Shown here piece by piece: positions 1 through 64,000 of a stretch of DNA of 64,000 nt. The notes under the pieces are model-generated. The model was not told where the DNA came from. It made no database searches and saw only the letters and a program-made list of their open reading frames with translations. The stretch comes from Branchiostoma floridae (Eukaryota > Chordata > Leptocardii > Amphioxiformes > Branchiostomatidae): positions 5,172,729 to 5,236,728 of the forward strand of contig NC_049995.1 in the NCBI RefSeq assembly GCF_000003815.2. Direction: 5' to 3'. Every line of letters begins with the position of its first letter. Positions within the stretch are counted from its first letter, which is position 1. Both the position numbers and the translations under genes were made by a program.

Positions 1-3000
1 AAACAAGACTAAGATCTCCTAAGCTGTTTCCACCATAAACAGCCACATGTGGAGGTCTACAGGACGCGTCCCATAAATGACCAGCTTGCTTGGGAACAAG
101 TTTCAGAGCCAGGCTTTGCACAGAGCTTATGTTCTTTTTCATTTCTAACCTGATCCAGTGCTGCAATTGAATAAAGGATAGAAAATATTTGTTTTTTTCA
201 CCAATATTTAAACGATGGTAACGTCCCTAGAACCAGTGTGGCAATAGCGTTTTAAAAGGTCTGATGCAAAGATCGTACACTGAATGATGTGATAAAGATT
301 TAAGGAGAGAAACGAATGACCTAACTAAAGTACCTTTCCTCCCTCTTGATCACTGCACCAGCAAGTATCATCCCTCCCATCCAAAAGATGTGAACTGGTT
401 GTATTAGAATATGTCGATGACACTGATATGTTGCAATCATTGGTTGTGATCTGCTTCAGACAATCTGAAACACAATTATGTTTTCATAAACATGCGCATA
501 TAGGATGATCCTCAAGAAATTATGTGTAAAAACATTTAGATTAAATACTTAGCACTTAATGATATTTAGATTAACTACTAATTTTTTCCGTACGTACGTG
601 CAATTTGTCCGTACGTTTTTTTGGGAGGCCACGTCCGCCACGTATTTCTAAAAACGTTAATGCTGTACAGGACAAGCGCGTCGCCCGTACTGCATGGCAC
701 GTACGGGGGCGAATCCGCAGCTCGATGGTTCACTAAGTTTTGCCTGCACGTAAAGTTCTACCGCGTGTCTGCGTGCTCCAGAATCCGTCGGATTCTCTAC
801 GAGTTCGTACGGAGGCGGTACGTTCCACTTACGGATCCCAAAAGATTGCCTACGTTTGGCACGTAGACAGCACGTATTTGCACGTACGGCGGGTTGTGCC
901 CTTAGCCTAAGTGTCAATAACATACTCCAAATTTTCCATATTGTTAGATACACTGTGTAAAACTCAACAGTAGCACATAAAACAATGATTCAGCAACATA
1001 CCGATCTTCAGGCGCAGTGGTTCACTCCAAGGACCGTACACTCTGCTCACGGCCGATCCACGAAAGCCTCGCACTTGACACACAACCGCGCACGACTCTT
1101 TTGGTAGAGCCAAGTTATACCGGGATTCCTGAATGTCAGACACAGTAACCCACTTGTCTCCATCATCTTCTTTGAAGTCTTCTTTCTGCCACTGTAGTTC
1201 ATGCCGAGGGATTGGTCCAACGAATACGTTTGCACTTTTGACATCTTCCCAGGAAAGGACAATGTTAGTGCCGTCTATGGTGTGGTCCAGAAATTTTGAC
1301 TGACCTGTAGAAGAATGCATATATACATAGGACAATTAGCTTCAATCACAGATAGAATCTAGTACCTACTAGTAGAATCTACATGAAGAGGTCAGACTTC
1401 ACATTGTAGGGCTGTCCAACCACTCAGTTTATACTCTGCTGTTTGGATAGTGTATATTTAGTGAAATGAAGTAATAGTATACACCGAAATAAAAGAGAAC
1501 ATATCAAATTACTTGAAGAAACTTCTCCTGTTTACAGTGTGTGATTTGGTAGGATATAAAACATCAATAGTGACCTGGAGCTTGAGTCACACACAGCTTC
1601 TTCAGGACCTCCGCAACACTGCTGAAATCTGGAGACGGAAATTCTCCATCACATGGTAGTTTAAGATGACCCTTAGTCGGTGTAGTCTTGGTTACCCTAG
1701 ATACATGTCAGACAGGGGAATACGTTTGTTAAATTAAACTATTGCATAATGTCACAATCCTCGTTGACATTGTCAACAAAGAGACCAAAATACGAATAGA
1801 TTCAAGAGCACCTCAGGAGGAAGCCAACAAAACATAATTGCTTACCTGTCATTTGTAGCTTTAACAGCCTGGAAGTGAAACAATAAGGATGGATGGTATA
1901 AGATAAAAGTAGCGGTATACAACATTTGGTACACGAATATCACAATAAGTGTGGTACTTTTAAAACCGCCTTTTTTTTCAAATTTTGATTTACTAGTACT
2001 TTTATTGAAGCAAAAATCATGGATGGTGAGACCGACCTGTAAGAAGCAGGCTTGATCCGTTTCCTTAGCGACCTCATCTGCATATGACGTGACGGCCTTA
2101 CACGTCTTGAGTTCGTCCTTTCTCTTGGTGTCTTCCTGTTCTAACCTGTCCATCTTCTCCTTCTCCATGTCCCGACTCTTCTCAAGCATGACATCACGTC
2201 TCTCTTGAAGGATGCTGACCAGCTCGTCCATGGCGCTGTTGATTTTCACTCTCATCTGCTCTCCTCCGTTCTGTACAGGCAAACGTTAGTTGTTTCCAAA
2301 TGACGTGATTTATGCAAATGTATGCATGGACAGTGTTTAGTCCATATGAAGAGATAGCACGCTATACCATGCCTAGATTGGGTTCAGTGTGCCTAACCTT
2401 AAATGCTCTTTGGTTAAGATTTGATATTGCTGCATCAATATGCAAATGTATTACAATGCCACCATGTTCCATATCGAACGAACTTGCATTTAAAGCATAC
2501 CTTAATCCATTCTCCCTCTTAAGGCGTACAATGAGGCAATTAGGATAGTTACCTTTACTTGCTGTTTCATTTTATCCAAGTCGTTGATGAATGTTTCCAG
2601 ACTTGACATCCATGACTTCAGCTTCAACACATTACTGCCGAGGTGCTCCTGTCATGAAGAGTAGAAAATCATTTCTTAGAAGGGTATTTAACGTTATATA
2701 CTATACATTGACAAATAATCAATGTGCTACGACATCAACATGTTAGAGATGCAATATTGGCATTCTACAACGCACCATAAAACACAAAAAATACAGTTAT
2801 TTTTGTATTTGCGTGTGTAAGAGAAAAGTGCAAACTTTAACGCCCGTTACCTTTTTGACATTGTACTGTGTGGATAGTGCTGCCACGTCATGTTCCTTAT
2901 GTTCTCCTACCAACTTACAGAGATGGCAGATCGGAACTTCACACACCATGCAGACCAGGTTTACCTGAATTAGGATAAACACTTAGACTTTTAAAGACTG

Positions 3001-4573
3001 TTAGTTAAAGCTCCTAAAGCTCCACTTTATCCTCTGAATGTAGTTCGAAGTGTGCAATGAATTGATGACTGATATACAAGTATGTGTATAGACATGTACA
3101 AGTACAGTCATGCTATAATGCTATTCCTACATTTGTACTGCTATTTCGGCAATGGCACAGTAATGCTTCGGCAAGTAGACAATAGTACAGTGTCTTGGAA
3201 TTGGTTTATACAAACATCTTTTTGCTTCCAAGTGTAAATAAGGTCCCGTAAGGTTCTGTATATAAGTAAATATCAAGTTACCTTCTCATCATCATGTTCA
3301 GAACACATGACGGTTTTCTTCTCAGCTGTTGGTTCCACAAGCTGATGTCTGGCAAAAACACCTTTCCTCGGATGGTAGTTAGACAGGCACGTCTCGCAGT
3401 ACTTCACATTACACTGAACACAGAGCTTCACGGCTGGGGAGGGGGGTTCTTCCTCACAGATCTGACAGGGGAGGACCTGTCCCTCTCCTCGACCTGCATG
3501 GTGTACAGAATGTACGATACGCCAAAAAGCAGTTACTCAAGCAACTGGATATGATTTTTGAAGCGGTCAGACGTTTCAGGTAGCATAGTGTTCCTATATC
3601 CAAAATTTGCCTTCAACTCCTGTGCATATAAATTCATACTTAAGAATAAAATCTGATCATTGTCACTGATAAGTGGTAGTGGATTCTACATGAAACGTCT
3701 GACCGTTTCCAATATCATATTCAGTTGCTTGGATAACTACTTTCTGCCCTACTCATACTATACATGGTTCGGTGCAGTGCAGTGCAACAAGACCAGCTGT
3801 TGCCACGCCAAGTGCATGCAAAGCTTGTATATTATATCCCGAAGGACGTTTATTATATCAACCATACAGAACCAGACCTGCGGCTTTGCGGTACCGTTCC
3901 ACGATGTTCTGGAGGAGGATGTTCCTTCTCGGTGTTGCCGCTGCCCCGCCAGGACTCAGGTCGGCTTCCTCTCTACACGTGGGGCACAGGAACGGCTCCT
4001 CTGTGACGTCAGGGTCGGAAGACTGGGAACTTTGAGAACTAAGAGACCCACTTTCCTTGCCAGGCTCTGAGGCAGCTTCGGCCCCATTATCAGTCTTCTT
4101 AAGAGACCTGTTTTAAGACGTTAAAAAGTACTTGTAAGACAGTCTAGCCTTTTCTTTCCGTCGAAAAAGGGGCGAGCAGAAAGGTGACAATATAACATTG
4201 TGTACTACTGAAGTGACGCCTGTAAAAATGGCGACAAACGTCCACAGTGCACGCTTATATGCTTACGTTGTCTCAGTGACTGAGATATACGTGGCACAAA
4301 GAAAAGAATACCATTATCATAACAAATATCTTTACAGTAATGTCACACGGGAAAGACACATCCATGTTGAATGTGTGGACAACCAGTACTGCCATACCCC
4401 ACCCACCCCTTAGGATTAAGGTTACAAGGATCACGGCGGCAACGGTCTTACGTTTACCTGCGCATGTTGTCAAAGCACCTGCGGCACAGGTTATGCTGAC
4501 AGGGCAGCTGCAGGGGGTCCTCAAACAGGTCCAGACACACGGGACAGGTCAGCTCCGACTCTAGAGCCTCCAT
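1..4573 (-). CDS. MID1/MID2-like TRIM E3 ubiquitin ligase with C-terminal FN3 and DOC (APC10-like) domains, partial
   Basis: Eleven exons on the minus strand join in phase: 4458-4573, 3878-4107, 3282-3493, 2851-2964, 2553-2648, 2037-2270, 1846-1868 (23 nt), 1575-1696, 1002-1304, 334-464 and <1-160. They give about 580 codons and run off the left edge. Start is ATG at 4571-4573 ([13 protein letters not shown], close to MID1). RING ligands are C10, C13, C25, H27, C30, C33, C80 and C83, with a Ser/Glu-rich loop before C80. B-box 1 covers about 125-165, B-box 2 about 176-215, the coiled coil about 225-335, a COS-like segment 340-382 and FN3 383-483. From about 484 a DOC-type fold follows: a SST/LLDG/CW motif, then HWIRLEM, then [13 protein letters not shown] proteins are microtubule-bound E3 ligases that end in SPRY; here DOC lies where SPRY is expected. 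Family assignment is strong; the substrate is unknown. Confidence 0.88.
577..905. repeat. CGTACG-rich element with short terminal similarity
   Basis: This stretch lies in the TRIM intron between exons 9 and 10 and is dense in cgtacg and cacgta. The two ends share ccgtacgtgcaa in inverted orientation (around 588 and 885). It looks like a small non-autonomous DNA transposon, but no clear target duplication could be fixed. Confidence 0.35.
3530..3740. mobile_element. Two inverted Penelope-like 3' ends with a hammerhead-like core
   Basis: Arms 3530-3582 and 3686-3740 are inverted copies of the same ~53-bp sequence, which contains gaaacgtctgac and cagttgcttg. Just before the right arm, CTGATAA (3666-3672), a TGTAG/CTACA-type stem and GAAAC (3692-3696) resemble a hammerhead ribozyme core with one core mismatch. 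Penelope-like retroelements are known to carry such motifs. The pair sits in TRIM intron 2. A third relative is at 55918-56040. Confidence 0.5.
3765..3868 (+). mobile_element. LINE 3'-end fragment
   Basis: This is a diverged copy of the sequence at 7565-7660, sharing accagctgttgcc-like and ccgaaggacg-like blocks. It lies only a few bases from the TRIM exon 2 donor. Confidence 0.4.
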
Positions 4574-6901
4574 GGTGAGGGGTAAAAAAGGACGAAGACG
4601 ACCCTACTGAAACTAGAAGCAAAGGTTTCGGACTCGATACTTCCGGGTGCACTGGCCTGTGGATACCTTTGACATACGAACCTTAGCCGCTATTGTGTTT
4701 GCTTTACTGGCTGCACTGAAACACGTATGAAATTTGGGGTTTTGAAAAAGAAAATATAAGCTATGTTAGGCCCTCTTTTTAATTATAAACAGGACAACAT
4801 AATCTTTTGAAAGACTAGATATGAACGTCTGTAGCCGTCTTTAGGTAGACAACCTACCTAACTTTATTAGTAATCTCCAAGCAGATGTTGGGAAAAAGAT
4901 TGGAATGTTTCCTGGTTAACGACCAGGCTTCTATGATGGTTAGTTACGCCTTATTAGCATAGTAGTTATGAGACTTGAAAACCTGAATATTCCTATGTTA
5001 GATTTAAATTCGTTATCTGATAGTTCTTTTGTCTATCTGCTACTTAAAGGATCGGCTTTACTGACATCTGATATAAATTCCGAAATTCTCTCCATAACTC
5101 AATCATATTTATCCGAAACAAAACGATTTTGAAATTGCTTTTTGACTATCCTTATCATTTACTATTGGTAACATAAGTTTATCCGTCCGTTTCTTTTTAG
5201 AATTCGGCGTTCCCGTACCCGTTTCATCTTTTTTGTCCTATGTTGTGTTGTTATTTTGTCTAGTGGTGTCTTTAATATAAGCCTGTGTGCTTTAGTGGGG
5301 GCACCACTATGTTTTGTACTGTATTAATGTTGCAATAAAAAAACAAATAAGAAAAAAAATTGTTAAGGGAGAAAAACAGGATGTCCTCATATATTCTTAA
5401 CCGACTCGTTTCAGACGGAGGCGATGGTTGCGGTTCGATAGGTGAGTTTATTATGTTCAGGTCGAGAGTTTACAACAGCGGCACTATCTTAGCTCAATTA
5501 AGCCATGTTGATTTCATTATATGGATGACACCCACAGGGAACTCCAAACCTGATGCGGTTCCATGGGGTGTGAACTCATGCTCACCCGAAAGAAGTCTAC
5601 TCTACTCTACTGTACCCTAATAAAAAAAGGCCCCCCTCCCAACAAAACTCTGAAAGTCGCCTTCATTATGAAACCTTAGTGGTCAGGAAGATTGAATAAA
5701 GGACTAAACACAGGGTGTAGTAAACCAAACACTAGATTATCATTTTTGTTCTGTCACACCTTCTTGGACTTTACTTTGGAACTCTATGACGTTAGTATCC
5801 TTGTCCTCAATTTTTATTTAAGGCATACATTTGCTCATTTTACATGTATACAGCTGCTTTGTACGATTTACCGTATGGTTGAAAATTTAATTTTGGGGGG
5901 CCTAAAATTGATGCGCGTTGATGTCATCCATATAATCACATCAACAAGGCCTTACTAAACTTGGTAATAATGAATGAAGCACAATATCATCATCTTTAAG
6001 TTTTATCATTCATGACAGAAGTGTCGTGATGGACCCGGTAGAAACTCAGTATTCGGCCGCTACCTGCTCGGCCACAACCTGAGTGTTGGAGAAAACAAGA
6101 CAAACGTTAGGCACTTACCAAAGTTGTCGTCAGTTCATTACAATATGGAGAATTAGCATGAAAGCCGCTCATCTGTGTTGGTTTGATCCATTTTTTAGTT
6201 TGTAACTTTCATTCAACACAAGCAAGTATTACTTCATAAGGGGGGGGGGGGGGTGAAGGCGGTCATCTACAGAAGAACACGCCAGCCGACACTCAACTGA
6301 GACGGGGGGATATACATTGTTTGTATATATATATCTTGCCAGGCATTTACGATTCATTACTCGAGTCACGTGTCCTTAAAATCACGCGCTCAGAGTAATT
6401 GAATCACCATTCCAAAAGAAAATGGATGTGTGACTGAAAATTCGAGGTGAGCAACTTGTGTTGAAGGAAATTCCAACACGGCAAATTGTGTAACACTCCC
6501 TTGTAGCCATTCCAACGAATTATAAAGAATCCAGTTAACACAAGGTAGCTTAATGCACCTTACCGTGAAAGCCAAAAATCAGTATCACGATATATTTCAA
6601 TTATAGATACAATACAGCAAAATACAGCAAAATATTTCTTATCCTTGTACCATTCCACATGCCTCATAACTATTCGAAGGTATCACCAGGTCAGGTAACG
6701 ACTTACTTAAAGTCACATTTCCAAAACAAGGCTCAGCCGTGCAGTTTGCGGAAACGAAAAATACGTATAAAAAATACACACAAATGATGCCAAAGACTTT
6801 TCTCTTTACGTCTTGTGTACTTTGGTGTTTCTTACATCATACTTTTCGTTACCGAAAGCTGTCCGGTCGGGCCCGGGCGCCCCTGTTGGAATGATGTGAC
6901 A
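4574..6901. other. Intergenic, no gene seen
   Basis: This lies between the start of the TRIM gene and the stop of the carboxypeptidase-like gene. It holds a hAT-like end motif at 4871-4889, a probable LINE tail at 4985-5345 and a run of G at 6241-6253. No exon could be supported. Confidence 0.6.
4985..5345 (+). mobile_element. CR1-like LINE 3'-end remnant
   Basis: An open stretch ending near 5130 reads like the last residues of a CR1-type reverse transcriptase ORF (LSDSSFVYLLLKG, then YLSETKRF and stop). It is followed by an AT-rich tail ending in caataaaaaaac. No upstream RT is left. Confidence 0.4.
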
Positions 6902-9900
6902 TTATCCTACCAGAAGCCCTGCGAAGAACTCGTCGGCAGAAGGTCGGATTTGGTCGGCAGGTAGGACGAAGCCGTCACGGAGCTGGATGGCGTAGGAATA
7001 CTTGATTCCGGCCACGGTGTAAGCCCAATCACAGCTGGATCCTCCCACCAAGCCGTCTGAAAAAAAAAGCCCCGTTTGAAACATTCTGTTGTCTGATTAG
7101 AACATTCACCTGCGGACATAAAATTACTAGAAATGTAGGAAAAGGTTGGCGACGATTGCATTTTAGTGAAGTTTTCTTTTTGTGGTACAATACGTATTTT
7201 CTGTTCCGAACACTCACTGATGTTGGCGATTGTTCCATGCATGAAACTGATCCCGTTGACAGAGTAGATGGCGCTTACTGCCCTTCCAGCAAGGTCATCC
7301 TAGAGAAGGAATTTCAAAGGAGTTAGTGGATGAGAAAGGTGACAATATTAATGTAGATGCTGAGATTGGCATATCAATTGGTTTCAATAATCGACTACAG
7401 TAGAGTTACCAACCTAGGATTGATGTGTTCAAAAATTCGTATTTTCCCAGAACTATCGTAGAGTGGAACTTGTTATCACCAAGCACATTAGGGGCATCTT
7501 CTCTGGATAGTTTTAAAGAACGCTTGCAGATAACTGTGCAAAAGTTAGGTGTGGCGGATCGTTCAGTGTAATATAACCAGCTGCTGCCGCATCGCGTGCC
7601 TGCGAAGCTGGTGTGTTACGCCGAAGGGCGGTTATACCGGCTATATAGATACAGATACAGATACAGTAGATCGAAGACCTGAGTTCCAGACCAATATCCC
7701 CGCAATAGTACATGTAGATTCTATTTTTCAAAGGTCGAGTTTTTCAACCTCCTTGGTCAGCACTCATCTTCCTCAGGTTTTAAGTAACAATCGAAGGCAG
7801 TGTCCCTCACCTGTTCCTCATAGTCTGGCGCTGAGTTGAAGGTCCAGCCGTGAGGGGTCATCCACGTCTGACCGGAGGCGTGCACGCTCAGGTAAGCCTT
7901 CAGGTTGTCGCTGTTCTCCATGACCAAGTCGCGGACCGCCTTTGTCTCGGGCTCGGAGAAGGCGACCGGTCCGTGGTAGATATCAGAGCAGGGGTCGTCG
8001 CTGGGGCTAGAGCCTGGAAACCACACACGTACAGCTGTCAATCATTATTTTGGTTGAAGGACGTTTATATCCAAACTTTCGTTTACAAGTAAGACGAAGG
8101 AAAACTTAGATTTTACCGACCTTGAAGACAGCAACAGACGTGGAAAACTACTTGTTCCATAATGATTTTGAATACCTCTCAGCAATATGTAAATTACGAA
8201 TTAGTTCGCACCCGTTAGAAATAGAGAGTGGACGATACCAAAAGCTACCTCTTCAGGAGAGATTTTAAGCAGTGCACAACGAATGCGGTGGAAAATGAAA
8301 CACATTTCATTTGTGAACGTCCCAGATTCGATGCCGAAAGAAACAGACTATTCGAAAGAGTGGAAAGGGTTATGTCTGAATCTGTATATAAAAGTCGTTT
8401 ACAGTATAACGTTAGGTCACCTTTATCCGCGGGGTAACCTATATTCGTTGTGTTAAAAAAATGTGTATCGATATCTAGGGATTTCAAATTGAAATATTTC
8501 CAAAATATTGCAGTATAAAGCTACCGTCTTTCGACTTGACGATCCCAAATACCCTATTCTTAAATACAACGGATATACGTTACCCCATGGATAAAGGTGA
8601 CCTAACGTTACTACCAAAGTGTACGTCCCAGTTACGGTTGGCGTCGACTCCGAAGCACAGCCCCCGGACGGAACGAGTTTTTTTCCACATCCGGTCCTGG
8701 TACCACGGAAATAAAAAGTTTTGATGAAAAATCATGCAACAGATTAACCTGTTATGTTGTCACCAAGGACGTCTTGAATAATGTGTCTAAACTTTTACTA
8801 AGGCCACATGGTCTTAATTTTATGGATGACATCCTCTGGAGACCCAAAACTAATGCCCGAGGGTGAAGAAAGAAAGTCCAGTGGAAAATGCTGCTAAAAC
8901 ACAGGACTGAACATCTAGACCCTTCTATCCCAGCCTTGTTTTTTTTCTTCTTATGTTCCCGTCCAGCACGACTGTAAGAGACAACCGTCACCATTTCAAT
9001 AATGTTTTTATGGCCATTCTTGTTTAAAGAGGGGAAGAATGGCGCAGTGGCCCCATGTCCTTAATCGCGGTGGCAAATTTTACCCCTCTGCCGGCTGAAG
9101 TCCCTCCCCAGCTTATGTTACTGTTTTATGCCACCGGAGGAATCTGCTTGGAGATTACCATGTCCTGACCATGTGACCAGGTATGCTGTTGGGTGACATG
9201 TGGCCACAGTTTGTTTTGTTTTATTTTCCAATGCAACGACAGGCGAAAATCAATGAGCGATCAGACATCATCCAGTGTGGCCTTATCTCCAGCCATATCT
9301 TCTAGTGACAGAACCGGATGATCTGCCTGGAGATTAAATTTTTACTGCCTACTGTCGGTGCTCTCTCTACTGCCGAAGAAAATTCGGGGTGGATACCAGC
9401 TCCCCTCTCATGAATATTTCAAATTATCTGGTTGCAAACTAATTTGAACGAAACACTATTTTGTTAACGACCAAAACTCAAACAAGATAGTTTTTAGAAA
9501 AGCTGACCGCGGCCGAAGATGGGAAATTAGAACTGGTTGGGTGTAGTAAGTGTCGTGAGCTCTTTCTAGTGGAGAAGAAAAAAATGTTAAGCCGAGGGGC
9601 TTGGTGGGCATGACTCCACCGTCAAGGAAAGTCGGGCACAACGTCGGAGAAAGGACATTATATAAGATATGTAATCTTTTGTAATCTTTTATAATGTCCT
9701 TGGTCGAAGGCATGGTGAATATCGAACCTAGAACCTCTTGGCTCTGAGCCGAATTTTTAGCCGGGCAGAAAGCCACCAAAATATGCTCGCTAAGCGACCA
9801 CTACCATTGATGACGGACGACTGATGGCGCATGATGTAACTAGCCTACCGACCAATCAGAAAGCTACAAAGGTCGTCTTTTTTCATTGGTTGGCAGAAGA

Positions 9901-12900
9901 ATTGAAATGAACGGGCCAGCAAAAATAAAATGTTTTCCTTCGGAAACATTATATACAAAAGCATGGAAACCACCATAAAAGTCAAGAATTGAAATGCACG
10001 AAGTGACTGTGATATTTCGTTACTTACCTCCGTGTGAGTGAAGACGTATCCGTCAACGTTGGTGACCGGAATGAAGTAGAAGTCCACCTGGTCCATAAGG
10101 GACGTGATCTGGCTGTCATTGCCATAGCCCTCCAGTAACTGGAATGTACATATTTTGCATTTCTTGGGTTGCATTTTACACGCCCTTTTTTGGCCTATAT
10201 CCAAAATTGTAAGTGAAACATACCGTGATTAAAGCACTGTTATTTTCGGAACTACTGGCAGTACTAGGTAACACATGACGTGACTGTATTTTTGCGTAAG
10301 GTAAACGTTGTATTTGCTTCGCCTATTTCTGTATACCCGTACAAGCTGCCTATCCGGACAGATTTATTTGATCCACTCGCACCGGGAAGGGCCCCTGCTT
10401 TTTTCGATAAGTGCGGTGTGTTCTTTAACGTGATCGAGGTGTGGCTGTCCTCAAACAAGGGAGACGGCCCTAACCGGTGAAGCTAGGTACTCATTGTCAC
10501 CTCAGTGAAGTGAGGAAAGTTGTGCAAAGTGTCACAAGTGCACAAGATCGGTGGCACATCAACGATTGGAACCCAGAACAATCTAGCAACCTGACAACTG
10601 TGCCACATGACCCGACATTGCGTCACCAAAGGTTGTCTGTTTTTTGCTGCTTGCTCGATCACCTGGTGACAAATGGCCCTATATGTACTTACGAACTTGA
10701 TGTTGTACATCAGAGTAGCAGACACGATCCAATCCCGGGCGTGGAGCTGTCCCTCCAGTAAAACGGCGGGCTTGTTTCCACCAGCGCTCCCCACCTGTGC
10801 GCGAGAGTAATACTTACATAAATAAGAGACATTACCTTAAAGTTTTGTTTCAACCTATATCGCCGCACAAAACAGTATCAGATCTTCAATCTGGCATCAT
10901 ATTGAATGAATCTTGACAGAGTACTACAAAAGTTCATTCCCGATACAGTGTACATGTACTCAGCTGATGTCAGCACATTTATGAACGAATCATCACACCT
11001 TGATGGCTCTGATATAGTAGCCTTCATACGTGGTTCCGATGGTGAAGACGGACGCCAGACTGGGATAACTCGTCGCGAAGTCTGTTAGCTGCGAATCGAT
11101 CTGTGGAGAGAAAGTTGCGACTCAAAGTCAAAGAAATTAGAAAAGTGGAAACTAATAACATAATGTCTAATGACACGATATGGACAATTATCATATAACG
11201 ACATCGATCAATCCGAAGGTCCCATCTCAATTCGGTTTTGACGCCGTAACACATAATTGCAACGAGCCGGATGTTAAATAAAAAGCACCGGATCCAATCA
11301 GAAGGAGCAATATACAGGGCATTGACCAATCAGACCACGTCCGCCATTTTCGAACAGGAATCATGGGTGAGAGGACTGCACAGTGCATTTCTTTTCGTCA
11401 AATTCGAAACCTCAGACTCATTTTCGAGTCACTGTAAGCTTCCTCCACTGGCTTCTCTGTGGGCATTGACCATTGTCGTAGCTAGGGGCGAACTACCCGG
11501 CATGTATTCCTTTCCCGGCATATTTTTCTTCCCGGTGTATTCCCGGTTAAAAATCACATCTTACCCAGAGAGGCCGGTGAAGGAGGCTACTGTAAGCTGG
11601 GTAAGTCCAAGAGCAACAATCAGTGGCTGACGGTCGGAAAGTTGAACATTTTGACCGGGAAAAAATGGGCAAAGCGGAACCTCGGGTAGTTTGGATAGGC
11701 TATATGGTAATATGATTCATGACCAGTGGATTAGGTAGTTATATATAGCAAATGACTTGGTGTTATTACACCATATACACCTCGGGGCGGGTCATTAAGC
11801 CTTAAATTTCGAATTGCACACGGTAGAATACCTACGTCAGCATAGGTGTTGTAGTCGTCGAAGTTGAAGCCTACGGCGCGAATGTGGCGTGATCTCGCCA
11901 TATTGATGCTTTGTTGAAGGTCATCAACCATCACCTTGTGCAGTACGGAAAAAAAGCATTATTGCCTTAACAAAAAGTACAGTGACTTTCGCATGGTCGG
12001 CTATAAACTACAAAGAAGGGACACAGAAAAAAACTTCAAGTTTTACAGACTAAACAATATAGGATAAAAAATACAATGAGGTGGGGCTAACGTTAACATT
12101 AGTGTCATTATTCTTTCTAATAACAAAACAATCTTTTGTGTATTTGCATGTAGCTATATCAGTATTATGTGTGTGGTCTCAGTATTATAAAAAAACATCA
12201 TTATGATAACCATCATCAAGGGTCGCTAACCATTGCGAATGATTATTCACAGGAAACGACTGGAGACGCGAAACATTCCCGGCCTACCGTGTACTTCATG
12301 CCAGTCTTCTCCAACAGGGTCTTCACTTTCCTGAGGAGATTCTTGGGCACGCGCACATCCACGGGACAGGAGAGGCAGGTCGGGCCCTTCCAGAAGTCAA
12401 CCTACGACAGCAAACAAAATCATTTCGCTCAAGTTAAACTAGAATCTGGGAAGCGAACGTTTGCATATAGAGTTAAAGAAAGCTAGAACTCACTTCCACT
12501 AGATGTTTCATCCACACAAACAAACACTAGTGTAAAAGAATTGGGTGACCCCTGGCCTCCAACCCTTACGACATGGCACGGATTATGAGGATATGGTTTT
12601 ATGACTTTATCTTTTTGTAAATATTGTTTGTATTGTGTGTTCCTGGGGTCTCAATAAAGCAGTCCTATGTCATGGATGAGAGCTATCCTGATGAAAGAAA
12701 ACAGAAATGAACAAGAGTTCGGAGAGCTCATATCTCCATGAAATAGTCTGAATATGTAAATGACCTCCACATTTACATAATTTATGCTTGGTTATGTACA
12801 TCTTTTGATAACTTACGCCGGTCACAATGTTGATTGTCCAATAATTTATCAATTAGAAGAATTATAGCACTTTTACATGAATTATGCAAATTATAATTAG

Positions 12901-14854
12901 TATCTGTTAAATGTTCCACTAGCCACAAACTTCAAACATCACAGGTATTTGAGTCCTATAATGGAAACACTACAAATATCTCATTAAATATGCAAATTAA
13001 GTGCCAGTTCGCATAATTTGCACTTGATGATGTTCATCTCTGTCTAAGCTACCTACATACCAAATATCACCTAAATTTGTTGCCTCCTTGTTCAGTTATC
13101 CTCCTTAGACGATTTTGACAAAACGCCCCTGCAGTTCCAGAGCAACCTGCTAGGGGACCTAAACATATACCTCGTATTCCTTACGTCACAAGCTATCTGC
13201 CACCAAAACATCAAGAATATAGCACATTCAGATGAAAATATACAAAAATGGAATTTCTGCTGCAGTACCAAGGTCACATACCAAATATCATCGTAATCCA
13301 TCCAGAGGTTCTTGAGTTATGCTGACTACGAGGGTGAGTCAGAAAGTAATGCAAGTGGTTTCATAACAGACTCGTTTTTTAATCAATTGAGTTGAAATTT
13401 GGCACAAAAGTAGAGGTATATGTCCTCTTGAGATTGAATGTTTTAAGTTTGGTCTTTATCATTTTATGAGCAACTGAGTTGATTTCAAGATGAACACACC
13501 CTTGGTAGCTTGTCAGACTATCAATTCCTCTAAATCTGACCCACTAAAAATCATTGTAGGAGGTTGAAATTATACATGTATGATACCAAATGTCTCTATA
13601 GGTTGCGTGCCAATTTTCTTCTCTAAACTCGTAATGATTCCTTATTTACAGCTGCTAGGATGCAGTAAGTTGTGTTATAGAGCTGTTGGATTTATACACG
13701 AATTCGTGAGTTGTTGGTTAAAATACTACTTTTTCATTCACCAAAAGAAACTAAACTTTATACAGCTATTAACTGTTTAAAGGACGAAAAGTGTGCTAAG
13801 TTTCATTTCTCTTTGTTAATTGGAAAGAAGGCTACAGAAAGTTTAATCATAAAACCACAGATCTCATGACCCTGAAGACCGCGTATACCTCACTCTACAC
13901 CAGCAACGAAAAAAGAAAAACTGCTCGGATTTCAGAGTTGAAATTAAGCATGTGGCTTATAGAGCAATGCAGCTTATTACATGTGCAGGCTTAGTCTCCT
14001 ACAATAGCAAAAACTGGTTTAGTGAAATTCTTAATTGTACGTTGATTAGACCTCACTTTTCTTCTGACGGGATACCAAGGGTGTGGTCACATTGAAAGCA
14101 GCTCAGTCACTCATAAAATAATGAGCAACAAATTTAGATATTTCAATCTCAAGAGGAGATATGTATTAACCTTTGTACCAAATTTCAACTCATTCGATCA
14201 AAGAACGACTCTGTTATGAAACCACTTGCATTACTTTCTGACTCACCCTCGTACAAAAACCGGAAACACAGACACACAGAGACAGACAGACACACCCAAA
14301 ACTATATCTTCATTTTTCATGGTGATAACAAAGTACTTTACAAAAGTCTGTTGTCTTTGTAATATTTTCAAAGTACTTTCAAAAGTATTGTTGTAAGAAA
14401 GTAGTTCCTACCAATTGTTCGAACCTCTCCAGTCGCACCAGCTTCTTCAGATGCCCCTCGTGCTCCGGGTGGATACGCAAAACTTGGTGTCTGTGGTTTA
14501 TTTACATAAGGATTCAAAATTACAAAAGTATGAGCATAATGTGAGCAAGTCTGGGAATTCCATTTCAAAACCGTCCAGTGGGTCGAATTCTAACGAGGAA
14601 TACATATCCAAGAGAGCATGTTTCATACTTTTTGATCGTAGAACAGAAGGAAGTATGGAGATAGATATGTGATGAGAAGGGACACAGGTCTAGAGGCAGA
14701 CAGCATGAGGAAAGCGGTGCTTGACATAGTCTTCTGGGCTGCTACAGTGGTTCGGGTGGCAGGGGAGTACGTCAAGTATGGAGAAGACTTACCCATCGAA
14801 TCGCTTGGCCGCGAACGCCACGAAAACCGTTGTCAGGAGCAGGAAAGCCTTCAT
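6902..14854 (-). CDS. Procarboxypeptidase A/B-like (M14A) protein, probably catalytically inactive
   Basis: Eleven exons join in phase: 14793-14854, 14412-14490, 12288-12401, 11836-11934, 10999-11100, 10693-10794, 10028-10138, 8615-8696, 7811-8013, 7218-7299 and 6902-7056, giving 396 residues, normal for the family. A signal peptide ([15 protein letters not shown]) is followed by a propeptide (HQVLRI...) and then the M14 domain from about residue 120. The fold motifs are present: LHARDW (170), [14 protein letters not shown] (H295), [12 protein letters not shown]. Against bovine CPA numbering, H69, H196, R124, N144 and R145 are kept, but zinc ligand E72 is Asp (D173), R127 is Lys (K228), base E270 is Gln (Q370) and no Tyr stands near 248. 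The gene structure and reading frame are intact, so this looks like a secreted pseudoenzyme rather than a dead gene. Position 255, which sets specificity, is Cys. Confidence 0.92.
7395..7690 (+). mobile_element. LINE C-terminus and 3' end (L2/CR1-like)
   Basis: The frame reads [18 protein letters not shown] then [10 protein letters not shown], the typical C-terminus of a Jockey/CR1/L2-group reverse transcriptase. A 3' part ends in an (atacag)n tail near 7650-7665. It is inserted in the last-third intron of the carboxypeptidase-like gene. Confidence 0.6.
8130..8406 (+). mobile_element. CR1-like reverse transcriptase C-terminal remnant
   Basis: With one frameshift it reads [19 protein letters not shown], then [19 protein letters not shown], matching the zinc-knuckle-like C-terminus of CR1-type LINEs. 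It is cut off by the fold-back element that begins at 8407. Confidence 0.55.
8407..8610. mobile_element. Fold-back MITE next to carboxypeptidase exon 8
   Basis: Arms 8407-8450 and 8568-8610 are inverted copies (taacgttaggtcacc at the tip, then a block with ggggtaacc). On the gene's strand the element begins four bases into the intron, right after gtag of the exon 8 donor (8611-8614). A relative stands at 33513-33667. Confidence 0.6.
9000..9790. repeat. Repeat-rich intron segment with two hAT-like end motifs
   Basis: The motif atctgcttggagatta occurs at 9142-9157 and with one change at 9321-9336. A short direct repeat of gtaatctttt lies near 9672. No coding signal was found. Confidence 0.4.
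12690..14340. repeat. Old AT-rich repeat, split by a mariner-type element
   Basis: The outer repeat (12690-13327 and 14254-14340) contains atgcaaatta blocks, a gcagtaccaagg block and gttcttgagttatgctgac, seen again around 28380-28510, 31810-31930 and 61610. The element at 13329-14251 interrupts it. Confidence 0.45.
13329..14251. mobile_element. Non-autonomous Tc1/mariner-type element
   Basis: The termini are long inverted repeats (about 190 bp, 13329-13520 and 14060-14251) starting cgagggtgagtcagaaag, with a TA dinucleotide on each side (13327-13328 and 14252-14253). The 923-bp element has no convincing transposase frame. It lies in the intron between exons 2 and 3 of the carboxypeptidase-like gene. 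Confidence 0.75.
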
Positions 14855-14919
14855 GTGGGATTGTTCTTCTACACTGGAGCGAAAAGACATTGAGTGTCAG
14901 TCACAGGAAGGAGGCAGGC

Positions 14920-14925
14920 TTTATA
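14920..14925 (-). promoter_or_regulatory. TATA box of the carboxypeptidase-like gene
   Basis: TATAAA on the minus strand lies about 66 nt upstream of the ATG at 14854. That puts transcription start near 14890 with a leader of roughly 35-40 nt. TATA promoters are common in highly expressed secretory digestive genes. Confidence 0.6.
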
Positions 14926-17366
14926 GAATCAATCTTACAACAGTTACTGTTTGTGAAAGCATTTTGCATACAAGTACAAAATGTACGTCCTTAAACTCGA
15001 GTGGTCCCTTCTACAGCCCTGTCTGGTGGCAAATCAACTCGTATGCATCAGGAGCTTAGCCTGGGTACCCACCATACTCTAAATTGTGTGGGAAGGGTAT
15101 AGGAGCCCGGTAAACTAACCAGGGTGACACTCATGCTACCAAGAAGTGTTTACTTGCTGTCCCCACAATATTGCAGTATTCACGCATTTCATATCAGTAA
15201 TAGTTGATAGTTCAGATTTCTCGCCACCGTTTAGTACGCATACGCGGATCCAGTCCGGAGGAGTGAGGTACGCAAGTCTGGAATACTGGGACTCAAAGTC
15301 AAAGTAGAACTTCACAATACATTTATGCGCGCCCCCCGGGGTCTGTGACGTGGGTATATAAATTTACATAAATTTGAGAGGTAGTCAGATATAGTCTGAG
15401 CTACATGGTCATGGCATGTGTCGAATTTGAGACTGCATGATTTGGATTGCGAAGGTTAAAATACTTTCCCTGGTCGCCATTTTGTTCTGACATTACCAAA
15501 CATTTGATCGGACAATCGTTCCAAATAGTTGACTTCTCATGGACAAATAAGGCATCAGTATAGTGAAAAAACACAGAGAAGAAATTGTCGACTTACCTCA
15601 GTGTGAAAGGAAGCTGTCTACAGTCTGCAAGCTGCTTAAAATCCCAGGGAGTCTGTCTTAACTATGTCCTTAAGTGTGCCCTTCAACTCTGCACTGACTG
15701 AGGTAGTTGGACTACCTGAGGTTAGCCGCCTATTGTCTTATATGCCCACAGGCGATACCTGAGATGTGTCACCCATGTGGACATGATGCGATGTATGTAA
15801 TCTTCTGTCATGGCTCGAAATTCTTTTTTCTACACTGATTTTTATCTAACATATTACACTGTTGGATGAATGTAACAGTGGACCTGATGAGCTTTGAAAA
15901 AAATATTTTAAGTAGTTGTATTACCTGTAATCCTATTTTTTCTGTGACGTCATGGTCGGAAGGCTGGGAACTTCGGGAACCCGGAGGTACACTTTCCTTG
16001 CCTGGCTCTGAGGCAGCTTCGGCCCCATCGCCAGCCTTTTAAAGACTGTATTAAGACGTTATAAGATACCCGTAAGACAGTCTAAGACTGCCGACAAAGC
16101 TCAGGCAGACAGAGGGAATCGCACATTTAGTTGAGATATAACAAAAAGGAAAATTACAAATCATTAACTTTCCATCATGCCAATGGCAAGTCAGCTCCAA
16201 CCCTATTCTGCAAGATATTTTACACTCTCGATTTACTACAACTATCAGTCGATACATATAAAGTCTATAACACAAATACAAACACTCGAAAAAAAACTGT
16301 CCACACGGTCCAAATATGCAATTCAGAAGTTGGAGAAACAACTGTTGATCGCCTTGTCATAAATCCTCAACATGCAAAACTTGTCTAACACCAAATCCTC
16401 TGACAGGGCGTTCACACGACCACCGAAGTTGGGCGACCTCTCGTCAGGATTCATCCAACCATGAGCGTTGAATGAACTTTCTTTAACCGCATTGCATCTG
16501 TTGAGCCTGAAAAGTCTTTAAGTTGATTTGTCCAAATGCCTTGATGTACCTCAACAGGACCATGCCGTACGCTCGCACCAGCTGCAAGAAATACAGAAGG
16601 CTTAACGGCTAAACAAAGGCACATAGATACATACGGGACGTGTACGTGGAATGCGACATACAATTGGACATCTCCAATGAACAAAAGAAGGTGTACAGGT
16701 CCAATACTTCAAAGCACAATGCTGTGATGTGCCGCGAGGCACTTTGTCCTGAATCACAAAGAAGAAATTATCAAGTACTAATGATCGTAGACCTGGATAA
16801 CAAAATGCTAATAAACAGAGCCCGCTATTACAATACACTGTATAAAATGCTCACCTTGTCACATGTGGTACGACCATCAAGTCATTGTGGACATTTCTGG
16901 AAAACCAGGTATTTCCTCAGTTTCGGAATGTCTTCTCTTCATACGTCCTATGTTACACACAGAAAGATACCTTGTATTAGGACACTCATTCGAATGTCCC
17001 GAAGTTTTTTGTCAAACTGATTTTCCATGGTTCACACTAAGTGAAAAAAATTATAACGCTGTGAAACAGACGATACTTGAATTAATGTTCTCGAGGTGAT
17101 TATTACCACAGTACGATACCTTGTCAAATGTCTGGGGAAGGCCTTGTTGTCATGAAGCGTCGGTTACGGCGACGCAACTTTCCGTTTCGTACACCGTCGT
17201 TGCCTTCGAGAAGGGTCGTTGCCAAATCTAAGAACGCTCGTTGCCTTTCTAATAGGCGATGCCATTTTCGAGCGACCGATCTTAAATCCCGAGTGCTCGC
17301 GGCATGTTCGTGAAATATTCATGAATTCTCGGAACTCTTAGTATTGTGGGTATGCATCCCTTGAAG
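14926..17366. other. Intergenic, one TRIM exon relic
   Basis: Between the carboxypeptidase promoter and the hAT-like MITE I see the TRIM exon copy (15941-16084) and no other supported gene. Open frames at 16451-17099 overlap each other on both strands and resemble nothing known to me. Confidence 0.5.
15941..16084 (-). pseudogene. Duplicated fragment of TRIM exon 2 with its intron flank
   Basis: The sequence matches 4000-4146 over about 145 bp with scattered changes. It covers the Ser/Glu-rich RING loop part of exon 2 ([12 protein letters not shown] is kept) and continues across the splice acceptor into intron 1. The RING cysteines (CPTC) are not in the copy. Because intron is included, it arose as genomic DNA, not by reverse transcription. 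Confidence 0.75.
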
Positions 17367-17777
17367 TAGCCTGGATACCATACCCAAACGTCAAAAATAT
17401 CTTTCCTGTTGGGGTCTGGCAGGATGGCTGTAGAAAAGTTCTCGGAAGGCCCTTGATCAGAGGGAGGAGAACCTAGGATTTATGACCACTAACACCACAG
17501 GTAGGCAGCTACAACACACCACAGTTGGTCAGCAGGCTATCACAGTAGCGAATCAGGTACTTAGTGGTCTCAGTTATGGATTTAAAAAAAATACAGTTGA
17601 GGGTCTTTAACCAATCATGGTAGCGGTGTATTACCTCCTGCTGATCCTGCTGCTGTTCTATTGGTGGAGTTTTTTGCCCACTATAAGGGGCAAATTTGAG
17701 AAGCCGGCCTATGCCATCCGGCCAGACCCCTGCACGATAGATACTTGAGATCGGGCTGGGGTTTGGTAACCAGGCTA
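17367..17777. mobile_element. hAT-like MITE with 8-9 bp target duplication
   Basis: The ends are tagcctgg and ccaggcta, with about 65 bp of further imperfect inverted similarity, including a ggggtctggc block in each arm. cccttgaag flanks both sides (17358-17366 and 17778-17786). hAT elements duplicate 8 bp and Mutator-like ones about 9; the exact class is open. Confidence 0.65.
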
Positions 17778-17786
17778 CCCTTGAAG

Positions 17787-19068
17787 CATATGACTCTGGG
17801 CCTGGTTCTCTATCACCGCTCAAACCTTTTCTTATTCTACTTCGCACTTCTACATTTTTGAGGTGGGTGTTATAGATTTGGATTGCTACTAACTAGTTTT
17901 TGCCAAAAACTGTGTTTTTTGAGAAGTAATCCCAAGAGGTGTAATCACGTTAACTATTGGATGCTTGAGGTCAAAGGTCAGGCTTCCGTCTGTTTATGGA
18001 GATTTAAAGTTTAAAAAGCTGTATGCAATTTGGCAGAAATTGGCCTTTGGACTTCAGGAGGTTTGCTATTCGGTGGAGATGAGTTTTAAAGGACTTTTAG
18101 TCTGAGGTAAGATTTTGACTCCCTCTTCTTGTGGTTATTTGTGTAAAATGTCATATATACTCGAACGTTCTCTTGTTTTGTTCACATTGATATACAAATT
18201 TTCATTTATTTCCATTTATTTCATTTTGATTATGATTTCGAGTTATATTATGCTTACATTGTAAACTTTGTTTTCCTTTACCATTTGTCACCTAAGTTGT
18301 GTTAATTTTTGTTAGTTCTCGCTTTGTTACCATTTATGTTATTATATATCGTATCGATTGCTATTATGTTGTATGTATGTACGGGGTCGCCCCCCAGGGA
18401 ACTTTGAAAAACGCCTAAAATGGCGATATTTAACCCTGGTAAAATAAAAATAAACAAACAAAGAAACAAACGTTTTGGTTGGGCATGCCCATTAATCGTT
18501 GTATTGAAGCTATGCAACTTACAGCGCCCTACCTGTGATGGCGACTTATAACAGTACTGCAACTGTTCGGGCGTTGTGACTGTGGTAGAAAAACTGACTC
18601 GAAGTACATATGCTAACTAGATTTCAGGAAATGGTTGGAAGGGAAGAATTCTACAACGATGATAATGTTTTGGACTTAAGAAATTTTTTAAAGTTTAAAT
18701 CAACGGAACTTGCCACATTGAAAAAGAATTCTATGTAAATGCCATCTACATTTACATAATGCATACTTGGTGACATTCACACTTAATTAGCTTACACATT
18801 CCACAAGTATGTAATTCCCAACATTTAACTTGGGTTTATAGCATTTTGTGTCAATTATATGAATGGGGACATTATTTCTATAATACATGTATGTATCTGT
18901 AGCGACAGAAGGCCTCTTTGGTATATCTTTACTACATATTAAATACTTTTTTTTATTGTACGAAATATGGTAAATGTTCAATTAGGGATAATATATATTG
19001 CATTGTTGCACATATACTAGTAAGTGAAAAAGAATACCAAACATGTTCCATTTCAGTGACGACAATAC
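17787..19068. other. Intergenic with a LINE-like 3' tail
   Basis: An AT-rich stretch at 18150-18450 ends in tcgccccccagggaac followed by an ataaaaataaac tail, which looks like a non-LTR 3' end. No gene was found. Confidence 0.4.
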
Positions 19069-19121
19069 TTTATTCCCACATGTGCTGTGGTCTGCCTCAT
19101 TTGATCATGAACTTCTTTATT
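19069..19121 (-). terminator. Poly(A) signals for the LRR receptor gene
   Basis: AATAAA occurs on the minus strand at 19116-19121 and again at 19069-19074, about 92 and 139 nt past the stop codon at 19213. The first is the likelier site. Confidence 0.45.
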
Positions 19122-19212
19122 GGTCTAAAGTTGCTACGTGTGTAGATTAAACCATACATGTAGGCAATAAAGCTACAAGACATCTTCGGCCAAAAACTAG
19201 GCCATTCGACGC

Positions 19213-21465
19213 CTATCTTATATAAGCTGTCTCGTCTTGGTTAACGGACTTAATGGTATTGTCTAGTGTTGCCATTTCCCTGCACAAAACTAAAGCGCTG
19301 ACCACTGTCTCTGAAGCTGTATCATAAACTGAAGCATCCGCGCAAACGTCTTCAGCGATTGGCAACTCAATGTCCGCTGACGTTGCAGCGTAGAAAGTCC
19401 CAGTCTCACTGTCCTCGTTTTGTGGGTCCTGTGCAGAAGAATCACGAATGTCTTCGCCGTTTATTTGAGAATAGTCGTGCCCAGTTGGAACATACACTTC
19501 TTCGTCGTTTATTTGAGAATAGTCGTGCCCAGTTGGAACATACACTTCTTCTTCGTTTATTTGGTTGTAAGTGTTGTCGTCTGGTTGACACAAGTCGGGC
19601 ACGCCCCCTGCCGGGGACCTTTGTACTGCATTACCTTCGTACATTGGATTACTTTGCAAAACATGTTCGATATTCATGATGTTTGCTAGTGGAATATTTG
19701 GGGGGCTGTTGTTGCTTGTTCTGTCAGGATTTTGATTTTTTCTACTTCTCTTTCGGTAGTAACACAAAGCAATGAAGCATACCGCAACAAGACAACCCAC
19801 AACCACAGAAGTTACTATCACAGGAATCGTTAAATCTGTGACACCATCTAGAGTCATGTGACTTTGTGTAGAAAATACCGGCACTTCGGATGTCACCAAA
19901 ACTCTATTATTTAGTGATTGTTTTGTCTGATGACTTCGTTTGTAAGGATTGGACAAAGATGTGTTGTCTGGTGTAACAATTTTGTTACCAATACTGTCAG
20001 TAGTGGCGGTATATGTACTGGTGAATGTTGCATCTTTTGCGTCAGTGTTAACCGCTTGAACACATTGAGACTCATGTATTGTGGGCGCATCCTCAATAAA
20101 AGAAATCCGTTTCTGATCATGAATGATAGTGTAACATGCTACTAATGATGGACCGGGTATAGAATTCTTCGTTGTGTATGCCACCACACTTAAGTCTTTG
20201 TAACTTGTTTCTACGCCAGAAAATCGCAAACTCGACTCTCCCTTCAAACCCAAATTTATGCCGACTGGCTCTTTCCACGCCTTCAAACAGCGACTTGAGA
20301 AAGACTTGTGCTTTTGTGTTTCACCGTTCTGTGCAATGATGACGAAGGGGTGAATCGTTTTAAAATGACCCAACCGAATTTCTTCAGACAATGACTCACA
20401 ATTATTCTCCAACTTGTGGATGTTTTTCTTTCCATCCGACATCTCGTACCAATCTATACTGAACACGTTTCTCGTTCCTTCATAGTTGATATGCAAAACC
20501 ATGCCAAACGCCTCAAATCGTACCCACTGCTTCGTTTCTGTTGGATCCGGCCGCGGACACTTCTTCAAAACAACATTCCAGGCCGCACCATACCTATTAT
20601 CTGAGTCGTCTAGAGAAGTGGGCCCGCTGAGCTCGAAGTCAGGCGCAAGAAGTGCATTTTTGTGCACACATACCAAGTCGTTGTACGTTACATCAAGAAT
20701 CTCCAAATCTTTCAAATAGTTAAACGCGTCTGGTGGTATCGCTTTGATTCTATTTTTCCTCAGGATAAGTTCTCGTAACCCACCCAGACCAGCAAACCAC
20801 TGTCTACGCACTTCTGATAATAAGTTACCTTTGAGGTCTAACACATGAAGGTTTTCTAGATTTTCGAAACATCCTCGTTCCAAACTGGAGATTTTGTTGT
20901 AAGATATCGAAAGCCAGGACAGATTGTATTTGTCGCGTGATTTTGAACCACTGTACCAGTTTCTGGGTACGTGAGTTAACATGTTATTATAATCTATATG
21001 CAATACTACCAATCTAAAGAAGTCTTTAAACGTCGCGTTGCCTAGATCAGTTATTCCCGACTGAATAAGAGAAAGAGTTGTGAGTGAAGAGTTGTCGATC
21101 ATTGCTAGTTTTTGTGACGATAGTATCCCGTATTGTAGCCCTCTTAATAGGAGCGTTTCCGTACCAAAAAAGCATTCTCTTTTTGTATCGTTTACCGTTT
21201 CGACAGAATGACTTTGAACATCGGAACATGAAACGCATAGTGCGTTCTCTACATAGAATCGGCTAGTATGCCATCTGCTGTAGTGGTTATTGTATAAGCT
21301 ATTGTCGCTTAAGCTTTCGTTGTCAGGAAGGCAATACATATACTGCAATTTCCTTTCACATGTTGGAAAGCAGTTCTGTTCTGTAGAGGCATTTGATAAC
21401 GTTGCCAAAGCTATTACGATCAAAATGAGACATTTAAATTGAAAAATCGGATTCATTTTGGACAT
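19213..21465 (-). CDS. Intronless LRR single-pass receptor with ITAM-like tail repeats
   Basis: One exon encodes 750 residues; I start at ATG 21463-21465, with a second Met three codons on. A signal peptide (residues 1-27) is followed by Cys-rich LRRNT-like sequence (CFPTCERKLQYMYC) and about six leucine-rich repeats (roughly 125-270) with LxxLxL and N/G phasing. An LRRCT-like Cys region and about 250 residues of unknown ectodomain come next. A membrane helix at about 545-570 (VIVTSVVVGCLVAVCFIALC) precedes a basic stop-transfer and a 180-residue tail. The tail holds YNQI, YSQI and YSQI spaced by 12 residues within a 16-residue repeat (EEVYVPTGHDYSQIN), plus FYAA, VYDT and a C-terminal YIR. 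Such receptors are numerous in amphioxus and often thought to be immune or adhesive; function here is inferred. Confidence 0.9.
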   Translation of the reverse strand: MSKMNPIFQFKCLILIVIALATLSNASTEQNCFPTCERKLQYMYCLPDNESLSDNSLYNNHYSRWHTSRFYVENALCVSCSDVQSHSVETVNDTKRECFFGTETLLLRGLQYGILSSQKLAMIDNSSLTTLSLIQSGITDLGNATFKDFFRLVVLHIDYNNMLTHVPRNWYSGSKSRDKYNLSWLSISYNKISSLERGCFENLENLHVLDLKGNLLSEVRRQWFAGLGGLRELILRKNRIKAIPPDAFNYLKDLEILDVTYNDLVCVHKNALLAPDFELSGPTSLDDSDNRYGAAWNVVLKKCPRPDPTETKQWVRFEAFGMVLHINYEGTRNVFSIDWYEMSDGKKNIHKLENNCESLSEEIRLGHFKTIHPFVIIAQNGETQKHKSFSSRCLKAWKEPVGINLGLKGESSLRFSGVETSYKDLSVVAYTTKNSIPGPSLVACYTIIHDQKRISFIEDAPTIHESQCVQAVNTDAKDATFTSTYTATTDSIGNKIVTPDNTSLSNPYKRSHQTKQSLNNRVLVTSEVPVFSTQSHMTLDGVTDLTIPVIVTSVVVGCLVAVCFIALCYYRKRSRKNQNPDRTSNNSPPNIPLANIMNIEHVLQSNPMYEGNAVQRSPAGGVPDLCQPDDNTYNQINEEEVYVPTGHDYSQINDEEVYVPTGHDYSQINGEDIRDSSAQDPQNEDSETGTFYAATSADIELPIAEDVCADASVYDTASETVVSALVLCREMATLDNTIKSVNQDETAYIR
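19466..19570 (-). repeat. 48-bp coding tandem repeat in the LRR receptor tail
   Basis: The unit encoding EEVYVPTGHDYSQIN plus one residue occurs twice, with a partial third (YNQIN). The two units are nearly identical at the DNA level, so the duplication is recent or homogenised. Confidence 0.8.
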
Positions 21466-21623
21466 CAAAATTCTTTTTGTTGGAAAATGTTTTGATAGTG
21501 ACAGGTTCTTCTTAACGTTTCACGTGGATTTGCAATCTTAAGCTAGAGCCGCAATTTCATTTTTCTTCAAGTGTCTCGATTTAGAAGAATTTGCTTATTC
21601 TTATATGGTTCTTATTTCTTCTT

Positions 21624-21627
<4 letters not shown>

Positions 21628-21717
<90 letters not shown>

Positions 21718-21832
21718 CAGAGAGACAGAGAGAGGGAGAGACAGAGAGACAGAGACAGAGATAGACAGAGAGAGACAGAGCGGAGAGAGAGAAAGAGAGA
21801 TAGAGAGACAGAGACAAAGAAAGAGATCAAAA
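21628..21832. repeat. (GA)n/(CAGA)n microsatellite
   Basis: About 200 bp of ga and caga repeats lie upstream of the LRR gene. Open frames across it (ER/DR or SL runs) are low-complexity artefacts. Confidence 0.9.
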
Positions 21833-22324
21833 CCTTGTCTGTGCTTTGCAGCTAGGTTGTCGGTGTTGAACAGAACGCGAACAGTTCACAGTGAGATGGA
21901 CGTTGACTTCGCGATCGAATTTCAGTCCGTTTTTAAAGAATCAGTACCTGACAAAATCTAAAGATCCTCCGTTCTCTGGACCGTGATGCCGCTGAAAAGT
22001 GGGCGGGCCTCCTGGCTTCCTTGGCCGCAGGATCAGTACAGATGTGCCGTGTCGGTGGATTCAATAGTACCGTGCCAATCTGCAATACACAATTTGAGTA
22101 CAACATTCAGAAATCTAGACATTAACCCTTATCTTGCTGATAATTTCTTGCCAATTCAACCCCCAAGCTGGTTAATCTATCAGATCAGTAAAACTTGACC
22201 TATTCTGTGCTGCTGCTGCAGATTTACTTCCCCAATCGATGCGTTTTGCTGCGGTATGCCAGATTTAGGAGAGAGATGCCCCAAACTCACAAAGAAACTG
22301 TACCCACATACAGGCATATACATG

Positions 22325-22424
22325 NNNNNNNNNNNNNNNNNNNNNNNNNNNNNNNNNNNNNNNNNNNNNNNNNNNNNNNNNNNNNNNNNNNNNNNNNNNN
22401 NNNNNNNNNNNNNNNNNNNNNNNN
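22325..22424. other. Assembly gap (100 N)
   Basis: Exactly 100 N, a conventional gap of unknown or fixed size. Confidence 0.99.
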
Positions 22425-23305
22425 TTGTTATTTTCTCCGTTTTTTTTTCAATTTAGATATTGCTTACTACGTAAAAGTATGACCAAGAAGACGACAAAAT
22501 ACACAAAAAGGAAGAAAATTCTTTCCTTATCTCTGAAATTCGTTCAGTATCTTTCGAACCCCGCAGTGACGCAAGCATGACGCAATTGCAGTGAGAGTGC
22601 ACCTTAAGCTACCGCCACAAATCAAGAATCGAGCTCTAAGTCTAAGTGAGCATTTTCGGCCAAAGTATGGCCGACATTCTAACGATTACTACGGCTTCGG
22701 GTGAATTTTAGTAACTCGTCCGTTGGGATTTAAACCTCAATGTTATGTCAGTTGTGCACAAAAAAAAACACAGAAAAGTCAATAACTTAAAACTTTCCGG
22801 GATGACACTCCGAGCCCAGTCCAGTGTGACATGGCAGATTTTCGGCGACAAATACGATCGATACTCGGACGATCTTAAAATCTGGCGAGCTCCTGCCGAT
22901 TTAAAAATTCGGCCGCGTTTCTCTTGAAATGTGACGCAGGCTTTTAGCGGGTACCTCACAGACGCTAAGGTACGTTGTCGGCGTCGCTGTTGTGTAAATT
23001 GCCGTCCGAAGATCTGCTTGGAGATTATACTTGGGGTAGATCGTGGTCGACTTTCGTTTGCTTGTTTACGAACGAATGATGTTTTGGCGTCATTCTGATA
23101 AACATATGATCAATAATCTATAACATGTAGTACCGAAGAACAATTTTGAAAAGAGTCGAAGTTTGAGCAAACATATGCATATTAAACATTTCCATGTAAC
23201 ATAACGTTACCATGCAAAAACTACAGACTAATATTGACAGGCCGCGAATATGTTTAATCTTTCTTGCGAACATCCTGACTTTTCTTTCCATTCTGTTCTC
23301 TGTGA
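22425..23305. other. Non-coding stretch
   Basis: No gene was seen. A hAT-like end motif stands at 23012-23027. Confidence 0.5.
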
Positions 23306-23309
23306 TTAA

Positions 23310-24222
23310 CCCTATCCAGACCGGGGGGGGGGGCTAAAAGTGCCTGCGCCAACTTTGACATCTTATAACTGCCGAACGACGTGTGCTAGGACTACGAAAC
23401 TTGGTGACTTTTCCTAAAATATTGTTAGCAACAATTCTGCGGAAAAAAATTTAGTTTGTGATTTTTCGTGTTGCCATGGCAACGGGTTTCTGACAGGCAT
23501 ATTTTACCGAATTTACTAATTTCAGTTTGAATTATGGGATTTCATATTTTTCTTGCTATACCAAACTTGTTTATCGATATCATTAAGATCCTGTGCAATT
23601 TTAAGTTACATTTCTAATTATTCATTCCTAATTTATGCTAATTTGATGACGTCATGGGTCAAAATCCAAGATGGCGGACAATGCCATTTTCAACGATAAA
23701 TACATGTTATTTTTACTCAAATTCCGTCAAAATCTTTTATTTTCTTACATAACATAATCATTTGAACCTTTTTAGTCCACTTCCATTGGGTTTTCGGGTT
23801 ATATGTGGAAAAAATCGTATTTTAGAAAATTCAAGCTTGTCGATCCAAGATGGCCGACAAATGACGTCATTTTCTGACGTCATATTGGCTTCAGTGTCGT
23901 CGTCATTGGCAACGAAAGACTTGGCAGACTTAGACACCAAGACGATAACCTTTATAGTCATTGTTTTCTTTAATACATTTAAGTATAGCGGAAATTTCAT
24001 ATATAGACGATTTTAGCCTAAAATATGGCATTATGACGTCATAATTACGTCATATTGCGTCATAACGATACCAAACTTACAGAAAATATAAAAGTTTACT
24101 AGTACATCATCCCCTCCAAATTTGGTGATCGTAACTCAAGCCGTTTTGAAAATACGAAGGGGGGGTCAAAAGAGCCCCCCCCCCGGTCCCATGTATCCCA
24201 AAAAAGCCCGGTCTGGATAGGG
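23310..24222. mobile_element. piggyBac-type MITE carrying four TGACGTCA sites
   Basis: Perfect 16-bp terminal repeats ccctatccagaccggg are flanked by TTAA on both sides (23306-23309 and 24223-24226). TTAA targets with CCCT-type ends are the signature of piggyBac elements. The 913-bp interior has no transposase. It carries TGACGTCA at 23647, 23862, 23875 and 24034, and two ccaagatggc(g/c)gacaa blocks resembling YY1 sites. Confidence 0.8.
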
Positions 24223-24667
24223 TTAAGACAAGAGGAAGACTGCATGTACCCTGAAGGCCTGACGGATATGATAGCTTCCTCCCTGATTGGCTGTGGTCGA
24301 GCAGCTCACTTTGGCTGTTTGAGACTTCCCTTTTTTATTTCCTCTTTTACGAATATTTCATAAACGTCAAGTTGTCAAAGTATCTAACAATGTTTCTTAC
24401 CTGCAACCAAGATTTCTTTGATGTCAATAAAATCTGACAATTCCATGGCCTTTATTTTTTTTAACTTTCTTTTCTATTTGCAAAACCCCAGACAAATACT
24501 AATGTATAATCACATGTCCGCGCCATTGCGCATCATGCATGTTAATCAAGATGTTCTTTCCGTGATCAAAATATTTTAAGAGGAAGACAGCAAGTGCCCC
24601 AAGTTCTAACGGACATGATTACAACTTTCTAGACTGACTGTGGTGTAGCATATTTGATATGGTAAGC

Positions 24668-24723
24668 GAGAGGGAGAGAGGGAGGAAGGGATGGAGGGAG
24701 AGAGAGCGAGAGAGAGGGCGGGG

Positions 24724-24761
<38 letters not shown>

Positions 24762-24856
24762 AACAGACAGAGAGACAGACACAGAGACAGAAACAGAGAG
24801 ACAGAGAGTGACCGAGAGAGCCAGAGCGAGCGAGCCAGAGAGACAAAGAGAGAGAC

Positions 24857-24889
<33 letters not shown>

Positions 24890-24935
24890 GACAGAGACAG
24901 AGACAGAGACAGAGACAGAGACAGAGGGACAGGGG
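24668..24935. repeat. (GA)n/(CAGA)n microsatellite, second copy
   Basis: Same sequence type as 21628-21832, ending in a run of G at about 24936-24946. The 163-codon open frame over it on the minus strand is low-complexity. Confidence 0.9.
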
Positions 24936-25614
24936 GGGGGGGTCCCCGGGTTCGATACTTGCTATGCTCCCGACGTTGTGCCCTTGGAAAAGACATTTTA
25001 CACGACTTCCCCTGACGGTGGAGTGAACCCCACTCTTCGGCTAATCTGTCAATAGTATGCCGAGAACACACACGGATTTGGCAATGTCGACATATGCATG
25101 TACGTGCCAATTAACATTTGCCACTAAGGACAGCAAATTTATTCATTATCATTTATTATAGCTCGTCTGAACCGGGTATGTTCTTCCTGTATGGAATGAC
25201 AAACGCTACCAGAATAAAAGAACCCAGATTTAATTCAGGTGAAAGTAAAAGTCAACTGTCAACAACAATGTAGTCTCGTAGTTAGACACCTTCCCCCCCA
25301 TGTCAATATACTTTCCACGCCCATATACTTTCCATCTGATTTTGTTCCAACACAGCAGCATTGTGGAAACTGAGAATACATGTACACCGGATGTTTCGTA
25401 ACCTTGGCCTGTGGTCTTTCTTTAGAACAGCGTACAATACATAATAATGAAATTATGATACAACACAACGTGTCACTGCATTGCCACAATGGTAAACACA
25501 AATCATTAGTATCAAATGTCGCTTCAAAGTGCTAAAAGAGTCCTCCTTGTCGGCATACGCACAGGTGTCACAACGCTCCTACCCCACCTTCAAGGAAGCA
25601 TTGTACATAAGGAG

Positions 25615-28600
25615 ATGACGCCGCGTTTGGCCGTCGTCGTAACGTTCCTTGTGACGTTTGTGTTCCTATGCTCTGGTCAGTCGGTCTACAGGCCTCCGGC
25701 AGGGGAGAGATGCGCGCCGTGTAACCAGGTGTTGGGCGTCGGTACGGACGAGGGGCTGAAGTCTGAACTGGATCACATGAAAATCGTCGTGAAGCAACTT
25801 TCACGGAAGATTGCAGATTGGCTAAAGGGTATGTCAAGTCGAGAGCTTCATGCAACATCTCCTGAATAGATCACTCTCATAGCAACTCACCTTGTTATGG
25901 ATTGTTCACGATATAATGACAAACGCACAGAGCTGTTCACATTAATTTCCGCTTGCTCTAAAGAATTTGCTACTCTCTTTTCGATAGATAAATTCAACTA
26001 CATTCTGGGAGGCGATAACCCTTACTGTGTACAAGCAGGCAAATATATCCACGAATGCTTATACCGTAGAACCAATAGTGTAAATGACATGCTAGATCCA
26101 ATATGTTGACTTATTCATACCTATAGATATCCATATATGTCTGTTTAGTTGTACTGTAAGTAGTTATTATACATGTAGACCTTACGAAAGTCACTGTACT
26201 TTTGTTGTGTCAATAACGATTTCTATAACAACAACTCAATATCACATGAAGTATCTTCTCGATTTGCTTCCCCGCGAAATAACTCAAACAACTTCTGAAC
26301 AAATTCAGACTTTCAAGATATTGGACGATTAGACTTAGTAAATCCTTTGTTGTGTAAGTCATTGGACCGAACTAGCTATATAGAAATAGAGTCCAGCGCT
26401 CGCTGTTTGAGATATTCAATGTTTCGTAGTTACCTTATCAAATTAGTACGCCCCAATAGTCCCTTACACTTCTCGTCCGGTCCCCGATACACCTGCGCCC
26501 TTCCGTGCTCGGTTTCTCATTGTTACCTGCGTACTTAATCACTGTCTTTTCAAACGAGGTTTGGTTCCAAGCCTTAGTTTCCAAGCAGACCCTACGGTGC
26601 CTTAGAAATAGTATCAAAGCTGGCCAGGGACTTAGTATAGCGGCACCAGCGCCGTTTGACTCCCTTAGCCGGCTATCTCCCTTTGGCCGGCTATTCTCCT
26701 TTGCCAGCTTTGATACTATCTCTAAGGCACCGTTGGGTCTGCTTGGAGACTACCAAGCCTATCATGCGCCAGTGGTTACCAATCCAAAACCATTTATCAC
26801 AATTTGAGTGCCCTATTTGATAAGTATAAAACGATTTTTCCCGACAATATATCTAACTTAAATGGCCACTTGTTTGACTTTAATACCATTTCCGACGATC
26901 TGAAACTTTCTATAGTCCTTAGAGGTTCGCCTACATTCAATGCTGAACAGTGTTCTTGTTGTTGCCATTACGTGTGGTATAAAGATTAGCTCTACATATG
27001 CCTCTGATACCGCATTCGTTTACGTTGTATGGTAGATCGTTAGATATAGATCCGTTTAAAACAGATACAGTCGTTCGAAGAAAATGGCTATATCTGGTCT
27101 ATCACTGTTTTTGAGATAGCGGGCAATACGATTGAGTCAAAAGATATTTTCTTTGTTGTCCTTAGTATGAAACTGAAGAATTTTGTCGATGACAGCCGTG
27201 CAAATATTGTCTGTAACACTGCAAATATTTGCTGTAGATAATTTGCTGTAGATTTAAAAATAAATACGCTCTCTGTCTCCTTTGCGAACAGAAAACTAGA
27301 AAATAGCTGGTTTGGTCCACCACATTGGCGAAATACCTGTTAACACTACAGTACATGATCTACTACTACCTGTGCCCTTTCTTATCCCCTATTTCCATAC
27401 GTAGACCGAGTATCGACCCTTGAGGAACAACTGGCTCAGGAGCGAAACAGGGTGAATAGTATCCAGGAAGGCCTCGCGCATGTGCAGAACGCCACGACCC
27501 AGAATAGCAAGCTGGCGGGAAAACTGAAAACCGATCTGTGCAGCGTAACACCGAAACTGGGTAAGGGACAACCAAACAAATGAAAGCTCATAAAATACGA
27601 GTGGATGTGAGAATTATGTGGAAAGAAATCCAAAACTATTTTTTCAGCATTACCAAAACAGCACACAACTAGAGTTTGGCGACCTCATACCTCCATGAAA
27701 TATGTAGAGCAGTTCCGAGCAGGGATATTACCATTGTACATTGAGACCGGACGGTATCAAGCAATACCTGAGGATAATAGAATCTGCACAATGTGTAGTC
27801 TGGGCGAGGTAGAAAATGAGGCACACTTTCTTTTTTACTGCCCGTTTTATGACGACTTGCGAGAAAGCATCTTCTGAAAAATGTTCGACAAATGTCCAGA
27901 GGTCATCTGGGAACGGGACGAATTCAGAATTAAGTGGTTGTTTGAAGAGGGGGTCTCCGAAATTTCTAACTTCTTACGCAAAGCTTGGAACAAAAGAAGA
28001 AGGCGATTATACACTTGAACTCACAACCTGTCCACTTATGTACAACTATTACTGTACTACATGTATTATGTTTTCCTTATTTTCTGTATAAACTCTGCTC
28101 TGTTTAGCTCTACGAAACCCTTGTTTGATGGTTTAATTTTGGTGATTATGATTTGATATCTGGTCTGTTACCCGATACCGATTATGTTCCTGACGTTCTT
28201 TTATGTCATAATATCCTTTGTCCAATTATGATTTGTATTGTGTGTGTCTTATAAGCCCACGTGGGCTGGGCGTTCTAACGCATGACACGTTAATAAAATT
28301 CATTCATTCATTCATTCATTCATTCATTCATTCATTCATTCATTCATTCATTCATTCATTGTAGATATCGAACACGGAAGTTGCGCTGCAGTACCAAGAG
28401 AAGTTGCTAGGAGTCCCAAAATCTAATCATTTTCAGCTTTTATCACACCCTACCAACACACCAAGTATGAAACCAATTCATTTAGCCGTTCTTGAGTTAT
28501 CTTGTTGACAGACAAACGCAGGGTAAAGTCTAACCTCAATGACATTTCATGGAGGAAACTAGTTTCTTAATAAAGCCAAGTAAATAGAAAAGCGGATGCT

Positions 28601-29972
28601 GTATACAAAAGACATTGGGCAGTGCTCAAGTTGAAACAGTATAAATTGCATTTGTACTATTTCTTGTAAAAGGAACCAAGTACCTATATCAAATATCACA
28701 GAAAATCATCGACGGAAGGCAATGTCCTATGATTGGACCTGTAACTAATCAACCATTGTGATGCATTTGGTAACGTGTAACATCGATTCCTATTGGTTGT
28801 TTCAGGACGACTCTTCCATCTACAGTCACCAGCTGGTGGATATAAGTACGACTTGGATGAAGCAAGGCACGCATGCGCAGAACAGGGTGCTAGTCTCGCC
28901 TCCTATCACCAGCTGGAGGAGGCCTGGCAGGACGGACTGGAGCGCTGCTCATGCGGGTGGCTGTCTGACGGGACCGCCCGGTATCCGACGCAAACATCCA
29001 GGTATGCTTGTCGAGAGTATCCGGTGCACCGGTGATGGAGGAAACATATTGTTTATGCTGGTGTGTTCTTTTTCTTTCTGCCTCCTGGCATCAAGGGTTT
29101 ACGAAAAGGCTGGACTGTGCACCAGGCCTGGCTACCTGGGCTGTCTACCTGGTCTGGCTATCACGCCAGTGTACTTAGACACCCCCATTCATAGCCCAAA
29201 TTCTTTTTTTCACTCACATACACTACTTTGGGGCGAGCCTAGTGATATAGTATCATATGGGAGTAGCTTGACATGAGGCTAGAGGGAAAACATTCTGCGT
29301 TTTTGCAAAAATGTTGCCTTTCTATTTTTTTGTTCCTTTTGCTAACTTCCAATGATTAAAGCTGTACACAATATTTTTGTTGAGTCGCATTGATTTCCGA
29401 TGTCTACAAAGCAATCATAACAACCTCTTCTCCTAGTAACTATATGAAGCAACAGCTCATTACATGTTTTTGTTTGTTTGTTTGTTTATTTGAACAACAA
29501 ATTAAAGTTCTTTCTTTACAACCGATGAGCAACATAGCCGTCGATATTTCGGTAGCCACCTGTCACCTTCTTCAGGACAATAAAGACAGGTTCACTTTGC
29601 TCTGCAGCTACTTGTTACTGCTATCAATGCGTTCCCAAACGTAAAGTTACGTGCCACATACAAAGTGCGAAGTGAATCAGCCATTTTTGCTCTTAAGAAA
29701 TTGACAGACGGTCATCGAAACGCCAGATATTACTCCTTATTTCAGTCGCTCATTAACCTGACGAAACCAAGGAGGTTGAACCCCTCTTCTCAACCTCATT
29801 GATGAAACTATTCACCAATGTTTGTTTAGTTTTGTTTCCTCGTTTGTTTGCTTCATTATTGTGCATTGTCAACCTTAGCCCTGCCTGTGGAAACCGGGTT
29901 GGCATCAACCGCTGCGGATGGAGCACCCAATGGAACGCCTGGTGCTTCCGCCGGCTCCCTGTCTGTGACTGA
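25615..29972 (+). CDS. Secreted coiled-coil Link-module protein, copy A
   Basis: Four exons join in phase: 25615-25828, 27405-27560, 28806-29001 and 29879-29972, giving 219 residues. A signal peptide (LAVVVTFLVTFVFLCSG) is followed by a Cys-containing linker, then heptad-rich helices (LKIVVKQLSRKI; LEEQLAQERNRV) and a Link (hyaluronan-binding) module. The module starts GRLFHLQSPAGGYKYD and runs through ARHACAEQGASLASY, CGWLSDGTARYP and ACGN to NAWCFR. An in-frame upstream ATG at 25516 would add 33 residues, but copy B has a stop there, so I use 25615. Link modules bind hyaluronan or other glycans; the coiled coil suggests an oligomer. Binding is inferred, not shown. Confidence 0.82.
25880..26235 (+). 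mobile_element. CR1-like LINE tail in intron 1 of copy A
   Basis: The frame reads MDCSRYNDKRTELFTLI then FNYILGG and AGKYIHECLYRR, typical of a CR1-type RT C-terminus, followed by a 3' part ending in gttgtgtcaataa. Copy B lacks it. The same 3' end recurs at 35910-35960 and, inverted, at 61055-61200. Confidence 0.65.
26575..26752. mobile_element. hAT-type fold-back MITE
   Basis: Ends tagtttccaagcagacc and ggtctgcttggagacta form about 50-bp inverted arms. CCAAGCCT is duplicated on both sides (26567-26574 and 26753-26760), the 8-bp duplication expected of hAT elements. Absent from copy B. Confidence 0.8.
27708..28360 (+). mobile_element. 5'-truncated CR1-like LINE with (ATTC)n tail
   Basis: The insert encodes an RT C-terminus (FRAGILPLYIETGRYQ; then HFLFYCPFYDDLRESIF and a stop, with readable sequence beyond) and ends in a long cattcatt array. 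gtag stands on both sides (27704-27707 and 28361-28364). Copy B at 31800 shows the uninterrupted sequence, so the borders are exact to a few bases. Confidence 0.85.
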
Positions 29973-30084
29973 ACAGCGAGGTCGACGAAGAGGAAGGAGT
30001 TACGAAAGCGCCTACGTGCACCAGAGATAACTTTCAACATGCTTTCAGATACAAATCACAATTTCATTTGAAAAAGATGTGAAA

Positions 30085-30090
30085 AATAAA
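30085..30090 (+). terminator. Poly(A) signal of Link gene copy A
   Basis: AATAAA lies 113 nt after the stop codon; the homologous signal in copy B is at 33017-33022. Confidence 0.6.
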
Positions 30091-30934
30091 GACCCTTAAG
30101 CTTGTGTTTTCCCTTGCTATCCCTTGTCTTCCTTTAAAAGTGTCATTTTCTAACACTCTGTAGCTCGCCTGTTTCACTATGTACTGGTGTAACTGGTACG
30201 GGCGTTGTCTCGGAACCTAGGTATCCCGGGTTCGCTACTCGCCGTGCCCCCAGTGTTGTGCCCTTGGGAAAGTCAATGTATACGACTTCCGTGACGGTGG
30301 AGTGACGCCCACCGAGCCTCTTCGGCTAATCATCTGTCAATGGTGTACACAAACACACACGGATTTGGCAAGGTCAAAATGTACTACGGTGCCAACATTT
30401 TCCACTAAGAACCTTATATTTATTTATCATCAATTATTGTATCTCATCTGAATCAGGTATGTTCTTCCTGTATGGAATGATGAACGGTACCAGAATAAAA
30501 TTACCCAGATAACGTTACATATCCGGTGACAAGTAAAAGTCAACTGTCGGCAACAATGCCGTTTGGTAGTTAGACACCTTTCTTTCCAGTCATGACCTGT
30601 GTTATCAAGCTTGTCATAAAGTTGTTTGACTTGTCACGGTTTCCAAAGAATGTTTAAATCCCTTATACGTTCCATGTGATTTTGTTTCAAAACAACAACA
30701 TTGTGGAAATCGGGATACATGCACACTGGATGTTTTGTAATGTTGACTTGCGGTCTTTTAAGAACAGCTCACAATACAACGCAACATGGCACTGAGTCAA
30801 GTTCCACAATGGTAAGTGAAAAACCAACAGTATCAAATGTCGCTTCAACGTGCGTAAGAAAGACTTCCTTGTCGACATACGTACAGGTGTAACAAAGTCC
30901 CTTCCCCACCTTCAAGGAAGCATTATAAGGAAAT

Positions 30935-32796
30935 ATGGCGCCGTGTCTGGCCGTCGTCGTAACGTTCCTTGTGACGTTTGTGTTCCTGTGCTCTGGCCAG
31001 TCGGTCTGCAAGCCGCCTACAGAGGAGAAATGCACGTGTAACCAGGTAGTGAACGTCGGTACGGACGAGGGGCTGAAGTCTGAACTGGATCGCCTGAAAA
31101 TCGTCGTGGAGCAACTTTCACAGAAGATAGCAAATTTTTCAGAAGGTATGTCAATACTAGAACTTCCTTTAGTATCTTCGTGACATTTGTTTGCTACATA
31201 GTTCGTTAATTTGAAAGTAACAGACCAGCAGATAAAGATAGCGTGCAATACGATCGGGTCTTTGGCATCTTTTCTTTGCTGTCTTTAGTATGAAACTCGA
31301 AGAATTTTTTAGATGACAACCGTGCAAATATTGTCTGTAACACGCGTACTCTGCCCCCTTCTTTGCGAACAGAAATCTAGAAAATAGCTGGTTTGGTCCA
31401 CCACGTTGGCGAAACACCTGTAAACACTACCTGACATTATCTACTACTACCTGTGCCCTCCCCCATTACATTTTCCCATCTCCTATTGCCTTACGTAGAC
31501 CGAGTATCGAACCTGGAGGAACAACTGGCTCAGGAGCGAAACAAGGTGAATAGTATCCAGGAAGGCTTCGCGCATGTGCAGAACGCCACGACCCAGAATA
31601 GCGAGCTGGCGGGAAAACTGAAAACCGACCTGTGCAGCGCAATACCGAAACTGGGTAAGGGACAACCAAACAAATGAAAGCGCATAAAATACGAGTGGAT
31701 GTGAGAATTATGTGGAAAGAAATCCAAAACTACTTTTTTAAGCATTACCAAAACAGCACACAACTAGAGTTTGGCGACCTCATACCTCCATGAAATATGT
31801 AGATATCCAACACGGAAGTTGCGCTGCAGTACCAAGAGAAGTTGCTAGGGATCCCAAAATCTAATCATTTTCAGCTTTTATCACACCCTACCAACACACC
31901 AAGTATGAAACCAATTCACTTAGCCGTTCTTGAGTTATCTTGTTGACAGACAAACACAGGGTAAAATCTAACCTCAATGACATTTCATGGAGGCAACTAG
32001 TTTCTTAATAAAGCCAAGTAAATAGAAAAGCGGATGCTGTATACAAAAGACATTGGGCAGTGCTCAAGTTGAAACAGTATAAATTGCATTTGTACTATTT
32101 CTTGTAAAAGGAACCAAGTACCTATATCAAATATCACAGAAAATCATCGACGGAAGGCAATATCCTATGATTGGACCTGTAACTAATCAACCATTGTGAT
32201 GCATTTGGTAACGTGTAACATCGATTCCTATTGGTTGTTTCAGGACGACTCTTTCATGTACAGTCACCAGCTGGTGAATATAAGTACGACTTGTATGAAG
32301 CAAGGCACGCATGCGCAGAACAGGGTGCTAGTCTCGCCTCCTACCACCACCTGTACGAGGCCTGGCAGGACGGACTGGAGCGCTGCGCATGCGGGTGGCT
32401 GTCTGACGGGACCGCCCGGTATCCGATGCAAGAAGACAAGTTGGTCCTTTTTTAGCCTCGGCTGTACTTCCGTATTTTGTGCAGTGCTGCATCATTGTTT
32501 TCATTTGTAGGTCATGCAAGTTCAACTTTTGAACCTGTCCTCAAGCCGAAGTGTTGAATTGGGTTTCCTCAGAAAAAGACAATATCATAAAGTTCTGGAA
32601 TTCCATAAAGGACCATATGTCGGCTTTCTGATTTGCGTGTTTGTACGTTTGTTTGTTTGTTTATTGTTTCTTTGTTTGTTTTACCGTTTCAACCCGTAGA
32701 GGTCCTGGCTGTGGCGGCGGGCGTGGCATCTTTACCTGTTCGCACTCAAGTACTTATAACGCCTGGTGCTTCCGTCAGCTCAGCATCTGTGACTGA
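30935..32796 (+). CDS. Secreted coiled-coil Link-module protein, copy B
   Basis: Four exons join in phase: 30935-31145, 31499-31654, 32244-32439 and 32700-32796, again 219 residues. Architecture equals copy A: signal peptide (MAPCLAVVVTFLVTF), heptad helices (LKIVVEQLSQKI) and a Link module (GRLFHVQSPAGEYKYD ... ACAEQG ... CGWLSDGTARYP ... GCGG ... NAWCFR). The end of exon 3 differs from copy A: the donor would be AA|gttggt, weak, but it gives the same exon length (196 nt) and phase as copy A. Without splicing there the frame stops at 32455 in half a Link module. I favour the spliced form. Confidence 0.75.
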
Positions 32797-33016
32797 ACAG
32801 CACAACAGGAAGGCTATATCACAGCACTGACGGAAGGCATATATGGTCTTAACTCTTATGATAATGCCATAGTAATCAAAATAAATCGATTTGATATTCA
32901 GCTGATAACTCTATCTATCCATGATATTGTACATAATACATGATTTTTTTACGAACCCGGGATAGTTCTATACGAGTGTTTGAACAACAAAATTTTATTT
33001 GAAAAGGATATTAAGT

Positions 33017-33022
33017 AATAAA
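33017..33022 (+). terminator. Poly(A) signal of Link gene copy B
   Basis: AATAAA within a segment homologous to the copy A 3' end, 221 nt after the stop. Confidence 0.55.
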
Positions 33023-33227
33023 GACCATTGTGCTTTTCCTTAAAGCTTTTTTGTCTGGTTTAAAGTGCCATTATATTTTCTAACACCCTGTTACTCTCCA
33101 AGCAGATGTTTGGCTGCGGCTTGTATTTTGTATTTTTAGACTTTTTAACGGGTTTTCTATTTTGTACCGTTTTCTTTATGTCTCGCGGCCGATAAAAACG
33201 CCTAAAACCGCCGTCGGACAGTACTTC

Positions 33228-33530
33228 TCGGTATCCGATGCAAGAAGACAGTTCGGTCCCAGCAAGGGACTGGTAAAGTATACAAGTGTTTGAATATTGT
33301 TGTACATGTACTTGAAAAAGATGTGTGAAAAATTAAGACCCTTTCATATTCCTTGACCTTGTCTTGTTTTGAAAGTTTGATAGTGTGATTTTCTAAAACT
33401 ATGTATACATATACGTAGCTCATCTGAACCTGGTATGTTCTTTCAGTCTGAAATTATGAACGGCAGTGGAATTAAATTTTACATAAAAGTTACATTACAA
33501 AGCTAACGCTAGTTCACCTGTATCTGAGGG
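33228..33530 (+). pseudogene. Third, broken copy of the Link-gene unit
   Basis: 33230-33262 repeats the end of Link exon 3 and its donor (cggtatccgatgcaagaag). 33310-33340 repeats the 3' end (gaaaaagatgtg...) and 33420-33500 the unit's 5' flank. No other exons are left. Confidence 0.6.
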
Positions 33531-33667
33531 GGTAACCTATCAGTGGATAAAAAAAGGCATTTAGGGATATCAAGTGGACGGACGATGGTTTTCAAAATGC
33601 AATATTTTCAAAATGTTGCACTTTGATATCACAATAGATATAGGTTACCCCGCGGATAAAGGTGAAC
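33513..33667. mobile_element. Fold-back MITE, second copy
   Basis: Inverted arms 33513-33540 and 33640-33667 share the block ataggttaccccgcggat with the element at 8407-8610. Confidence 0.55.
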
Positions 33668-34570
33668 TTGCGTAAACATGTGACCTTTATATTCTCCAAT
33701 ACCACGTTCTACATGCTTTTATAGATGTACTTTCCATCCCAGTGACGTGCTATCCTGCACAACATTGCTAGTGTGGTAGACTGGCATCACCAACAAAGTT
33801 GGTAACCACACTCATAGCTGACATATTGGTGTCACTTTTACAACTATCCAATAAGTTTCATTTCTACATCCATAGTACCTCGTAAGTGTCATTTCTACAA
33901 GTACAATTAGTAGGCTACAATACAACATATTTGCTCATTTTGGCACTTAATCGTCATGTTAACCATCCCTGCAGAAGAAAAAAAATCTTGTTTTTTTTTT
34001 CTGAAATCAGGCGAAAATTAATGCGCACGGTGATGCCATCCACAAAATTTACTTGCTGTGGCCGTAGGCGTATTTTCTATAATTATTCACGTTGTTATGA
34101 GGAATGTCACAATTAGACCATTTGAATTGAACGGAAAGTTTGGGTGCAAAGCACTTGTACATGCATATATTGTCACACTCCAAGCAGATGTTGGGGTGCT
34201 TACCTAACAGGTGGTTGGCGGCCGTGTTATCAAAACATTGATCTTTATCTACAACGTCATGCCGACGTACAATTGCAAGAGGATACACAAATACGATGAC
34301 GTAAAAATGCATAGTCTATATATGTTTATTATATTCCTCCATATATCTAATGGGGCTGATCTCTTCTTGGGGGCAGTGGGTACCAGATATAGTCAGTTTT
34401 GTGAAGTAAGCAAACAATTTAGTTTTTTCATGGTTTATCTAGATGGTAAAAGCTCGGTATTGTAACTGTTTGAATGAGCCTTTTTCTTTTGGCCTCGTAA
34501 TGAAGACACTTAAAAACTGATTATGTGATAAAACCTCCCCATGCACGCCCTCAGATTACCCATGATACCC
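33668..34570. other. Intergenic, no gene seen
   Basis: A hAT-like end motif lies at 34176-34190. No supported exon. Confidence 0.5.
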
Positions 34571-34574
34571 CTGA

Positions 34575-34600
34575 CACGTGGGAGCCGCCATGTTGTGACC
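34575..34600 (+). promoter_or_regulatory. AK2 promoter: E-box and YY1-like site containing a two-codon uORF
   Basis: CACGTG (34575-34580) is followed by gccgccatgttg (34585-34596), which fits the YY1 core. The ATG in it (34590) is followed by one codon and TGA. Whether it is transcribed is unknown: it is 132 nt upstream of the AK2 start. No TATA box is seen. Confidence 0.4.
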
Positions 34601-34721
34601 TCTGACCTAACGCGTGGGACAGACAGTACTTGTAGCACACGTACCGGGACAAACCAAGGACAAAAAGTCCTACAAAAACTCCCTTAAATATCACCAACCG
34701 TACCAGCCCACCACATAACCC

Positions 34722-40225
<5,504 letters not shown>

Positions 40226-42029
40226 ACGTCACAAGGGGGTATTGCTGCATATGGTACAGGGATTTAGTTTGTGCAAATTGATTTCTGAAATTGGGAGCAC
40301 AATGAAATTAGATGTCTGTCTACAACTTTGGGACCCAACATTTTTTGCCCAGGCAACTAGTAATGATAAATTGCTGTTCATGTGAACATCACAAGGGGGC
40401 AGTGCTGCATATGGTACAGGGATTTAGCTGGTTCTGAAATTAGGAGCACAATGTAATTAGAGATTGACATGTCTATAGACAATTTTGGGACCCAACAATT
40501 TTTGCCCAGGCAACTAGTAAAGATAAAGTGCTGTTCATGTGAATGTCACAAGGGGACAGTGCTTCATATGGCACAGGGATTTAGATGGTGAAAATTGATT
40601 TTTCTAATAGGGAGCACAGTGTAATTAGAAATTGACATGTATATCTACAACTTTGGGACCCAACAACCACTAAAGATAAGGTGCTGTTCATGTGAATGTC
40701 ACAAGGGGGCAGTGCTTCCTATGGCAAAGGGATTTGGATGGTGCAAATTGGGAGCACATTGTAAATCATGGCAAAGTAATACTAATAGAAACTGACATGT
40801 GTATGCACACCTTTGGGACCCAACATTAAACTCTGTGCTGTTCATGTGAAAGTCAATAGGGGGCAGTGCTTATGTTATGACACAGAGATTTATGGTACAA
40901 GCTGAAACAGGAAAATGAGAAAGTTACATCCTTGTCTGTATCCAACTATGGGCGCCAACATGAATTCCTGTCTGTGATATTTTGTAAGTACATGAGTTTC
41001 TGACCCAAACAATTTACAAAAATACTTCCACAAAAGTCTTAAATCTGAACATTTTTTTGAAGTTTGAAAAAATACTTTTTCCATTAGGTTTTACATATCA
41101 TTTTCCCACATAACAAGACTTTTCTTTCAAATATCACAAATTAGTGTTATGTTTGCAAATACATGCAGACAACATTATAGAATTTCCAGTAAAAGATCTT
41201 TATAGTTCTGGTGCATTAAGATAAATCTGTCAGTCACAAATATATGGCCATATTTTTACACATTTAACAGTAATTTCTCTACAATGTCTGTCATACAGAA
41301 CTAGAAGCATTACTATGTAATCTCCAAGCAGATGTTAGGATGAAAAATCGAAATGTTTCATTGACTAGACTTATCTGATAATCTGTAACAATTTCTGAAA
41401 AAAAAAATGCTGTTCATGTGAAAGTCAGTAGGGGGCAGTGCTTCTTGTGATATAGGAATTTAGATTGGTGGCCTATAGAATGTAAAAATGACCAGTTCTG
41501 TCTCAGGTGAACATTGTTTGATGTCTACAGTGTCAGTATTTTTGTCTACTCCTACTATACAGCCTACTCTAAAATGCTGTAAGTCTAGGGTTGTAGCCTT
41601 GAAGTTTGTCTGTGTTGGTACAAGTCATAGTGAAAACAAATTTTAAACTGTAACTTCCAACACATGATATTGGCCATGTCAAATCTCTATGACTGAGTAC
41701 TGTAAATCTGAAAACTTTCACAGTGGTTTTATTTTTGTGGTAAAAACTAAAATATCCACAGTGTTTTCATAACACTGTGATTATGTCAACTGTGTATGGC
41801 TACGGTACTGTAAGAATGGAAATTTAAAAACTGCAAAAAATCTTCTTGTCTTTCCAACTAGTCCAAAATGAAACCACTAGGAAAGGAAATGAATAGTAAA
41901 TCCCCTGAACTAATTAGTGTAGAATATGTCATGGTGCAATAGTGGATTTGGGGGGTTCAGGAAGGAATCATTATCATGGAAGACGGTGAAAATTATTTTC
42001 TTCTTCAACAAGCTACTATATAGATGAAC

Positions 42030-42035
42030 AATAAA
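42030..42035 (+). terminator. Candidate AK2 poly(A) signal
   Basis: aataaa in aacaataaagacttc, 1.8 kb after the stop. If used, the 3' UTR would include all tandem copies. Nearer signals were not obvious. Confidence 0.35.
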
Positions 42036-42844
42036 GACTTCTTTGGTGTCAATGCTTGCTTCTTGTTATGTCTGATGCTATTCATTATAATTACTCCAGG
42101 AAGGAAGGTCACCTCCTGAAGGAGTATTGAAGTTGGGTGGGTTACCAGTTGTTAGCAGCTGTTTCTTTTTCTTTTGCTGAATTCGTATATAGTTTGGTAT
42201 GTCATCTGCTTGCACAGTGTTTTTTTTTTACCGTAGCTGTTTCTATAATCTAATAATAATGTAATATTTATGAAAACTCTATTTTAAAAGAATGTGGAAC
42301 AGGTTATCATTAGGCTTTTGTGGGTTAGTGCTAATTGTTCTTGTTTTTTCAAGTATATATAGGGTTATGTGTATTTGGTGATATAATCTCTGGCTGCCAG
42401 GGGAACACAAGAAGCAGCTCCAAGCAGGTGTTACAGCTTCATGCACTGCATTCATTTAATTATTGCTTAATTTTATAATCAAACAACTACCTGGACATAA
42501 AAAGAAAACACGATTAGATAAAGATCAAGTGAAATAGGAGCTAATCTGAATAATTAACTAATTTTATTATCATAAATGAGGAAAGTTTATAAATCCACTG
42601 CATCAAAGTTAACTCTAATGCGGTATTTCTAAATCCTTTCTGCTCAACGAAAACAGCTCATTGGTAAGAATACGGTCAATCGACACCTTCTCTCTGCGTG
42701 TCAAGGGCGCTACTAAGCGAATTAAAAAAGAACAACAGAAGAGTAATATTGCAAAAATACGAATTTTCATTAGCTATTCAAGGGCGACCCCTAGCAGTCA
42801 ATGAAATAAATGCAACAGATTGACCTCTGCGTAATGTAGTAGCT

Positions 42845-43510
42845 AAACATTGATTGGTCGGTTAATTCTTGTTGACCAATCAGCAGGTAACATTGTTTGA
42901 TGTGCAGCATCATAGCAATACAATTTTCTGTATGTACATGAATACGACCAATCGGCGTCAATATCACCTTCCGACCGCACAACACAGCTGTTATCCGCGA
43001 TACACAAAATAGTGCGACCAAAATCTTGATACTTTTCACTTCGTTGCTGTATAATTACCACCATTTGTACACCATTTGCAAATATTTTCACGTGAAAGCC
43101 AGCGAGGCTTGAAATTTACTTTCTGGTGATATACTAAGTCGGTTTTTGGTTGTAATTAGGCAACCTGGGTCGTAATTTATAGCGTGATGGTAGAGGCAGA
43201 TTGATTGGTCAACTAATTTTAGTTGACCAATCAGCACGTAAGATCATTTGATGTGCAGTATCATAGCAATACAATTTTCTGTGTATATGTACATGAATAC
43301 GACCAATCAGCGTCAATATCACCTTCCGACCGCACAACACAGTTGTTATCCGCGATACACAAAGTAGTGCCACCAAAATCTTGAAACTTTCCAACTTATT
43401 GCTGCATAGTTACCGCCATTTGAACACCATTTGTCAATGATTTGACGAGAAAGCCAGTGAAGCCTGAATTTTACTGTGTGGTGGTATAATAAGTCGGTTT
43501 TTATCCGCAG
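42845..43510. repeat. Tandem duplication, unit about 350 bp
   Basis: 42850-43160 and 43199-43505 are alike over their length (block ccttccgaccgcacaacaca in both). Each unit starts with a short inverted pair around gttgaccaatcag. Confidence 0.8.
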
Positions 43511-44445
43511 TACAAATTAGTGCGCCCGAAAACTATGTTATATTTCCTGCAATGATATTTTTGCTCACTAGTCGGCGCTTTTGATCCATGTAATTTATCA
43601 GCGCATCAGACGCATTGTCTACGGAACCATCATAAAAGCTATTTTGTGAGCCACTAGCATGCTAGAAAGTTACAGGCAAAGCCAGTCATAACAGGATCAA
43701 ACTGGTCGCTCCTGAAGATATGCTCAGTTGTTTTACAATTCCCCAACTCCTCAAAATCAATGGATCACGATTCTGAGTATCATCATAGTGGCATCTAAAG
43801 TCATATTTCAATGGATTTACAGAAATTTTGAATTTTTCATGTTACAGAGATGGAAGATTCTGTGAAAAGTGAGATGACCAAGATTACTGACGATGTAAAA
43901 GTTCTGCAGTAGCGATAGAGTCGGTATAGGGGGGCTTTGGGCTTTATCCCATTATAAAACAATAAATCCTCTATCATTGTTCTTTCATCAGGAAGAGTGT
44001 AGTAGTTCAACAGAGAGGGGTCCTTAGTTTGTCCGTATGTCATTGCTAGGAAAATGTCAGGGGGAACGTTTGGAACCGCCGCACGACCGGCACTACAACC
44101 TCTTCTCTTGCCCAACAGTCGCAAAGGAACATATTGCAAAGACGAAAACACAGAAACAACGCGTTATCAACTTAGCACGTACGTTGTGAATATCCATATG
44201 CACATAAGTAAGTCAAGTAAGAGGCCAAAGTTATCATTGCAAATCGCATAATGTCTCCAAGCAGATGTTAAGGACAAAGATCATAATGTTTTTAGAGTGA
44301 CGAGTTGACTTCTCTGACAGACTCTACCCCTAGATAAGTAGATGAATAGTAGAGTGAAAGACCAAAGGTGATATGAGATAGCGGGTGATGTCCAAATATA
44401 TCCATAACCTGCTCATTACGCACAAGATATGATGTATACATGAGT

Positions 44446-47400
44446 ATAGGTGGCGCTTTGAAAGGTGGACATGGTGTTACAGGGGCTCCTCGCGCGTCGC
44501 CGAAAAATTGATCCTTATTAGGTTGACTTGCGCCCTAATGTCATTCTAGATGCGTGGTAAGTTTGTTGAATCTATTTGGGAAAGTTTCACAGGCTTTAAG
44601 CATACGTTTTTGTTCATTTTTACATTTTACAAGTCTGGACTACATACCCTATGAGAGCCCAAACTGCAGTACCGCTCCTGGCCGCGTCCTCAAAAGTGGC
44701 TAATACGACCGTCAAATTGCCAAATTTCTACCTTTTCGGGAATTGGGAAATGGTGAAAGGCTCAAAAGGGGTTTGATTTTTAATTTATGTTAAGACTTTG
44801 TTTTTCATAAAAGTGGCCATTTGAGAAAACGAAAACAACATTTAAGACAACTCACAAACCGGATATTTGTTAGAACTTCTTCTAAAACAGTGAAGGAACA
44901 ACGATAACTAATCAAGTGTTTGTTAGAACATGTTCTCAGTATCAAAATACTTAATATAACCTTTGTTATTTTTTTTAGCTCTTTTAAACCAGGGGATATC
45001 CTGATGGTGTAATTCATCACATGAAGTAAAAGTGGTCTTCTGTGCCACTGAGTTTGCAACAATTAAGGTAGAATGATTTTAAAGTGATTTGAAAATACAA
45101 ACGCAGGACGATTTTGCCAAAACAGGAGCACAGATTGAACGGAACGCAAACAGTTCAAAACATATGAAAGCATCTGTATTTCTTTCACAAAATGTTGACG
45201 TATGTAGCCAATTATAATAGAATGTTTATGAAGAAAAATTATAATAATGTTACATAATGTGGCGGAAGCGTAACTCAGTATGATGACTCAGCGAATACAA
45301 CTTGATGTCATTATCATAATTTATCAATTTGAGCTTGTGATTCTGCCACTGGTGCTATTTGTCATCAAATAACGATAGATGTACCTCATGTAAGAACCAT
45401 TAATGTATAATTTGATGTATCGATGTAATTCTCTACAATTAATTAGCTGTTGCTATCAGAATGTCGTTTTGTTTTGTTCGGTTTGTGTAATAAACCATAA
45501 GTACAACTTATTTATTTCTCTCGGCTTTGCTTACCGAAGATCGTCTGTAAGGATGTTGCCCACGCCTGGTCCACTTCTTTATGACAAAGATATATAAACC
45601 CAGCTTTCATGAGTATTTGTTAAAACAGTTTCCAAGACAATGTTACTAGTTGTATAGGAGGTCTAACGCTATATCTGTTAAGTATTTCCTAACTTGGGAA
45701 CTTGAGATGTACTCGAAATGTAACAACAACATCAGCAACGGTATACATGTAGTTGAATACATCATGTTATATAGGGAAGTATTCTTGGTCTTATCCTGTC
45801 ATGATTTGAACCTAATCTTTTTTCTGACTATTCTAGACCCTTTCTAAATTGATAGGCTTGATATCAAATGATTAACCCTAAAATGCCTGGTTAACTAAGC
45901 TTAAACACACATTGTCAACGAATTGTTGACATGAATTTCACCAGTTTCCTTTCTTGCCTTTGTAATGAAATAAGACTCGGAGAGTTTGATTCGTGGTTTA
46001 TTGAACAGCATGAACAACAGAAATTAGACACTACAATAGCAAAAGCCAATTAATTGTACAAAATAACATCAACGCATCACATAACATACGTTATATGTGT
46101 CTTATAACAAATAGCATCGATAAGCAGAACACCAAAACCATTTTATAAATTATGATAATTATAGCATTTATCAGACTGAGGTTTACCAGTTACGTTTTCT
46201 GTCATATGATATAACATTGTCATCATTATTTGCCGCACAGGCAGTTTAAGGCCTGTGACACCTGTAGATTCTCAGTCGAGCAGTTATATGGCCATAACTT
46301 TTGATGTAACCATCTGTTTTCAACAATTTTTGGCCAGTTAACGTAATTCACCCATATTCAAAATATGATGACTAGAAAATTGTGGATCCTCAATATTTTG
46401 GGGTTAAAAAACCATTTTTTGGTAAAAAATAGGGATGCTATTAAACTGGGTCTGTGCCCACTATGAAATGATTGTCTAACTGAGTCATATTTTCTGGAGT
46501 AATAGATTATATCTCTGTGATATCTAATATGCCTGGGGATCTTGCCGCTTTACATCGGTAAGGCTCCGTTTTGGGGCAAAAACAGAATTTTTTGACAATT
46601 TTTTGGTATTTTTCGTACAAATATCAATACAGCCACGGAAATCAAAGATATTGCAAGAAGGCCCGCTTGATTTCTGAAGGTCTAAGGCTTAATGAACCTA
46701 AATCTGCACAAAACTCGTAATGAAACTGGTGCCCTGATGTGGGCAGGGGCCGACGAAACACTACTTACCCTACATGAACTGCGCCCAAGTAAGACATGTT
46801 TGACTGTACGTAACATTAACCGATGGTAAAATATGAATGTTTTATGTCTGTATCTGTTAAATTGCTGTTGTATCAATGCGAAATTTCGCAAGCAGTTAGC
46901 CTTATAAGACATCAGTCAACTGCCATACAATCATTTTGGGCTAGAAATACCGATTTATAGCATTATTTTGCTGTTTCCTTGAAGTATGAGCGCCTCGCTG
47001 TTTTCCCGCCACTCCACACCCCGGGAGGTCGGAACACATGTTCGGACTGTACCACTTGCAGATCTCGCGGGGGTGCCCTTTTGTTAACCGCTTCTAGTTA
47101 TGCCGATATTTAATAAATACTAGATCAATATCTTTAACATTCAACATTAATAAGTCTCAAGAAAAGTAGTCAGTGTGGCCCGTGCATCGTAAGTTCCTGT
47201 TTTCGCAATGTAACATTAGGTACTGACATTGGACCGTTCTAAAAACGCTCCGGCCCGGCGGGGTTACCTGAGGTCACGCAGTGGTTCAAATTTCATGTTC
47301 GACCAAAATTGTCACAGGCCTTAAAGTGCCCGTGCGTAGACATTTTATTGCAATGAGCTACACATAGCGTTAACATTTGTTGGAAATGTGAAAGAAATAT

Positions 47401-48325
47401 ATGTACAGATCTGTCCAATCATGTCATGTTTTTGTATTCCCCTCATTCTGTGTTCATGCTTTGGAAAAAAAATTAATGTCTTATACAGTTGTATTTTCAA
47501 ATCTCTTATCCCACCTTCACCATTGCAAATTCTGTAGCACAGAAGACCACTCTGACTTGATTTTACATCCTACGCACTAAATATTAATGTTCCTTCATCC
47601 TGAGGTAAGTTGTAATGTAATACGAAGTCTTGCTCTTTCAGCCCAGGGCCCATCAAACGGCTTCCCCTAGCGCTCAATGTCATATTGCATTCGCAAGTGA
47701 TCTACACAGCTTACAAGATTTGAAAATAGGATTCAGATCTTTTGATAAAAACAGAAACATTGTTGCCTTTGTTGAATGTCTATGTCTTCTTGCACCTGTT
47801 TCCCAAAATAGAAATGAAATTTGGATGTGGCAGCCCAACAGACAATTCACAGGCCATGCACTCGATCGCTTCTACTAATTTAAGGAAACGTGTCACTTCT
47901 GACGTAATATTTCATGGCTTTGTAGGTGACCTGCCTTAGATATTGTCATTCCTCATATAAAATGGTCATATTTTGGACGGGAAAGTCAAATTAGCCCCAA
48001 ATATTCAAACCCCTTTGCGAGCCTTTCACCATTTCCCCATTCACGAAAAGAGGAAAATTTGGCAATTTGACGGTCGTTTTAGCCACTTTTCAGGACACGG
48101 CCGGGAGCGGTACTGCAGCTTGGGCTCTCATAGGGTATGTATTCCTGACTTCTAAAATGTGAAAATGAACAAGGACTTATGCTTAAAGCCTGGAAACCTA
48201 CCAAAATAGGTCCAGACATCTTATCACAAATATAGAATGACGTTTAAGGCGCTATTCAACATAAAAAGGATACTTCTTAGGAGCCCCTGTAACACCATGT
48301 CCGCCCGCCGAAGCGCCGCCTACAT
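44446..48325. repeat. Inverted repeat pair, 350-bp arms 3.2 kb apart
   Basis: 44446-44800 matches the complement of 47970-48325 (blocks catggtgttacaggggctcc and ccctatgagagcccaa). The arms enclose 46242-47328. Confidence 0.7.
46242..47328. mobile_element. Non-autonomous DNA element
   Basis: Ends cagtttaaggcctgtgaca and tgtcacaggccttaaagtg are 19-bp inverted repeats with one or two differences. No transposase frame in 1.09 kb. Target duplication unclear. Confidence 0.6.
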
Positions 48326-48512
48326 TTATGTCTACATTATATACAAATGTATTGTACGTATTGAAAAGGTTAAGAATAGTTGGGCACCATCAGTTTTCTT
48401 CAACAACTTTATTCAATTGTTAATCTACCTATATATATATATATATAGCTATATGGGGCAAGGGGACTGTCCAAGAAGACCGGTAACCATACAGAAAACA
48501 TCACGATCTTTA

Positions 48513-48990
48513 ATGAATGAATGAAGACCTTTATTGTACAATTTTGCCCAACCGAGCTAAGTTCAGGTCACAACAAGTCAGGATATATACATACATAAAA
48601 GTGTCACAAATCTAGTCTAACACAAAAGTTCGGCTTCTTCTCGCTTCTTGGTAATAGTGAAAATGTAGGACTGTATGGGTTTCGCTATTGTCGGTTTGTC
48701 AAAACGCATGAGAAATATAAACTTGTCAGTGCTACTCATGTGTCTAAAATGAGGGAATCTACTTTCTATATAACTAAATAGAGTATTTCTATCATTCGCA
48801 TACATATCGCAATCAACAGTGAAGTGCACTTCATCTTCTACCATGTTTGAGGTACAAAATTGGCAAACTCTTTGTTCTAGAGGAGTGCGGTTGTGCCTTC
48901 CTGATTCAATTCGCAGTCGGTGGCAACTGATTACATCTGCTTGTAGAGTTTATCCGATTTGTTTGGGCATCGTCTTTGGCCTTTTATTTG
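48513..48990 (-). mobile_element. CR1-like LINE 3' end
   Basis: The minus strand reads ISCHRLRIESGRHNRTPL, then VCQFCTSNMVEDEVHFTV and RNTLFSYI without interruption to a stop at 48617, followed by a short UTR ending in a cattcatt tail. This is the RT C-terminal zinc-finger-like region. Confidence 0.7.
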
Positions 48991-49159
48991 ACTTTTTACT
49001 TGTGTCCAAATGCATATCCCCTACTTACGTGTTAAGTTAGTAACGCGTTGTTTCTGTATTTAGGTTTTTGCATTACGCTTTTGCGACTGTTAATCTATAT
49101 AACGAAAGCAAAAGATCTATAGAAGACGTTGTAGTGCAGTGGTCCTGAGGTGGTTTCAA

Positions 49160-49560
49160 ACACCACGACTTTAACAATGTATATGTTGTCCCCGAACGGG
49201 ACATTCACGAGATATGACTCATAAGCACTAACCGCTAGTGTTAGCCGGTTAGCGTTAGGGTTAGAGTAGTGCTTAGATGCAACATGGCCAAGAGTGTGCT
49301 CTAGTCGGTCAAACTTGGTATCATTGGAAAGGTATCTTAGTACGCGGTTCTAAGCTGCAAACCGTTTTCAAATCGGGTGCTTACTTCCCGAGATATGACT
49401 TAGCACTAACAGCTAGGGTTAGGGCAAGGAGGTTAGGGTTAGGGTTAGGGTTAGGGTAGTGCTTAGATGCAACATGGCTAAGAGTGTGTTCTAGTCGATC
49501 AAACTTAATATCATTGGAAAGGTCTCTAAGTATGCAGTTAAGTTGTAAGCTGCAAACCGT
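49160..49560. repeat. 190-bp tandem units with interstitial telomeric repeats
   Basis: gcttagatgcaacatgg recurs at 49271 and 49461. Between them lies a run of perfect ggttag/ttaggg repeats (49430-49457). Confidence 0.8.
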
Positions 49561-52500
49561 TTTGAAATCGGGTTCTTACTTGCACGTTTTCAGGCGCACA
49601 CTACTTCCATCTTCATTTTAAGTGTCTTACAAAGACACCTGAACTCAAGGCTCCTCAGTACCTGTCAATGTCCGTTTTTCTTTCAACGATGCAAGTTTTA
49701 TCACCCTAATTTAGTAAAAGTTTACTTTATGTACGATCATATACCTGGACATATAGCCACAGCTGCAACAGCGTGTAACCGAGGCACCCTCGTACCCCTC
49801 GATGTCGAGTTCAGTTCAAGTCACTGTTATCTAAAAACATACTAGACTGACACACTTACCATGGCGTTCAGGACATATTGTGTATGTACGTTGATAACTT
49901 ACAATACTGTTGTTTGACGATCAGACATTATGTATTTTGTTATTTCTCTGAGAAGGAGGGTCAATAGTGTCATTTTTTACTACACTTCTTGAATACAGTA
50001 TAATGAATGCCTTGTTTAGTTGTGATGCCAATTTTTGTCACTTTATTTCTTGTTACAAAGTTAATGGTGTCTATTTTGAAAACTTAATCATCTTGCTTTT
50101 TACCCATCTTATTTTTTTCTCTCGACCTATCACATAGTTCTTGTAGTCTGCAGTGGATGATATCCATGATAACATTTACTTGCAGTGGCCTAGGTGGAAA
50201 AACAGACAAAAAACAGTACCTTATACCTCCCTATAAATCAGTAGCCTCTTCCATTGACCTCATGACCTGGACTGCCTTGGTTTGATAAACAACTAGTTTT
50301 ACCACCTCTACTTCCTTCCACTCCAGCAAGTTTGACCTTTGCAGTCATCTTCACACTCACTTCCTCTCACTCCACAGTACAAAAATGTATACTGATAGTG
50401 TCTTGAAATAACACACACACACACACACGGTCACAAACACACAGAATGATGTAAAAATGATGTCTTTGCACAGTGACAGAGTCAAATGATGAGAACACAA
50501 AGTTTAACACGATACAGTAAATCTTATACTGCACTTTAATTGTCAAGTATTTTTTTCAAAATCATCCAACAACTCTTCCTCAGGGAAATGATATAATACA
50601 ACACCTACGCAAAAATACAACTTACTGATCATCCAAGTGGCTTTATCCTCATGGCTATGGAATAAATAATACATCTTGATTTGCATCTAATATTTAAATA
50701 TTTCATACAACAATGTCAGTGGAAGTCTATGTACAAGCATTGGAACACATGTTTGAATGGACAAAATTTACTAAAAGGTGTTTTTGATTCAAAGATTGAA
50801 TAAAAACTCGTACAACGAGAGAACATTATTTCACATACATGTTACTAAAAAATCATTTACCTAGAAATCAGATAGTTTTGTGGGATGTATATGGACAGAA
50901 TTTGTTCACCTAAAGGACACAGAGTACAGTGCAGGATTTTATTTGCAATTAAAGGTTTAAAATGTTAAAAATATTTATTAAATATTTATTCCAGTGTAAA
51001 CGCTTTTGAAGACACACCCTGATGATCTTTAAAAAAAAAAATCTTAAATCTAGAATGATGCTGATGCTAGGCAATTCACAGTCTATATATGTATCAACCA
51101 ATCACAGTAAAGATATGAGAAATTGTGAGAGCTCATTGGTTAGGATGTACAATTGGATTTTGCATCACTTTTTTAAGTTTGAGCTTTTACTGCAGTAAAA
51201 TCATACAATTTACAGTATAAAGCTGCCATTTTTTTAATTACAAGACTTGGGGGTGATAATCAATGGCTGGACAATACAAGGCACAATCTATAGTACAATC
51301 ATACATTATAGTAACTGGAAGGAAGGTTAAGACACAATTTTCATAAGTGCTTATGTCAATATTGACGCTAAAATATAACAGTTCCTCATTACAAACAGCC
51401 ATCATAAGTATTATCAATAAACATAGAACATTCAGACAGTGACTCGAGTAAACATTCTTTTGAGAAGCAAACAGTACATCATTATTGTTAAGTACATACA
51501 ATATAATTGCAGTTTTCATAATGTTTTTTTTTCCTTCTCAAAAGAACAATTTTATGTATAGTAAGTCACACTGCCAGGTTAAGAATCGGCTGCTATCTTC
51601 ACTATGGGCAGAAATTGACATAGTAGTGTATTAAGTACCAGGTGACAGGAATCGAGAATTGGAAGTACGTTTCGTAAGATGTAATATTCAATAACATTGG
51701 AAGTGTGTATAATTTGTACAAACATCTATGTTCATTGAATAATGCTGTTATTATATTTAGGCTAATTGCAACCAGGAAATGTTAACTTTTGGTGACTTCG
51801 GCAATTTAAGCTATGCCAGCATGCCATACCATCATATTAAAATTTGGCCCTCTCATATAGTTCTATCAAAAATACACTCTAAATAAATGGAAGGAACTGC
51901 AGCTACAATAATGTCCAAAACTTTCACATACACTGCAACCAAAAGAAGGGAAGGAATTTAATTGCTTTGGATACCAAATATCTTGACAAAATTTGCTTAA
52001 AAATGTTTCCATCAATGGTTTGGTAAAGGCATTCCAGTTACATGTACTAGTTTTCTTCTTGAATATTAAGATTTTTTTTATTATCCCCCACTTTAAAAAT
52101 CTTTTCATTAACATTAAGCTTGACGTTGTACTTTAGCCCAACAAATCTTTATGCAATATACATTTGTATATCTTTAGGTACAAACAGAAAACAGGTAATG
52201 AATTAGATCATGGCAGTGAAATTGAAACGAATCTGAAAAAAATCCTACTGGTGGCAAAAAGCATGTTGCTTATTTTGGAAGAGCCATTTTTGTATGACGT
52301 AAGGCCACATGACTTCATTCCTATGGATGACTATTCTTCTAAAGATGCCAAATCTGAAAACATACTAAGCAAATAGCCACAACTTTTGACAGTACACAAA
52401 AAGCACTTACTCATCAAAGGTCTAAGAATCTGAGTATCTCTGACACTGATATAAGAGAAGCTTCAATTAGACAACTTTTAACACGGTAAATCACACATTT

Positions 52501-53664
52501 GAGGCATGATTTTTGTCACATAAGTACACTGGAAAGGTTTTAAAATTTAAGGTACCAATATTTACAAACTTCTACTTTTGCTATTAAGGACATCATCTGA
52601 TCAAGTTCAGTTGCATTCATATAATACTTACATTCTTCTTTTTACATAATTCATGAAAACCAGCAACAACCTACTAAAGGCACCTACAGTGTTATATAGT
52701 CTAAAGGGATGTACCAATTTGAGTTCTCGGTTCTTTGATTTTTTTCCACAAAAAATGGGTACCAGTATTCTAAAGAACTGATTCAGAATAAGATTTGTAA
52801 AAACTTTCATTTCATGCAAAACTTACTGGATATTAAAAAAAGGGCAAAACCCATGTTTGAGCGAATATAGAACATTAGGCACTTGCTGATTGGTCCATAG
52901 AAGTCATGTGATAAAGGAAGAAGGGCATGTGCACAATTTGTGACTTAAATGAAAGATGCAACATAGAACAAAATGTAATTTCATTATTCATAGGTAAAAA
53001 TGGGTCAATAAAAGCTTGTCCATTGGATAAAACATGTAACAATAGTGTGCCATTAGGCCCGCCCCTGAGGAGTCGCCAAAAACGAACGAGAAAGAAACCA
53101 AGAACCGAGAACTCAAAGGGTGCAGAAGGGTTTCATAGAACACTGGAGACAGCATTGAACATTTTGTTTAATTCGAAGGCAACATTCACCCCAACTTCCA
53201 CATACCTAGTTACAGCAACAACAATATAGAAAACATAGTTTTTTCTCACAAAGCAGAATGATACAAGGAAGCTTTTTGAGGGTCTGTTGGGGGTTTGGAA
53301 AATCTGAAAAAATGACAAACCTTGGATGGTCTTTTTTCATCCACACTATATAAATCTGATGTATATAAGTACGTTCATAAATATGTAAACTGCTTGATAT
53401 GTTTTAGTTTACTTTCTACTAGTTTGTATTAGACAAGATATTATATTCATTTATGGTCATTCAGTTATGGTCAGTCTTGACCAAACAGAGACGATGAGAA
53501 TACCCCTTGCACAGACTATTGTCAAATTTTGACTTTATGATTCAATAAAATTCACATCCAGCCCCTATAGGGTCAGGGACTGGACCTGAACAATTGTACA
53601 GAAAACGAAAATTTAAACTGAAAGACAAATGATCTTGAATCTTAAGTACTATAAGGAAGGGCAC

Positions 53665-56600
53665 TTAATGACTTTTTGGTTTTAAGACCCACTCAGCGTG
53701 TGGATTAACCTTGACCAAGGTCGCTATGTTGGTGTCCATGTCCAAACATCGTTCCCCTGCAAACAATCATAAACCAAGAGTAAGAAAAATTTCAAGCAAA
53801 GCAACAAACAAGGTACCAGCCCAAGAACTACGAAACAGCTGCTGTAACAGTTTGTTATAGGCTCTCACCAACATTAACATTAATTTTGCTTGTGACAAGC
53901 GAAACATGCAATATCTGGAAACACAATACAATGAGGAAATGGAGCTGTGGGGGCCCTTCTGAACATTACACATTCTGTCAAAAGACATTTTTTTTTTACA
54001 ATTATGAAATGTACAGTGAAATAAACATGGTATCCTGACATATCCACTGGGTTCCTACCCTATTTGGCAAAGTAGTGAACATTAAAAGAAAAAGAGTCTG
54101 ACTGAAATAGTGAACAGATGGCTACATTGAATAAAAAACTGGCCCATTCTACATTCCATAGCTATAGGACTAGTACTAATTTGCTAAATGAAGACTGAGA
54201 AAGTTTGCACTACATGTACCTACCAATGTTTCCACCTTTCTCGTACAAGTACGTGTTGTTCCTGGCATACACTGCTGACTGTCGAGGGTTGATACAGCCG
54301 GGCGGTGCATTCCCAGGCTCCGAGGAACTGAGAATGTTACAGAGATAAATTATCATTTATTTCTCCTACTGTAACATTTCTACTTGACAACGACAAGATA
54401 CTTAAGACACTCAAGCAGTATACTTCTTGAGGAGAGCTAAGGAGGACTATGCATGTCAAAAACTGGAAAAAGTCTTCATCTATCATGTTTAACCTCACCG
54501 GAGTAGTCAAGAGGAAAGATGAAGATGATGACATATCAAGGAGCATCACCCTTCATTAAGCAGAGACGGGGGCTGCTACAGACTTCCACTCACCTTTGAC
54601 CTCAAACATGCATTGATGGAGGGAGGCACATCAAATAAAGGCAACAGTATCTGTGCTGAAAGAAAGATTTTAGTACTCACTTGTCCTGGCTAGCGGTTCT
54701 CCCTCTGAACCTTTTAACGACATCTCCTGCTGTCAGCTGTGGGTCCAGGTCGAGCACCATGGCTGTTTTTGTCAGATGAGGGGCTACTACTTTTATCACA
54801 CCTTTGGGCAGAGGATCCTACAAGAAATAAATGAATTATGTACATATTATCATGTAACAGGGTTGTAACCAGCGCCTGTCCTTCCGTCCTTTGATGGGAT
54901 TTGGCAGCTGGGAACAGACAAAAATTATGCTCATTCCGTTCTTTGGTGGAAAAAATTGACATGTAAAAAATGTAAAAAAAAAAACAGATGCCATTCAACA
55001 ACTTAGTCTACCAGCAAAATTCACACCTCAAAAAACAGAAATTAATAGCGTTTCAGAGGGTTTAGATTTGAAAATTCTAGAAAACAGTCAAGAAAGTTGT
55101 AAAAAGGACCTTAATACGTTTTCATTAGCCTAAGTGCTTAATAGGTCCCTTGCACCTCTTCTTAACCTACCAACCTATTGAAACTATATATATTCTGTGT
55201 TCAAAAAGTACATCATGTGCTTGGGTTTCCTACCTCCTGACCAGCAGAAGGGATGGTAGTTTTCTTCTCTTTGTGGTGTCTGCCGATCAGCTTCATCAGC
55301 TGCAAGAACAGACAAAATATATTCAAGTTTAGAACTAATATATAAACACAGCACATACAAGTATTACAAGATATAAGCCCATGTCAGATGCACCGTTTAA
55401 GTAACCCAGTACACACAAAAATGCAAAAAAGACACAAATATCATGTGCTATTACAGACTCTTTGGAAAGTGAGAAAAAAATTAAGTGAGAAAAAGGAACT
55501 GCTCTTACCCCTTTAGAGTCCTTTGTTTTACTACTCTCCACTTGGTACAGGCGACGAACCTGCATCACCATAAACGAAGGCACCTGCAAAAACAATGCAC
55601 CTGGCATTAGGGTTCAATTAATTCAAACACCTACATCTACATGTATAGGGCACAAGTTATTTTCTTGTTGTTGTTTTTTTATCAAGATTTCAAATATGGG
55701 AAAAAATGATAAAGAGGAGACCAGTACTAGTTGGGCAGTCAAAAATATGGGTGAGTTAAAAATTTCAACTTTGCTTCAGAATGATTTAGACCAACTACGA
55801 AGCTATATACCGTGTACTAGTATGATAGAAAAATGATCCTGTTCCCCAACTAGATCTCTTTTGCATATCAATTCACAGCTAGGATATATAAAAACTCTCT
55901 CCAACAAGATTTCTCCAGTGTCACTGACGAGAGACACCGGAAGGTTGTCTGAAACGTCTGCATGACGGTTTCCAAAATCAAATCCAGTTGCCTGAGTAAC
56001 TCCTTTTTCATGTATCTTACTACCTGGATGTCTAACCTTCATTAACGTGATAGGAAAATAGTTGAATATGGACCAAAACCTACTGTCCATAGAATCTTGT
56101 GGTACTTGATCAACATTCGGACAATCTGGGACGTCCCTGCCGCCATCTTGACCTCGTTGTAGTTGACGTTCTTTGATCCTGACTTCACAAGGAACATGTT
56201 GGGAGCCATGATCATGGCCACGTTGTTGATGTTCATTTTGTTCTCCTTCTCCTTGGACACCACCTTGGACAGGAACTTCAACAACAACTGAGGAATTAAA
56301 GTATAAGATACATTTATTTTTTTTAATGTTCAAGCATTTTATCATGTTACAATTTTAAGACCATATATCCGTACACAAAATAAAGAGAGAAAGAACGCAG
56401 AATATATCTTAGAATTCTACTATAATTACAATAATTATTCTTAAATGCTACAAGCTATGAGAAGTGGTCCCAGTACCTTACCTTGAGGGAGTCTCTATGT
56501 ACAGTAGGCAACAGCAGGATGAGCAGGTTGAGTGCTTGGAGCTGTTGCCTCCTGTCAGGGATATCTGTAACAAACCACAATGGTCACTGTTTTTTTCTTC

Positions 56601-59600
56601 TTTCAAAATCAGGTTCGTAGGGCCTGATGTTACCATCATGAAGATGAAGAGTGGCCCATAGCGATAACTGTAGCAGCATCTCTTTTCTCTAAGTCAGAAA
56701 CATCGAGCTTAGGCAAGCTTGACTTCACTGACTCAATAGGTGAAGCAGGGGTTACGAGGCTGCTCTGAAAATTCCTTTCCCCATTTTGGCCGGAATGGTT
56801 TGATCCGCACACATCGCACCATCGCACATCTAGCGGGTTCTTATACGTGCCTGGGGTATGGCTCTCCCCAAACACGGGACCTACATTTAACGTCCTATCA
56901 GAGGGCGGCCCTAGCCAAAGCTAGGTCTCATTTTCACCTGTCAGGAGTAAAGTGAGGAAAGTCATGTAAAGTGCCTTTCCCAATTTTTTATTCTTTATTT
57001 GAATTCTCCATACAAAATGGAATAGCTGGCAAAATAGGTGACTGTCAACAAGTTAAAGTTGCCATACTGTCACTTTGGTTTCGATTTGGGATATGTTGCA
57101 GTGCAAGCAGATTAAACCAATGGGTCCAGCTGTATATGGAGCTGCGTACAAAACTGGTTATGCCTAAAAATCTTACAGTTTCTACCTGTCACTGACAGTG
57201 ACTCAGTAAGTTACTGTAAATCTTTGGATGTTTGCTTTGTAACTAGTTTGTTTCTGTTTTCACAGTTTTCACCATCCTCCTACGCAGGGACATCCAACAG
57301 CCAAACCACCTGTCTGAATGTGCCCTGCTCTTTCAACTGTCACTCTTGGCTGTTGGATGTCCCTGCGTAGGAGGATGAGTTTTCACACGTTCACTGTGAA
57401 TTCATGATCCCACAAATGTGCATCTTACAAATTGCACAATAGAAGTGTTTTCGAACCTCATATAAAAGTCTAGTCTTCCCTTCTATCATAGAAAAAAAAA
57501 AATTAATTTACAACAATACAACCAAACAACAAGTAGGGAAACCACTTACGCTCCACAGATGCAAAGGCAGACAGGTACTCATAAGTTAGTAGGGGGTTCG
57601 GCAACTCCCGTAGGAACTGTTTAAGTAGCGCTGCCACGTCATTGGGCCGTACACGGTCCCACGTGAAGTCACCGTTGTTGAACCTCTCTTCTATATCTTT
57701 CCTGAGATTCTGAAGACATAGAAAGGTATCATTAACACACAGGTAAAACATTATACTGTAATTTTAATGCAGAAACATGAACTTTGGCTTTATGTTTGCA
57801 GTTTTCGCAAGGCCGCTTCACCGCAAACTCAAAACCACCACCAACACTCTTCCATTACAGTATGTGAGTACAGTATATGGCACTACCACAAACTCAAACC
57901 ACTGCAAACACTCAATCTTCCGCAAATTTTAAATCCCCGCAAACTTTAATGAACTTAGTAAAGAGTAACTGAACTGTGTATATATTGACAATGTTTTGGC
58001 TCACAATTTCATCGTTGAATATTTGTCGTGCAATGATATTTCCTTACAATGTATCAAATCTTTATCTTAAGATGTCAGTTTCATCCAATGCTCAATGTAA
58101 AAACAAATTCCCCCCTTGCAGTTCCAGACACAAGCCACTAGGGGTCCAAACTTATGTCACTTCTTCCCAAGCACAAAAACTCACTACCATCCTAAAATCT
58201 TGACCATATCATGTCCAGAACACATGATAACGGTTACCGTATCAAAACTGGAATTTCCGCTGCAGTGCCATAACACGGCGCTAGGGGCCCCAAATCAAGA
58301 AATGTAAAAAATAAATGGACTGATAATACAATATGGAGATTACTTACTTTTATTCTAGCTGCCGACCCTGGAACTCTGAGAATCCCCTCAATGTTTAAGG
58401 CATTTTCCTCCAGGAATAGTATGATCTATAGAAAAAAATAATCTTGTTTACTTAGGTTTATAATCTAACTTGCTTGTCCACATGATTTTCCATTTCATTG
58501 TGCAGATAAAAATAAAACTATGGATACATTTTGTGTCAGAAATTGTTAAGAAACAATGCAGTGAATAGTACACTTTATTTTAATCAAAATCAGATGTTAA
58601 AGCCATCAACATTAATGGACCAATCAGAGATCAATACAGATTGATACAATCACCATGTGAACCAATCAGAACTTACAGACTGTAATATGAGAGGGGTCTT
58701 GATTCCATCTCTTTTCTTCTGGTCTTGCTCAACAAGAACCTCCAGTGGGACACTAAATACTCCAGATTCTGTAGTTATAGAGACAAAAAAAAATCACATA
58801 TAATTCAATATCCTGTGACAAAATAATTCAAAGCAATACTTGCTCACTTACTAAGCAAAACATCATACTACTGTAACACATGTCAGTGTCCGAAATACTT
58901 TTTTCAGCCAGGTTGCTCAGACGGCAACCTGAGCCAAAAGCCAGGTTGCGGCATCAACATCTTAGGTTGCCCCACCTCTAAGTCATTACTTTCTCTAACG
59001 AGCTACTTATCCATCTTTTCTTACAGTTAGTATACATGTAACTACTTAATATGTTTTATCTTACAAAGCAGATGCACATAGATGGGGAAAACATGTGTTC
59101 CAACTGCAAAATTTCCAAGTATCGCACTGTGCTACCTGGGTTTGAAATTAAGTTGCACCACTTTGCAAGTGCGCATGTGAGCATTTTGAGCACTGCTGAA
59201 CTAAATCAAATTGACTAAGCAATACTGACCTTTCAACTTGACCTTTCCTGGCCGTCTTCTCTTGAGTTCAATGTTGTGGGTGTCGAAGAGCGCCGTCAGT
59301 TCGATCAGCGCTAACGATCGCACCTTCTTCATGTCTCTCTCCGACAAGTCACCGACTTTGGTCACTCCGTATTTGTCTTTGACTAGAGTAAAATTCTACC
59401 AAACAGAAAGCAATTATTCGAGCTGTGTAGAAGGTCTTACAATATGGCATAGTACTAAACTTGAAATCATTACAGACTCTTTGTGGGTATGACACAATGT
59501 TAAGTATGGAATCCGATGTGGATTTGAATAGTCCATTATCCATTGTTTGATTAATAATTAATTGATTATACCATTGTTTGATTATACTGCTGCTGGGGGT

Positions 59601-62600
59601 CCCTGCCGCAGCGGTAGGCAGCAGTCGGCTAGTCTTCACACCGCGCTTAAGATATTCAATTTTTTTTCTTCCATAATTTGGTTTGAAAACTCTCTAGTGC
59701 AAATTTGTCTTACATTACACATTACTTTAAATCCCCTTTCTTTTACACCCGATGTCCAAGTTTTTGTCTATACATTTTGAATTGTATAACATGCATACAA
59801 CAAATACTGACAATTTGAATTAAAATAATGTGGCAGTTACTTACCGGTAATTGATCTGCACTGTATTCATCGTCTGACTTAGCCCCAACTTCCTACATTG
59901 GAGTAAAAAAAAAACATGCTTTATCAGTCAACAGTACTTTTCTTTTTGATCATAGTATCTTGTTCTTTTCATATTTTCCTAAAATCACATTATTCAATAG
60001 AACCTCTTTTTTCAAAATGAATTTCTAACTTGTAGTAAAAGAACTACATTTTTTTTTTCATTTTTTCTAGCAATTGTTTATCAAATTCAGCATATAAGTC
60101 AACATAAAATTAAAACAACAACAACTGTTACAACAGAGTAACCTGTGTGCCATCCTCTTTAGTTAGAACAAGGCTCCCATACTAGCTCCTTTACATTTTT
60201 TAATATAATGGCATTCAGAATCATTACAGAGGAGAAGATCATGTAAAACTTTTTACTTACCAGTTTTGCATCTGATGAAAAGTCTAAGGATATGTCTGTA
60301 TCTGACACAAGTTCCTGGTTGGACACTCTTCTCGAAAGTTCCTTGTGAGTCCCCGGGGACTTGGGTTGAACACTCATTGTTCGGACACCTGAAAAACAAA
60401 CAAAATTTGAAAGTTTGTATTTTTTTTTTTTTTCAAATTATGAACTAAATCCATCTACGATACTGTAACCTATGTACATGTATTACAAAATAATTTTTGA
60501 AACACAATTTGATTTGATTTGTTAACTCTGCATGAATGTCGGTCTAAATGATTATCATTGAAATGAGATTTCTTCAGTTTGTTTTTGAAAGGATTCAAAA
60601 GGAAATTCATAAAACCAGAGACTTTCAATAACAGCAGTCAGGAGAGAAATCATTCATTTTGGATACCCCCGAGTGTGTGTGTGGGGGGGTGGTGGTGGGG
60701 TGGGGGGGCCTAAACCCTGAACCCCTGCATATTGGCACGAATTGGGTGGATAGCATCTGGGTGGATGACTAGATGATCATAATGTAAAGGTACAAAATTG
60801 ACAATGACGTCATCTAAAGAAATGTTTAACAAATATTGTTTAAGACATCCAGCAGTAAGTCCTACCTCCCCCTACTCCACAAGGAGGCAGAGGAGGGGGA
60901 GGTCCACGCAAGTCATGGGCTTAGTTTTGTGATCTCGCGAGTTTAAGCCATACCGTGATAAAGTTATTCTGATCAGACACTGAAAATTTTGAGGTGTGTG
61001 TTTAATGTGTTTTACGTGTTTCCAAGAGTCACTCAGATTGAAGAACTATTCTATTGAATTATATAAAATCTTTATTGACACGACAAAAGTACAGCGACTT
61101 TTGCTATAATAACTACTTACAATACAACTAAACAGACATATATGGATATATCTATAGGTATGAATAAGTAAACTTATTGGGTCTAGCATCGTTACATATA
61201 TTATGTTACAAACAAAGTTATTTACCAGTTGCTGCATCTGTAACTCCCAGGTTGATGGATGATGAGGAAGAGACTCTCCGTCGAACAGGGGGGTGTCTGC
61301 TGTCCTCCAGGGGGGAGGGGAGAGGGGGGCTGATGCTGCGCGGGGGGCTGGGGATGATCTCGCGAGGCTGGGGAAGAAATGGACTTGGAATTATCTCTCT
61401 TCCTTCAGCCCCCTGTGGAAAAAAAGAAAGAAATTATGAACTAATGAATAAACTAGAAAGACAACTTTTTGCAAAATGTTTTCCCTCTAGCCCTGTGTTA
61501 AGATTCTTGCTTACATATAATACTAATACCATTAGGTTCACCCCAAAGTAGAATGTGCGGCTCAAAAATGAATGGTGATAGCCAGCTCAATACAATACAT
61601 CTATAGGGGTTCTTTAGTTATGCTGACCACACAAACACACACACAAGTACACCCAAAACAATACATTTTGTACCTCCCTTGTTTATATTAAGGGAACAAT
61701 GTTTTGTACATGTACCAGGTGGTAATTCTTAAGTCGTAATATGCAATAGGTTATACCTTGGGAAATTTAAGGCAATATCTAGGACACAGTATGTTTTTTA
61801 TGAAGGGCCAGTATGTTACACTGTAGGTGTTAGTAGTCATCAGAAACAGCTCCAATTTCAACCTATACATGCAAGTATGATTTCTGGCCCTGATGACTTT
61901 CTACATTTACAACACAGTAGTACTTATTGACCTCACACTACAACAGCCTTTCCCTGGTATCCAAGTCTCACAAATGTCAGATGTTTTACAAACTTCAGTA
62001 ATCAGTATACAACACCCATGTACGACAAGGCATTCTTTTGTTTGTTCCACACTTTTAATAGTCCATTTCTGACACATTGGCTAAACGTTACCAGGAAACC
62101 TTAACTTTCCTGTTGCTAAGGAGAACAATAACGGCCATATAAAAAGACAATAGAAGCAGCAAATAGATCGCCACATGACCTCAGGTCACCTTACGAGGCT
62201 TCATGTAACAGTTGCCCTTAATTTTGCAACATCCTGAATGTTGAAAGCCCTAAAAAAGCCTATTTTGGGTTATACAGCAAAGTGGACTAATTTTTTATAC
62301 AGCAAACTTGTGTTCTTTAAATGATTAAGCTTCTCTCCCAGACAGAGTATTTTTTGCACGGCCTATTTGCCAGTGAATTTCGAGCAATCATCCGGCTGGT
62401 GCAATTATGCGAAGTTATCCAGCTGGACTGCACCAGTTTGGGATTTAGGGATTCTGTGCAGTTAACAGAAGTGTGCGTTGATCCGTTGTGCATGTGCTGG
62501 CTTCTACTGTACTGCAAGTTGTTTTGGTGAAGGAAAATGTTCAAATACCCCCTATTTCATGAATGGAACTGTCCTCACCCTTTGTGCGTCCTCCTGAGGC

Positions 62601-64000
62601 ATTGTGGGACTTGTCGGAGAGGACGGTGGCTGGAAGATATCCCTGACGTCCCGCGGCTGCGCCCTGCCCTTCATCCGCAGTGTCTGGTTCAGGTTGGAGA
62701 CGCGACGTTCCACGGCCGCCGCTTGCGTCCGTGTAAGTGTTGACATCAAAACCTCGTCGACTTCTCCATAAACATTGTGGACCTCGTTCCCAGCTAGAAG
62801 TAAGAAAAAATTGAAACATATTCTAATCAACAAACTTATTAAAATATATGATATACCCTTCTGAAATGAGCTTATAGTTATACAGTGTCATATATTTTTT
62901 TTGGTAAATTTAACATTGAATTTCTTTTAATCTGCAGTTTGAAAGGCAGATGCTAGGTGACTAAGTATAACAGCGTGATTAGAAAAGAAAATCCTTAAAG
63001 TTAGAAAATTTTGTTATGAATCTGAAAATATAACATTTTGTGGCAGTTTCTTAACAGTAGACACCATAGCAACTCCCCTTCCCCCCCAAAATTTAAAAGC
63101 TTAATTTTTTCTCTAATTCTCTCATTCAAAACAGCATACAAAATGCTGATGAAATCCTGGCAAATAAACCTGACATGTTTATTTGCCAGGTTTATTTGCC
63201 AGGATTTCATCAGCATTTTGTATGCAGGATTCCTGGAAAAATAGACATGTTACTTATACTGTAACATCTTACCTGAAAGCTTTGAGGCCGCACCAGTAAG
63301 TCCTGAGTCCTTTAGCCACTCTGTGTTGTGTTCAAATTCTGTCCACATAAAAAACATTGTCATGACTGGTTTGAACAAATGGTTCAAATGTAAAGATAGA
63401 CAAATGTATATGAATGCTCACAATGTTATCCAAAACACTCATTGTAAATTGTGACATTTGTCAAAGCCAAAAAAAAAGAAAAATCATAAGCAAACATAAT
63501 ACTTAAGAAAGTAAATCATACTGTTTCTCTCTTAGAAACAGTCCTTCAGGAAGCAAAATATATCTTAGGGCCATTGTAATACTGCTTCCACTCCTGAAAG
63601 GTTGCCAAAAATCTAAACAATATGGCATAGCTTTAATTTTGTTTGCTATAGAATGTAGAAAACTTACCTTCTGGGGTCTTATAATTTGCTAAAAAAAGTC
63701 AACCATATAGTCTGTATTTTTTGTAGAAACAGTCCTCTACAGAGCAAAATAACTTGACTGTTGCCTCAATAAAGGTGAACTGAACTGAACCCCTGAGGGA
63801 TTGCCAAAAATTAAAACTGATGACAGTGACTTTATTGTAGAAAAACTTACCATCTGGCGTTTTACACAGATCTTCCTCGCTACCGAAACTTTCTGAGTTC
63901 TCCTCTATGTCCTTGATCTCCGTCCAATAGTCAGACAAATCGTTGTCCACGACACCGGGCTGGCTCAGTTGGCGCTGCATGGCGCTACCGGGTGCGTAAC
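53665..64000 (-). CDS. ARHGAP18/28-like Rho GTPase-activating protein
   Basis: Seventeen exons join in phase: 63851-63980, 63273-63338, 62579-62793, 61226-61412, 60261-60388, 59845-59892, 59230-59395, 58677-58768, 58348-58425, 57550-57709, 56482-56564, 56084-56287, 55509-55583, 55234-55299, 54681-54817, 54224-54327 and 53665-53756. From ATG 63978-63980 this is 676 residues (human ARHGAP18 663), but the frame stays open to the window edge, so the start may lie outside. The N-terminal acidic DYWTEIKDIEE and EWLKDSGL motifs, TLTRTQAAAVERRV and DVRDIF match the family. The RhoGAP domain (about 320-520) has the arginine finger in EGILRVPGS (R361), LLKQFLRELPNPLL and NNVAMIMAPN. The C-terminal GNIGERCLDMDT and NPHAEWVLKP end matches too. 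It would switch off RhoA-type GTPases at the cytoskeleton. Confidence 0.95.
55900..56040 (+). mobile_element. Penelope-like 3' end with hammerhead-ribozyme-like core
   Basis: CTGACGA (55924-55930) is followed by a stem (agaca/tgtct plus cc/gg, ggaa loop) and GAAAC (55951-55955) then GTC, in the order of a hammerhead core. Sequence after it (caaatccagttgcctgag) matches 3530-3740. Stem I could not be completed upstream. Confidence 0.55.
56860..56995. repeat. SINE-like repeat
   Basis: gctaggt...cacctg and gtgaggaaagt blocks are shared with 10483-10535 in the carboxypeptidase-like gene. Confidence 0.35.
57273..57377. repeat. Perfect 31-bp inverted repeat, 43-nt loop
   Basis: Arms 57273-57303 and 57347-57377 (catcctcctacgcagggac...) pair without mismatch. 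In the RhoGAP intron between exons 10 and 11. Confidence 0.9.
58885..59215. repeat. Interspersed repeat, copy 2
   Basis: Matches 35540-35885 in AK2 intron 1. Confidence 0.6.
61055..61200 (-). mobile_element. LINE 3'-end fragment
   Basis: Minus strand matches 26095-26235 (ttattcatacctatagat and a tail with gtgtcaataaag). Confidence 0.65.
63134..63225. repeat. Perfect 39-bp inverted repeat, 14-nt loop
   Basis: Arms 63134-63172 and 63187-63225 (gcatacaaaatgctgatg...) pair without mismatch. Lies in RhoGAP intron 2. Confidence 0.92.
63668..63688 (-). other. Candidate 21-nt microexon of the RhoGAP gene
   Basis: Bounded by tttttttag and gtaagttt, it starts with 2 and ends with 1 codon base, so it can be included without breaking frame (adds ANYKTPE). 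It resembles the last 20 nt of the upstream exon (CKTPD) and lies in a local duplication. Confidence 0.5.

Follow-up and report, generated by a model that had tools for sequence, protein, structure and literature searches.

TRIM ligases are sorted by their C-terminal domain. Members of subgroup I (MID1/MID2, TRIM36, TRIM46, TRIM9 and TRIM67) have the order RING, B-box 1, B-box 2, coiled coil (CC), COS, FN3 and SPRY. According to the available part of PMC8773809, these proteins are positioned on microtubules by COS, and the subgroup has a single ancestral homologue in invertebrates. In Branchiostoma floridae, TRIMs of subfamily C have been described with two MATH domains, a C-terminal domain gained by recombination (PMC3503706, available part). 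A predicted TRIM gene of the same animal is described here, with a DOC domain at its C-terminus.

DOC domains occur in several ubiquitin ligases. HERC2 is a HECT ligase, and the catalytic parts beside the DOC domains of HECTD3, CUL7, CUL9 and APC10 are HECT, cullin-RBX1 or APC/C. The DOC domain of HECTD3 is necessary and sufficient for association with CRAF/HSP90, and degron recognition involves APC10 (both PMC5489699, available text). FBXW8 is bound by the CUL7 DOC domain within the assembly (PMC9507964, available text).

Structure of the predicted TRIM gene

The window, meaning the whole stretch of 64,000 nucleotides that was analysed, is C17:5172729-5236728, and genome searches covered 513 Mb in 431 contigs. 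A TRIM gene of 12 exons was predicted on the minus strand, running from window position 4573 to 562 bases beyond the window start (Table 1). Eleven of the exons lie within positions 4573 to 1, with AG and GT at every border after the start codon. In a spliced reading of the genomic sequence all 12 exons joined in phase, giving a predicted protein of 639 residues. It begins with a RING, followed by two B-boxes, a coiled coil, the COS-like stretch and the exon taken as FN3, and a DOC domain forms its C-terminus. The original prediction had joined exons 10 and 11 in phase to the exon read as FN3. This was confirmed: the exons lie on the minus strand, their borders are AG/GT, and the letters quoted in support of the join were found in them. 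For exon 10, exon 11 and the joined DOC part, the coding frame had the highest codon score of all six; for exon 12 the codon scores did not favour it.

Table 1. Exons of the predicted TRIM gene (window positions; negative numbers lie before the window start) and the last DOC exon of the C4 gene.
Feature	Position	Strand	Evidence or remark
Exon 1: start codon and beginning of RING	4458..4573	(-)	Pfam RING models
Exon 2: loop and final Cys pair of an 18-letter stretch	3878..4107	(-)	
Exon 3: B-box 1 and the first part of B-box 2	3282..3493	(-)	Pfam; MID1 2jun
Exon 4: remainder of B-box 2	2851..2964	(-)	Pfam; MID1 2jun
Exon 5: coiled coil	2553..2648	(-)	Pfam TRIM_CC 27.9 bits, cut-off 30
Exon 6: coiled coil, start of COS-like stretch	2037..2270	(-)	weak Pfam COS
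Exon 7: 23-nt microexon in COS-like stretch	1846..1868	(-)	same length in C8 gene
Exon 8: COS-like stretch	1575..1696	(-)	Pfam COS 16.4 bits, cut-off 27.1
Exon 9: read as FN3, 303 nt	1002..1304	(-)	phase 1 at both ends
Exon 10: first of the DOC exons	334..464	(-)	intron before it in phase 1, intron after it in phase 0 and followed by HWIRLE
Exon 11: second DOC exon	1..160 in window, on to -58 (L005 9942)	(-)	
Exon 12: last exon, TAA stop	-443 to -562 (L005 9557-9438)	(-)	
C4 gene, last DOC exon	C4:29913186-29913275		

Within the 284 kb surrounding the window, a search for tandem copies (E up to 0.001) yielded, besides the gene itself, only two remnants, one of exon 2 and one of the last exon. 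The partial copy of the last exon sits downstream of the window gene.

Four Pfam RING models scored above their cut-offs with the window gene, and the RING with its eight zinc ligands was read in the sequence as a stretch of 13 letters plus CPTC. Both B-boxes were present, above the Pfam cut-off (zf-B_box, 38.1 bits, two stretches), and a B-box match was also obtained with ANCHR-like_BBOX (31.5 bits). Among the 39 distinct PDB sequences matched by residues 1-483 with E no higher than 0.001, MID1 2jun came first (E 1.3e-26 over residues 123-217). The coiled coil after the B-boxes and the COS-like stretch stayed below the cut-offs of the TRIM_CC and COS models (Table 1), and no other Pfam family matched the COS stretch. 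The PDB search with the coiled coil and COS region gave ten rows, all unrelated, the best at E 0.085. Exon 9 had no Pfam match to FN3 and gave only three unrelated rows against PDB sequences, at E 0.95 or more; across the genome its only match was exon 9 itself. By eye and by its position it looks like an FN3 domain. A Pfam SPRY match at E up to 1 was absent from residues 1-580 and 484-639 and from the 561 residues of a second gene described below; the C-terminus showed no PRY-SPRY, and the last exon closes with a stop. The MID-type front end proposed in the original prediction was supported, with a RING and with B-boxes closest to MID1; COS was below cut-off and FN3 undetected.

Assignment of the C-terminal domain

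The DOC domain of the window gene comprises 156 residues (484-639), of which the window alone shows 97 (484-580). A DOC domain had been proposed for residues 484-580 and was found there, but it is longer, with an extended exon 11 and with exon 12. With phmmer and an E limit of 10, the 156-residue domain matched nine PDB sequences. Six were DOC domains, namely HERC2 (E 2.2e-12), HECTD3 twice (one at E 6.6e-6), CUL7 and CUL9 twice, and their E values extended to 0.0016. The three non-DOC matches had E values of 0.5 to 1.4.

When the Pfam model ANAPC10 was applied to residues 484-580, as had been suggested, the score of 19 bits was below the cut-off of 21, and the 580-residue protein, which also lacks the off-window exons, reached 14.1 bits. 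The full domain passed with 22.1 bits. A higher score of 24.0 bits was obtained with F5_F8_type_C, but this was under that model's own cut-off of 28.2 and the match was confined to residues 13-54 of the domain. NCBIfam gave a single row, NADase_discoid, with 21.1 bits at a cut-off of 38.

An HMM was made from the human HERC2, HECTD3, CUL7 and CUL9 segments of the PDB matches. With this model the window domain scored 61.2 bits and the window part alone 41.9 bits, compared with 10.3 bits for the best of 5,000 shuffles. Aligned with human HERC2, 42 or 40 of 108 residues were identical in two alignments. In sequence the domain resembles DOC chains more than other galactose-binding-like folds, although F5_F8_type_C gave more bits than ANAPC10. 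A plain F5/8 discoidin identity was rejected, since the PDB matches of the window domain below E 0.5 and those of the three-gene profile described below were DOC domains.

Further TRIM-DOC genes in the genome

The genome search with the window DOC domain produced eight matches: the three exons of the gene itself, the last-exon remnant, a HECTD3-like exon (L031, named by eye), one match each on C8 and C4, and one on C1 with a stop. The matches on C8 (E 0.033) and C4 (E 0.29) were weak on their own, and both began at query residue 44, on the border of exon 11. The C8 gene could be read whole, from its start codon and RING through DOC to the stop; its model has 12 exons and 561 residues and contains a microexon equal in length to exon 7. 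The C4 gene, which was partly read, has B-boxes, a coiled coil, a COS-like exon and two DOC exons. FN3 was not found in the C8 gene, nor in C4 as far as it was read. With the C8 domain as query nine matches were obtained: three each in the C8 and C4 genes, a single one in the window gene (E 0.018), the HECTD3-like exon, and a sequence on C10 that contains a stop.

The window and C8 proteins were identical at 116/211 positions in the RING and B-boxes, at 50/149 in the coiled coil and COS, and at 37/139 in the DOC domain. The C8 protein scored 16.6 bits with TRIM_CC, and 15.7 and 17.0 bits with COS. Its DOC domain matched HERC2 first in the PDB (1e-4) and then HECTD3 (0.0017 and 0.019), the remaining four rows being unrelated at E 1 or more. 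Taken alone, the C8 domain had no ANAPC10 match in Pfam, and its best score was with F5_F8_type_C_2, below cut-off. The DOC HMM gave 36.0 bits for C8 and 42.5 bits for C4, the best of 4,000 shuffles reaching 6.8. With an E limit of 1, a profile of the three TRIM domains found 11 PDB sequences, every one a DOC domain of a ubiquitin ligase and five of them APC10. The DOC-like character that had been proposed for the C-terminus was thus borne out by the HERC2 match, the ANAPC10 score of the full domain, the HMM scores against shuffles and the three-gene profile. Together, these gene models show the predicted TRIM-to-DOC join twice more, in the complete C8 gene and in C4 as far as it was read.

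With E no higher than 0.001, MID1-like B-boxes gave at least 54 exon-level matches in the genome among the 100 candidates that were scored. Judged by these matches, this genome seems to hold more MID1-like TRIM genes than the single ancestral homologue.

Origin of the DOC exons

A HERC2 segment used as genome query gave 15 matches, and those on C7 were read. The HERC2 DOC exons on C7 have introns between SGSQGK and HWIRLE and between DVTE and YYRFLE, both in phase 0, and the entry intron is in phase 1 if the CACAG acceptor upstream is the one used. The window gene has its DOC introns between EGGK and HWIRLE and between LDK and VYRCFE, both in phase 0, with entry in phase 1. In the C8 gene they lie between HGTQ and HWLWL and between AEK and PCLKL, with phases as in the window gene. 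Both introns within the TRIM DOC part thus match HERC2 introns in place and phase. HERC2 has one additional intron, after RLRMQ, which is missing from the TRIM genes. HECTD3 was rejected as the donor because its likely exon in this genome, the HECTD3-like one, is not interrupted at HW.

A tree of eight sequences without an outgroup placed the three TRIM domains in one group with support of 92/97 (bootstrap under 95). In five columns of the alignment, all three TRIM domains carry an insertion that none of the other five sequences has. Capture of a DOC exon cassette from a HERC2-like gene via a phase-1 intron is well supported by these sequence comparisons, and most simply it would have happened once, before the three genes parted. 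On these comparisons, the entry of one HERC2 cassette into a phase-1 intron of a MID-type TRIM gene would be the simplest course of events. Exon 9 is 303 nt long and has phase 1 at both ends; its loss or gain would therefore keep the frame, as in C8.

Discussion

The window gene is very probably a MID-type TRIM ubiquitin ligase in which a DOC domain, captured from a HERC2-like gene, stands at the C-terminal place that SPRY has in MID1. It is also probable, at a somewhat lower level of confidence, that a single capture of a HERC2 DOC domain by a MID-type TRIM founded a class of at least three genes with the order RING-B1-B2-CC-COS-[FN3]-DOC, in which DOC replaced SPRY as the substrate module.

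That exons 10-12 belong to a separate gene or to an assembly join is hardly credible. The partial last-exon copy downstream of the gene would be in keeping with it, but exon 10 begins inside a codon, all 12 exons join in phase, and, because the C8 and C4 genes repeat the TRIM-DOC join, these exons are not a neighbour's. The explanation was rejected on this last ground; exons of a neighbouring gene had been named beforehand as a finding that would overturn the original prediction. The DOC exons could also be alternative, the main product stopping after exon 9 by intron retention and the DOC form being minor. Read-through at the exon 9 donor does yield a short tail followed by a stop, and TRIM42, with the order R-B1-B2-CC-COS-FN3, is a precedent for a COS-FN3 TRIM without SPRY (PMC2533329, available text). 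However, the splice signals between exons 9 and 10 are sound (donor GTATGT, acceptor TTTCAG), and DOC is present without FN3 in C8, and in C4 as far as read, so that DOC is the part that was retained; a minor DOC form is thus very unlikely.

There is only a small chance that DOC was captured twice, once in the line of the window gene and once in that of C8 and C4. The window and C8 DOC domains share few residues, fewer than the 40/108 shared by the window domain and HERC2, and the support for a single TRIM group is limited to 92/97; against this, the intron places and phases are the same, and the five-column insertion is shared by the TRIM domains and absent from HERC2, HECTD3, CUL7 and CUL9. 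Less easily set aside, although still unlikely, is a change of role: a domain related to DOC would have stopped serving a ligase substrate and become a glycan- or lipid-binding discoidin-like module or a scaffold. The discoidin-type scores of the window domain (F5_F8_type_C above ANAPC10, and NADase_discoid) and of C8 (F5_F8_type_C_2) point in this direction, all of them below cut-off, and the binding of FBXW8 by CUL7 provides a precedent for a scaffold (PMC9507964, available text). The three-gene profile, in contrast, matched DOC domains of ubiquitin ligases in 11 of 11 cases, and the first non-DOC row of the window domain appeared only at E 0.5.

As a MID-type TRIM ligase with a captured DOC domain, the protein might work as follows. 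The RING would recruit E2-ubiquitin, E3 activity being predicted, and the coiled coil would form a dimer. The COS-like stretch may place this dimer on microtubules. By analogy with HECTD3 and APC10, the two DOC domains would then grip a substrate or a partner or adaptor.

The original prediction stated that no TRIM with the order RING-BB-BB-CC-COS-FN3-DOC was known to it; this was compared with the papers cited here. In a search of a partial literature library, a TRIM with DOC or APC10 appeared in no title or abstract opening among the matches listed. The human TRIM table in the available text of PMC2533329 has no DOC in its domain key, and neither DOC nor APC10 is mentioned anywhere in that text; APC10 is likewise absent from the available text of PMC3503706 and PMC3137616. 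PMC5712786, as far as available, uses APC10 to illustrate the F-type lectin fold, and the word TRIM is absent from it. The three genes point to a type of TRIM tail absent from human TRIM lists. If this is true, a substrate receptor can pass from a HECT-type to a TRIM-type ligase by exon capture, with the matching introns as its trace, and a small single-chain RING-DOC ligase would be available that is useful for seeking DOC ligands.

Like the members of subgroup I, the window gene has a RING, MID1-like B-boxes, a probable coiled coil, a COS-like stretch and a presumed FN3; unlike them, it carries DOC at the C-terminus, and SPRY was not matched with E of 1 or less. It resembles the subfamily C TRIMs in being a lancelet TRIM with a gained C-terminal domain, but those MATH proteins belong to another TRIM subfamily and gained another domain. 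The DOC domain of HERC2 is the best PDB match of the TRIM domains and has two introns in the same place and phase, whereas the TRIM domains have an insertion and a tail of their own and lack one HERC2 intron. As in HECTD3, CUL7, CUL9 and APC10, the DOC domain of the window gene lies within a ubiquitin ligase, here a predicted one; unlike in these, it is paired with a TRIM RING.

Neighbouring genes and partial exon copies

The putative genes flanking the TRIM gene were assigned by eye and are listed in the table below together with the other features. The kinase-like gene, which lies in the sequence preceding the window (L005), is encoded on the strand opposite to that of the TRIM gene and is convergent with it. 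A degenerate copy of TRIM gene exon 2 was present about 11 kb upstream of the gene; this copy comprises 37 residues with 68% identity to exon 2 and contains a stop. The last DOC exon was also found as a partial copy, downstream of the gene.

Features near the TRIM gene and related matches elsewhere in the genome (G000)
Feature	Sequence	Position	Strand
Zinc carboxypeptidase-like, several exons	window	about 6060-11960	minus
Leucine-rich-repeat membrane protein-like, one open frame, 768 residues	window	19216-21519	minus
Kinase-like gene exons	L005	about 2059-5900	plus
Exon 2 copy	window	15937-16047	minus
Last DOC exon, partial copy	L005	8663-8845	minus
MID1-like B-box exon cluster	C9	13644704-13657728	
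MID1-like B-box exon cluster	C18	12013702-12031140	
MID1-like B-box exon cluster	C5	19841290-19858149	
Weak DOC match	C10	19725443-19725628	

Related sequences elsewhere in the genome

The three MID1-like B-box exon clusters are probably tandem TRIM genes. When the genome was searched with the DOC domain of the second TRIM-DOC gene (on contig C8), a weak match was obtained on C10 (E 0.064, 40% identical, stop inside); it may belong to an additional DOC gene or be just a fragment. At the HERC2 locus on C7, partial copies of the HERC2 DOC exons are repeated inside an intron (stretches L041 and L043). A further set of HERC2-like matches occurs on contig C156 and may represent an unmerged haplotype.
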